Part shown: piece after piece, positions 1 through 64,000 of the stretch
How positions within the stretch are numbered: position 1 is the first letter of the stretch
How the letters are laid out: every line of letters begins with the position of its first letter
Notes under the pieces: generated by a model
Database searches by the model: none
Seen by the model: the letters and a program-made list of their open reading frames with translations, nothing else
Told to the model about the DNA's origin: nothing
Made by a program: the position numbers and the translations under genes
Source: Cinnamomum chago
Lineage: Eukaryota > Streptophyta > Magnoliopsida > Laurales > Lauraceae
Reading direction: 5' to 3'
Assembly (NCBI GenBank): GCA_038049695.1
Contig: CP142451.1
Location: 67,337,501 to 67,401,500, forward strand
DNA length: 64,000 nt

Positions 1-940
1 TTGGGCTAGACAGGAAACCTGGGCGCACCTATGTGTGCGCCTAGGTGTTTCTGTGAACTTGGGCGCACCTGTATGGGCGCCCAAGTGGTGCCTTGATGTT
101 CTTCAACCGTCCGACTTTGATTCGAGGTTCCAGATGGGTTTAAGTTGATTAAAATTTTGATTTTAAGGTTGTTGTTGGTTCGGTAAGGATTCTGAGATGT
201 TCATTGAGGTCAAGGTTGGAAGTGAATAAGAATTCGGTGGTCTCAGGGAATGGAGATGAACTTGGGCGCACCTGTGGTTACGCATATGTTCCTTGGGTGA
301 CTTGGGTGCCACCACAGCGTCTGGTTCATGTGTTTTGGTGCTCTCCGGGATTCGTTCACTTAGGCTTGGAGTTTGAGGTGTTCTATGTTAATAAATCTAT
401 ATCCCGGGTTAGTCTTGAGTCTATAAACCATAAATGTGGCAGTGGTTTGTGTTCGGGAGTTGAAGTGCAACCGAACCGCGCTTCGGGATTGGAACAAGGA
501 GTTGGGCGCACTTATGTGTGCGCCCAGGTTCCTGGGGTGACTTGGGTGCACCTGTAGGGGGGCCCAAGTGTCTGTCTGTTGAGTGATTCCGGGTTCGTTC
601 GATTCTAGGGTGTTTCAAAGTCGGATTCGTATCTCAGTTGGGGAATGTCTTTATTCTCTGGATGTGGCTTAGTCTTATCGTCTTTAATTAGGTTTCGATT
701 GGGATCTTAACTAAGGATTGATGGCTAGGGTTTTGTTTGTTAGGGTTTGATTTAATGGTTGGTTGGCTAGGGTTTTATTTATTAGGGATTGCTTAAAGGC
801 TGTTGATTAAGGATTTTAGTTAAGGTGTTTTATTAGGGTTCAATTAATTAGAGTTTGGAAATTAGGATTCAGGTCAATGGTTTTAATTAAAATTGATTTA
901 GGCGTTTTAATTAGATGTTTTTAATTAAGGTTAAGTTAGG
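1..940. other. Unassigned LTR-like DNA, left part
   Basis: No coding region can be supported. The first 570 bases hold several copies of an inverted-repeat unit described separately. From about 640 to 940 the DNA is T-rich with scattered TTAGGG-like words. The segment is interrupted at 940/941 by a solo LTR and resumes at 3899. The same inverted-repeat unit recurs at 4430-4910 and in the LTR-like block at 20650-21062, so I infer an LTR of that family, but neither terminus is visible here. Confidence 0.4.
20..570. repeat. Cluster of ~30-bp inverted-repeat units, GGCGCC type
   Basis: About five units of the form ACTTGGGCGCAC, a 6-8 base spacer, then GGCGCCCAAGT lie near 20-46, 57-86, 254-300, 500-530 and 540-570. 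The clearest is 57-86, whose two arms pair nearly end to end. The units are spaced by unrelated sequence, so this is a dispersed cluster, not a head-to-tail satellite. Confidence 0.75.
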
Positions 941-1318
941 TGTCGCGACCCCGGAATGGACCCCTGGCCCGCGACGTGGTTGATTTGGTTTGTTATGTTT
1001 TCCCACAGGTTCCCGCGGTGAGGATTCCTGAAACACGCGGAATCTGACTCACATGATCAAGTTTGTGGAAGCGTGTTGCAAATCACATCAAGGTAAGCAC
1101 CAATAAATTTTTAAGTGCTATGACAAATAATAGCAAGACATAGTATGAAAACAAAGGAGTTAACAAGGCATTCCCATCATAATTCAAGTTATGAGACTAC
1201 ACAAAGTAGGTTAAGTCTAGTGACATCCCATAAGAGGCCAACAGAGGCCAATACAATTCTCAAAATAATAAAAGAACCCCATGACAAAAATGGCGAAACT
1301 CAAGAACCCGCCCGACGT

Positions 1319-1410
1319 CTAGTTGACATCGTCGGGCTGCCACTCTCTAACTGGGGGTGGCTCAAAAGCCTCCTCCGGACGCTCCTCCTCAAAGGCAACG
1401 TCACCTGCAC
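1319..1410 (-). other. Conserved 92-base acceptor-like/coding-like LTR block (family I solo)
   Basis: Minus strand: a TTGGTGCTCAG word resembling a 3' splice site is followed by 92 bases open in one frame to a TAG stop, with the acidic motif EEERPEEAFE and the end EWQPDDVN. The same block with the same length occurs in the other family I and family II LTRs. Confidence 0.5.
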
Positions 1411-2282
1411 CTGAGCACCAACAAACAAGGATCAAACACAACGGTTTGACAGGTAATCAATTTAGGCATGAGCATAAAGTGATAAACGTTTAAAGATACA
1501 TATAAAGACATTTTGCTGAATGGTAAATAGTGACATGACTAAAGTACATTTCAAAATACGAGCAAAGCTAACATGAATACTTATAATATCATGAATAGTT
1601 ACATTCCACAAAGAGCCCATCCTTTCTTTATCATATATAATGAAAAGAGCAAGCATGCACGACAAGCATGATGTACATAATATAATCACGACACGATTCC
1701 CACATATACGGGGATTCCGGCCGCAGAACCGGACACTCACGATGTGTAATAAATACACGACCAGTCTGTAGATAGTCCACATGTTTAAGGACCCCCAGAC
1801 AGTGGATCAAATTGAAAGGGCAGTCCAAGCTCAGTGGTGTTCACTTAGATTCATGAATGCACAAAACACGCGAAACACGGTCTAAACATGTCGAGATAAA
1901 AAGGGGAAAGTCACTTAACAAAACACGACAAGCATGACTAGCAAAAGGCATAATTAATATGCATAACACACTTAGGAAGTGACCCCTTTTTCTTGAAACA
2001 AATCTGCAAAACGAGCTTGTACTTAAACTTCAAAATGAGTACACGATGATATTCATTGCATCAAAGTCAGAGTACGAATACAAAGCCTAACAAGCACATG
2101 TAAGGACCTTTGATTGATCCTTGTGTAATTGAACCCAGATGTTGGAAATTTAAAAGAGAATCGGTGCCCCGAAAGTTAAAGGACATCTCAGGTTTGAGTG
2201 CACAATATCAGGCTAAAGGTAACTTAACATGTTCTAGTTTTCATTCTTGCAATTACTATTCAAAACAGGCAATTTGTCAAAG

Positions 2283-2690
2283 TCGGTCAGCTCGCGGTCA
2301 GGTGTCGGCTAGCCGAACTAGGATCGGGCGGCTAGCCGCCAGCTGACCGACAGGCTGACCGCTGGAAATCCAGGTCCTGATGCAGCTCTCTGGAAAAGGA
2401 ACCGACTGACTTCGGTTGGCTTACGGTTAGCCGAAAAACAACCTGGCGGCTAGCCGTAAGCTAACCGTTGGAACCCAAGTCTAAAACTTAGCTTTCGGGA
2501 AAAGGAGCCGAAAACGTTAGGTTGGCCAGCGGTTAGCCAAAAAGGGGTATGGCAGCTAGTCGCTAGCTGACCGTCAAGCTGACCGAAACCCACTGTCGAA
2601 AAGTCAGCTTCTGGAAATGGAACCGCCGAGCTCGGTCAGCTCGCGGTTAACCGAAATGGGGATTTCGGCTAGCCGCCAGCTGACCGACAC
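2283..2690. repeat. Palindrome island of family I LTR (GCTAGC/CAGCTG type)
   Basis: Dense self-complementary words, for example TCGGCTAGCCGA at 2305-2316 and GGCGGCTAGCCGCC at 2327-2340, mixed with GGTCAGCTGACC-like words. The same island lies at 46236-46672 and 60941-61371 in the LTRs of the full element. Confidence 0.85.
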
Positions 2691-3898
2691 TGCACGGGAA
2701 GTGCAGTTCAGTCCAGATTTTTCACATTTCCTTCTTCCTTTCTTTTTGTTTCTCATCCCACCTGTACTCCCTGAGCCTCCATGCTCTCCAAGGGTAAAAC
2801 ACACATTTCAAAACACAATTTGAGACATTAAAATCCTATTCTTCAATAAAAAAAAAATCCCCAAATTTTTCACTGAATGAGAAGAGTGCAAGGAAAACAA
2901 TTGCACTGCACACATGCTAACATCCATCCTAGATTGGTTACTTGCCTTAGTTCAAGATGCCAAAAACTTCTCCAAGCACTTCACTCAAGGTAATCTCAAG
3001 AACTACAAAACCCAAGAAAACCACACAAACTCACTCAATCTTAAAAACAAGAAACCCATTTTCACAAAAGGGTTTGTAAACATGAAAAACAAGATCTTTA
3101 GGAGCTAAAAAGACTTCATGAAGGAGATGGGTTGGAGCTCTTACCTAGAAAAGGTCAAACAAAGAGGAATGAAGACAATGGAGAGCTTGCTCACTTCTAC
3201 CTTTCAAGAAAATGACATCAATGGAGAGCTTGAGATGAGAGGAAGAAGATGATAGTCTTAGAATTCCATTTGGAGGCTTCTAACTTGATCATTCAAGAGG
3301 AATAAAATGGAGGGAAAAGATTTCTCCTCTTGGTTGCTCTAGGGTTTGGTTTGAGAGTGAAAGGAGGGAAAGAGAAGAGAGTTGACTTAAAGCACTTGCA
3401 AATGGGACCCAATAAACTTGAACCTTGTATTGACAAAAACATGATCTTGCAGGCCTCTGATGAGTTCGACAAAAAAGGATAAAATGATCCTCGAAATATC
3501 TAGTTTCCAAAAAGTATATTTTTGGCATGGTTTTGAGATCTCGAAAATTGTGTCCAGATTTGTGTATAAAAGACAATTTTACCCTTTTTGGGCCAGAACT
3601 TGGGTTTTTGGGCTTCAAACATGAATAGACTGAAGATGAAAGTTGTAACACATAGAAAAATCATTCAAATGAAATCAAAATCACAAATACATGGAAACCG
3701 ATACGAACCTCCCAAGCTCACACGTGCACTCAGGCCTTCTTGAGTGTGTTTGACTAATACTAAACGTTCTCAAAATTTCCAAAGCTATGTCCAAAACACA
3801 AACTAATTATTTCTAACCCAACGACAACTAAACCTACTTAGGACTAAACACACACTAATCATACACTAGTCGAAATAGATCTGGGTCGGGGTCTAACA

Positions 3899-5093
3899 TT
3901 GGGTGTTTTAATTAAGTATTACTTTTTTAAGTGTACTAATTTGCTTAGGTGCGAATGCAATAACCTAGGTTTATCTAGTTACTATCTACTCTTTTTTGGG
4001 TGTTTCTATTTCTTTTACTTTTTTTTTGTTATCTTCTCTAATTACTAAAGAGTAATATGAGAAGGGAAGAGTTTTATGGTTTTATGTTTTTTTTTTTTTG
4101 GTGTTTTTATGCAATAGCAATGTAACCTAATCTAAAGAGCAAATTATGATCCTCTACTTAGTGTCTATTGTTTTTCTTCTATTACTTCTTTTAATTACAT
4201 ATTTTTTTTTGTGTTCTCTTCTCTAATTACTGGAGAGCAAGATGAGAGGATAAGTGTTTTATGATTTTGTGATTTTTTTTTGGTATTTTATGCAATTTAT
4301 CCTAACCTAAAATGACGATGATTCGAAGTCTAGAAGTTCAGTAGTCAATTGAAATCACCACAAAGATAAAATAACAAGCTAAATGGAATGCAAAGGTATG
4401 GAAAATGCTGGCCGAAAATTAAGCCAAGGACTTGGGAGCACCTACAGGGGCGCCTAAGTATCTCTGTAGGACTTGGGCGCACACACAGTGGTGCCCAAGT
4501 GTTTCCTCTGCGAGTTGTGATACACTTGCATTTTTCAGCAATATTCCAATTCGATTTTCGACACTTCGTGACTAAATATGAGGTCCTAATATGAATTATT
4601 GATATAATAACCTTCGGATTTGAGAGTAATGACATGAGGACCAAAGTCTAAGAGGCGGATCTCTTTGGCAGGAACTTGGGTGCACCCACAGTGCCGCCCA
4701 AGTACACTACTTTTTTTCTTTACCTTTTGGTAATATATATCTCGGTATTCCTTCGATTCTTTCAACGCTTTTTGTGGATCCGAAGGTTTTGATATCAATG
4801 TATATGAAGACAGACTCGGATCTAAGAACCAGAAAGCGCGCGAAATGGGAAATTGGGGCCAAAGCCCTATCCAGAAACTTGGGAGCACACACAATTGCGC
4901 CCAAGAGTTTTCCTGCACCTTTCTTCCTCTTTTGTTTCTTTTCTCAATACTTTTCGCGCGATTTGGAATGCAAAGTTACAGATCCGAAGGTCCCGATATC
5001 AATATGTATGAAAACAAATTCGGATCTAAGAAATAAAATGTGCTTAATATGAAAATCGGGGTTGGAACCCAACGCAGACACTCGAGCGCACCC
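3899..5093. other. Unassigned LTR-like DNA, right part
   Basis: Continuation of the DNA at 1-940 beyond the solo LTR. No gene is supported. About 3975-4310 holds two diverged copies of a ~190-base T-rich repeat, each with a CTCTAATTACT word. About 4776-5040 holds two copies of a ~205-base repeat, each with a GATATCAAT word and TCGGATCTAAGAA. The segment ends abruptly at 5093, where SIRE-A sequence starts in the middle of its internal region. Confidence 0.45.
4430..4910. repeat. Second cluster of GGCGCC-type inverted-repeat units
   Basis: Four units of the CTTGGG(C/A)GCAC ... GCGCCCAAG form near 4430-4460, 4470-4500, 4675-4705 and 4880-4905. Arms are imperfect but positions and spacer length match the units at 20-570 and 20650-21062. 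Confidence 0.7.
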
Positions 5094-5384
5094 ACTTGAA
5101 AGCTTTCTCCCCCTTTGATGGATAGGAGATCTTCGAGTACTTGAACTCTCGAACTCTCTCCCCCTTTGCCATTAAATTGCAAAGGTACCTACACACATGA
5201 AATAAGAAAAATACCTTGAGTAGCACCTGTTAACAAATGAAATCGAAAATGAAATACATAACAGGCTATCATGTATGGAAAAAGTCTCTAAGGGTTCAAA
5301 GGCAATCCTAGGGTCAATTTGATCAAAACTAATACTTCCTATGAAGGTTTACACTCCCCCTCAATCCATTCTCTTCTTTTGTCA

Positions 5385-7500
5385 AACTTTTGACAAGATT
5401 TAACTATTAGGTGCAAGAAGAAGATGGTTTAACCAATTGAGGGTCAACTTCAAGAAAAGGATTAGATTCATATAACTATAAGGCACAATATGATCAAATT
5501 ACCTAAAAGAGAGCTAGGTCTAATGAGAAAAGCAATCATGGATATCAATTGGACAAACAAAGAATACCAATTGAGATTTAGGATATGACTTAATAAATCA
5601 ATCACTCTAAAATGGATTTAAAAGTATAACTATTATGAGAAATCCAAATTAGAGCTATCCATGATATGGGGTTTACTCAAACATAGCATCAATCAATATT
5701 ACTTATGAAAAACATATGCTATGTAAGATTTTGAAAATCATTTCATTCAATCAATAAATATGACTTATTAAAGTGCAAATTGAGTGAAATGAAATTCAAG
5801 CATGAAGCCAACCTCAACTAATAACCAACCAATATTATGAACACATAAACATGGTGGTCATGATATATACCTATATGAGCAAAAGAGGTGGCAACATGAA
5901 CATTATGATGCTAATGGTGTGTGACATGGAACAATCATATTACTTATCAAGTTCAATCCAATGCACACAAGGTTTATCACATTCACAAGAAATCAAATCA
6001 ATCAAACATTATACCAATTGAATCCAATTGAATTTGATAACATGATAAAGAGCAAGAATGTGACAAAACTTCCATCAAGCATCATAAGTGCATATTCATC
6101 ACTTTTAAAGATATAACTATAGAGCATAGTGATGAACAAGATAAATTTCAATGCTAAAGGATATGACTTTGAAATGCATGCAATTTATAAAGTGACTAAA
6201 TCATATGAATTCAACATCTAAGATGTCCATCAAACATATAGAAATATGAGGAATGGATTTCAAAGAGTTTCATATGATTAAGATCACTACTTATGAAGTT
6301 GAAACATGTATAAGGATGACACCAAGAGAATCTACATGAATCAACATCATAACCATCCAAAAAGAAATGACTATAAAGCATAGAGGATGGATTTGAGTTC
6401 TAGTATGGTTTCTACAAATATAATAAATAACACAACCATACATAGAACAATTTGACATTTGCATAGAGAGGATTAATCAACACTCAAGATCTAACTCATA
6501 CCAATCATTAAAAAGAATATAACTATTTAAGCACAAGAAGGTATGAAGTTAAAAGAATCAATCTATCATGTAACATCTCCACTCTTAGCAAATGTACTAA
6601 GCTTACAATGCAATGAAAAAGGATATGAGGTCTATATCAAATGAACTTAGTACATTAAATCACAAATGCACTTAAAAAGCTCAAAAACAAGATTTTACTA
6701 TAAAGCACATAAACACTCATTAATTTGCATTAATGAAACTATATACCAAAATAGGCACAAACATGCAAATCATATCCAACCATGCAATGTAAGACAACAA
6801 AATCAATTTGCATAAAGAATGTAACTCAATGAGCAAAGATGCAAATTGTTTGTAAAAATTATTTCCTTTCAAAAGATACAATCATAATTAGGCACAAGGA
6901 AATAAATTCAAGGAAAATGCTTCTATAAATATAACTAATAAAGCTTAGAACATTTTCCAAAGTTTTTCAAATCACTTCAATGTATGAAATTCCAACAAAG
7001 AATCATTTATAGAATTAAGAGCAAGTGATTTTGAAAAACAAGAAGTGTACTATTGTAAAGTTTTCAATTTGTAAAAACAATAGACACTTACAAATTTTCC
7101 ATATCAAAAGATATAACTTGTAAATCAATGGAAAACTAAGGTTGCTTCAAATCATTTGATTTCCAAAAAGGATCTAACTATGACAAACATCAAATGATTT
7201 TCCAACATCAATTGATCATGAAAAACTAGCTATGAAAGCATTTGTAATCACAATCAATTGATCATGAATAGATATGCACTACAAGAAATATAACTATATG
7301 ATCAAAATGCAAATCCATCATGAAAAGGTTGCAATCAAAGGATTTTGAAAACCATGAGATATAACTATAAAAGTTCATGAAGACAAAATCAAATGATCAC
7401 AAAGAAACATTGCATTTTAAAAGATGAGACTAAAAAGAAACAAAATGCAAATGTATCATGACCAACAAATAGATATGACTAAAAAGAATAGGTTGGTTTA
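5385..7500 (-). repeat. Hairpin array, SIRE-A copy 1
   Basis: About 20 consecutive inverted repeats with different arms. Examples of arm pairs: 5681-5689/5716-5724, 5739-5751/5779-5791, 6095-6103/6128-6136, 6199-6209/6269-6279, 6591-6601/6646-6656, 6804-6813/6839-6848, 6859-6868/6896-6905, 6963-6977/7023-7038, 7149-7160/7189-7200, 7410-7418/7442-7450. Loops repeatedly contain a word near GATATAACTAT, often followed by AAGCACAAG. No coding capacity. Confidence 0.8.
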
Positions 7501-7787
7501 GGGGGATCAAGGCCTTAAGGTTACTCAAATAGTCTACCTTTGAAAATTCACCTAAAGCCTTGAAAAGGTTGTCCTTGAAAGATCACTTTGAGGACTCACC
7601 AACTCTAGAAGATATAACTTGAGAAAGTCTTAGAGTGGTGCAAAGAGGCTAGGGAAAATTCATTTTCAAACATAGTGGAAATCTTTAAAAAGATATGCAA
7701 TAAATCACAACACTAGGGTTCAAATCTAGCAAGGATCAACTCCGGGTTGTTAAGCCCTAAAATGGAGTAACCCGCTCTGATAGCACT
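7500..7787 (-). other. Gag-tail remnant and leader, SIRE-A copy 1
   Basis: This stretch aligns with the 3' end of the SIRE-B gag ORF (around 30480-30600) and then reaches the primer site (variant of TGGTATCAGAGC on the minus strand) next to the LTR at 7788. It suggests that SIRE-A descends from a SIRE-B-like element by loss of most of gag. Confidence 0.6.
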
Positions 7788-9436
7788 TGTAAATCCATGG
7801 GGATCCGAACCCTAGAGGGGGGGTGAATAGGGTGAGCTTCTTTTATGACCAATTTTAACAATTTTAACTTCTTTAAAACAAACTAGTCACAAGTGATGAT
7901 TATCAAACAAAATGCGGAAGCTTAAAGAAAACAATCACCACAAAGCAAGCACCATCACACAAGTATTTATAGTGGTTCGGCCTCAATGCCTACATCCACT
8001 ACCGGCTTGTGATCCAACACCCCACCGGATTTCCACTATTTATGCTTTTCAATAGGCTAAGCAATAACCTTTACAATATGCTTTCCAAGGCTAAGCAATA
8101 ACCTTACATTGATGTTTTTCAAGGCTTAACATCAACCTATACATTATGCTTTTATAGGCTGAGCAATAACCTCTTCAACCACATGGTTGGTTATCTCACT
8201 AAGTTGTGTCTTTAATACACTAGATGGAGATTCATTTTAGCTCATTACATTGCCTCTTAATTAGGCGGATATGGAAGTGAAAAACTAATACACACTCACA
8301 CTATGGATGCAAAGATGAAAGTACATGAAGTGTGTGTGTGTGGTCCTCAATCATTTTGAAAATGGAAGCTCATAAATGTATGCCTAAGGCTTTTGAAAGT
8401 TTTAGCTCAAAAACATTTATGATTGAGGAAATGCTAATCACATGTTAAAAGTAACAACTTGTTAATGAGATCAAAGATTTACAAGTTGTATGAAATGAAT
8501 TAGCACTAAACATGTGATGCATAGGGATGTCAATCAAATCAACATGAAGCTCAAAACATAAAAATAGATTTGATTGAAATAAGGGGACAAATCATATGTA
8601 ATTATAAATACAACTTGAATATGATATACCAATCAAAGTGATGCAAGTTGTGAAACTATAAAACAATAATACACATATGATTTGTAAACATGTTGAATCC
8701 AAAACATAAGATATATTTGAAAAGGATTTTCTTATGATGGAAAACAACAACCAAAGATTCAACAAAGTATATGAATCATGTTACATATTTCATTAACATG
8801 ATCTACTTAGATTTACCAAAGATAAAGTACTACTTTGATGAATCAATGGTGATGTATCCAAAACAATAGATCTATTCAAAATATAACACATGCTAAGGAT
8901 ACAACACATCATAGGTTAACATGTTACTAAGATTTACCAATGATAAAACAAAACATGAAAACATATGATTTGTAAAGAAGTTGAATCCAAAACATAAGTT
9001 AGTTTTGAAAGAGATGTTCTTATGATGGAAAACAACAACCAAAGATTCAACCAAGTATATGGATCATGTTACATATAATTCCAAAGGTTTTTCCATTAAC
9101 ATGATCTACTTAGATTTACCAAAGTTAAGTACTACTTGGATTGAATCATATGATGTTGTATCCAAAACAATAAATCAACTCAAAACATAAAACATGTTAA
9201 GGACACAACACAAACATAGTTTAACATGCTAGAAATGATTTACCAAAAATAAAACAAAGCATGAAAACATATGATTAAGGAAGGAAGAGCCTACTTGGTG
9301 GTTTAACTTCATTAATCCAAGCTTTAGCTTTCCTAATCATCCCCTTCATCCCTTGGTTCTTTTCCCTTTTGATATGCCTCAATACCTCTCAAGGAGGGGC
9401 TTAAAATTCCCAACTTTTGGTAAGGGAAAGAACTCA

Positions 9437-9444
9437 TATTTATA
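9437..9444 (-). promoter_or_regulatory. TATA box of SIRE-A LTR
   Basis: TATAAATA on the minus strand, about 25 bases downstream (in element sense) of the palindrome island. The same arrangement is at 14614-14621 in the right LTR. Confidence 0.6.
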
Positions 9445-9470
9445 GCAAAAAGTTGCCAACGGCTAGTCCT

Positions 9471-9609
9471 CGGTCGACCGGCAAAGAGGTCTCGGTCGAC
9501 CGGGAAGGCACAACGGTCAGATTTCTGACCGTTGGAGGTTTCAGTTCAGAAACTGCAGGTTTTACCTCCAGTTGTCTCGGTCGACCGAGACCTGCCTCTC
9601 GGTCGACCG
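9471..9609. repeat. Palindrome island of SIRE-A LTR (GTCGAC type)
   Basis: Four GGTCGACC-centred palindromes: 9471-9480, 9493-9502, 9575-9590 (16-base TCTCGGTCGACCGAGA) and 9600-9609. Between the two pairs lies an inverted repeat with 11-base arms (CAACGGTCAGA at 9511-9521, TCTGACCGTTG at 9524-9534). A duplicate island is at 14648-14786. Confidence 0.9.
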
Positions 9610-10003
9610 GCGACACTGCCGGGACAGCCTCCCTTTGACAAAAAATGCAACTTTTGCATATTTGAAGGTTTTTCTATGGGGGACATTTTGGCCACTAAAT
9701 CAAGCTTGAAAAACATGTTTTAAAGATTCTAATGGTTTTTAAAACATGAACATAAAAAGCCTAAAAAGATTCAAAACTTTAAAAACAAAGGCTTGCTTGA
9801 TTTCTTGAAAACTCTTTTCTAAAACAAATGCATCCAAGTTTTAAAAACAAATCATGCATAAATCAATACTTTTATAAATCTTAAAAGCAATGCATGAATA
9901 AAACAAGATTTCAAGTTTATTTAAAACCAATGCAAGTGTGTAAATCAAATGATGCTTGAATGATAATGCATCCATCAAATTGCAATCTAGAAAATTCCTA
10001 ACA

Positions 10004-10545
10004 ATCTCCCCCTTTGCAATTTGATGGCAAACACACTCACCACTGAGATTACACACTTAGTCTTCAGCTCCCCCTCAGCTGGACAAGTCTTGAAATCTTC
10101 TTGGATGCTTCTCTTAGCTTGGGCTCTTTTCTTCTCTTCATTCTTCATGATGCTTGGAGCTTGATCATTCTTCAATCTTTCTTTCTTTAGCCAAGCATAT
10201 TCTTTAGCTCCAAGCTTTGTTTCTTCTATTGGCTCTCCCCCTTTGACCATGCTTCTTTCTCCTCTTGAGAACTTGAAAGCTTTCTCCCCCTTTGATGGAT
10301 AGGAGATCTTCGAGTACTTGAACTCTCGAACTCTCTCCCCCTTTGCCATTAAATTGCAAAGGTACCTACACACATGAAATAAGAAAAATACCTTGAGTAG
10401 CACCTGTTAACAAATGAAATCGAAAATGAAATACATAACAGGCTCTCATGTATGGAAAAAGTCTCTAAGGGTTCAAAGGCAATCCTAGGGTCAATTTGAT
10501 CAAAACTAATACTTCCTATGAAGGTTTACACTCCCCCTCAATCCA
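10004..10545 (-). promoter_or_regulatory. Multiple polypurine tracts, SIRE-A
   Basis: The sense strand repeats CAAAGGGGGAG or close variants next to the 3' LTR: plus-strand CTCCCCC words near 10005, 10068, 10233, 10283, 10334 and 10530. The one touching the LTR at 10003 is the expected plus-strand primer. Multiple polypurine tracts are a known feature of Sireviruses. Copies near 5107-5175 belong to the truncated left unit. Confidence 0.8.
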
Positions 10546-10561
10546 TTCTCTTCTTTTGTCA

Positions 10562-12677
10562 AACTTTTGACAAGATTTAACTATTAGGTGCAAGAAGAAG
10601 ATGGTTTAACCAATTGAGGGTCAACTTCAAGAAAAGGATTAGATTCATATAACTATAAGGCACAATATGATCAAATTACCTAAAAGAGAGCTAGGTCTAA
10701 TGAGAAAAGCAATCATGGATATCAATTGGACAAACAAAGAATACCAATTGAGATTTAGGATATGACTTAATAAATCAATCACTCTAAAATGGATTTAAAA
10801 GTATAACTATTATGAGAAATCCAAATTAGAGCTATCCATGATATGGGGTTTACTCAAACATAGCATCAATCAATATTACTTATGAAAAACATATGCTATG
10901 TAAGATTTTGAAAATCATTTCATTCAATCAATAAATATGATTTATTAAAGTGCAAATTGAGTGAAATGAAATTCAAGCATGAAGCCAACCTCAACTAATA
11001 ACCAACCAATATTATGAACACATAAACATGGTGGTCATGATATATACCTATATGAGCAAAAGAGGTGGCAACATGAACATTATGATGCTAATGGTGTGTG
11101 ACATGGAACAATCATATTACTTATCAAGTTCAATCCAATGCACACAAGGTTTATCACATTCACAAGAAATCAAATCAATCAAACATTATACCAATTGAAT
11201 CCAATTGAATTTGATAACATGATAAAGAGCAAGAATGTGACAAAACTTCCATCAAGCATCATAAGTGCATATTCATCACTTTTAAAGATATAACTATAGA
11301 GCCTAGTGATGAACAAGATAAATTGCAATGCTAAAGGATATGACTTTGAAATGCATGCAATTTATAAAGTGACTAAATCATATGAATTCAACATCTAAGA
11401 GGTCCATCAAACATATAGAAATATGAGGAATGGATTTCAAAGAGTTTCATATGATTAAGATCACTACTTATGAAGTTGAAACATGTATAAGGATGACACC
11501 AAGAGAATCTACATGAATCAACATCATAACCATCCAAAAAGAAATGACTATAAAGCATAGAGGATGGATTTGAGTTCTAGTATGGTTTCTACAAATATAA
11601 TAAATAACACAACCATACATAGAACAATTTGACATTTGCATAGAGAGGATTAATCAACACTCAAGATCTAACTCATACCAATCATTAAAAAGAATATAAC
11701 TATTTAAGCACAAGAAGGTATGAAGTTAAAAGAATCAATCTATCATGTAACATCTCCACTCTTAGCAAATGTACTAAGCTTACAATGCAATGAAAAAGGA
11801 TATGAGGTCTATATCAAATGAACTTAGTACATTAAATCACAAATGCACTTAAAAAGCTCAAAAACAAGATTTTACTATAAAGCACATAAACACTCATTAA
11901 TTTGCATTAATGAAACTATATACCAAAATAGGCACAAACATGCAAATCATATCCAACCATGCAATGTAAGACAACAAAATCAATTTGCATAAAGAATGTA
12001 ACTCAATGAGCAAAGATGCAAATTGTTTGTAAAAATTATTTCCTTTCAAAAGATACAATCATAATTAGGCACAAGGAAATAAATTCAAGGAAAATGCTTC
12101 TATAAATATAACTAATAAAGCTTAGAACATTTTCCAAAGTTTTTCAAATCACTTCAATGTATGAAATTCCAACAAAGAATCATTTATAGAATTAAGAGCA
12201 AGTGATTTTGAAAAACAAGAAGTGTACTATTGTAAAGTTTTCAATTTGTAAAAACAATAGACACTTACAAATTTTCCATATCAAAAGATATAACTTGTAA
12301 ATCAATGGAAAACTAAGGTTGCTTCAAATCATTTGATTTCCAAAAAGGATCTAACTATGACAAACATCAAATGATTTTCCAACATCAATTGATCATGAAA
12401 AACTAGCTATGAAAGCATTTGTAATCACAATCAATTGATCATGAATAGATATGCACTACAAGAAATATAACTATATGATCAAAATGCAAATCCATCATGA
12501 AAAGGTTGCAATCAAAGGATTTTGAAAACCATGAGATATAACTATAAAAGTTCATGAAGACAAAATCAAATGATCACAAAGAAACATTGCATTTTAAAAG
12601 ATGAGACTAAAAAGAAACAAAATGCAAATGTATCATGACCAACAAATAGATATGACTAAAAAGAATAGGTTGGTTTA
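10562..12677 (-). repeat. Hairpin array, SIRE-A copy 2
   Basis: Same array as 5385-7500, shifted by 5177. One of the few differences lies in an arm: at 11325 this copy has G, giving a perfect 8-base pairing of 11320-11327 with 11356-11363, where copy 1 has T at 6148. SIRE-B also has G there. Confidence 0.8.
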
Positions 12678-12947
12678 GGGGGATCAAGGCCTTAAGGTTA
12701 CTCAAATAGTCTACCTTTGAAAATTCACCTAAAGCCTTGAAAAGGTTGTCCTTGAAAGATCACTTTGAGGACTCACCAACTCTAGAAGATATAACTTGAG
12801 AAAGTCTTAGAGTGGTGCAAAGAGGCTAGGGAAAATTCATTTTCAAACATAGTGGAAATCTTTAAAAAGATATGCAATAAATCACAACACTAGGGTTCAA
12901 ATCTAGCAAGGATCAACTCCGGGTTGTTAAGCCCTAAAATGGAGTAA

Positions 12948-12962
12948 CCCGCTCTGATACCA
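12948..12962 (-). promoter_or_regulatory. Primer binding site of SIRE-A
   Basis: Minus strand TGGTATCAGAGCGGG, two bases from the LTR at 12965; matches the 3' end of plant initiator-Met tRNA. Confidence 0.85.
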
Positions 12963-12964
12963 CT

Positions 12965-15180
12965 TGTAAATCCATGGGGATCCGAACCCTAGAGGGGGGG
13001 TGAATAGGGTGAGCTTCTTTTATGACCAATTTTAACAATTTTAACTTCTTTAAAACAAACTAGTCACAAGTGATGATTATCAAACAAAATGCGGAAGCTT
13101 AAAGAAAACAATCACCACAAAGCAAGCACCATCACACAAGTATTTATAGTGGTTCGGCCTCAATGCCTACATCCACTACCGGCTTGTGATCCAACACCCC
13201 ACCGGATTTCCACTATTTATGCTTTTCAATAGGCTAAGCAATAACCTTTACAATATGCTTTCCAAGGCTAAGCAATAACCTTACATTGATGTTTTTCAAG
13301 GCTTAACATCAACCTATACATTATGCTTTTATAGGCTGAGCAATAACCTCTTCAACCACATGGTTGGTTATCTCACTAAGTTGTGTCTTTAATACACTAG
13401 ATGGAGATTCATTTTAGCTCATTACATTGCCTCTTAATTAGGCGGATATGGAAGTGAAAAACTAATACACACTCACACTATGGATGCAAAGATGAAAGTA
13501 CATGAAGTGTGTGTGTGTGGTCCTCAATCATTTTGAAAATGGAAGCTCATAAATGTATGCCTAAGGCTTTTGAAAGTTTTAGCTCAAAAACATTTATGAT
13601 TGAGGAAATGCTAATCACATGTTAAAAGTAACAACTTGTTAATGAGATCAAAGATTTACAAGTTGTATGAAATGAATTAGCACTAAACATGTGATGCATA
13701 GGGATGTCAATCAAATCAACATGAAGCTCAAAACATAAAAATAGATTTGATTGAAATAAGGGGACAAATCATATGTAATTATAAATACAACTTGAATATG
13801 ATATACCAATCAAAGTGATGCAAGTTGTGAAACTATAAAACAATAATACACATATGATTTGTAAACATGTTGAATCCAAAACATAAGATATATTTGAAAA
13901 GGATTTTCTTATGATGGAAAACAACAACCAAAGATTCAACAAAGTATATGAATCATGTTACATATTTCATTAACATGATCTACTTAGATTTACCAAAGAT
14001 AAAGTACTACTTTGATGAATCAATGGTGATGTATCCAAAACAATAGATCTATTCAAAATATAACACATGCTAAGGATACAACACATCATAGGTTAACATG
14101 TTACTAAGATTTACCAATGATAAAACAAAACATGAAAACATATGATTTGTAAAGAAGTTGAATCCAAAACATAAGTTAGTTTTGAAAGAGATGTTCTTAT
14201 GATGGAAAACAACAACCAAAGATTCAACCAAGTATATGGATCATGTTACATATAATTCCAAAGGTTTTTCCATTAACATGATCTACTTAGATTTACCAAA
14301 GTTAAGTACTACTTGGATTGAATCATATGATGTTGTATCCAAAACAATAAATCAACTCAAAACATAAAACATGTTAAGGACACAACACAAACATAGTTTA
14401 ACATGCTAGAAATGATTTACCAAAAATAAAACAAAGCATGAAAACATATGATTAAGGAAGGAAGAGCCTACTTGGTGGTTTAACTTCATTAATCCAAGCT
14501 TTAGCTTTCCTAATCATCCCCTTCATCCCTTGGTTCTTTTCCCTTTTGATATGCCTCAATACCTCTCAAGGAGGGGCTTAAAATTCCCAACTTTTGGTAA
14601 GGGAAAGAACTCATATTTATAGCAAAAAGTTGCCAACGGCTAGTCCTCGGTCGACCGGCAAAGAGGTCTCGGTCGACCGGGAAGGCACAACGGTCAGATT
14701 TCTGACCGTTGGAGGTTTCAGTTCAGAAACTGCAGGTTTTACCTCCAGTTGTCTCGGTCGACCGAGACCTGCCTCTCGGTCGACCGGCGACACTGCCGGG
14801 ACAGCCTCCCTTTGACAAAAAATGCAACTTTTGCATATTTGAAGGTTTTTCTATGGGGGACCTTTTGGCCACTAAATCAAGCTTGAAAAACATGTTTTAA
14901 AGATTCTAATGGTTTTTAAAACATGAACATAAAAAGCCTAAAAAGATTCAAAACTTTAAAAACAAAGGCTTGCTTGATTTCTTGAAAACTCTTTTCTAAA
15001 ACAAATGCATCCAAGTTTTAAAAACAAATCATGCATAAATCAATACTTTTATAAATCTTAAAAGCAATGTTTGAATAAAACAAGATTTCAAGTTTATTTA
15101 AAACCAATGCAAGTGTGTAAATCAAATGATGCTTGAATGATAATGCATCTATCAAATTGCAATCTAGAAAATTCCTAACA
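12965..15180 (-). mobile_element. SIRE-A LTR, right copy (2216 bp)
   Basis: In element sense this is the 5' LTR. Its outer end abuts copia sequence at 15181 (cctat), the presumed target. It contains a TATA box at 14614-14621 and a palindrome island at 14648-14786, as in the left copy. Confidence 0.9.
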
Positions 15181-15717
15181 CCTATTGCCCTTGGATGAAA
15201 AGGGTCTTTTGGTCATTTTGCCTTCCAGACAGGACTCACAGACATGCATTGGTTCTACAACCAATGAAGCCAAGATACCATCTTTCACTAGCCTGTCAAT
15301 CCTATTTAGGTTTATATGACCTAGCCTCAAGTGCCAAAGTTTTGTTGGATTAGATGAAGGTGACCTTCTCTTTAATGATGGCCTATTAATTATTTCGGTA
15401 TCATGTATCTCATACATTGTGGGAGTTAACAGATAAAGCCCATTGATTACCTTGCCAGAACATATAAAAGTACCGTTCCTCTTTATGACAACTTCAGTAC
15501 CAAAAGTAATAGAATAACTTTTATTCACCAAACTAGAAACTGAAATTAAATTCCGTCTTAAAGATGGTACATATAGAGTGTCTGACAAAACCAACTTATT
15601 ATCTTGAAAACATAAAGTAATAACTCCTACTGAGACCGCATCCGCCTTAGCATCAGATCCTAGGTTGACAATGATTTCGCCGTCACTAAGTTTCCTGGTT
15701 TCCCGGAACCCCTGCAA
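15181..15717 (-). pseudogene. Copia protease end and GAG-pre-integrase, copy 1
   Basis: This part encodes a region after the protease and the GAG-pre-integrase/zinc-binding start of integrase. Recognisable stretches are VPSLRRNLISVSSL, LWHLRLGHINLNRI and CESCLEGKMTKRPF, which carry the His and Cys pattern of the integrase N-terminal zinc finger. It ends where SIRE-A is inserted. The homologous part of copy 2 lies at 43971-44507. It is broken and part of a dead element. Confidence 0.8.
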
Positions 15718-16656
15718 CTAATTACATATGTGATTAGTTGCCCCAGAGTCCACACACCAAGATTCTGAAGTACCAGTTGCAAAACTAACTTCAGAAACAA
15801 GTGACTCAATCATACCTGAGGTCTTCTTCTTAGACAGATAATCTGGAACATTCCTTTTCCAATGTCCTGTCATACCACAACGGAAACACTTTCCTTTTGT
15901 CCCCGATCCCTTAGCCTTGCCAACACCACCATTAGGACCATTCTCCACCTTAGGACCCTTTGGAACTGATTTCTTTTTGCCTTTCCGCTCTTTGTCATTC
16001 GGTTTGGACTTGGCAAATGACTTTTCTGTCATCAGGGCAGTTGGCTTCTTCTTCATAATCCCTTCAGTCACCACTAGCTGGCTAGAAAGCTCAGCTAAAG
16101 TCAAATTCATCTTATTCATATTATAGTTGACTTTGAAATTGTTGAATGACTCTGGTAGTGACTCAAGGATTATGTCAATCTGCGATTCTGCATCAATCGC
16201 AACCCCCAATACATCTAACTCGTTCAATGAGTCCATCATTTTCAACATGTGGTCCTGTACTGGTGTGCCTTCAGCCATCTTGGTCTAATAAGCACCCTCA
16301 TAGCAGCCTGTCTAGCAGGCCTGCCCTATTCCGCAAACATTTTCCTTAAGTTTGATATAATATCATATGTAGTCTTAAAGAATTGATGTTGGTGTTGTAA
16401 AACACTAGACATGGATGCCTGTATGTAACATCTGGCTATCTCATCGTCTTTGGCCCACTTGGTGTAAAGTTCTTTTTCTTCCTGTGATGCTTCCGGCAAT
16501 GGCTCATCAAGGGGGGGGGTGTTTGGTAAGGACATATTTATATCCTGAAGTTGTCAGGACTATATCTAGGTTCCGTTTCCAGTCTACATAATTGGATCCC
16601 ACCAACTTATTCTGGTTGAGGATGGTCGCAAGTGGATTGAAAGTATTTGAATTCAT
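15718..16656 (-). pseudogene. Copia gag with zinc knuckle and protease motif, copy 1
   Basis: Gag begins near 16656 by comparison with copy 2 and carries the UBN2-type capsid segment (ELYTKWAKDDEIARCYI, MMDSLNELDVLGV). A Lys-rich linker and a zinc-knuckle region (CFRCGMTGHW) follow. The protease active-site motif WCVDSGATNHIC lies near 15730. It has a few breaks. Gag would form the virus-like particle and the protease would process the polyprotein. Confidence 0.8.
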
Positions 16657-18371
16657 GCTTGAAATATTGTATCACATAACCATACATTCAATTAATGAAT
16701 TTAAATGACATTAGGGTTTAGTATTCTACCAAATTTATATGGAATCCTCATAACTACTAAATTCAGAATACATCGGAATCCCAATCCCCGGGGTATGCCT
16801 CCTTGGGGAGTGCAAATACCACCTATATTGGTGCAGATCACAGTTGGTCAAAATTAGGATTAAGACTAACTATCCATGATCCCCTCCATTCATTATTATC
16901 TAGGTATCTCATACCAAATAATGAATGACTCCCGATTACTTTGGTTTCTAAAATAAATGAGGCAAATCCTTAGGGATACTACATCATTAATTTAGTTAAG
17001 TGTGACCCACCAACTAGCATTGTCTGACAACCGTTGCGAGCAGCTCCTCCTTGGGGAGTGGGCCCCCGCCCCGTCTCTCCAATACTATCCATAGGAGATC
17101 CATATCTAGTAACCAGACAAGTAAAATCCCTCCGTGGGGAACAACCATTCTCAAGATGGCGTGAGGCTAATACTTTCCTTACAATGGACCTATGGTGGAA
17201 AACCATGGGGATTTCTAAACATAAATGCCCCGCTCCCACTTAATATTTTAGAATTGAGGATTTCCTTGTAAGGTATTTAGGGCCCACATATATATATATA
17301 TATATGAACATCAAATCATCTCATGATATGATCAAAGATTGGTTCCAAGTCAAGTTATTTTAAGGAAAGTCCAGTTTCTAAATTAGTGTTGCCAATGTGT
17401 CCATCTCATGGGTCATCAACACTAATTAAAACTCTTTCCAAAAATTAATTTGATTTGACCAATTTTAGTAACTTGCTATGTTTGTATCAGATTTGGAAAT
17501 ATTCTAAATTAAGCATGCATCCATAAATAGAAAGTGCTAAAATTAGAAACTAGTCCTCTCCTCTACATGGCCCTAGCAGAATAGACTTCTTGGACTTCTA
17601 GACTTTCCAAAACTTTGGAATTCCTCAAACTCTTTGGGCAACTCCAAAACTCTTTTGGTAATCTTCAAACTCTTTGATTAGGAGTCCAACATCGCTTTCC
17701 TTCTTCGTCTCGGACATTGCCAGAATTTACAAATTTAAAAAAATTACATAAATTCCTATGCCTCGATTATGAGACTTATATGGTAATCTAAACATGGAAA
17801 TAAAAAGGGTTATAAGGAAATTCATCATGCCTTGCCCTTTCACAGGAAACCATGACGCCCTTTACATTTAGCCTTAAATAAACCAATAACCATAAATAGA
17901 AAGCAAAAGACTTGTGGGCCATATGGAAAGGACATGATCATCTGCAAGTTAGTATCTCATACAACCATACAAATCACAAAAACAGGCTGCCAAATAATGC
18001 TGGAAAAATAGGATGTAAGATAAGACCCGAAACTGAAAAAATAGTTTCTGCAACATCCTGTGCAGAAGGCTCAGTCGACCGGCCAGGGGGCCAAGCACGG
18101 GCCAGGTCGACCGGACTGACGAAAACCTACAACCTGGGTTGTTCTGTTTCGTGTCCATTCTTCACCAAATCACTTCCAAAGTGTTCCAATGGCTTCCTAC
18201 CATCCTTCCATCATTATTAAACCCTTTTCGGACTATCCAAACATGAATCTACTTTTAAACCAAGCAAATTCATCAAAACTGATCATTACATAGCCCTTGC
18301 TTCATCTTCTTCGCATCTCATGTAAAGATTAGAGCAAGCTTACTGACCTAACATGATTAGAGATGAGGTAT
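16657..18371 (-). other. Copia 5' leader, copy 1
   Basis: About 1.7 kb between primer site and gag with no supported gene, homologous to 63157-64000 of copy 2. It contains an AT dinucleotide run near 17287-17303. At 18072-18114 lie two GTCGACCGG words in a GC-rich inverted arrangement, resembling the palindromes of the SIRE LTRs but embedded in different sequence. Confidence 0.65.
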
Positions 18372-18384
18372 GCCTCTGATACCA
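18372..18384 (-). promoter_or_regulatory. Primer binding site of copia copy 1
   Basis: Minus strand TGGTATCAGAGGC, two bases from the LTR end at 18387; initiator-Met tRNA type. Confidence 0.8.
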
Positions 18385-18386
18385 AT

Positions 18387-20146
18387 TGTTGGAAGTAGGT
18401 GTGCCTTCCAGACAGGTTTCAAAGACTTTTGACCCACTTGATGCAGGGATCAACTGTCTAGAAAGGCAACAAACCCAATCCAGGATGCATTCCCTCAAAC
18501 TCATAAATCATGTACAACAACAAATACTATCTAGAAGATAGAAAACAACACCTAAACATGCAACCACTAAATCTACAGCATACAACGATGTAGATATACC
18601 TTTGGAGCTTTGTAGTGCTCTAATGGAGAATTTGAGTTCTTTCTTTGATGATGAACACCTTCACTAACCAAATCAAGACATCCAACACCTTTTGATCTTC
18701 CACACTATGACCCTTATTAGATCTCTTTTCTCAAGAAGATGATGGAATCTTCAAGAGAAAACCCAACTAGTAACTCTAAGGAACTAAAGGAGAAAGAGAA
18801 GAGAACTTAGAGAGGAAGAGAACTTGTGCAACACTTGCACAAAGGGGCTGGATTCTCTCACACTATTATGGACGTCCAAGAGGGGATATCTCCCCTATTT
18901 GTAGTCCTGCATTCCACCTCTTTACCTATTTGAAATAGAAGTTTAACTCCCATTGCAAGATAGTAACCTTCTCCCTTGCTAGTTGCCATAGAAGTCCTAC
19001 TTCCACAACCATTAGTAGCTTTCTCCTTTCTAATTAAAATAGAAGTCCTACCTCCATTAATAATTAGTAACTTACTATTACCATTAATAGAAGTCTCACT
19101 TCAAATAGAAATAGTAACCTTCCTATTAGAGTTCAAGTATAATTAGTATCTATCTAATAATTTGGGCTAGCGTGGGGACCACTAGGGATTCCTTAGAAAG
19201 CTGGCTCCAACAGGGACACGCGACCCCACATCTCATGTGCAATTCGGGCCCACCGTTAATTGCAAATAACTCCACTATATAAATGCAATTGCACTCCAGT
19301 CTTAGGAATATATTACAATGAAGACCCTAAACTTCCTCAGTACCACAAGTAGGCCCCTCCATCTATATCCATGAATCAATTGGACTTGTCCACCAAAATA
19401 GACCCATATCTTATTATCCTTGAGCCCCAATCAATTATAGTGATCATTTGGTACCGATCCAATTAACTCTTAATCGGAATGGATGCGCACTTACCAATGA
19501 TAAATCCATTAATTGGCACAAGGGAATATAAAAGATAGATTCCATCTTGACCATTTAATGTTCCCACAGCTCTACTACCACGTACCCAAATCACCGAGGT
19601 GTTGACCTACAATTGGCCTCACTCATTGGTGACTCAAAGCAAATGCATAGATAAAAACTTGAGTTCATTAATGTCTCAGGATTATGAGCCTATTGTTAGG
19701 GAATTATGAGAGCAAACCTTAAAGTAAAGACTGTATATAAGGTGCTTCTCATGGTCCTTCAATACATCCAATGTACCAGCACTATGATCCAGAATCTTAC
19801 ATTCTGATGATCGAAACAAATCACACTATCTCATAGTGATCAAAGTGTTGCAACCTTGTCAGGTGAGATGCCCAGTCTCATCACTGGTTGTGAAGATATT
19901 TTAAGTATAAGATTTGTGACACATATCTCCCGTATGTGGATCTCATCCATATACATATATCACATCTAATATACTAATGGGACCTGGTTCATCTCATGAA
20001 CCATTATGTCATATGTATTGGTTATGTGCAAGTATATAATTAAACACCATTCATCTCATGAAAGGAAAACATGATTGTATTGATGAATAAAGAAATTAAT
20101 CAACTTATTACATCATACTCTTGGTATTGAGACCATAAAACTAACA
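18387..20146 (-). mobile_element. Copia LTR, copy 1 (1760 bp)
   Basis: Starts TGTTGGAAGTAGGTG and ends AAACTAACA on the plus strand. It aligns along its length with 39764-41472, including CTAGCGTGGGGACCACTAGGG and the oligo-T/AAATAGAAGT repeats near 18920-19130. The two LTRs come from different elements and differ visibly. Confidence 0.85.
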
Positions 20147-20594
20147 AAGTCTACCCTAATCACGAGTTCAGAATGCTAAAAAAATGCAGATCTACAAAGT
20201 AGGAATGATCCTAAGCATGTTACTGATGATAGATGACTAGTAAGTATTAGATCTACTGAAAAACACTACTATTAATGCAGATCTACAATGCATGCATGAT
20301 CCTAAGCACGTTTCTAACCATTAATGATACTAAATATCAATTGAAGAGAACGTAATCTAGCAATACCGGTTTGAGTTGTATCCTTTAAGTCCTAGATCGA
20401 AGCTTTCACGCAAATCCATGGCTTCCGCAAGCCTTCTCCATTGCTAATCTTGGAAACCAGAAAGCTCCTTCTTCTCCTTTCTTCTAGATCCAAGGCTCTC
20501 TCTTTGGTTATGGTGGCTACTCTCTTTTTCTCTCTTTGCTTCTAATTTTTCTATTCTTTTTTTGGTAGCCCCCTTTGTAAATGGTATAAGAGAT

Positions 20595-20606
20595 CCTTAT
20601 ATAAGG
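20595..20606 (-). promoter_or_regulatory. TATA box of LTR X
   Basis: CCTTATATAAGG; read on the minus strand it lies ~45 bases downstream of the nearest inverted-repeat unit and upstream of a purine-rich leader at 20570-20440. Confidence 0.5.
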
Positions 20607-20649
20607 GTTTTCTCGTGGAGAAGGGGTTAGGTAGATTTAGGGTTTCGGG

Positions 20650-21062
20650 GACTTGGGTGCACACATAGGTGCGCCCATGTTGGTCCGGGGACTTGGGTGC
20701 ACACATAGGTGCACCCATGTGCTGTTTTGGGGCTAAGAGGGCTTACGGTTCGGTACAGATTGTTTTCGGATCAAATTCGGACTGAAACAGAGGAAACTTG
20801 ACTTAGGCGCACTTGTGGGGGCACCCAAGTGGATTTTTAGAACTTTGTGTGTGCCCATGTCATTTTTCGGGTCGAATGGGCTTGGGGTTTGGTTTTGGAT
20901 TATTTTTGGATTGAGATCGGGTCAGAACTATGAAGAGTGGAGCGGAACCAACCTAAATATGCACTAAAGTGCTTTCTATGGAAACCAGGGACTTGGACGC
21001 ACCTGTGTGTGCGCCCAAGTGTAGTTTGAGATTTGGGCGCACCTATATTGGCGCCCAAGTGT
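20650..21062. repeat. Third cluster of GGCGCC-type inverted-repeat units
   Basis: Five units near 20651-20680, 20693-20720, 20801-20831, 20992-21021 and 21032-21062. The unit at 20992-21021 pairs almost completely around a six-base spacer. Confidence 0.8.
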
Positions 21063-21586
21063 GTCCCTGGTGCGGGACCACTTGTGTAGCCTTCCGAGGG
21101 TCATATCTTTTGATCCGTTGGTCGGAATTGGACGTTCTATATATCGTCAGAAAGCTCTCGGAACGTAGAATCTTTTGGTCTATAGATCCTAATGGTCAGA
21201 GGTCAGGAAAAGTAAGGGATACTTGGATCAATGATTCTAACCTCCTAATTCGTGCTAATCATATTGTGCTTAGGCAAACTAAGTGCGATCTCATTGGGAG
21301 CAAACGGAGTGTGTTCTATGTAGTCTGGAAGGGGCTTGGGTAGCATTGTAGTCCACTCCTTGTTTGAATAGCGGGTTGAACTCGAGATCCAAACGTGATT
21401 CGGCCTTTTCTCTCACAAATTTCTATGAATCGTTGAACTAAGTCTAAAATTATCAACAAGCATCTTCATCGTCATTAATTAATCTGAATTATGCCATTAA
21501 CCATTCAATTGTTGGTGAAATGGGGGCATCGTTATATATGATAAGTGTTTAAGGCTATCATAGGGGGCCAAAATGAGGTGTCTACA

Positions 21587-21949
21587 GGTGTCTTTGCAAA
21601 GTGACATGACTCAAGAAAGCAATGTCAAGTTGAGACTCCAAAAGCTGACAATCTCGACGAGAGACGGCTTGAACCTCGACAAAGCATTGAGTTTTACCAA
21701 GCACACATGGCAGGATCTTTCGACAAATGGGTCCGGCAATGCACCTACAAAAGGGGTGACTTGGTCCTTACGGTAAAATGACCAATGGTTTTCGCTCACA
21801 AGCCCAAAGGCAAATTTGAGCCAAAATGGGAGGGACCCTATGTCATCGACAAGGTTTTATCCAACAGCACATATGCTATCATAAACACGGAGGGTGACAA
21901 ATTTATGTTCCCCATCAACGGCAAGTTCTTAAAGCGATACTACCCTTGA
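21587..21949 (+). pseudogene. C-terminal end of Ty3 Tat-lineage integrase
   Basis: The end of this segment reads GKFEPKWEGPYVIDKV, then a run ending PINGKFLKRYYP before a stop. This is the GPY/F-like tail of integrase in Tat/Ogre-type plant Ty3 elements. The upstream integrase core and the rest of pol are absent, cut by LTR X. The fragment is broken. It fixes the orientation of the host element as plus, with a 3' region following. Confidence 0.75.
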
Positions 21950-22390
21950 AGACTTACGCCACTGGGTCAGAGCAATGCCTGCACGGCCAAAACCTATTCC
22001 CAGGTACTTGCTCGTCAAACCCATTCCTCTTAGATTTTTCATCCTTATGTTGAAATTTCAAAAAAAAAATTTCAAAACAATGTTTACTTTCATCATTTCA
22101 TTGTTAAAAAAAATTCCAAGTTTAGGAGCTTTTTCCTAACTTGACCAAATTTTCGACCCTTGAACTCGAAATTCATGGTTTGAAACAGAAATCAGGATTC
22201 AGGGCTTTCCACCCTAATCCGCCCTGACTTTTACCACAAAAAATGGTTTTAGGTCAAAATTTACAACCCTAGTGTCTTTAAACAAAAAAAAATGGTTTTT
22301 CAAATAAACCACGGGGAAGAAATGCCTAGTTGATACTTGCAAAATCTAAAATTGGAAGGATGCGAACCACATTCGATACTTCCAAAATCT
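21950..22390. other. Region after Tat integrase, no gene seen
   Basis: A-rich non-coding DNA directly following the integrase stop. It leads into the tandem-repeat region and has no recognisable ORF or terminus. Confidence 0.5.
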
Positions 22391-23285
22391 CAAGGAAGCG
22401 ACATTTCGTCGATACTTGAAAATTTTCAAAAATCGTGGAGACGCAACAATTCAGTTGATATCCACAACCCAAATTAAAAAAAAAATGGAGGTCCAAAACA
22501 CCTCAAAATTTCAAAAATCTCGGGGAAACGACATTTCAGTCAGTACCCACAAAACTAAATTTTTGAAAAACAAGGAAGCGACATTCCATCGATACTCACA
22601 AACCGGATGAGCAAGGATGCGGCATTCCATCGATACTTGCAAAACCATCCAGCAGAGAAGCTTTGCTTAGTCGATACTTGCACCCAAATTCGTGAGGAGA
22701 CGACATTCCATCGATACTCACAACTGAATGAGCAAGGATGCGACATTCCATCGATACTTGCAAGACCATTCAGCAGGGAGGCGACTTTTAGTTGATACTT
22801 GCATTTTTGAAAACCAAGACCCGGCTCTCATGCGAAAAAACCTGGCTCCCATGCCAAAACCCGTCTTTCAAGCCAAAAATCGGCTCTCATGCCAAAAAAA
22901 CCAGGCTCTCATGCCAAAACATGGCTTTCATGCCAAAAATCGGCTTTCATGCCACACAAAACCTGGCTTTCACGCCAACAAACCAAAACTTGACTTAAAA
23001 AAACGTAGCTTTCACGTCAAAAATCAGCTTTCATGCCACAAAAGCCTAGCTTTCATGCAAAAAAATCGGCTTTCATGTGACAAAAACCTGGCTTCCACGC
23101 CAAAAATCGGCTTTCATGCCACAAAACCTGGCTTTCAAGTCAAAAACAAAATCTTAGCTCTCATGCCACCAAACAACAAATCTTGGCTTTCACGCCAAAA
23201 ACAAGATTTTGGCTCTCATGCCATAAATCCAAATTTGGCTTTCATGCCACAAACAAAACCTGGCTCCCCTGCCAAAACAACCATT
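22391..23285 (+). repeat. Tandem repeats in the 3' region of the Tat element
   Basis: Two arrays follow each other. About 22391-22800: diverged units around GCGACATTCCATCGATACT with TTGCAA nearby, spaced 50-70 bases. About 22805-23285: a ~20-base unit around TGGCTTTCATGCCA alternating with CGGCTTTCATGCC; each unit has a short GGC/GCC stem. An open frame through the second array is a by-product of the repeat. Hypervariable tandem repeats downstream of pol are known in Ogre/Tat elements. Confidence 0.8.
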
Positions 23286-23599
23286 TGACATAAGATTTTC
23301 GCAAAATGACAAACTTTTGATCAAATTTTCAAACAAACATTCCCATTTAAACTATTTCTTAAATTTATTTTATCACAAAAGAATTTGAGTGAAAGGAGGG
23401 AAAACCAAAAAAAAAAGTGCTAAAAAAAATGTTCACAAGCACTACAAAAAAAAAAGGAAAAACAAAAAGAGTACCTAAAAAAATGTGTTTATTTACATGG
23501 GTACCAAAACAAATAGAGAGAAAAGAGAGTTTGTCACAAGAGAAGTCAGGAGCTCAGTCTAACATGGCCCCCAAAGATTCAACTCCTCAAGAAAACTCC
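23286..23599. other. A-rich spacer
   Basis: A-rich sequence with several homopolymer runs between the tandem array and the minus-strand gene remnant. Nothing coding is supported. Confidence 0.4.
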
Positions 23600-26169
23600 T
23601 GGCATTAGCAATCAAAGCTTCAAAGGCACACTCCTTCAAAAATTTGCCATAAAATGCAGCAGAATGATCTAACCCGTCTTCAACATCGGGAAGCTTTGCC
23701 TAAGCAGTTCGCCATCGCACGTGTTCTTGAGTCCTTTCTTGGAGAACATGATTGGTGTCTGCAACCTGGCGAACCAAGATCCGCTCCCTGGTTCGAGCCT
23801 CTGCTAAAGCATCCCACTTGGCTGCAACTTGCACCTTAGACATCCCCTGGCTTCAATGACCTCCCTATCGAAGCGTTCAATGTCATGCCTTAGTTTAATG
23901 ATGGCCAACTCGGTGATGTTCCTTTCCCTAACAAACTATTTCCTACTCTGCTTGGTCTCATCCTTCACAGACTTGGATTTGTTAGCAGGGTCCAAAAACA
24001 TCTCTTTGATGAAGTCATCATCAGGAAAGTCCTTGGTCTCGGACCACTTGTAGCCTAGAGCAATGATCCTGTCAACGATCGCCCTGGCACCTGTGACATC
24101 CAGACCGACCTCTTCGCTATCATCGAGAATCTCTTGCACATGCTTGATCATGAGAAATCCAGCATGCAAGTGACCAAAAAGGAGACTCTCAATCCAGGAG
24201 CTCAAAATGCGTGCCAGCACCTTTTTCGCAAACCAAAGGGATGGCCCAGATGAAGATTCTCCCCGCTCCATTGGTCGGCTACCCATGCCATCCCCCGTTG
24301 GAAAAGTAATCAGAAAACTCTTTCCAATCGAAGTTACTGGGGGAGGAATCTCAGCACGAGGTCTCGCCTCTGCCGTGTCAGAATTGGTTGAAGAAGCCGC
24401 TACCTCTGGAAGAACCTCTGGCACTCCTTGTTCCAGTTCTGAAGAAGGCGATGGGACCTCTCCTGTCACTTCAAAACCTACTAATGAAACACAAAAAGGT
24501 ATGAATATGAACCTGTTGAGAAAGTCATTTTCACCAGGGTTATTATTACAAAGTACCTTCTTTGACTCTGCCTCCATGAACTCATCCGAAGCATCACCAA
24601 AAGTCGCATCCATGGATTGTTCAAAGTCGTCAAAATCCTATGGCAAGTCAGTTGACAAGAAAGCAAGCAACATGTTAGCAAATGACGGCACAGTCACAAA
24701 AAAGAAACACAAAGAAGTCATACCAGGTGGAGATTCTGAAATCACTCCAGAGTCCCTCGGTTCTTTTTCAGATGCCACAATCAGATCCGTCACTGCCTCA
24801 TTGGCTAGAACCTCAGGCATCACCAAAACCTCATCCTCTGCTGAAAAAGGGGGAGAAGGCAAATCAAAACGAAAATCTCAATGAAAGAAACGGAAAGAGA
24901 AAGAGGAAGAATCATACCTTCACCAATGGTCTCTTCTTCTTTACTCCTCTTTTCCGGAGGCTCGTCAGAATCCCCTGACACCCTCATCATTGATGATAAG
25001 AGGACTACGAAACCAGAAGAGTCTTCGTGCCATCCCATACTCCAGCGCTGCCTTCTCCTCCTCTTGCCTTTGTGGGTTGGTTTGCTCGAAGAACCTGCGC
25101 CACTGTCAAAGTCAGGTCTATCACTTGACCCCTCACTGGATGGTCTGTTCTTGCCAGTAGACTCCACGAAAGCTCGTCTCTGCTCCACTTGCATCCAAGC
25201 ATCAAGCTCAGCTTCCTCCTCCTCCAACTGTTCTAAGGCCTCAACAGGTACTACCCGGACAGCTTCAGAACCAATGATGCCCTGCTTACCGAGAAAGCCT
25301 ATCTTATGCTTTTCTCTAGAAAGGAAGGACAAAGCTTCCTCTGACTAGATGCCATCTGATTTCCTAAGGCCCTTCCCAGAAGATTGCTTAACATCAAGCT
25401 ACCTCTTGGAAAGCTCCTGATATGTAGAAAAGCACTCCACGAAGCACTTCATGAAGCCGGCAATCTGGAAAGCAGACAGCTCAGGATAAGAAATCATCGC
25501 AGTAGTGTCTTCCTCACTATATAAAGCCCATGCATTTCTGCCATCCTGTAAACCTCCAAAATGCTTCACCTTGCTTGAAGGCGCTCCAACAACGCCTTGA
25601 GAGAAGCCCAATTGTAGCGCAAATCAGGATGGGACATACGACTGAATGTCGACGAAAAGATGTTTACGGTACACCATTGTGCCGACACGTATGTTAAACA
25701 ACCACCCTTCTCTGCATTGGTCAAGGAGTAATGCTTCCTGACCCTGCCTTGGTGGAATTACGGGGGGGCGGGGGGGGGGCACCAAAATCAAAAGCCTTCT
25801 TCTGCAACTCCGGAGAAAGCTTCACTAAAGATTTCCCTATCTCGACGTCCCTGTATCGTCGGATCCTCATCAGGGCAAATAAAAGAGATTCGAAGACGGC
25901 TTTACTCCTAGCCAACTGAATCATCAAAGGGTCATTATCCTGCGCATCACCCAGCTAATGGAAGCCATGACAGTGGTATACATACCACGAATAAAAGATA
26001 TGGGATGAAAAGATATGGGAGCCCAAGCCGAATCAAGAAAGTAGCAGCTTGCAGTTCGGTGAACAAATAGGAGTAAAGAGCTAGCACCAAAACAAGCCGC
26101 TCTCCGAACGCCATCTGACAAGCCAGATAAATACAATGCAACCTGATGTGCGTTCTATCTCCACCAGTA
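23600..26169 (-). pseudogene. Plant mobile domain-like gene, distal part (antisense to Tat pol)
   Basis: Minus-strand coding-like segments: 25947-26169 carries GGDRTHIRLHCIYLA and CQMAFGERLVLVLALYSYLF, resembling the LAYWLS...RLAKGERLALAPLYLGSLY core of PMD/putative plant transposon proteins. 25399-25611, 24820-25332 and 23936-24613 carry acidic, Ser-rich and helical parts including VEALEQLEEEEAELDAWM. 23650-23930 looks like a coiled-coil tail. The gene is broken in several places and split by SIRE-B at 26169. Its position behind Tat integrase, in antisense, matches the antisense ORFs known from Tat-lineage Ty3 elements; an independent PMD gene is the alternative. Confidence 0.6.
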
Positions 26170-26464
26170 AAGACTGAAAGTCCGCTATGGATCCTAACCC
26201 TAGAGGGGGGGTGAATAGGGTGAGCTACAATTATGACCAATTTCGACCAATTTTAATTTCTTAACTTAAACTAGTCACAAGTGATGATTAACAATCAAAA
26301 TGCGGAAGCTAAACAAACTCAATCACCACATAGCATGCACCACAACACCAATGTTTATAGTGGTTCGGCCTCAATGCCTACATCCACTACCGGCTTGTGA
26401 ATCCAATCACCCCACCGGATTTCCACTATTTATGCTTTTAACTAGGCTAAGCAATAACCCTTAC

Positions 26465-26605
26465 AAAATGCTTTTCAAAGGCTAAGCAATAACCTTACAA
26501 GATGCTTTTCAAAGGCTAAGCAATAACCTTACAAGATGCTTTTCAAAGGCTAAGCAATAACCTTACAAGATGCTTTTCAAAGGCTAAGCAATAACCTTTA
26601 CAAAG
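26465..26605. repeat. 34-bp tandem repeat in SIRE-B LTR
   Basis: About four near-identical copies of a 34-base unit that includes CTTTTCAAAGGCTAAGCAAT. The same array is at 32446-32586. SIRE-A LTRs have diverged copies, so the array was probably re-homogenised in SIRE-B. Confidence 0.9.
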
Positions 26606-27403
26606 TTGATTTCTCAAAGAAGGTGTCTTTCCAAAAGATCACTCTAAGAGATTACAATTTAAGCTCATATGAAATTGCCTCTTGAATAGGCTAATATGAA
26701 AGTTTAATACAAATTCACACAAACACTCTAAGAATGCAAAGATGTATGCTAATGAGGTGTGTGTGTGTGATGACTTCAATCAAGATTAAAAAGGAAGCTT
26801 AATCAAATGTATGCCCAAGGCATTTCAAAGTTTAAGACTCATAAAAGACTTGATTGAAGTTTAATGCAAATCACATGTATGTTTAATAACTTGTTAATGA
26901 TATGAAAATCAAAGAATCACAAGTTGTATGAAAATGACTAACTTAGAACATGTGATGCATGTGCAATGTTGTTTTCAAAAACAAATAGATTTGACTAAAG
27001 TTCAAATGAAAGAAAACAACATATTAGGTTTCAACCAAAACAAAGAATCATGCATTAAAGGAAATCAAAGACTTTAGCTAAGCATGATTGAGTAAGGTTT
27101 AAAAAACAACTTGGATTGAAACCAAGGTGAAGAATCCAATCTTAATTAAATCAAAGATTAGGAGAAGAAAGGATTCAACACATCATAGTTATTATGCTAA
27201 ATATCATATACCAATAATTTAAACAAAGCACATAACTATGATTAATAAAGGTAGAGCTTACTTGGAGGTTTAACTCATTAATCCCAAGCTTTAGCTCTCC
27301 TAAAGACCTCCTAGCCTTTCCAACTTCATCCCCTTTGTTTGGCTCCAAAATGCTCTCAAAGGCTCATTTTTTTCAACATTTGAGAAGTTGGAAATAGAAT
27401 GGA

Positions 27404-27410
27404 CTTTATA
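27404..27410 (-). promoter_or_regulatory. TATA box of SIRE-B LTR
   Basis: TATAAAG on the minus strand, ~30 bases downstream in sense of the palindrome island; repeated at 33385-33391. Confidence 0.6.
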
Positions 27411-27437
27411 GGCAAAAAACAGTCCAACGGCTAGTTG

Positions 27438-27586
27438 TCTCGGTCGACCTAGAGGGGTCTCGGTCGACCGAGAAGGCACAACGGTCATAAATCTGACCGT
27501 TGGAGGCTTACAGTTCAAAAACTGCACAGGGCCCTGCAGTGTCCTCGGTCGACCGAGACCCAGGTCTCGGTCGACCGGCGACACTG
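27438..27586. repeat. Palindrome island of SIRE-B LTR
   Basis: GGTCGACC-centred palindromes, the longest TCTCGGTCGACCGAGA at 27458-27473, with an AACGGTCA/TGACCGTT inverted repeat between the pairs, as in SIRE-A. Duplicate near 33419-33567. Confidence 0.9.
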
Positions 27587-28078
27587 CCGGGACACCCCCA
27601 AAAATTCCAACTTTTGCATTTTGAAGATTTTCTTTGTGGAATTTTGTGGGTCACTAAACCAAGCTTAAAAACATGTTTTAAAACATTTAATAACATGAAA
27701 CACACAAAGCCTAAAATGATTCAAAGGTTTAAAACCAAAGGCAAGCTTGATTAGTAAAAACTCTTTTCAAATCAAATTGCATACAAAACTGATTCTAAAG
27801 GTGCTGAATGTATGCAAAGCTCAAACCTAAATTCACAAGAAGATTTTCCAAATCTAATGCACAAGGAATTTGGTTTTCAAAAGAGTTTTGGGTTCTAAAA
27901 CCAATGCATCCAAGTTTAGAACCAAACCATGCATAAAACACAAACTTTTCCAAATCTAAAAACCAATGCATGTATAAAGCTAGATTTCAAGATATTTTAA
28001 ATCAATGCATGTGTGTGAATTCAAATGATGCCAATATGCAAATGCATCCACCAAATTGCAAAAACAAAATACCTAACA

Positions 28079-28690
28079 ATCTCCCCCTTTGCAATTTGAT
28101 GGCAACTTACTCATCATTGAAATTACACACTCTGTCTTCAGCTCCCCCTCAGCTGGACAAGTCTTGAAATCTTCTTCTTGGATGCTCCTTCTCTTAGCTT
28201 GGGCTCTTGGGCTCTTTTCTTCAATCTTCTTGATGCTTGGAGCTTGATCATTCTTCAAGCTTTCTTTCCATCTTCCTCTCTTTAGCCAAGCATCTTCTTT
28301 AGCTCCAAGCTTTCTTTCTTCTATTTGCTCTCCCCCTTTGACCATGCTTCTTTCTTCTCTTGAGAACTTGAAAGCTTTCTCCCCCTTTGATGGATAGGAG
28401 ATCTTCGAGTACTTGAACTCTCGAACTCTCTCCCCCTTTGATGAGTAGGAGATCTTTGAGTACTTAAACTCTCTCCCCCTTTGACATTAAATTGCAAAGG
28501 AACCTACACACATGAAATAAGGAAAATACCTTTAGTAGCACCTGTTAACAAATGAAATCGAAAAAGAAATACATAACAGGCTATCATGTGAGGTAAAAGT
28601 CTCTAAGGGCTCAAAGGCAATCCAAGGGTCAATTTGATCAAAACTAATACTTCCTATGAAGGTTTACACTCCCCCTCAATCCATTCTCTT
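28079..28690 (-). promoter_or_regulatory. Multiple polypurine tracts, SIRE-B
   Basis: CTCCCCCTTTG-type words near 28081, 28329, 28379, 28431 and 28475, with CTCCCCCTCA variants near 28144 and 28670. The tract touching the LTR is the expected plus-strand primer. The spacing pattern resembles SIRE-A with extra copies. Confidence 0.8.
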
Positions 28691-30478
28691 CTTTTGTCAA
28701 ACTATTGACAAGGTATAACTATTTGGTTCAAGAAGTAGATGGTTTAACCAAGTGAGGGTCAACTTCAAGGAAATGATTAGATTCATTTAACTATAAAGCT
28801 CATATGATCAAATTACCAAAAGAAGGCAAGGTCTAATGGGAAAAGCAATCATGGATATCAATTGAAATAAACATATCAATTGAGATTTAAGGATGTGACT
28901 ATTAGCACAATCACTCTAAAATGGATTCAAGAATTTTACTTATTAGGAAAAATCCAAATTAGAGCTATCCATGATATGGGGTTTACTCAAACATAGCATC
29001 AATCAATATTACTTATGAAAATCATATGCTATGTAAGATTTGAACTCATTTCATTCAATCAATAAATATGACTATTAAAGTGCATGAATGAGTGAAATGA
29101 AATTCAATCATGAAGCCAACCTCAACTAATAACCAACCAATATTATGAACACATAAACATGGTGGTCATGAGATATAACTATAAGAACAAAAGAGGAGGC
29201 AATCATGAGCAATATGATGCTAATGGTGTGTGACATGGAACAAATATATTACTAATCAAGTTTAGTCCAATGCACACAAGGTCTATCACATACACAAGAT
29301 AAGATATCAATTGGATATGAAATCAATGGAAAGTTATACCAAATGAAACCAATTGAATATGATAACATGAGTAAAAGCAAGGATGTGATAAACTTCCATC
29401 AAGCAACACTAATGCATATTCATCACTTTTAAGGATATAACTATTGAGCATAGTGATGAACAAGGCAAATTGCAATGCAAAAGGATAAAGCTTTGTAATG
29501 CATGCAATTTCCAAAGTGTCTAGATCATATGAATTCAACACTAAGAAATCCATCAAACAAGAGATATAACTATGAAATACAAGAAATGGATTTCAAATAG
29601 GTACATATGATCAAGAACACTACTATGAAGTTGAAACGTGTATAAGGATGACTCCAAGAGAATCTACATGAATCAACATCATAACCATCCATAAAGATAT
29701 GACTAGAGAGCATAGAGGATGGATTTAGGTTCTAGTATGGTTTCTACAAATGTTACAAGTTCACAACCATACATGGAACCAATTGTCATTTGCAAATAAA
29801 AAGAATGTAAATAAACAAGCAAGGATGCAAACAACATACATTTCCATTTCTAAGATAATGAAACCAAAAGAAAAGGAAATGAGAATCATGGAACATGCTT
29901 TGATGAATCTAACTAATGAAGTTATAGAGCATTTCCAATCATCCACTCTTCAAATCATTTCAATAAACAAAATTCAACAATGAGCATAAAAGGAATGATT
30001 TTGAAGATCAATTTTCAACATGTATATTAAAAGATATAACTTAATTGAAACACATACAAGTTGAATAATTCAAAACAATGAATTTCCATATAAGGGTATA
30101 ACTTATAAATCCATGGAGAAACTTGAATTGAATCAAATCATTTGATTTACAAAAAGGATCTAACTAAGACATACATCAAATGATTCAACAATTGATCATG
30201 AAGAGTCTAGCTATGAAAGCTTTTGAAAACACAATCAATTGATCATGTAAAGAAATGCAATGCAAGGCATATGAGTGCAAAAAGCAAATCAAACATGATG
30301 AATTTATAATCAAGAGATTTTGAAAACCATGACATGTAACTTAGAAAGGTGCATGAAAACAAAATCAAATGATCATAAAGAAGCAATGCATTTTAAGAAA
30401 TCTAACTAAAAGAAACAAAATGCAAATGCAATCATGACCAACAAAGTGATTTAACTAATAAAGAGTAGGTTGGTCAAT
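28690..30478 (-). repeat. Hairpin array, SIRE-B
   Basis: Diverged version of the SIRE-A array. Arm pairs include 29523-29531/29604-29612, nested 29545-29553/29586-29594, 29839-29845/29875-29881, 29948-29959/29994-30006 and 30435-30442/30469-30476. Loops again carry GATATAACTAT-like words. Several arms differ from SIRE-A by changes on both sides that preserve pairing. Confidence 0.78.
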
Positions 30479-30491
30479 GAGGTTCAAGACC

Positions 30492-32054
30492 CTAAGGTTT
30501 GTCTAGGTAAATGACTTTGGGAATCCACCTAAGGTCTTGAGAGGGTTGAACTTTGAGGTCTATTTTGGAATTCTCACCAACTAAAGGAGATTTAACTTGA
30601 TAAATTTTCAATTTGAACTTATCACCATGATATTTAGATTTTACTAAATTTGGCTTAGAATGGTGATTAGTCTTTTGATGTTGGTGAGTTTTCTTCTTAG
30701 GGGATAGATTCATTTTTCTTTTCTTCTTACTTTCTCCCTTTACTTGACTTTTGAATTTTAGATTTAACTTAGCAACTTTCTTCAAAAGTTCTTTCATGGG
30801 TTCATATAAGGGAGGTAGGTTGAGAAGCTTTTTGTTTTTAGATTCTTTCAAGCTTGGTTTAACTTGTTTAAGCTTTTTAGAATCTATCTTGGGAGACTCC
30901 TTTTTAAGAGATTTAACTTGTTTAGACATTTTGGAGTCTTTCTTGATTTTTAGTGTCTTACCCTTCATAGGTTTTGATTCTCCATTTTTTAGTTCAAAGA
31001 TGGGTTTAGACACATGGCTTCTCTTTCTTAGTTTGCACTCAAATGTAAAATGTCCTTCAATGCCACAATAATTACATTTAGACTTGGGCAAAGAAGTGTG
31101 AGTGCTAGAGAATGAGGACTCACCTTTCACAAAAGTGTTGGTGAATTTAGGGTTATAAGACATATTCCTATTAAATCCAATACCCGTCCTATCTCCATGA
31201 TGTTTACCCAATTTAAATAATTTTTCAAGTCTATCTTCACTTTGGGTAAACTTGCACTCATACTTTTGTTTATAGGTTTCAAGTTGAGTGACTTTGGTTA
31301 TAAGGATTGAATTTTCATTTTTGACTTTTGAAAGTTCATTTTCAAGTTCCTTATATTTGATTAGCTCTTCATTGGCAAGTTGTAATTTATGTTTAAGGTC
31401 ATTAACAACATTAGTTCCAAGCTCTTGAGTTTTTAACTTACTTTTGATCAACTTGGCTTCTAAGTTGTTAAAGTCTTTATCTTGTCTTTTAATTGTATCT
31501 CTTAGGTTTAAATTTTCATTTTTAAGTTCATCACAATTTATCTTAATCTCATTTAATTCATCTTGAGCATTAGATAAATTTTCCTTAGAGATAGTCAATT
31601 TAGATTCAAGATTGTTAAAGTCTTTATCTTGCCTTTGTAATTGATCTCTTTGTTTTAGATTTTCCTTATTGACATTATCATAATCCATCTTTAATTCTTT
31701 TAGTTCATCTTGAATGTTAGATAGATTATTTAAAGAGATCATGAACTTAAAGTCTAGACATTTTATTACTTCTTCTTTCTCTCTAAGTTCATCTTTTGAA
31801 GAGGCTAGATCTTTGGTTAGATTCATAGATTCTTCTCTTAAGCTTTTGTTTCTTTTATCAAGCTTTGTAGATAATGTATATAATTCATTGTAGGCTTGTT
31901 GAAGATCATCTTCATCATACTCATTTTCTTCCTCTTTTGAGTCAAATTGATATTCATTTAATTGATGGTTTGAATCTCTAATAGAAGGAAGAGTGAGAGG
32001 TCTAGAAGAATCTACAAAGTCTATCCTAGTGGAGTCCATTCTAAAGATTTTCAA
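30492..32054 (-). CDS. Gag-like coiled-coil zinc-knuckle protein of SIRE-B
   Basis: 520 residues, uninterrupted. The N-terminal ~40 residues are followed by a charged coiled coil (about 45-285) with an internal ~49-residue repeat; RQDKDFNNLE occurs at about 141 and 190. A CCHC knuckle, CNYCGIEGHFTFEC, spans 327-340. The tail is very Lys/Ser-rich. The end, DLRWIPKVIYLDKP, resembles the gag end before protease in copia elements. The usual UBN2 capsid segment is not evident, so it may be the C-terminal part of an ancestral gag. Likely role: RNA binding or assembly with partner particles; this is inference. A Met at residue 6 is an alternative start. Confidence 0.75.
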   Translation of the reverse strand: MKIFRMDSTRIDFVDSSRPLTLPSIRDSNHQLNEYQFDSKEEENEYDEDDLQQAYNELYTLSTKLDKRNKSLREESMNLTKDLASSKDELREKEEVIKCLDFKFMISLNNLSNIQDELKELKMDYDNVNKENLKQRDQLQRQDKDFNNLESKLTISKENLSNAQDELNEIKINCDELKNENLNLRDTIKRQDKDFNNLEAKLIKSKLKTQELGTNVVNDLKHKLQLANEELIKYKELENELSKVKNENSILITKVTQLETYKQKYECKFTQSEDRLEKLFKLGKHHGDRTGIGFNRNMSYNPKFTNTFVKGESSFSSTHTSLPKSKCNYCGIEGHFTFECKLRKRSHVSKPIFELKNGESKPMKGKTLKIKKDSKMSKQVKSLKKESPKIDSKKLKQVKPSLKESKNKKLLNLPPLYEPMKELLKKVAKLNLKFKSQVKGESKKKRKMNLSPKKKTHQHQKTNHHSKPNLVKSKYHGDKFKLKIYQVKSPLVGENSKIDLKVQPSQDLRWIPKVIYLDKP

Positions 32055-32141
32055 ATAAGCACAACTCTAGGGTTTTAACTCTAGGTTTTTACACCTAATC
32101 AAGAGTTCCAACTACTTGATCCTAAGGGATTAGAGCACTTG

Positions 32142-32153
32142 GCTCTGATACCA
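32142..32153 (-). promoter_or_regulatory. Primer binding site of SIRE-B
   Basis: Minus strand TGGTATCAGAGC, two bases from the 5' LTR at 32156; initiator-Met tRNA type. Confidence 0.88.
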
Positions 32154-32155
32154 AT

Positions 32156-34059
32156 TGAAAGTCCGCTATGGATCCTAACCCTAGAGGGGGGGTGAATAGG
32201 GTGAGCTACAATTATGACCAATTTCGACCAATTTTAATTTCTTAACTTAAACTAGTCACAAGTGATGATTAACAATCAAAATGCGGAAGCTAAACAAACT
32301 CAATCACCACATAGCATGCACCACAACACCAATGTTTATAGTGGTTCGGCCTCAATGCCTACATCCACTACCGGCTTGTGAATCCAATCACCCCACCGGA
32401 TTTCCACTATTTATGCTTTTAACTAGGCTAAGCAATAACCCTTACAAAATGCTTTTCAAAGGCTAAGCAATAACCTTACAAGATGCTTTTCAAAGGCTAA
32501 GCAATAACCTTACAAGATGCTTTTCAAAGGCTAAGCAATAACCTTACAAGATGCTTTTCAAAGGCTAAGCAATAACCTTTACAAAGTTGATTTCTCAAAG
32601 AAGGTGTCTTTCCAAAAGATCACTCTAAGAGATTACAATTTAAGCTCATATGAAATTGCCTCTTGAATAGGCTAATATGAAAGTTTAATACAAATTCACA
32701 CAAACACTCTAAGAATGCAAAGATGTATGCTAATGAGGTGTGTGTGTGTGATGACTTCAATCAAGATTAAAAAGGAAGCTTAATCAAATGTATGCCCAAG
32801 GCATTTCAAAGTTTAAGACTCATAAAAGACTTGATTGAAGTTTAATGCAAATCACATGTATGTTTAATAACTTGTTAATGATATGAAAATCAAAGAATCA
32901 CAAGTTGTATGAAAATGACTAACTTAGAACATGTGATGCATGTGCAATGTTGTTTTCAAAAACAAATAGATTTGACTAAAGTTCAAATGAAAGAAAACAA
33001 CATATTAGGTTTCAACCAAAACAAAGAATCATGCATTAAAGGAAATCAAAGACTTTAGCTAAGCATGATTGAGTAAGGTTTAAAAAACAACTTGGATTGA
33101 AACCAAGGTGAAGAATCCAATCTTAATTAAATCAAAGATTAGGAGAAGAAAGGATTCAACACATCATAGTTATTATGCTAAATATCATATACCAATAATT
33201 TAAACAAAGCACATAACTATGATTAATAAAGGTAGAGCTTACTTGGAGGTTTAACTCATTAATCCCAAGCTTTAGCTCTCCTAAAGACCTCCTAGCCTTT
33301 CCAACTTCATCCCCTTTGTTTGGCTCCAAAATGCTCTCAAAGGCTCATTTTTTTCAACATTTGAGAAGTTGGAAATAGAATGGACTTTATAGGCAAAAAA
33401 CAGTCCAACGGCTAGTTGTCTCGGTCGACCTAGAGGGGTCTCGGTCGACCGAGAAGGCACAACGGTCATAAATCTGACCGTTGGAGGCTTACAGTTCAAA
33501 AACTGCACAGGGCCCTGCAGTGTCCTCGGTCGACCGAGACCCAGGTCTCGGTCGACCGGCGACACTGCCGGGACACCCCCAAAAATTCCAACTTTTGCAT
33601 TTTGAAGATTTTCTTTGTGGAATTTTGTGGGTCACTAAACCAAGCTTAAAAACATGTTTTAAAACATTTAATAACATGAAACACACAAAGCCTAAAATGA
33701 TTCAAAGGTTTAAAACCAAAGGCAAGCTTGATTAGTAAAAACTCTTTTCAAATCAAATTGCATACAAAACTGATTCTAAAGGTGCTGAATGTATGCAAAG
33801 CTCAAACCTAAATTCACAAGAAGATTTTCCAAATCTAATGCACAAGGAATTTGGTTTTCAAAAGAGTTTTGGGTTCTAAAACCAATGCATCCAAGTTTAG
33901 AACCAAACCATGCATAAAACACAAACTTTTCCAAATCTAAAAACCAATGCATGTATAAAGCTAGATTTCAAGATATTTTAAATCAATGCATGTGTGTGAA
34001 TTCAAATGATGCCAATATGCAAATGCATCCACCAAATTGCAAAAACAAAATACCTAACA
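32156..34059 (-). mobile_element. SIRE-B 5' LTR (1904 bp)
   Basis: No visible difference from 26175-28078. In element sense this is the promoter-bearing LTR, with a TATA box at 33385-33391 and a palindrome island just upstream in sense near 33419-33567. Confidence 0.93.
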
Positions 34060-34064
34060 AAGAC

Positions 34065-35420
34065 AACCTCACCCAGCCAGTAAGTGAGGTAAATAGTGAG
34101 ATCTATCCGCAACGCGATGTCAGAACAAATGGTACCTGTGCTCGCGAAGAAGTCCTTCAAGTCTCTTGCATGAAAAAAAGTCTTCTTCGAACCTGGATTC
34201 TTAGCTCTGGCTTCCTGGGTCATGCTATCAGAAGACTCTCTGTTGTCAAAGAAGTTAGGGAACCAAGGGCTAAAACTCCTCCAGCTTCTGGACCTGACTT
34301 TCGAGCCCTCCTTCTCCTTAAAAAAATCATAGAAGGCGACAAGCTGAAAGTACAGAAGCCTAAACTCCTCAGACTGCTCCTCAAGGACGCTGTCGATAGG
34401 CATAAACTCCCAGTGATTGCGCTCAGCTTCTTTAGAAAAAATCCAATCTCACCATTCGTGACAACGAAGGTGTTGGTTTGTGGAAGGAATGACTCCAACA
34501 TAGCCATGAAGGCCTCAATGGAAAAGATCACGGTCTCCCTAAAAGCGCGGACCGCATAAAAAATCCTGGCTTCCTTCACGATGGTGCCACCAGTCAGCAG
34601 GACGCGGTCAGTTAATGACTCCTAATCTGGTCCAGTACTGAAATGGCTACGAAGTTGAGAGGGCTTCACCCAATTGATGTCGTCACCGCTGAAAATACCA
34701 AGGCCCACCGGTCTTAAATCGATCAACGGATGATCAGAACCCTAATGACCACTGGCCGGCATCAACAAGTCCATATGGGTAGGCTACTTCTTCGCATATC
34801 CGAAAGGACCACTAACAAAAATCCCGGTCTTGACCACATTGGTCCTTTTCACCCAGCTGGGAGGATCTTCCCTCTTAGGGAACGTGGGATAAAGGCTCAT
34901 GATCGAGATGGTACGATCAAAAGTAGATCAGGTAGCAACAATTCTTTCCTCACCGTCAGCTGTATAAGAGAACTGAAAATATCTCCTCTGGTATGTCATG
35001 GTGTCATGGACTACATCACTAAAGAGAAAGGTAGGCTTAGGCACAATGCTCTGATCGTCCATGACCCAAGGACGATTGCTTATGATAATCTTGTAAAACT
35101 CCTCATCCTTGAGAGCGATCAATTGCTGCCTCATCTCAGCCTAGTTGAAGGAGTCACACTCTTCCAAGTTTCCCTTCACATATTGGACCTTCTCTCAGGC
35201 CTCCTGAACGACCACATTGAAAGATCTAGCAGATTAGCGAGGTGCGCCAGTAACAAGCCCCTTACCATTGTCAGTTCTGGAGGAACCACCTGCAAAGGGT
35301 TGGAAAAGAAAATGATCAATTATCAACATGACATAATTTCACTAAAAGATCTAGCGAAATTATGGCATGATTTCAGGACGATTCCGAAGAAAAGGGAAAC
35401 ACCCCGAAAGAGATAGAAAG
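34065..35420 (-). pseudogene. Plant mobile domain-like gene, proximal part
   Basis: Minus-strand segments: 34928-35134 (MRQQLIALKDEEFYKIIIS), 34400-34579 (AFMAMLESFLPQTNTF, NGEIGFFLKKLSAITG) and 34065-34403 (EEFRLLYFQLVAFYDFF, LTIYLTYWLGEVVF). The last resembles the LAYWLS motif preceding the conserved core of PMD-type proteins. SIRE-B is inserted directly after it and the gene resumes at 26169. Several breaks. Upstream, near 35431-35470 and 35495-35540, a ~40-base word around GGGCTCAACATTGCTG is duplicated. Confidence 0.6.
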
Positions 35421-35908
35421 CTTGAAGATGGGCTCAACATTGCTGGGAGCTCCAAAACTTGCAAAACTTCTCAGATCTCCGCAAGATGGAGAAAGGGCTC
35501 AACATTGCTGCAATCTCCAAACTCCAAAACTTGCAAAGATTTCCAGGCATGCACTATCATATCATGCTCCCAATTCAATTTACAAAATTCATGCATAGAA
35601 AGGAATCGTCATACATTAGATGCTAGGAAACCCTTGACAAAAGTTTGACCAATTCCAACCTAACTTGGTCAAAACCAATCAAACTTTGTCCAAGCCAAAA
35701 CTCATGTTGGATTGACCTAGAAACTCTAGCCTTTTATATGATGTGTATAAAAAAAATGCATAAACATCTTGATTTGCATAAACCACATTATCACGGTGAG
35801 CAAAAAAAAAAAAAAAGGGAAATAAACCTCCTAAAAAGGGGGGGGGGGAGAGAAGGAAAAAAAAAGAAAAAAAAAGGGGACTGGCCCGCATGACGTGGCC
35901 CATGCTAC

Positions 35909-35938
35909 GTGGCCATACGACCCTGTCCGTATGGCCAC
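35909..35938. repeat. 11-bp-arm hairpin, GGCCATACG type
   Basis: GTGGCCATACG (35909-35919) pairs perfectly with CGTATGGCCAC (35928-35938) around an eight-base loop. Related GTGGCC words lie just upstream (35883-35900). Confidence 0.85.
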
Positions 35939-36299
35939 AAAAAAAAGATAAGAAAAAAAACCACGTGAAAATAAAACGGAAATAAAAAGAAAAAGAAAAC
36001 CGTGAAGAACAAAAAAAAGGAGAGAGAAAGATGAAAAAAGGAAAGAAGAACTTTTTTTGGCCATCCTACTTCTATAATGGAGTTTTCTTGAAAGAGAAGA
36101 CTTACTTGAAGCCATTGATGGAGAAGAAGAAGAAATGCTTGAAGATCCTTGAAGAAGAAAAGCTCTTGATCTTGATGCACTCTTGAAGGTTTTTACAAAA
36201 GAAAGCAATAAAAGAAAGAGATCCAATCACCCTTTGCTTTTATAGAAGAGAGCAAGCCAAAGAAGGAAACAAGGAGAAAAGCAAGGAACTAAGTGCTAC

Positions 36300-36595
36300 A
36301 AATTAGTAACCTTCCCAAAAGAAAGATAATTTGAAGGATTCTTTCCCAAAAGAAAGATACTTTGAGAGATTCTCTCCCAAAAGAAAGGGAATTAGAGAGA
36401 TTCTCTCCTAAAAGAAAGGGAATTAGAGATATTCTCTCCCAAAGAAAGATACTTTGAGATATTCTCTTCAAAATAAAGGGAACTTGAGAGATTCTCTCAA
36501 AGTAAGGATATTTTTAGATATTCTCTATCCAAAGGAGATATTTTTAGATATTCTCTATCCAAAGGAGATATTTTAAGATATTCTTTACAAAATGA
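36300..36595. repeat. ~30-bp minisatellite
   Basis: About nine or ten diverged units around GAGAGATTCTCTCCCAAAAG and AAGATACTTTGAGA. The last two units, around ATTCTCTATCCAAAGGAGAT, are nearly identical. Confidence 0.85.
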
Positions 36596-37065
36596 CACCA
36601 CATGAGTTCTAAGCCATCTTTAAAGCTTAAGGTCCCATGTGTTAGTGTCGCGACCCAGGACCGGGAATCCGAAGGACGGATCCGGGATCGGGACATTATG
36701 ATGATCCACATTACATCTGCGTAATAGCAACATACATTTTATTTAATTTCCCACAGGTGTCCGCGGTGAGGATATCACAACCATAATTGAATATTTCTTT
36801 TAAGTGCGGAAGCTTGTAGCAAATCAAATAGTCAGACTATCTCTAGCCATGAAATCATTAACATCAAGTATAAAATACTGTATCAGAATGAGCAATGATC
36901 AAATAATATGTTTCCCAAAAGTAAGTTAAAGTTTTACAAACGATCACTTATTTACAATCCCCAAAATTAGAGGCCAACAAAGGCCAATATAAACAAAACA
37001 GTAATCCATAAGAATGGTTAAATAGTCTCCATCAAAATGTTATGCCCCTATTAGCAACCCGATGT

Positions 37066-37157
37066 CTACATGACATCGTCGGCACGCCACTCGACTAGAG
37101 GTTGCGGCTCACCTACCGCCTCCTCTGGCTCCTCCTCAAGGTAGCCGGCAACGGGAC
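37066..37157 (-). other. Conserved 92-base acceptor-like/coding-like LTR block (family II reverse)
   Basis: Minus strand TTTGGTACTCAG then 92 bases open to TAG, encoding PVAGYLEEEPEEAVGEPQ and VEWRADDVM. The stop lies in a hairpin with arms CGATGTC and GACATCG. Confidence 0.55.
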
Positions 37158-38134
37158 CTGAGTACCAAAGCAAATGGGTCAGACACGACGGTCTGGCAAG
37201 AGAATGAAAAGATACAACAACATAAAATAATAAAGGAAATACCTTGCAAAGCATAGAAATCTGTTCAAACAAAACTCTCATAAAGTAGATAAATCATTGT
37301 TAGAAAACGAGTAAATAAGATCAAACATATAAGGTATCCAAGGAGTCGGGAACTAACAAGATGGCAATCACATAAAGCTAAGTCCTCTGTCACTAAAGTG
37401 ACAACAGTATAACGGGACGTTGATCTCAGTCACACAAGGTGAGGAGTTTCAACGCAATTCATATATACAATATAAATATATGGGACGGGACCACGGTAGC
37501 GAACCGGGTATCGGGACGGGACCACGGTAATAGACCGGGTATCGGGATCCAAACTGCAGCTGGCGGGACAGGAGAGGGATCTCCAAGTCGGTGGATCAAA
37601 CCAACAAGGTATCCAAGCTTAGTGATGCCGACTCATAGGTTAAACAACAAATCGAGACATATGCAAAATACATCAAGTTCAAGTAAGTAAATAAATGGGG
37701 CAAGAATACTCAAGTGCATAACTCTCATTTCATGTCGGGCAATACTCTTCGAGACAAGTCAATGCTACTAGTGTCACTATCATGCTCTCGGGAAAACAAA
37801 TCATGTAAAGTAAATCTTGGAATGAAGTGAAACAATGAACTATAACAATTTCGGGTAAAATACTGGTTTCAAGATCTATTTAGTGTATAGGGGTCCCGTA
37901 TGTCGATTATAATAAAGACTTGGTACTCCTCGAGTTAGAAGACATTCCGGGCTCCTTATACACCTTGAAGTTTCAAAACTTCGAATGAAATCTTTGTGAT
38001 ATGGTTTCTTCCTCAAATGGCCTCATACATTGCTTGATAAATCTCCTTGATATAGAGGGGTTCCCAGAGAATAGACCCAACCATTGAAACAGTTGAACAT
38101 TGTCCCAAACATAGCCTATGCCAGACGAACCGCA

Positions 38135-38386
38135 TCGCTCGAGCGGACTGGAGGGTTCGCTCGAGCGAGTCGCTCGCTGGAATGGTTGTCTGGGTGGGTT
38201 CGCTCGAGCGAAGTGGAGGTCGCTCAAACGAACTCATTGGGTCGAGCGAATATTTAAATGCGTTCGAACGAACAACTCTCTGGAATGAGTTCTGGGATGT
38301 CCGCTCGAGCGACCAAGCTACTGGAATGCTCCGAACCCTTTCCTGGACAGGTCGCTCGAGCGAAGTGTCATGGTCGCTCGAGCGAA
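38135..38386. repeat. Palindrome island of family II LTR (CTCGAG type)
   Basis: About eight CGCTCGAGCG-type palindromes, some decayed, for example 38136-38145. They recur at 57580-57851 in the forward solo LTR. Confidence 0.88.
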
Positions 38387-39763
38387 CTGTCCAGAACCTG
38401 AATTCGGACCAGTTCAGCTCCACAATAACTCTTCCTTTTTACAACCCCTTCTTAACCACTTTCATACATCAAATGAGGAGTATAAATCTCCATTCAAATG
38501 ACCTCAAATCTCCAACCACATCCATCACATTCTCCTCCATCCATATCACATTCCATACAAGCAAAGAGGAGAAGGAAACCATTTCACACAATATACATAT
38601 TCAAGACAAAACAAGAAAACATTAATTGCTATGAGCTAACATGTCTTTATGACCATAAATGCATCCTTTAATACTCCATCAAGAACATATATTTCAACCA
38701 TAAACATATTAATGAAAACATGAAAATCCATAAATGTTTCACCAACCATTTAAAACTTAAAACACCCAATCATTCACTTGCCTTATGTCCAAGCTAGCCA
38801 AAAATCAAGCCTCTAATCACTTCTCAAGCTCACTTCCAAGCTACAATAAAAAAAACCCCCAAAACAACCCTAAAATGGGTTACACCAGGAATGAAATTGA
38901 AAGAACTAACAATACTGCACATGGAGCTCATCAAGGGCTAGGAGACAACAAATCTAGAAGATGGAGGGGATTACTTACTTGCAAGGTCCTCTAATGGCAA
39001 TGGTAAGCTCAAAGGAAGTCTTGGAATGGAAGGATTTCTCCACAAAACTATCAAGAGAAAGCTCTCAAGGAGGTGAAGAAGAAGATGACCTCAACTCTCC
39101 TATTGGTGCAAGCTTGGGAGTGGATTGAGGATGAAGAAGCAAGAAGAAGAAAGAGTTGCTCACAAAACCCTAGGTTCTCTCTCTTGTGCTGGAAAAAGAA
39201 ATGGAATGAATGAAGGGTTGAGTTCCCCTTTGTTAACAAATGGGGTTGGGTCCCACAACTAAAGAAGGTAGTTTGGCTGAAATCATTTCTTTCGGGACCT
39301 CGGATGGATTCAACGAAGAAGGAAGAAATGATCGTCGAAATATCTAGTTTCCGAAAAGTATATGTTTCGCGGGTTTCGGGAATATCAAGTTTTGGGTACA
39401 GATTTTATGTGCAATGACTGTTTTGCCCTTAAGGCTATGAAATCGGGTTTCGGGATCTCAAACGGGGACGGGATCAACATGAAAGTTGTAGAGCTTATCA
39501 ATACGAATAAAACGAGATCAAAACAATGAATACAAAAATCTCTGATAAATCCTCAAACATATGCAATGTCATGAAAAGGAACCCCCAAAGGGCCCTACTA
39601 GTTACCAAAGCATTCAAAGTAGCCCAAAACTAGAATCAAAGCTATTCCGAACCCAGCTTAACCAAAATCACTAATCAAGATTAGCACTAATACGCAACTT
39701 AATTAGCACTAATCGGGTTCACTCGGGTCGGGGTCTTACAGTTAGCCTACATGAGCCAGGTTT

Positions 39764-41472
39764 TGTTGGAAGTAGGTGGGCCTCGTGGATTGGTTTTCAA
39801 AACTGTTGACCCACTTGACTCAGGGATCAAGTACCCATAAGGCCATAAGCCACATCCAGGATGCAATCCCCTCGTCTCATCAATCATGTACAACAATAAA
39901 CTCTATCTAGAAGATAGAAATCCGCAACACTATGCAGCCAAAAACAATCCACAACAATTAGAGAAGTAGATTATACCTTTGGAACTCGGTAGTGCTCTAA
40001 TGGAGAAGAAGACTTGTTTGATGAAGAAACTCTTTCTTTTAAGCAACTTAGGATCTCCAAGACCTCTTAGCCTTCCATGCTATGACCAGTATCAGATCTC
40101 TTTTCTCAAGAAGATTGGTGGAAACACTAAAAGAAAACCCAACTAGAAACTCCAAGGAACTAGAAGAGGACTAGAGAGAGAGAAATTGTGCAACTCTTGC
40201 ACAAAGAGGAGCTTGGGCGTGGATTCCTTGTGTAGGACGTCCAAGGGGGTTGTGTTCCCATTTATAGCTTTAAGACACCTCTTTTTTCTAATTAAAATAG
40301 AAGTCCAACTCCCATTACAAATTAGTAACTTTCTCCTTCTTAATTATTATAAAAGTCTCACTTCCACAACAATTAGTAACTTATTATTATCACAAATAGA
40401 AGTCTCACTTCAAATAGAAATAATAACTTTCTAATTCCTTCCTTTTAGAGTTCAAGTAGGATTTGTATCTTTCTAATAACTTGGGCTAGCGTGGGGACCA
40501 CTAGGGATTCCATAGAAAGTTGGCTCCAACTGAGATACCGCGACCCCACATCTCATGTGCAATCCGGGCCCACAGTTAATTACAAATAACAGCACTATAT
40601 AAATGCTATTGCACTCCAGTCATAGGAATAAATTACAAAGAAGACCCTAAACTTCCCGATTACCACAAGTAGACCCCTTTATCAATATGCATGGATCAAT
40701 TTGAATAAATCTGTCTCTTCCAATCTTAGATCTACATCTTATTATCCTTGAGCCCCAATTAATCACAGTGATCATCAGTACCATCCAATTAACTCTTAAT
40801 TGAGATGGGTACGCACTTACTAATGACAAATCCATTAATTGGCACAAGGAGATAATATAAATAGATTTCATATTGACCATTGGATGCTCCTACAGTTCTA
40901 CTACCGTGTACCTAAGACACCGAGGTATTGACCTACAAATGGCCTCATTCATTGGTGACTCAAAGCAAATGAATAGACAGAAACTTGAGTTCATCAATGT
41001 CTCAGGATTGAGAGCCTATTGCTAGGGAATTATGAGAGCAGTCCTTAAAATCAAGACAATATTCCATAAGGTGTTTCTCATGGTCCTTCAATACATCCAA
41101 TGTACCAGCACCATGATCCAGAATCTTACATTCTGTTGATCAAGACAAATCACGCTATCTCATAGTGACCAAAGTACTGCAACCTTATCAGATGAGATGC
41201 CTAGTCTCATCACTGGTTGTGATGATATTTAAGTATAAGATTTGTGACACATGTCTCCCGTATGTGGATCTCATCCATACACATATATCACATCGAATAT
41301 ACTAATGGGACCCAGTTCATCTCATGAACCATCATGTCATATGTATTGATTATGTGCATTAAGTAATAAAACACCATTCGTCTCATGAAAGGAAAACATG
41401 ACTTTACTGATAAATAAAGAAATTAATCAATTTATTACATCATCTGATGGATTGAGTCCATACAATCCAACA
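39764..41472 (-). mobile_element. Copia 3' LTR, copy 2 (1709 bp)
   Basis: Starts TGTTGGAAGTAGGTGG and ends ACAATCCAACA, giving inverted termini TGTTGG/CCAACA. Homologous to 18387-20146. Confidence 0.88.
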
Positions 41473-41485
41473 ATCTCCCACTTGG
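41473..41485 (-). promoter_or_regulatory. Polypurine tract of copia copy 2
   Basis: Minus strand CCAAGTGGGAGAT directly before the LTR; expected plus-strand primer. Confidence 0.8.
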
Positions 41486-41655
41486 ACTCAATGCCAGTCA
41501 AGGTTGCATCTCTTGCCCATCCCGTCTACATGCTGCTCAAAGACTTTCGTAGTCAAAGGCTTAGTAAAGGGATCTACCAGATTGTCTGTAGGGCTTATCT
41601 TGGTAATAGCAATATCACCTCTCTGTACAATCTCTCTGACCAAGTGATACTTCCT

Positions 41656-42274
41656 CTATACATGCTTTTGGTTTTTATGGCTTCTAGGCTCCTTGGACTG
41701 AGTGACTGCCCCGCTGTTGTCACAGTAAACTATGAGCGGCTGTCGTGCCAAAGGTACCACCCTAGGTTCCATAAGGAATCTCTTGAGCCATACTGCTTCC
41801 TTAGATGCTTCACAAGCGGCTACATATTCAGCCTCCGAGGTGGAATCAACTGTACATTCCTGTTTAATTCTCCTCCAGCTGATAGCTTCGCCACCATGTA
41901 TAAATACATAACCAGAGGTGGATTCCCTGGAATCCTTATCTAACATGAAGTCAGAATATATGTATCCGACTGGAATCAGCTCATCACTGCTATAAATCAA
42001 CATGTAATCTCTAGTCCTTCTCAAGTATTTTGAGAATACACTTTACAGCAGTCCAATGTTCAGGTCCTAGATTAGACTGATATCTGCTGACTAGGCCCAT
42101 TGCATGACAGATATCCAGTCTAGTACATAACATAGCATACATGAGGTTACCAACAGCCGATGCGTATGGTATCGACCTCATCTGCTCCTTTTCCTCATGT
42201 GTCTTGGGACACTGATCCTTGGAAAGGTTCACTCTATGCCTGAAAGGTGCAATACCCTTCTTGAAGTCATGCAT
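41656..42274 (-). pseudogene. Copia RNase H region, copy 2
   Basis: Carries SIPYASAVGNLMYAMLCTRLD (cut here to its core: YASAVGNLMYAML), DICHAMGLVSRY, GYIYSDFMLDKDSRESTSGY and the TVDSTSEAEYVAACEA motif of copia RNase H, the domain that removes RNA from the RNA-DNA hybrid. Broken. Confidence 0.85.
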
Positions 42275-42329
42275 AACAAATCGTACTAGTAACTTATCTA
42301 TGTATGCAACTTGGGATAAGCCAAATATC

Positions 42330-43007
42330 CTATATTTTTTGGTCCCGATGGATTTTAATCCCTAGGATGTAGCTAGCTTCTCCCAAATCCTTCATATCAA
42401 AAGTCTTGGCCAACCAAACTTTCACCGTTGACAACATTACTATGTCTTTCCCGAGGAGAAGGATGTCGTCGACATATAAAACCAGAAAAACTACCATGTC
42501 ACCTTCACTTTTCATGTACACACATGACTCATCCGGATTTTGACCAAAACCAAATGACTTGATTGCCTGGTCAAAATGGATGTTCCAGCTTTGACATGCT
42601 TGCTTCAGTCCATAAATAGACTTTTGCAACTTGCAAACTCTTTACTCTTGGTTTTTAGCTACAAAACCATCTGGCTGCACCATATAGATGTCTTACTCAA
42701 GATGGTCGTTAAGAAACGCCGTCTTGACATCCATTTTCCAAATCTCGTAATCGAGATAAGCCGTAATGGATAAGAGTATCCGGATGGACTTGAGCATGGC
42801 TATCGGTGAGAAGGTCTCCTCATAATCGATACCCTCTTTCTGAGTATACCCTTTCATAACAAGCCTGGCCTTAAAGGTCTCCACTCTACCATCTGGTCCT
42901 CTTTTTCTCTTGTAGACCCACTTGCACCCAATAGGTTTAATATTGGTAGGCAAGTCCACAAGTGTCCAGACCTGATTGGAGTACATAGACTCCATCTCAG
43001 TTTTCAT
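42330..43007 (-). pseudogene. Copia reverse transcriptase, copy 2
   Basis: Begins with KPIGCKWVYKRKRG and FKARLVMKGYTQKEGIDYEE, followed by WKMDVKTAFLN, QKSIYGLKQ and the catalytic motif LYVDDILL, then the SYILGIKIHRD end. This is the standard copia RVT_2 domain that copies element RNA into DNA. Broken. Confidence 0.88.
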
Positions 43008-43270
43008 AGCATCTTGCCAACGTTCCGAGTCTATGTCATTGATTGCTTCATCATAGTTACAGGGATCTTATTCCTGTTCTTTCGGGACTGCCTCGTAAGA
43101 CTCTCCCAAGAATGAGAACCTGTTAGGGGGTTTGACAATCCTCCCACTACGACGAGGCACTAGTGTAACTATAGGGTCAGGTAAGGGCAATTCTTTCTCA
43201 AGTTCGGTCATACTTGGATTTGGAATTGATTGCTCTTAAATCTCTTCGAAGATTACCTTTTCTATTCCGG

Positions 43271-44035
43271 TCAATCATATAATCTTCCTAAAAAAAAAAC
43301 TGCATTAGTGCTCACAAGCACTTTCTGCTCTCTGGGATTATAGAAAAACCAACATTTAGTTCCTTTAGGATATCTTACAAACGTGCATACTTCCAACTTC
43401 GTTTCCAACTTATTCGTCTTAACCTTTAGCACGTGTGCCGGACAACCCCAAATGTGTAAATGTTGTAGACTAGGCTTTCGCCCGGACCACAACTCTCGAG
43501 GAGTCTTAGGTACAGACTTAGATGGTATGAGGTTTAGTATGTACATCGCAGTATCCAAGGTGTATCCCCAAAAGGATATAGGTAATCCTGAGAAACTCAG
43601 CATAGACCTGATCATATCTAAAAGAATTTGATTCTTTCTTTCTGCTACTCCATTCTGTTGAGGCATACTAGGAGCAGACAACTGGGATAGAATCCAATTC
43701 TCTGATACGTACCCCATAAATTCAGCAGAGAGATATTCCCCTCCTTAATCTGATCGAAGAGTCTTGATACTCTTACCTAATTGCTTTTCCGCTTCTGCTC
43801 GAAACTCTTTGAACTTTTCAAAAGCCTCGGACTTGCGGTGCATAAGGTATATGTATCCATATCTTGAATAATCATCTGTGAAAGTGAGGAAGTATTCATA
43901 TCCTCCTCTGGCCCTGATATTAATGGGTCCACACACATCAGTATGCACTAATTCCAATAAATCTTTGGCCCTATTGCCCTTGGATGAAAAGGGTCTTTTG
44001 GTCATTTTGCCTTTCCAGACAGGACTCACAGACAT
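43271..44035 (-). pseudogene. Copia integrase core, copy 2
   Basis: LLELVHTDVCGPINIRARG and YFLTFTDDYSRYGYIYLM mark the first catalytic Asp region. [20 protein letters not shown] marks the region with the catalytic Glu. [20 protein letters not shown] and [20 protein letters not shown] follow. Rve-type integrase of copia order (before reverse transcriptase). Broken. Confidence 0.87.
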
Positions 44036-44546
44036 GCATTGGTTCTACAACCAATGAAGGCAATATACCATCTTTCACTAGCCTGTCAATCCTGTTTAGG
44101 TTTATATGACCAAGCCTCAAGTGCCAAAGTTTTGTTGGATTAGATGAAGGTGACTTCCTCTTTAATGATGGCCTATTAATTGTTTCAGCATCATGTATCT
44201 CATACATTGTGGGAGTCAACAAATAAAGTACATTGGTTACCTTGCCAGAACATATAAAAGTACCGTTCTTCTTTATGACAACTTCAGTACCAAAAGTAAT
44301 AGAATAACTTTTATTCACCAAACTAGAAACTGAAAATAAATTCCGCCGTAAAGACGGTACACATATTGTGTTTGACAAAAGCAATTTATTATCTAAAAAA
44401 CATAAAGTAATAACTCCCACTGAAACAACCTCTGCCTTAGTGTCAGATCCTAGGTTCACAATGATTTCTCCGCCACTAAGCCTCCTGGTTTCCTTGAACC
44501 CCAGCAACGTATTATATATGTGATTAGTTGAACCAGAGTCAACAAA
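43971..44546 (-). pseudogene. Copia protease end and GAG-pre-integrase, copy 2
   Basis: Homologous to 15181-15717: VPSLRRNLFSVSSL, LWHLRLGHINLNRI and VEPMHVCESCLE. It overlaps the start of the integrase segment in another frame. Broken. Confidence 0.8.
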
Positions 44547-44995
44547 CTAGGATCCTGAAGTACCAGCTGCCAAAAAAACTTCAGAAATAAGTGACTCAAT
44601 CATACCTGAGGTCTTCTTCTTCGACGGGTAATCTGGACAATTCATTTTCCAATGTCCCGTCTTACCACAATGGAAACACTTTCCTTTTGACCCTGAACCC
44701 TTACCCATGGCCACGCTACCATTAGGACCATTCTCCACCTTAGGACCTTTCGACACTGATTTCTTTTTGCCTTTCCGCCCTTTCCCTTTCGGCTTGGGTT
44801 TGGCATCTGACTTTTCTGTCACTAGGGCAGTTGGCTTCTTCTTCATAATCCCTTCAGTCACCACCAGCTGCCTAGACAGCTCAGCCAGAGTCAGATTCAT
44901 CTTATTCTTATTATAATTAACCTTGAAATTGTTGAATGACTCTGGCAGTGAGTCAAGGATTATGTCGATCTGCGGTTCTGCATCAATCACAGCTC
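44547..44995 (-). pseudogene. Copia gag, distal part with zinc knuckle, copy 2
   Basis: Contains LPESFNNFKVNYNKNKMNL, a Lys-rich linker and a CCHC knuckle CFHCGKTGHWKMNC, whose pattern is complete here. The proximal part of gag lies at 62714-63156 beyond the inserted chromovirus. Confidence 0.82.
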
Positions 44996-46235
44996 CCAGT
45001 TGTTAGATCCCGACCCAGACTATTTCGATTAGTATACGATTAGTGTGTGTTTAGTCCTAAGTGGGTTTAGTTATCGTTGGATTAGAAATAATTAGTTTTA
45101 GTCTTGGACAAAGCTTTGGGAATTTTGAGAACGTTAGTATTAGTCAGACACACTAAGGAAGGCCTAAGTGCACGTGTAAGCTTGGGAGGATCGTGTCGGT
45201 TTCCGTGTATTTGTGATTTTGATTTCATTCGAATGATTTTTCTATGTGTTACAACTTTTGTCTTCAGCTCATTTATGTTTGAAACCCAAAAAACCCAAGT
45301 TCTGGCCCAAAAAGGGTAAAGTTGTCTTTTATACACAAATCTGGACATAAATTTCGAGATCTCAAAACCATGTCAAAAATATACTTTTTGGAAACTAGAT
45401 ATTAAGAGGATCGTTTTATCCTTCTTCGTCGAGTTCATTCGAGGCCCGCATAATCATGTTTTTGTCAATGCAAGGATTAGATTCATTGGGCCCCATTGGC
45501 ATTGCTTAAGCCTTATCTTCTTCTCTTTTCATTCACTTTCCCAAATCTTGCAACTTTCTTAACTTAGGGTTGAAAACCCCCTTTTCCTTTCCACCTTATT
45601 CCTCTTGAATGCTCTACCTAGAGATCTCCAAATAGAATTCCAAGACCATCCTCTTCTTCCTCTCCTTGCAAGCTTTCTATTAATACAAATTTCTTGGAGT
45701 TTCTAATGGGACAAGCTCTTCATTTTTTTCATCTCTTCTTGTTTGGCCATTTCTAGGCAAGAGCTTCAACCCATATTTTTCATGAAGTCTTTTTAGTTCC
45801 TTAAAATCTTGTTTTTCATGTTACAAACCCTTTTGTTAAAATGAGTTTCTTGTTTTCAAGATTGAGTGAGTTTTTGTATGGTTTTCATGGGTTTTGTAGT
45901 TCCTGGGACTAGCTTGAGTGAAGTGCTTGTAGAGGTTTGTGGCATCTTTGATTTAAGGCAAGTAACCAATCTAGGATGGATGTTGGCATGTGTGCATTTT
46001 ATTGTTTTCCTTGCACTCTTCTCATTCATTGGAAATTTATGACTTGAATGGAAAATTTGGGGATTTTGTTTTGATTTGGAGAATGGGATTATAATGTCTC
46101 AATTTGTGTTTTGAAATGTGTGTTGTATCCTTGGAGAGCATGGAGACCCAGGGAGTGCAGGTGGAATGAGAAACAAGTAGAAAGGAAGAAGAAAACGTGA
46201 AAAATCTGAACTCGGCTGCACTTCCCGTGCAGTTT

Positions 46236-46672
46236 CGGTCAGCTGCTGGTCGGCTGGCGGCTGGCTGAAATCCCCATTTCGGCTAACCGCGAGCTGACCG
46301 AGCTCGGCGGTTCCCTTTCCAGAAGCTGGCATTTCGACAGTGGGTTTCGGTCAGCTTGACGGTTAGCTAGCGGCTAGCCGCCATACCCCATCTCGGCTAA
46401 CTGCTGGCCAGTCGAACGTTTTCGGCTCCTTTTCCCGAGAGCTGAGTTTCAAACCTAGGTTCCAGTGGTCAGCCCTACGGCCAGCTTACCGCTAGCCGCC
46501 AGGTCGCATTTCGGCTAACCGTAAGCCAACCGAAGTCAGTTCGGTTTCTTTTCCAGAGAGCTGCGTTTGGACCTGGATTTCCAGCGGTCAACCTGTCGGT
46601 CAGCTGGCGGCGGCTAGCCGCCAGATCCTAGTTCGGCTAGCCGACACCTGACCGCGAGCTGACCGAAATTGT
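46236..46672. repeat. Palindrome island, family I 5' LTR
   Basis: Self-complementary GCTAGC and CAGCTG words with CGG/CCG arms, in the same order as in the 3' LTR and in the reverse solo LTR. Confidence 0.85.
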
Positions 46673-47543
46673 CAATATGCTTGTTTTGAAGAATAATTTG
46701 TAAGAATGAAAACTAGAACATGTTAAGTGACCTTTAACCTGATATTTTGCACTCGAACTTGAGATGTCTTTGAATTTCCGGAGCACCAATTCTCTTTTAA
46801 ATTCCAACATTTGGGTTCAATTACACAAGGATCAACCAAAGGTCCTTACATGTGCTTGATAGACTTTGTGTTCGTGCTTTGGTTTTGACACGATGAATAT
46901 CATTGTGTACTCGTTTTGAAAGTTTAAGTACAATCGCGTTTTGAAGATTTGTTTCAAGAAAAAGGGGATCACTTCCTAAGCGTGTTATGCATATTAATTA
47001 TGCCTTTTGCTAGTCGTGCTTGTTGTGTTTTGATAAGTGATTTCCCCCCTTTTTATCTCGACATGTTTAGACCGTGTTTCGCGTGTTTTGTGCATTCATG
47101 AATCTAAGTGAACACCACTGAGCTTGGACTGCCCTTTCAGTTTGGTCCACTGTCTGGGGGTCCTTAAACATGTGGACTGTCTGTAGACTGGTCGTGCATT
47201 TATTACACATCGTGCGTGTTCGGTTCCGCGGCCGGAATCTCGGTATATGTGGGAATTGTGTCGTGATTATATTATGTATATCGTGCTTGTCGTGCGTGCT
47301 TGCTCTTTTCATTATATATATGATAGAGAAAGGATGGGCTCTTTGTGGAATGTAACTATTCATGATATAATAAGTATGCATGTTAGTTTCGCTTGTATTT
47401 TGAAATGTACTTTAGTCATGTAACTGTTTACAATTCAGCAAAATGTCTTTAAATGTTTCCTTTAACGTTACTACTTTCATGCCCATGCCTAAATTGATTA
47501 CCTGCCAAACCGTTGTGTTTGATCCTTGTTTGTTGGTGCTCAG

Positions 47544-47635
47544 GTGTAGGTGACGTTGCCTTTGAGGAGGAGCGTCCGGAGGAGGCTTTTGAGTCACCTC
47601 CAGTTAGAGAGTGGCAGCCCGACGATGTCAACTAG
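47544..47635 (+). other. Conserved 92-base acceptor-like/coding-like LTR block (family I 5' LTR)
   Basis: Preceded by a TTGAT branch-like word and GTTGGTGCTCAG. Open for 92 bases to TAG, encoding AFEEERPEEAFESPPV and REWQPDDVN. Confidence 0.55.
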
Positions 47636-47997
47636 ACTTCGGGCGGGTTCTTGAGTTCGTCATTTTGTCATGGGGTTCTTTTATTATTTTGAAATTGTAT
47701 TGGCCTCTGTTGGCCTCTCATGGGTTGTAACTAAAACTTAACTTACTTTTGCGTTAGCCTCATAACTTGAATCTAGATGGGAATGCCATATTAACTCCTT
47801 CTTTTGATACTATGCTTCGTTATCAAAATTTATTGGTGCTTATCATGATGTGATTTGTTACACGCTTCCGCAAACTTGATCATGTGAGACAGATTCCGCG
47901 TGTTTCGGGAATCCTCATTGCGGGAACCTGTGGGAAAAACATAACAACCACTAAATCAACTCGTCGCGGGCCCGGGGTCCGTTCCGGGGTCGCGACA

Positions 47998-48158
47998 GGA
48001 CTAGTATCATAGCGGGACATGTTTCAGGCAATTAAAAGAAACTAGAACGGTCTTAGGAATGTGGCGAGGATTCGTGAGTTCGATAGATTCATTGGTATAG
48101 GACCTTAGAAACCCTTATACCATGTTTATTGTGTACTTACTCCTTGTTTTACAGCACC
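47998..48158 (+). promoter_or_regulatory. Chromovirus primer site and gag leader
   Basis: 48002-48013 reads TAGTATCATAGC, two mismatches from the initiator-Met tRNA primer site TGGTATCAGAGC. The leader ends with TACTCCTTGTTTTACAG (to 48154), a strong 3' splice-site look-alike five bases before the gag ATG. Confidence 0.65.
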
Positions 48159-49175
48159 ATGCCTCCAAGAAAAGCTCCAAACCATCATGCTTCAGGCAGT
48201 AATCAGAATGAGTCGGACACATCTAATACGCCAACCGCTACACAGTTCCAGGAACTTATGCAAGCTATGATAGCGCAACAAAGACAGGCTAATGAAAACC
48301 AAGCAAGATTTCAGGAACTGTTGGCAAAGAAAGATGACGAAATGGCTCAAGTTCAAAGGCAACTCTTGGAAGTTCTTCAGACCAGGAATGTTGCTCCACA
48401 GCCTTTGGGTCCACAGATTGTTATCCATAATAGGGATCATGACCCTAATGCACTATTTGAGAAGTTCAGGAAGAGAGCGCCGAAGGAATTTTCGGGCAAA
48501 GAGAACCCGTTAGTTGCAGACGACTGGCTAGCTTATATTGAGAAAATCTTCAATCTCTTTACATGCACGGGTAGGCAAAAAGTCAACCTCACAGCTTCAC
48601 TATTCTATGGGCTTGCAGATCGTTGGTGACAAATAATTAAGGATCCATACACGGTAATGGCTAACGAAGAGGCGTGGACAGCGTTCAAGACATAGTTTCA
48701 GGATAAGTACATTCCCTCCCATGTTAAGAGGCAGAAGGCTATTGAATTTCAGCAGCTCAAGCAAGGCAGCATGACGGTGCTAGACTATGTCACCAAGGTT
48801 GAGAGATTGGCTAGATATGCTACCGAGTTGATTGACACTGAGCAGAAGAAGATAACGAAGTTTTTGGAAGGGTTGAATCCCATTATCATGAGAGATGCCA
48901 TAGGAGTAGTTCCACCAGCTACATATGATGAGGCAGTCAAGCGGGCATATAAGTTTGAAGATATTAACAACATGTTCATTCAAGACAGGAAGCAGCACTA
49001 CCAGCAGCAGAATCAGAAGCAGCAGCACAACAAGAAACCAAGACAAGAACAAGGTCATGTGAGACAGGGTTGTGGACATTGTGGCAAGAATCACGAAACT
49101 CATGAATGTCGTAAGGCCATGGGTGCCTGTTTCAAATGCGGTGCTATGAACCATGCAATCAAGGATTGCCCATAA
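48159..49175 (+). pseudogene. Chromovirus gag with two zinc knuckles
   Basis: Starts MPPRKAPNHHASGSN. It has a Gln-rich helical part, then the retrotransposon gag core (EFSGKENPLVADDWLAYIEK, and a second part with VTKVERLARYATELI and ITKFLEGLNPIIM). A Gln/basic linker leads to two knuckle-like motifs, CGHCGKNHETHEC and CFKCGAMNHAIKDC. It would form the particle and bind RNA. Start chosen at the ATG following the leader. Broken. Confidence 0.85.
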
Positions 49176-49370
49176 CTTCAGAATCAAGGGAACAGAAACC
49201 AACAGCAGAGACAAGCAGCCCCTCAGAATCAAGCACCAGTTCAGAATCAGGTTAGACCACCTCAGCAGCAGCAGCAGGCTAGGCCACCAGCACAAAATTA
49301 GAATGCTCGTCCTCCACAACAGAACATATATGGCCAAGGAAGGCAGAACCAAGCACCGAATAGACTACAG

Positions 49371-52300
49371 ATGCATGGCCGTTTGTATTATCTCAACCGT
49401 GCGGATGCTGAAGTTGCAGGAGACGTGGTAGAAGGTAAACTTCTTGTTTGTGGGGTAGAAGCCCAGATTTTATTTGATCCTGGATCCACACATTCGTTTT
49501 CATCTCCTAGTTTTGCTAAGATGATTGATGCACCACATAGTGATTTGGATTACATTCTAATAGTAACCACTCCAGTAGGGAAACAAGTTGTGTGTAGAAC
49601 CTATTACCCTAGCTGTACAGTTTTGTTAGGAGATGTTAATTTACTGGCCAACCTCATAGTTTTGGACATGCATGATTTTGATGTCATCTTAGGCATGGAT
49701 TGGTTAGAAGCATATCATGCCACTATGGATTGTTTTAGTAAAACCATAACATTCAGATTCCAAGGACCACAGAAAGAATTGATATTTCAGGGGAACAGGA
49801 GAAAAACTCAGGCAGGGTTTATTTCAGTTTTGAAGGCAAGCAGATTAGTGCAGAGTGGATGTCAGGCATTTATTACGTTTATCATGGAGGATAAACAGTC
49901 CCAAGGGGTGGAGGATATCCCCATTGTGTGTGAATTTTCGGATATTTTTCCAGAAGAAATCCTGGGATTACCACCAATCAGAGAAGTTGAGTTCACAATT
50001 GAGCTCCTACCAGGGACGGCTCCGATCTCGATTGCACCATACAGAATGGCTCCAGCGGAAATGGGTGAACTAAAACTCCAGTTGCAGGATTTGTTGAGCA
50101 AAGGCTTTATTAGGCCAAGTGTTTCACCTTGGGGAGCATCGGTGTTGTTTATGAAAAAGAAGGATGGAAGTTTGAGAATGTGCATTGACTACAGGAAGTT
50201 GAACCATGTGACCGTGAAGAACAAGTATCCATTGCCAAGGATAGACGAATTATTTGATCAATTACAAGGAGTAGCCTATTTTTCCAAGATAGACCTGAGG
50301 TCAGGGTACCATCAGTTGAGAGTTAGAGACTCAGATGTTCAGAAAACAGCCTTCAGAACAAGATATGGGCACTACGAGTTCTTAGTGATGCCCTTTGGTT
50401 TGACAAATGCACCCACAGTCTTTATGGCTCTTATGAACAAAGTCTTTGCACCCTATCTGGATCACTCTACGGTAGTATTCATTGATGATGTCCTTGTGTA
50501 TTCCAAGAGTAAGAAGGAGCATGAAGAACATTTGAGGACGGCGTTACAGCTTTTGAGGGACAACCAGCTTTACGCAAAACTCAGTAAGTGCGAATTCTGG
50601 TTAGAGCAAGTCGCTTTTCTAGGTCACATCATCTCCAGAGAATGTTTAGCAGTTGATCCAGCTAAGATAGAAGCAGTGGTTAATTGGGTGAGGCCAAGCA
50701 GTGTGACAGAAATCAGAAGCTTTTTAGGGTTAGCAGGCTATTACAGAAGATTTGTTCAAGGTTTTTCGTCCATTGCAGCACCGTTGACAAAATTGACTAG
50801 GAAGAATGCCCCATTTGTTTGGACCGAACAGTGTGAAACAAGTTTTCAAGAGTTAAAAGGAAGGTTAACCACAGCCCCAATCCTTACATTACCCTCGGGC
50901 AACGGCCGTTTTATTGTTTATACAGATGCTTCGAATGTGGGACTAGGTTGTGTATTGATGCAAGATGGCAAGGTGATTGCTTATGGCTCGAGACAGTTGA
51001 AGGACCATGAGAAGAACTATGCAACTCATGATTTGGAATTGGCAGCAGTTGTTTTTGCTTTGAAGATCTGGAGACACTATCTCTATGGAGAGAAGTTTGA
51101 AGTCCATTCAGATCACCGAAGCTTACAATATTTGTTCTCGCAGAAGGATTTAAATATGAGACAGAGACGGTGGATGGAGTATATCAAGGATTATGACTTT
51201 CCAATCAAATATCATCCAGGCAAAGTGAATGTTGTAGCTGATGCATTGAGCAGAAAATCAGTGGTCATGGCCAGTTTGAGAGGAATTGGTGTCTTATAGC
51301 AGTTTGAAGAGTTGGGTGTAGAAGTGCAAACCCTGAAGCTGGGTGCAATGTTAGCAAACATGACAGTGTCAGAACCTACCTTCATCCAGAAGATCAAGGA
51401 AAGTCAGTTGCAAGACCCGTACTTGGCTAAGATAGTAGAGGTTATTACAGAACGTCCAGATTTCAAGATGGTGAATGGAATATTGTATTTCCGTGACCGG
51501 TTGTGTGTGCCAAATGTGGATGACTTGAAGAGTGAAATAATGAATGAAGCTCACAACACGAGGTATTCTATGCATCCGGGTAGCACAAAGATGTACCACA
51601 ATTTGAAGAATAGATTTTGGTGGAATAACATGAAGAGAGAGATAGCAGCTTTTGTGTCTCGTTGTCTAACTTGTCAGTTGATTAAGGCAGAGCATCAGAA
51701 GCCCCCATGTTTGTTACAACCGTTGGAGATTTCGGAGTGGAAATGAGAGCACATCACCATGGATTTCGATTTCGGTTTGTCGAATACTAAGAAGGGAAAT
51801 AATGCAATTTGGATTATTGTAGATCATCTGATAAAGTCTGCTCATTTCATTTCGATGAAGACAGGGAACATGATGCATATGGCACCACTTGCAAAGTTAT
51901 TTGTTGATGAGATTGTTAGTAAACATGGTCAACCCGTCTCCATTACTTCAGACAGAGACAGCAGGTTCGTTTCAAAGTTTTGGAAGACTCTTCATGAGTC
52001 TATGGGTACCAAACTCCAGTTCAGCACTGTATATCATCCTCAGACCGATGGCCAGTCAGAAAGGACGATACAGACTCTCGAAGACATGTTGCGTGCGTGT
52101 GTATTGGATTTCAAGGTTCAGTGGGATGAGTGCTTACCGCTTTGTGAATTTGCCTATAACAATAGTTACCACTCTAGCATCGGTATGGCACCTTTCGAGG
52201 CACTTTATGGTAGAAGATACAGAACTCCGGTTTGCTGGGAAGAAGTCGGTGAGTGTAGTTTTCATGGACCGACGATAGTTGGAGAGACAAGTGACAAGGT

Positions 52301-52478
52301 CAAGCTGATTTGAAAACGTTTGAAGATCGCCCGAAGTAGGCAGAAGAGTTATGCAGACACTCGCCGAAGAGAATTGCAGTTTCAAGTGGGTGACAAAGTG
52401 TTCTTGAAAATCTCACCAGTTAGAGGGACTTTGAGATTCGGTCAGAAGGGCAAATTGTCTAGAAGGTTTAGTGGTCCG
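49371..52478 (+). pseudogene. Chromovirus pol: protease, RT, RNase H, integrase
   Basis: Protease motif [10 protein letters not shown] near 49470. Reverse transcriptase (about 50130-50560) with [30 protein letters not shown] and the catalytic [11 protein letters not shown]. RNase H (about 50900-51270) with [29 protein letters not shown] and [11 protein letters not shown]. Integrase zinc finger (HPGSTKMYHNLKNRFWW, CLTCQLIKAEHQKP) and core (MDFDFGLSNTKKG, SDRDSRFVSKFWKTL, YHPQTDGQSERTIQTLEDML). The region ends at 52478, where the nested solo LTR starts within the integrase C-terminal part (QVGDKVFLKISPVRGTLRFG). Broken. Confidence 0.92.
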
Positions 52479-53987
52479 TGTAAGACCCCGACCCGAGTGA
52501 ACCCGATTAGTGCTAATTAAGTTGCATGTTAGTGCTAAGCTTGATTAGTGATTTTGGCTAAGTTGGGTTCGGAATAGCTTTGATTCTAGTTTGGGCTACT
52601 TTGAATGCTTTGGTAACTAGTAGGGCCCTTTGGGGGTTCCTTTTCATTACATTACATTTGCTTGAGGATTTATCGGAGATTTTTACATTCATGGTTTTAA
52701 TCTCGTTTTATTGGTATTGTTATTCCCTACAACTTTCATGCTGATCCCGTGTCCATCTGAGATCCCGAAACCCGATTTCATAGCCTTGAGGGCAAAACAG
52801 TCATTGCACACAAAATCTGTACCCAAAACTTGATATTCCCGAAACCCGCGAAAGATATACTTTTTAGAAACTAGATATTTCGACGATCATTTCTTCCTTC
52901 TTCGTCGAATCCATCCGAGGTCCCGAAAGAGATGATTTCAGCCAATCTAGCATCTTTAGTTGTGGGACCCAATTCCATTTGTTAACATAGGGAACCATTC
53001 TTCCTCATTTCTCCTTTCATTTCCTTTCTCCAGCACAAGAGAGGAAGCTTAGGGTTTTCTTGCAACTTCTTCTTCTTCTTGCTTCTCCATCTTCAATCCA
53101 CCCCAAGCTTGCACCAAGAAGAGATTAGAGGCCATCATCTTCTTCACCTCATTGAAAGCTTTCTTACAATAGTTTTGTGGGGAAAAGCCTCCATTTCCAA
53201 GACTTTTTTTGAGCTTATCATTGCCATTAGAGGACTTTGCAAGTAAGTGATCACCCTCTTCTTCTAGATTTGTATTCCTCTAGCCATAGAGAAGCTCCAC
53301 CTTCATTATTGGAAGGTTTCCTTGTTATTTCATTGTTTGATCATTTTAGGGTTTTATTTTGGGATCTTCCTTGTAGCTTGGACCTTTATTTTGAGAAGAC
53401 TTGTTAGAGCTTGAGCTACTTGATTTGAAGACTTAAGGCAAGTGAACGATTGGAGTGTTTTGGATTTTGAATGGGTTGGTGAAGCATTTATGGATTTTCA
53501 TGCTTTCATTAATGTGTTTATTGTTGAAATAAATGTTCTTGATGGAGTATTAAAGAATGCATTTATGATCATATATGTCACGCCCCCGAACCGAAACCTC
53601 GGGGGCGGGAAATGGGATTAAGCATAAAATATATTTTACTTCTCCCAGGATCCGCGTGTGTGAAGACAACACCTTCCAACACATTCTGAATATTTTGCGG
53701 AAGCATTTGTGGCGTTGCGACCCGAAGTCCGTGGCCATCGGATTCCGCGTCGCACTCAACCTCTAGCACATAGCTATTATATCAAGAACCATATCAGACT
53801 GGAGTAACCATCCCAATAAATTACAGAGCTGACAGTAACAGGATATTACATTCCCAAATATGTTCAAGTTACAATTATCAAAGTACATTAATTAAGAATC
53901 CCCAGAAAAAGGCTAATAAAAGCCATACAACAATAAGCTATAAACTACTACCCAAATGTGACGTAGCTCCGATGTCAAGCTCAATGT

Positions 53988-54072
53988 CTACATGACATAG
54001 CCGACAAACCAACCTGCAAGGCGTGGCTCCACAGCCAACAAAACACTCAACTCGGGGCGAAGAAATCTGAAC
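53988..54072 (-). other. Family III counterpart of the LTR block
   Basis: CTGAC branch-like word, TTTTGGTACTCAG, then 85 bases open to a TAG at the homologous place (ending VGYVM). The acidic peptide of families I and II is not preserved here. Confidence 0.4.
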
Positions 54073-54229
54073 CTGAGTACCAAAAGTAGTGGGTCAGACA
54101 CGACGGTCTGGCAGGTGGATGAAAAGATCACAAATATACTAAAGAGTAAAACATATAATAAATCATGCTAATCGATCAAATGCTGCATATAATTAACCGG
54201 GTGCAAAGTCGGGAATCTCGGGGAAACCT

Positions 54230-54510
54230 GTATTCCTTTCATGCATGGGTAAAACATGAATATCTAATAAAACATGTGTTCATTTGAAACTTAAGTAAAA
54301 ACACAAGTATACCACAAACCAGGTATTCATAGCAATCTAGCAAAACCAATGTCCATTTGAAACCTAGGTAGAAATGCGGATATTTGACAAATCGGGTAAT
54401 CATTTAAAACATGTGTAATCATATGAATCTAGCAAAATCATTGATCGTTTGCAACATAGGTAAAGGCATGGGTATTCACCCAACCGGCATTCATTTAAAA
54501 CATGTGCGTG
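54230..54510. repeat. Diverged ~60-bp tandem repeats in family III LTR
   Basis: About four units around CATTTGAAAC or CATTTAAAACATGTG with GCAAAA words between; they help explain the greater length of this LTR. Confidence 0.6.
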
Positions 54511-54720
54511 TACAAAGGACATAAAATAATATAATAATAACTGAATTTACATTGGAGAATATTAGCACTTGTTTAAATAACAACTTTCATAAAGGAAACG
54601 AATCATTTATCGGAAAGCAAGTAAACAATATAAAACATGTCGGGTAACCAAGGAATCGGGAACTGGCAAGATGGCAACCACACGAAGCTAAGTCCTCTAT
54701 CACTAAAGCGATAGAGCAAT

Positions 54721-54845
54721 AACTAGGCCCTGATCTCAGTCACTCGAGGTGAGGAGAAACAGGGGATCTCATATAAATACATATACTAGGCACTGATCTC
54801 AGTCACTCGAGGTGAGGAGAAACAGTGGATCTCATGAATGCATAT
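54721..54845. repeat. ~62-bp tandem duplication in family III LTR
   Basis: Two copies around GATCTCAGTCACTCGAGGTG, each followed by GGATCTCAT and ending CATATAC, the right one slightly diverged. Confidence 0.85.
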
Positions 54846-55862
54846 ACATATACTATACATGACCACGGTAGCGAGCCGGGCATCGGGGACCACAGTAGCA
54901 ATCTGCGGTATCGGGACAAGACCACGGTAATAACCGGGTAGCGGGATCCAAGCTGCAGCTGGTGGGACAAGAGGGGGATCTCCAAGTCGGTGGATCAAAC
55001 CAATAGGGTTATCCAAGCTTAGTGGTGCCGACTCATAGGTCAAATACAATCGAGACAATGCAAGTAAATCAAGTACAAATACATAATCAAACGGGCAAGA
55101 CGGGGGTGCTCAAGGGCACACTGACATATCATGTGGTGCAATGCACTTCGGGACAAGTAACTGTTACCAGAGTAACTTCAATGCTTTCGGGAAAACAAGT
55201 CATGTGATGCAAATCTCGGGAAATGAGGTGAAACAATGAACTATGACAATTCCGGGAAAAATATAAATTTCAGGATCTATTTAAGTGGATAGGGGTCCCG
55301 TATGTCGATTATAACAATTACTTGGTACTCCTTGAGTTTGAAGACATTCCGGGCTCCTTATGCACTTTTACTACTTTCAAAACTTAAAATGAGCTTATGG
55401 GTAGTACTAGATGTTACAATAGCAAGAATCAAGATTATAAACGGTCCATCCTAGGCATGACAATTAATCCGGAAACATCGAGCAACCTATTCAATCACCG
55501 AAAGGAATGGAATTCGCGATAACCAAGGGAAAGACTTGTGTTTAGATATAAAGAAGATATCGCGTCGTTCCATCCCGTTCAAGATTGAAATGAATTGGAC
55601 TTCGATGCCACCGAACCAACCGTGAGGCGCGTCGGCTCAAGACATTCTCACACATGGTCCAAACAGTCCAAAAAGGGTAACCAGGGTCCCACCTAAAGCC
55701 AAGAATTAGTGCCTAATCAACACCATTCTTTTCTTTTAGTTCCCTAGTCTTAGAGACCTTAGATTAGGGTATAATTGGTCTTAACACTAAGGTATATACC
55801 CCTAGGACTCATAGAAAGCCCAAAGGTTTCCAAAAAACACAATATCAAATTTCACTGGACTC

Positions 55863-55950
55863 AAATGGATCGATCGATCGGCCCAAAAAGCCTTACTGTT
55901 AAAAGACAGGACGATCGATCGGCCTGTAGGTCCGATCGATCGGACCTGGG
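55863..55950. repeat. Palindrome island of family III LTR (ATCGAT type)
   Basis: Three CGATCGATCG-type clusters; the last is an 18-base perfect palindrome, GGTCCGATCGATCGGACC, at 55929-55946. Confidence 0.9.
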
Positions 55951-57579
55951 CGTGCAGCAGGTCCGGGACACTGATTTTTCCTCCTCTTTTTCCTTTCCTT
56001 TCCAACACTTACACAATCACATAGAACTATAAACAAGATGGTTTAAATATATGTTTCCAAGACATTAAAGTGAGCTAAATAGCTCCTCATTTCAAGTTTC
56101 TCCTTTTCCATTCTTTCCATTCACAATAAATCTCAAGGTGGAGAAAACTCATTCATGTGAAACCATTTGAAACCTTGACAATATGATGCATACATTTTCC
56201 AAGCATGAACAAGAGGGAAATAACTCATCAATAAGCACATTTTGAAATCAATATTAATCATAGTGAAGACAACCACAAAAATCACCAAAACCCTTAATGA
56301 AACAAGATTTTTCTCACAAAACATGTTAATAATCAAAACAATCCATTCATCCACTTGCCTTTGACTCTAATCAAGCAAAACAAGCTCCTAATCACCTCTC
56401 AAGCTCAAGATCCACAATCTCTACAAAAACCCCCAAAACAAACCCTAAAATGGGTTAAACAATGAAATGACTATGAAACCTTTCAATAATCAAGGTGGAG
56501 CTTCTCTAAGGCTAGAAGATTACAAATCTAGAAGATGGAGAAGAACACTTACTTGCAAGGTCCTCTAATGGACAAGGTAAGCTCAAAGGAAGTCTTGTGA
56601 TGGAGGGTTCTCTTCACAAATGGTATCAATGGAAAGCTTGCAAGATGAGGAAGAAGAAGGTGGTCTCCATTTCTTGATTGATGAACTATTGGTGTGGCTT
56701 GGAGATGAAGAAGCAAGAAGAAGAAGAAGAAGTTGCAAGAAAAGCCCTAGGCTCAGCTGGAACAATGGTGAATGAAATGAATGAAGGAGATGGGTTCCTC
56801 TTATAAGCAAGTGAGGTTTGGGTCCCACAACTTAAAGAACTTGGGTGGCTGAAATCATCTAATTCGGAGCCTCGGATGGATTCGACGAAGAAGGAAGAAA
56901 TGATCGTCGAAATATCTAGTTTGCAAAAAGTATATGTTTCACGGATTTCGAGAATATCGAGTTTTGGGTACAGATTTGGTGTGCAATGACTGTTTTGCCC
57001 TCAAGGCCAAGAAATCGGGTTTCGGGTTCTCAAATAGATACGGGATCAACATGAAAGTTGTAGGATTCCTCAAGATGAATGCAACGGGCCAAAACACAAT
57101 ACGAAACAAATCGGGAAAATCTCACAAGTAAATGCAAAGCCGAAAAGGGAACCCCCAAAGGGCCCCACAAGCTACCAAAGCACTCAAAAGCCCAAAACTA
57201 GAAGAAAAACCATTCTAGCTCACAAACTCAACCCAACAAATACTAATCCCACTAAAAGAACTAATCCACAAATAAAACAACACTAATCCAAGAGATTAGG
57301 GGTCGGGTTCTCACAATATATATGTGTTAGCTCATGGCAATTAATGTTTTCTTGTTTTGCCTTGAATATGTACATTGTGTGAAATGGTTTCCTTCTCCTC
57401 TTTGCTTGTATGGAATGTGATATGGATGGAGGAAAATGTGATGGATGTGGTTGGGGGTTTGAGGTTATTTGAGTGGAGATTTATACTCCTCATTTGATGT
57501 ATGAAAGTGGTTAAGAAGGGGTGGTAAAAAGGAAGAGTGATTGTGGAGCTGAACTGGTCCAAACTCAGGTTCTGGACAG

Positions 57580-57851
57580 TTCGCTCGAGCGACCATGACA
57601 CTTCGCTCGAGCGACCTGTCCAGGAAAGGCTTCGGAGCATTCCAGTAGCTTGTTCGCTCGAACGGACCCCTGGTCGCTTGAGCGGACATCCCATAACTCA
57701 TTCCAGAGAGTTGTTCGTTCGAACGCATTTAAATATTCGCTCGACCCAATGAGTTCATTCGAGCGACCTCCACTTTGCTCGAGCGAACCCACCCAGACCA
57801 CCATTCCAGCGAGGGACTCGCTCGAGCGAACCCTCCAGTCCGCTCGAGCGA
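57580..57851. repeat. Palindrome island, family II forward LTR
   Basis: CGCTCGAGCG-type palindromes, several decayed, equivalent to 38135-38386. The island starts about 1.35 kb into the LTR in sense, as in the reverse copy. Confidence 0.88.
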
Positions 57852-58822
57852 TTCGGTTCGTCTGGCATAGGCTATGTTTGGGACAATGTTCAACTGTTTC
57901 AATGGTTGGGTCTATTCTCTAGGAACCCCTCTATGCCAAGGAGATTTATTAAGCATTGTATGAGGCCATTTGAGGAAGAAACCATGTCACAAAGATTTCA
58001 TTCTAAGTTTTGAAACTTCAAGGTGCATAAGGAGACCGGAATGTCTTCAAACTCAAAGAGTACCAAGTCTTTATTATAATTGACATACGGGACCCCTATT
58101 CACTTAAACAAATCTTGAAACTAGTATTTTACCCGAGATTGTTATAGTTTAGTGTTTCACTTCATTCCAATATTATACTATATGATTTGTTTTCCCGAAA
58201 ACATGATAGTTACACTAGTAACAGTTATTTGTCCAGAAATGTATTGCCCGACATGAAATGGCAGTGTGCCTTGAGCACCCCCGCCTTGCTCGTCTATTTA
58301 TTGTACTTGATTTACTTGCATATGTCTCGATTTGCTATTTGACCTATGAGTCGGCATCACTAAGCTTGGATACCTTGTCGGTTTGATCCACCGACTTGGA
58401 GATCCCTTTCCCGTCCCGCCAGCTGCAGTTTGGATCCTGATACCCGGTCTATTACCGTGGTCCCGTCCCGATACCCGGTTCGCTACCGTAGTCCCGTCCC
58501 GTATATTTATATTGTATATATGATTGCGTTGAATCTCCTCACCTTGGGTGACTGAGATCAACATCCCGTCATACTGTTGTCACTCTAGTGACAGAGGACT
58601 TAGCTTTATGTGATTGCCATCTTGTTAGTTCCCGATTCCTTGGTTACCTGATATGTTTTACCTTATTTACCTGTTTTCCAACAAATGATTTATCTATTTT
58701 ATGAGAGTTCTTGTTTAATCAGATTTCTATGCTTTTCAAGATATTTCATCTATTACATGTTGTTGTATCTTTTCACTCTCTTGCCAGACCGTTGTGTCTG
58801 ACCCATTTGCTTTGGTACTCAG

Positions 58823-58914
58823 GTCCCGTTGCCGGTTTCCTTGAGGAGGAGCCGGAGGAGGCAGTAGGTGAGTCGCAACCTCTCGTTGAGTGGCGTGCCG
58901 ACGATGTCATGTAG
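58823..58914 (+). other. Conserved 92-base acceptor-like/coding-like LTR block (family II forward)
   Basis: Preceded by GTGTCTGACCC and TTTGGTACTCAG; open for 92 bases to TAG with GFLEEEPEEAVGESQPLVEW and RADDVM. Arms 58902-58908 (CGATGTC) and 58914-58920 (GACATCG) form a hairpin around the stop. Confidence 0.55.
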
Positions 58915-59330
58915 ACATCGGGTTGCTAAGAGGGGCGTTTCATTTTGGGGAAAACTATTTAACCATTCATTGTTTTGTTATATTGGCCTTTGTTGTCCTC
59001 TAATTTTGGGGATTGTAATTAAATGACCTTTTGTTAACTTTAACTACTTTTGGGAATCATATTATTGATCATTGCTCATTCTGATACAGTATCTTTATTC
59101 TTGTGATATTGTTTTATAACCAAGGATGGTTGACTATTTGATTTGCTACATGCTTCCGCACTTAACAGAAATATTCATTGATGGTTGTAATATCCTCACC
59201 GCGGACACCTGTGGGAAGTTAAATAAAATGTATGTTAATCATTTTTATAGATGTTGTGGTTTTATGACACTAATGTCCCGACTCTGGATCCGTTCCTTCG
59301 GAATTCCCGGTCCGGGGTCGCGACAGTCCG

Positions 59331-59693
59331 TATGAAATTTTGAGCAAGATTGGAGATGTCGCTTATAGACTTGCGTTACCGCCGGAACTCTCCGGGGTGC
59401 ACAATGTATTTCATGTTTCTATGCTCAAGAAATATGTCTCTAGTCCTGCACACATTCTACAACACAAACCTTTGGAGATTCGGGAAGATGCCTCGTATGT
59501 GGAAAGGCCGATCAAGATCATCGACACCAAAGAGCAAGAATTGAGAAATCAGACTATTCATTGGGTCAAGGTACTTTGAGAAAATCACGAGCCAGAAGAA
59601 GCCACCTGGGAATTGAGAGAACAAGTGCAAAGGAAGTATCCACAGCTTTTACCAGAGGTAAATGTTTGTTTTATTTGGTGGACCAAATATCCT
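59331..59693 (+). pseudogene. Chromovirus integrase tail and chromodomain
   Basis: Resumes after the nested LTR with YEILSKIGDVAYRLALP, GVHNVFHVSMLKKYV, then PIKIIDTKEQELRNQTIHWV and ENHEPEEATWELREQVQRKY. The last two match the chromodomain-like end of plant chromovirus integrases, which steers integration to chromatin marks. Broken. Confidence 0.87.
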
Positions 59694-59706
59694 AAGGGGT
59701 GGAGGA
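59694..59706 (+). promoter_or_regulatory. Chromovirus polypurine tract
   Basis: AAGGGGTGGAGGA directly before the 3' LTR at 59707. Confidence 0.8.
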
Positions 59707-60940
59707 TGTTAGACCCCGATCCAGACAATTTCGATTAGTATACGATTAGTGTGTGTTTAGTCCTAAGTGGGTTTAGTTATCGTTGGGTTAGAAATAATTA
59801 GTTTTAGTCTTGGACATAGCTTTGGGAATTTTGAGAACGTTAGTATTAGTCAGACACACTCAGGAAGGCCTAAGTGCACGTGTAAGCTTGGGAGGATCGT
59901 GTCGGTTTCCGTGTATTTGTGATTTTGATTTCATTCGAATGATTTTTCTATGTGTTACAACTTTCGTCTTCAGCTCATTTATGTTTGAAACCCAAAAAAC
60001 CCAAGTTCTGGCCCAAAAAGGGTAAAGTTGTATTTTATACACAAATCTGGACACAAATTTTGAGATCTCAAAACCATGTCAAAAATATACTTTTTGGAAA
60101 CTAGATATTTCGAGGATCGTTTTATCCTTCTTCGTCGAGTTCATTCGAGGCCCGCATAATCATGTTTTTGTCAATGCAAGGATTAGATTCATTGGGCCCC
60201 ATTGGCATTACTTAAGCCTTATCTTCATCTCTTTTCATTCACTTTCCCAAATCCTGCAACTTTCTTAACATAGGGTTGCAAACCCCTTTTTCCTTTCCAC
60301 CTTATTCCTCTTGAACGCTCTAGCTAGAGATCTCCAAATAGAATTCCAAGACCATCCTCTTCTTCCTCTCCTTGCAAGCTTTCTATTAATACAAATTTCT
60401 TGGAGTTTCTAGTGGGACAAGCTCTTCATTTTCTTCATCTCTTCTTGTTTGGCCATTTCTAGGTATGAGCTTCAACCCATATTTTTTATGAAGTCTTTTT
60501 AGTTCCTTAAAATCTTGTTTTTCATGTTACAAACCCTTTCGTTAAAATGGATTTCTTGTTTTCAAGATTGAGTGAGTTTTTGTGTGGTTTTCATGGGTTT
60601 TGTAGTTCTTGGGACTAGCTTGAGTGAAGTGCTTAAAGAGGTTTGTGGCATCTTTGATTTAAGGCAAGTAACCAATCTAGGATGGATGTTGGCATGTGTG
60701 CATTTCTTTGTTTTCCTTGCACTCTTCTCATTCAATGGAAATTTATGACTTGAATGGAAAATTTGGAGATTCTGTTTTGATTTGGAGAATGGGATTATAA
60801 TGTCTCAATTTGTGTTTTGAAATGTGTGTTGTATCCTTGGAGAGCATGGAGACTCAGGGAGTGCAGGTGGAATGAGAAACAAGTAGAAAGGAAGAAGAAA
60901 ACGTGAAAAATCTGAACTCAGCTGCACTTCCCGTGCAGTT

Positions 60941-61371
60941 TCGGTCAGCCGCTGGTCGGCTGGCGGCTAGCCGAAATCCCCATTTCGGCTAACCGCGAGC
61001 TGACCGAGCTCGGCGGTTCCCTTTCCAGAAGCTGGCATTTCGACAGTGGGTTTCGGTCAACTTGACGGTTAGCTAGCGGCTAGCCGCCATACCCCATCTC
61101 GGCTAACTGCTGGCCAATCGAACATTTTCGGCTCCTTTTCCCGAGAGCTGAGTTTCAAACCTGGGTTCCAGTGGTCAGCCCTACGGTCAGCTTACCGCTA
61201 GCCGCCAGGTCGCATTTCGGCTAACCGTAAGCCAACCGAAGTCAGTTCGGTTTCTTTTCCAGAGAGCTGCGTTTGGACTTGGATTTCCAGAGGTCAACCT
61301 GTCGGTTAGCTTGCGGCGGCTAGCCGCCAGATCCTAGTTCGGCTAGCCGACACCTGACCGCGAGCTGACCA
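60941..61371. repeat. Palindrome island, family I 3' LTR
   Basis: Equivalent to 46236-46672, with some arms better preserved and others worse than in the 5' LTR. Confidence 0.85.
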
Positions 61372-62249
61372 AAATTGTCAATATGCTTGTTTTGAAGAAT
61401 AATTTGTAAGAATGAAAACTAGAATATGTTAAGTGACCTTTAACCTGATATTGTGCACTCGAACCTGAGATGTCTTTTAATTTCCGGAGCACCAATTCTC
61501 TTTTAAATTCCAACATTTGGGTCCAATGACACAAGGATCAACCAAAGGTCCTTACATGTGCTTGATAGACTTTGTGTTCGTGCTTTGGTTTTGACACGAT
61601 GAATATCATTGTGTACTCGTTTTGAAAGTTTAAGTACAATCGCATTTTGAAGATTTGTTTCAAGAAAAAGGGGATCACTTCCTAAGCGTGTTATGCATAT
61701 TAATTATGCCTTTTGCTAGTCGTGCTTGTTGTGTTTTGATAAGTGATTTTCCCCCTTTTTATCTCGACATGTTTAGACCGTGTTTCACGTGTTTTGTGCA
61801 TTCATGAATCTAAGTGAACACCACTGAGCTTGGACTGCCCTTTCAGTTTGATCCACTGTCTGGGGGTCCTTAAACATGTGGACTGTCTGTAGACTGGTCG
61901 TGCATTTATTACACATCGTGTGTGTCCGGTTCCACGGCCGAAATCTTGGTATATGTGGGAATCGTGTCGTGATTATATTATGTATATCATGCTTGTCGTG
62001 CGTGCTTGCTCTTTTCATTATATATATGATAGAGAAAGGATGGGCTCTTTGTGGAATGTAACTATTCATGATATAATAAGTATGCATGTTAGTTTCGCTC
62101 GTATTTTGAAATGTACTTTAGTCATGTAACTGTTTACAATTCAGCAAAATGTCTTTAAATGTTTCCTTTAACGTTACTACTTTCATGCCCATGCCTAAAT
62201 TGATTACCTGCCAAACCGTTGTGTTTGATCCTTGTTTGTTGGTGCTCAG

Positions 62250-62341
62250 GTGTAGGTGACGTTGCCTTTGAGGAGGAGCGTCCGGAGGAGGCTTTTGAGC
62301 CACCCCAAGTTAGAGAGTGGCAGCCCGACGATGTCAACTAG
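62250..62341 (+). other. Conserved 92-base acceptor-like/coding-like LTR block (family I 3' LTR)
   Basis: Same as 47544-47635, 92 bases to TAG, with only a few substitutions. Confidence 0.55.
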
Positions 62342-62713
62342 ACTTCGGGCGGGTTCTTGAGTTCGTCATTTTGTCATGGGGTTCTTTTATTATTTTGAAA
62401 TTGTATTGGCCTCTGTTGGCCTCTCATGGGTTGTAACCAAAACTTAACTTACTTTTGTGTTAGCCTCATAACTTGAATCTTGATGAGAATGCCATATTAA
62501 CTCCTTCTTTTGATACTATGCCTCGTTATCGTTTGTTATAGCACTTAAAAATTTATTGGTGCTTATCGTGATGTGATTTGCTACACGCTTCCGTAAACTT
62601 GATCATGTGAGACAGATTCCGCGTGTTTCGGGAATCCTCACCGCGAGAACCTGTGGGAAAAACATAACAACCACTAAATCAACACGTCGCAGGCCCGGGG
62701 TCGCGACACCAGT

Positions 62714-63156
62714 ACATCTAACACATTTAATGAGTCCATCATTTTTAACATGTGTTCATGTACTGATGTACCTTTAGCCATCTTGGTGCTAATGAGCACC
62801 CTCATAGCTGTCTGCCTAGCAGGCCTGCCCTGTTCCGCAAACATCTCCTTTAAGTTTGATTTAATATCGTATGTAGTCATATAGGATTGATGTTGGTGTT
62901 TCAAAATGCTAGACATGGATGCCAAAATGTAACATCTGGCCATCTCATCGTCTTTGGCCCATTTGGTGTAAAGTTCATTTTCTTCTTCCGGTGCATCCGG
63001 GCCAGGCTCATCAAGGGGGGTTTTGGTAAGGACATATTTATAACCTGAAGCGGTCAAGACAATATCCAGGTTCCGTTTCCAGTCTACATAGTTGGATCCC
63101 ACCAACTTATTTTGGTTGAGGATAGTCGCAAGTGGATTGAAAGTATTTGAATTCAT
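62714..63156 (-). pseudogene. Copia gag, proximal part, copy 2
   Basis: Start at 63156: MNSNTFNPLATILNQNKLVG, NYVDWKRNLDIVLTASGYKY, ELYTKWAKDDEMARCYILAS and HEHMLKMMDSLNVLDV. These are the N-terminal and UBN2 segments of copia gag. It continues beyond the inserted chromovirus at 44995. Confidence 0.88.
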
Positions 63157-64000
63157 GCTTGAAATACTGTAGAACATAACCATACATTCAATTAATGAAT
63201 TTAAATGACATTAGGGTTTAGTATTCTACAAAATTTATGTGGGAATCCTCATAACCACTAAATTTAGAATACATCGGAATCCCAATCCCCGTGGTATGCC
63301 TCCTTGAGGAGTGCGAATACCGCCTAAATTGGTGCGGATCAAAGTTTGTCAAAATTAGGATTAAGACTAACTATCCATGATCCCCTTCATTCATTATTAT
63401 CTAGGTATCTCATATCAAATAATAAATGACTCCCGATTAGCTTTGGTTTCTAAAATATATGAGACAAATCCTTGGGGATACTACATTATTTCAGTTAAGT
63501 GTGACCTACCAACTAGCATTGTATGACAACCATTGCGAGCAACTCCTCTTTGGGGAGTGGGCCCCCGCCCCTCTCACCAATACTATCCATAGGAGATCCA
63601 TATCTAGTAACCAGACAAGTAAAAGCCCTCCGTGGGGAACGACCATTCTCAAGATGGCGCGAGGCTAATGCTTTCCTTACAATGGACCTATGGTGGAAAA
63701 CCATGGGGATTTCTAAATATAAATGCCTCGCTCCCACTTAATATTTTAGAATCGAGGATTTCCTTTTAGGTATATGGGCCCACATATATAAACATCAAAT
63801 CATCTCATGATATGACCAATGATTGGTTCCAAGTCAAGTTATTTTATGGAAAGTCTAGTTTCCTAAATTAGTGTTACCAATGGACCCATCTCATGGGTCC
63901 ATCAACTCTAATTAGAACTCTTTCCAAAAATGAATTTGATTTGACCAATTTTGGTAATTGCTATGTTTGGATCAGATTTGGAAACATTCTTTAAAGGCAA
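63157..64000 (-). other. Copia 5' leader, copy 2 (to window edge)
   Basis: Non-coding leader homologous to 16657-17500 of copy 1, including GGAGTGGGCCCCCGCCCC and the CATATATA stretch, which is shorter here. The 5' LTR is expected beyond 64000. Confidence 0.75.

Follow-up and report, generated by a model that had tools for sequence, protein, structure and literature searches.

The window, that is, the whole 64,000-nucleotide stretch of Cinnamomum chago DNA analysed here, contains two related LTR elements, designated A and B, both with their sense on the minus strand (Table 1). Positions 5385-7500 have a near-identical twin at 10562-12677, within a repeat with an offset of 5177 (5094-10003 vs 10271-15180, 10 of 4910 bases differing). 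Across this repeat of element A the order is internal region, LTR, internal region, LTR. The terminal polypurine tract (PPT) of A, GGGGGAGA, abuts the LTR edge. Close to the end of the LTR lies a run of C; Sirevirus LTRs carry a C-rich integrase signal as well as a TATA box.

Table 1. Coordinates of the features of elements A and B in the window.
Feature	Position	Strand	Remarks
Hairpin array, first copy	5370..7640	-	internal, non-coding part of A; minus is the sense strand
Hairpin array, second copy of A	10547..12817	-	offset 5177
LTR of element A	7788..10003	-	2216 bp; CGGTCGACCG boxes within 9471-9609, besides inverted repeats rich in AT
LTR of element A, 5' copy	12965..15180	-	
Primer binding site of A	12951..12962	-	TGGTATCAGAGC; junction CA-AGTGG-TATCAGAGC
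Primer binding site of A, 1 mismatch	7774..7785	-	TGCTATCAGAGC
Six polypurine tracts of A	10005..10537	-	CTCCCCC on + at 10006, 10068, 10235, 10284, 10335, 10531
Inverted repeat 14/14, spanning terminal polypurine tract and LTR edge of A	9972..10027 (9972-9985/10014-10027)	.	
Hairpin array of related element B	28858..30476	-	
gag-type ORF of B	30494..32066	-	524 codons, CCHC-like knuckle
LTR of B, 3' copy	26175..28079	-	5' copy ~32156-34060, 100% identical

As described in the accessible part of PMC2829016, the signatures of Sireviruses include a primer binding site (PBS) junction CA-ATTGG (or AGTGG)-TATCAGAGC, several PPT octamers of which the terminal one lies where the 3' LTR attaches, an inverted repeat with its left arm next to that terminal PPT, and CGG-CCG boxes in the LTR. 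Here, the junction reads CAAGTGGTATCAGAGC in A (12951-12966, minus) and CAATTGGTATCAGAGC in B (from 32142, minus). GGGGGAGATTGTTAGG is found at the LTR edge and CTCCCCC occurs six times in the complete A copy and seven times in B; the octamer letters used for this match are those we take to be the Sirevirus ones. The terminal PPT is bordered by an inverted repeat in A (14/14) and in B (28052-28062/28088-28098, 11/11), and CGGTCGACCG boxes are present at 9471, 9493, 9578 and 9600. Distinct from these CG-rich boxes, the A LTR contains AT-rich stems with arms of 11-12 bp (e.g. 8344-8354/8419-8429), and similar stems occur in the B LTR at 32156-34060. The LTRs have fold z-scores of -7.0 to -9.6 (the A LTR being scored on its copy 12963-15180).

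The complete internal region of A has no frame above 134 codons and thus no gag-sized one; its longest stop-to-stop frame (134 aa in 10004-12950) lies over the PPT zone. A coding origin of this region was rejected on that ground, judged on frames alone. Window self-comparison gave no match of the region to the B gag frame beyond 30604, and neither A nor B has a pol-sized frame. It follows from the LTR/PBS/PPT layout on the minus strand that the string of hairpins takes up the greater part of the non-coding interior of A between PBS and PPT, and that the sense strand is minus. Judged from these sequence landmarks, positions 5385-7500 are non-coding internal region, lying between PBS and PPT cluster, of a non-autonomous Sirevirus-like LTR element. 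Elsewhere in the genome, matches recur at fixed spacings of ~5.2-6.0 kb (12 units at G000:C4:70274855-70334415, 4 at C6:12032654-12050459 and 9 at C6:38699913-38749295, among the matches listed), as would be expected for head-to-tail LTR-internal arrays such as the one seen directly in the window.

In element B (26175-34060), the gag frame begins ~75 bases past the PBS and is followed by the same kind of hairpin string; apart from gag, no sense frame exceeds 135 codons. The Gag of Sireviruses has a CCHC knuckle and a coiled coil; two zinc-knuckle profiles match the B gag frame below the Pfam cut-offs (zf-CCHC_3, E 0.003; zf-CCHC, E 0.014). At 30747-30789, inside this frame, a 9-bp stem carries a loop with GATTTAACTTAG, close to the loop motif described below, so that the array may reach into the coding sequence of B.

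The first-pass annotation had described positions 5385-7500 as a string of hairpins with unrelated arms and a shared loop motif. The four hairpins quoted there are all present where it had placed them; that at 6963-6977/7023-7038 is one long bulged stem, in which the perfect stems 6962-6971/7030-7039 and 6969-6977/7023-7031 overlap. A scan of 5385-7500 for perfect arms with loops of 3-70 bases, compared with 100 dinucleotide shuffles, gave 22 stems with arms of at least 8 (shuffle mean 5.0, maximum 13), 12 with arms of at least 9 (1.41, maximum 4) and 7 with arms of at least 10 (0.42, maximum 2). With loops of 12-60 bases, 12 stems with arms of at least 9 are found vs a mean of 0.96 and a maximum of 5, a density above that of the shuffled controls. 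The claim of at least ten inverted repeats with arms of at least 9 therefore holds, 12 being counted in 5385-7500. Other claims needed adjustment. Most arms do differ between units, but some recur (ATGCAAAT/ATTTGCAT at 6723, 6763, 6806 and 6839), and the array, though located where it had been described, continues to ~7640, with two further motif hairpins near or beyond 7500 (stem-loops at 7472 and 7611). The longest perfect stem of the A array is 12 bp. An origin of the array by tandem repetition was rejected because the motif spacing is irregular. Folding in 300-nt tiles yields z-scores of -10.2 on the sense strand and -7.6 on the antisense strand, whereas two control stretches scored between -1.7 and -4.9. 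For the minus-strand RNA of A, the prediction is a row of ~20 short hairpins.

The loop motif GATATAACTAT is strongly enriched in 5385-7500. Compared with 200 shuffles, it occurs 7 times with at most one mismatch (mean 0.1, maximum 3), 15 times with at most two (1.1, maximum 5; ~14-fold) and 22 times with at most three (9.8, maximum 19). Its orientation is fixed: over 5094-7773, 16 matches lie on the plus strand and none on the minus strand at up to two mismatches (23 and 8 at up to three), vs 7 and 6 on the two strands outside the array, at 35000-64000. Among the 21 loops of the window array of A (arms of at least 8), 9 hold the motif, vs 4.6 for random segments (6 of 300 placements reach this value), and none does when the same loops are reverse-complemented; the motif loops typically measure 20-37 bases. 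The mean best stem flanking the motif is 6.7 bp vs 5.6 over circular shifts, a value reached by 0.13% of shifts for the 22 matches at up to three mismatches and by 1.1% for the 16 at up to two. By shifts and by random placement, the motif is therefore found inside loops more often than expected by chance, as the annotation had anticipated. However, the sharing is partial, with 12 of the 21 loops devoid of the motif, and the AAGCACAAG tail said to follow it is only weakly shared (0.06-0.58 bit per column).

Within the motif, one part stands out. In the A copies, the diversity of the loop core ACTA is 0.021, vs 0.092 in its flanks and 0.093 at other ACTA tetramers. This value is low but not unique: control tetramers range from 0.029 (TGAT) to 0.094, and a diversity this low turns up in 37 of 2092 shifts. 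The diversity of the whole motif (0.067 in 26 A copies) is not below that of other sites. When the commonest variant of each unit is considered, ACT is intact in 14 of 15 units of A and in 10 of the 15 units of B aligned to the A motif. From the comparison of copies, the core ACTA (UAGU in sense RNA) is conserved and the rest of the loop is not. Together with the fixed orientation, this supports the idea of a shared loop.

Selection on the arms was evaluated in the same 26 A copies, the window array and its twin being left out here and in the G.U counts below. Diversity is 0.0276 in arms of at least 8, vs 0.0493 in distant arms and 0.0576 outside arms, and no circular shift out of 2086 reaches the arm value. 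The distant arms, equally perfect and 150-1500 bases apart, control for ascertainment. In B, changes present in at least 3 of 20 distinct copies (10 of 30, near-identical at an identity of at least 99.5%, having been left out) affect arm sites least (3.9-5.5%), distant-arm sites more (9.0-9.4%) and non-arm sites most (11.1-11.6%), each range covering four references.

Double changes that preserve Watson-Crick pairing were then counted at the stems of the window array of A in 31 sequences picked for spread, namely 10 of the 27 further A copies, 12 of the 30 B copies, the window copy of B and 8 fetched strings described below. For arms of at least 8, they are observed at 15 of 78 polymorphic local pairs vs 20 of 293 distant pairs (p 0.002); the corresponding figures are 20 of 126 vs 53 of 794 for arms of at least 7 (p 0.001), 13 of 47 vs 6 of 84 for at least 9 (p 0.003) and 6 of 27 vs 2 of 37 for at least 10 (p 0.06), p-values that are optimistic because all the copies are related. 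Such changes make up 17.8% of changed cells at local pairs vs 2.2% at distant ones, and the stem 6962-6977/7023-7039 alone contributes three of these pairs. With stems pooled from 10 reference copies, the excess of double changes becomes smaller (p 0.28, 0.18 and 0.08 for arms of at least 7, 8 and 9), and there is no excess of sense-pairing states. Pooling perhaps weakens covariation since each reference adds chance stems; the result was nevertheless counted against the claim. The notion of RNA elements with variable arms is thus supported by the arm constraint in A and B and by covariation against one reference, but less well with pooled references. Overall, the comparison supports the view that the arms are under selection to keep pairing, their sequence being variable.

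The strand on which this selection operates can be approached through the kind of change tolerated in arms. In A, arm changes present in at least three copies are located at 14 T, 1 A, 0 C and 0 G of the plus strand, vs 65 T, 93 A, 20 C and 37 G outside arms (T:A in arms vs non-arms, p 0.00014). They comprise 7 T>C, which give G.U in minus-strand RNA, 6 T>A (U.U), 1 T>G and no A>G. Rare arm changes, in one or two copies, show no such bias (13 T, 15 A). With three other references, the T:A ratios are 14:0, 11:1 and 14:2, the same copies underlying all of them, and the bias is weaker at arms of at least 7 (20:6); in these counts, the twin (L002) was left out only when the window array served as reference. 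Counting distinct variant states in A, the sense:antisense ratio of G.U is 16:7, whereas distant pairs give 55:56 (p 0.11). Both strands have low fold energies. What points to the sense RNA is the single orientation of the loop motif and the arm-change signature of A, but B does not replicate this signature (3:5, 6:5, 8:6 and 4:2 in the 20 distinct copies with four references).

Relatives of A and B were searched in 1.06 Gb of genome. Only the best candidates were scored (40 of 6324, 40 of 7598, 40 of 6539, 82 of 8150 and 85 of 8306), so that these searches favour close, intact copies. For a B-type gag, the best 82 of 8150 candidates have frames that are 517-524 codons long, and 80 of the 82 are free of stops. 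A protein search (7996 candidates scored) retrieved two metagenome proteins akin to the B gag and similarly short (521 residues, 69% identical; 504 residues, 59% identical), and the second of these, used as query, led to additional gag families whose frames span 451-534 codons (best 85 of 8306 candidates). No relative was found among viral and prokaryote contigs (6 and 54 pattern matches). Because the 80 gag-only copies are stop-free and the metagenome relatives are similarly short at 59-69% identity, the gag-only status of these Sirevirus-like copies may be old and maintained.

Behind related gag genes, 17 stretches were fetched (L059-L075). The string is present in eight of them (L063-L069, L074), with 82-93% identity to A or B. 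Counting A, B and these eight, the 10 untrimmed strings have 14-22 stems with arms of at least 8 vs shuffle means of 2.9-4.6, and 11-16 occurrences of the motif on one strand vs 0-1 on the other. After trimming beyond the PPTs, all 10 retain 11-21 stems vs 2.1-4.0, a number reached by none of 30 shuffles in any string. The excess of the motif in loops is weak in three of the 10 (L065, L066 and L069, where 23, 22 and 46 of 300 random placements do at least as well). In L064, the fold z-score is -6.4 on the sense strand and -8.7 on the antisense strand, so that sense is not favoured throughout. The string was not found in the other nine stretches (L059-L062, L070-L073, L075); seven of these were translated, and six of the seven carry a second frame or pieces of one. 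In five of the nine, the part adjoining gag was examined: motif loops number two among 3 stems in L059, two among 2 in L061 and two among 6 in L075, and L070 and L072 have five stems each after gag, none with the motif. The string is kept both in A, with no frame above 134 codons, and in B, with its gag frame. Two side observations may be added. L074 combines a gag frame of 472 codons, like that of a 470-codon group, with an A/B-type string, so that gag families may have swapped the string as a module. In L070, L071 and L073, a second ORF after gag, on the sense strand, holds MARTKQTSRRPSK, MASTKQTFRRESK or MARTKQTFRRKSK, which presumably resemble a histone H3 tail.

The array bears on a question that, to our knowledge, most plant families still pose: how the RNA of gene-less LTR elements comes to be selected for packaging in trans. 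Arms that pair but are otherwise free, a persistent core, a single orientation, redundancy and retention in an element without genes fit the picture expected of a multivalent cis-acting RNA signal. A selected cis-acting RNA structure is accordingly what we consider probable. The stretch would belong to the genomic RNA of a Sirevirus-like element devoid of coding capacity, whose minus-strand RNA would fold into hairpins; the stem sequence would be largely free provided that pairing holds, the loop would carry the recognition core, and the hairpins would be redundant cis-acting sites through which the RNA is handled in trans. A single binding partner, of the kind evoked in the first-pass annotation, is putative; the existence of gag-only relatives suggests Gag as reader. 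By multivalent binding, the Gag of related gag-encoding elements could ensure selective packaging or particle assembly, and the coding-less A would then exploit, in trans, the Gag of its gag-only relatives. We give roughly even chances to the reading in which the array consists of selected, redundant cis-acting sites, most likely for multivalent Gag binding; for Gag itself as the partner of the hairpins, the chances appear somewhat less than even. More tentatively, one may imagine a packaging code of constant loops and variable stems spread over kilobases, with gag-only relatives supplying Gag and coding-less elements keeping the docking array along with PBS, PPT and LTRs. In any case, the array provides a candidate signal that is compact and redundant, combines paired arms of variable sequence with a defined core in the loop, and can be tested directly.

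The main rival to Gag is a host protein as reader. The hairpins would still be a selected RNA structure, with another job such as compaction, stability, nuclear export or translation control via a host RNA-binding protein. The evidence for selection (arms, core, double changes, strand bias in A) fits any cis-acting RNA role, many loops (12 of 21) lack the motif, and nothing argues specifically against this alternative, with which the retention of the array in the gag-less A agrees equally well; we hold it to be possible, if doubtful. Template switching by reverse transcriptase might also perfect near-complementary arms as a mutational product, without function, and in elements that replicate through RNA it would yield perfect arms together with double changes. 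However, an unbiased correction should not halve arm diversity, and it explains neither the conserved loop core nor the single motif orientation (16:0), which makes such an origin improbable.

An action at the DNA level, as palindromic protein-binding sites or cruciforms, has been proposed for Sirevirus LTR boxes. According to the part of PMC2829016 at hand, CGG-CCG palindromes lie near the promoter in Sirevirus LTRs, and here they are found within 9471-9609; moreover, some arms of the array recur. Yet most arms differ between units and some covary, the loop orientation is fixed and the transmitted arm changes are strand-specific in A, so that this explanation seems very improbable for the array. 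Still less credit can be given to the array being a source or target of host small RNAs, through hairpin-derived siRNA or loops serving as small-RNA sites. The longest perfect stem, 12 bp, is short for Dicer-like processing. A miRNA or long hairpin precursor was rejected, no stem of ~20 bp being present, and the only two Rfam matches up to E 1 are both to MIR395 and not near the curated threshold (best E 0.86, 21.8 of 56 bits). In favour of small RNAs, predicted hairpins in maize Copia elements accompany more of them, according to the accessible text of PMC10760457.

The preferred reading, that of selected cis-acting RNA hairpins, can be set against known systems. The first-pass annotation knew of no described counterpart in LTR retrotransposons. 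In searches of the open-licence literature, a 2-kb array of hairpins that share a loop core while their arms vary, and in part covary, was indeed not found in a retrotransposon, but LARDs and Sirevirus palindromes are partial precedents. With Sireviruses, A shares the PBS junction, the PPT copies, the inverted repeat and the CGG-CCG boxes; unlike them, A and B have no pol-sized frame. The Sirevirus boxes, which have been linked to small RNAs, are near-identical LTR palindromes, mostly with a CGG-CCG core, as far as the available parts of the sources go (PMC2829016, PMC10760457, PMC5311732), whereas the A hairpins are AT-rich, variable between units and internal.

LARDs and TRIMs keep LTRs, PBS and PPT, are non-coding and have a conserved RNA secondary structure, and the TRIM Cassandra forms LTR-internal tandem arrays; a hairpin string with constant loops and variable arms is not mentioned in the accessible part of this source (PMC7215508). 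A is similar in its 2216-bp LTRs, its non-coding interior with PBS and PPT kept and its predicted conserved RNA secondary structure, the latter weaker with pooled references. The first-named LARDs are gypsy-class elements of Triticeae. A therefore resembles a LARD but, bearing Sirevirus (Copia) signatures, is not filed as one.

Ty1 is a Copia-type element. Like A, it has a structured RNA, in its case used for packaging; according to the part of PMC5454406 available, however, its packaging and dimerisation hairpins are at the 5' terminus, vs a 2-kb internal array in A. In the accessible text of PMC6281560, several RNA viruses, MS2 among them, are described as having dispersed packaging signals. 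A differs from these systems in that binding by a coat or Gag protein is only putative, in its loops of typically 20-37 nt and in its carrier, a plant LTR element, but shares with them many stem-loops on one genomic RNA with a common loop feature, held here by 9 of 21 loops.
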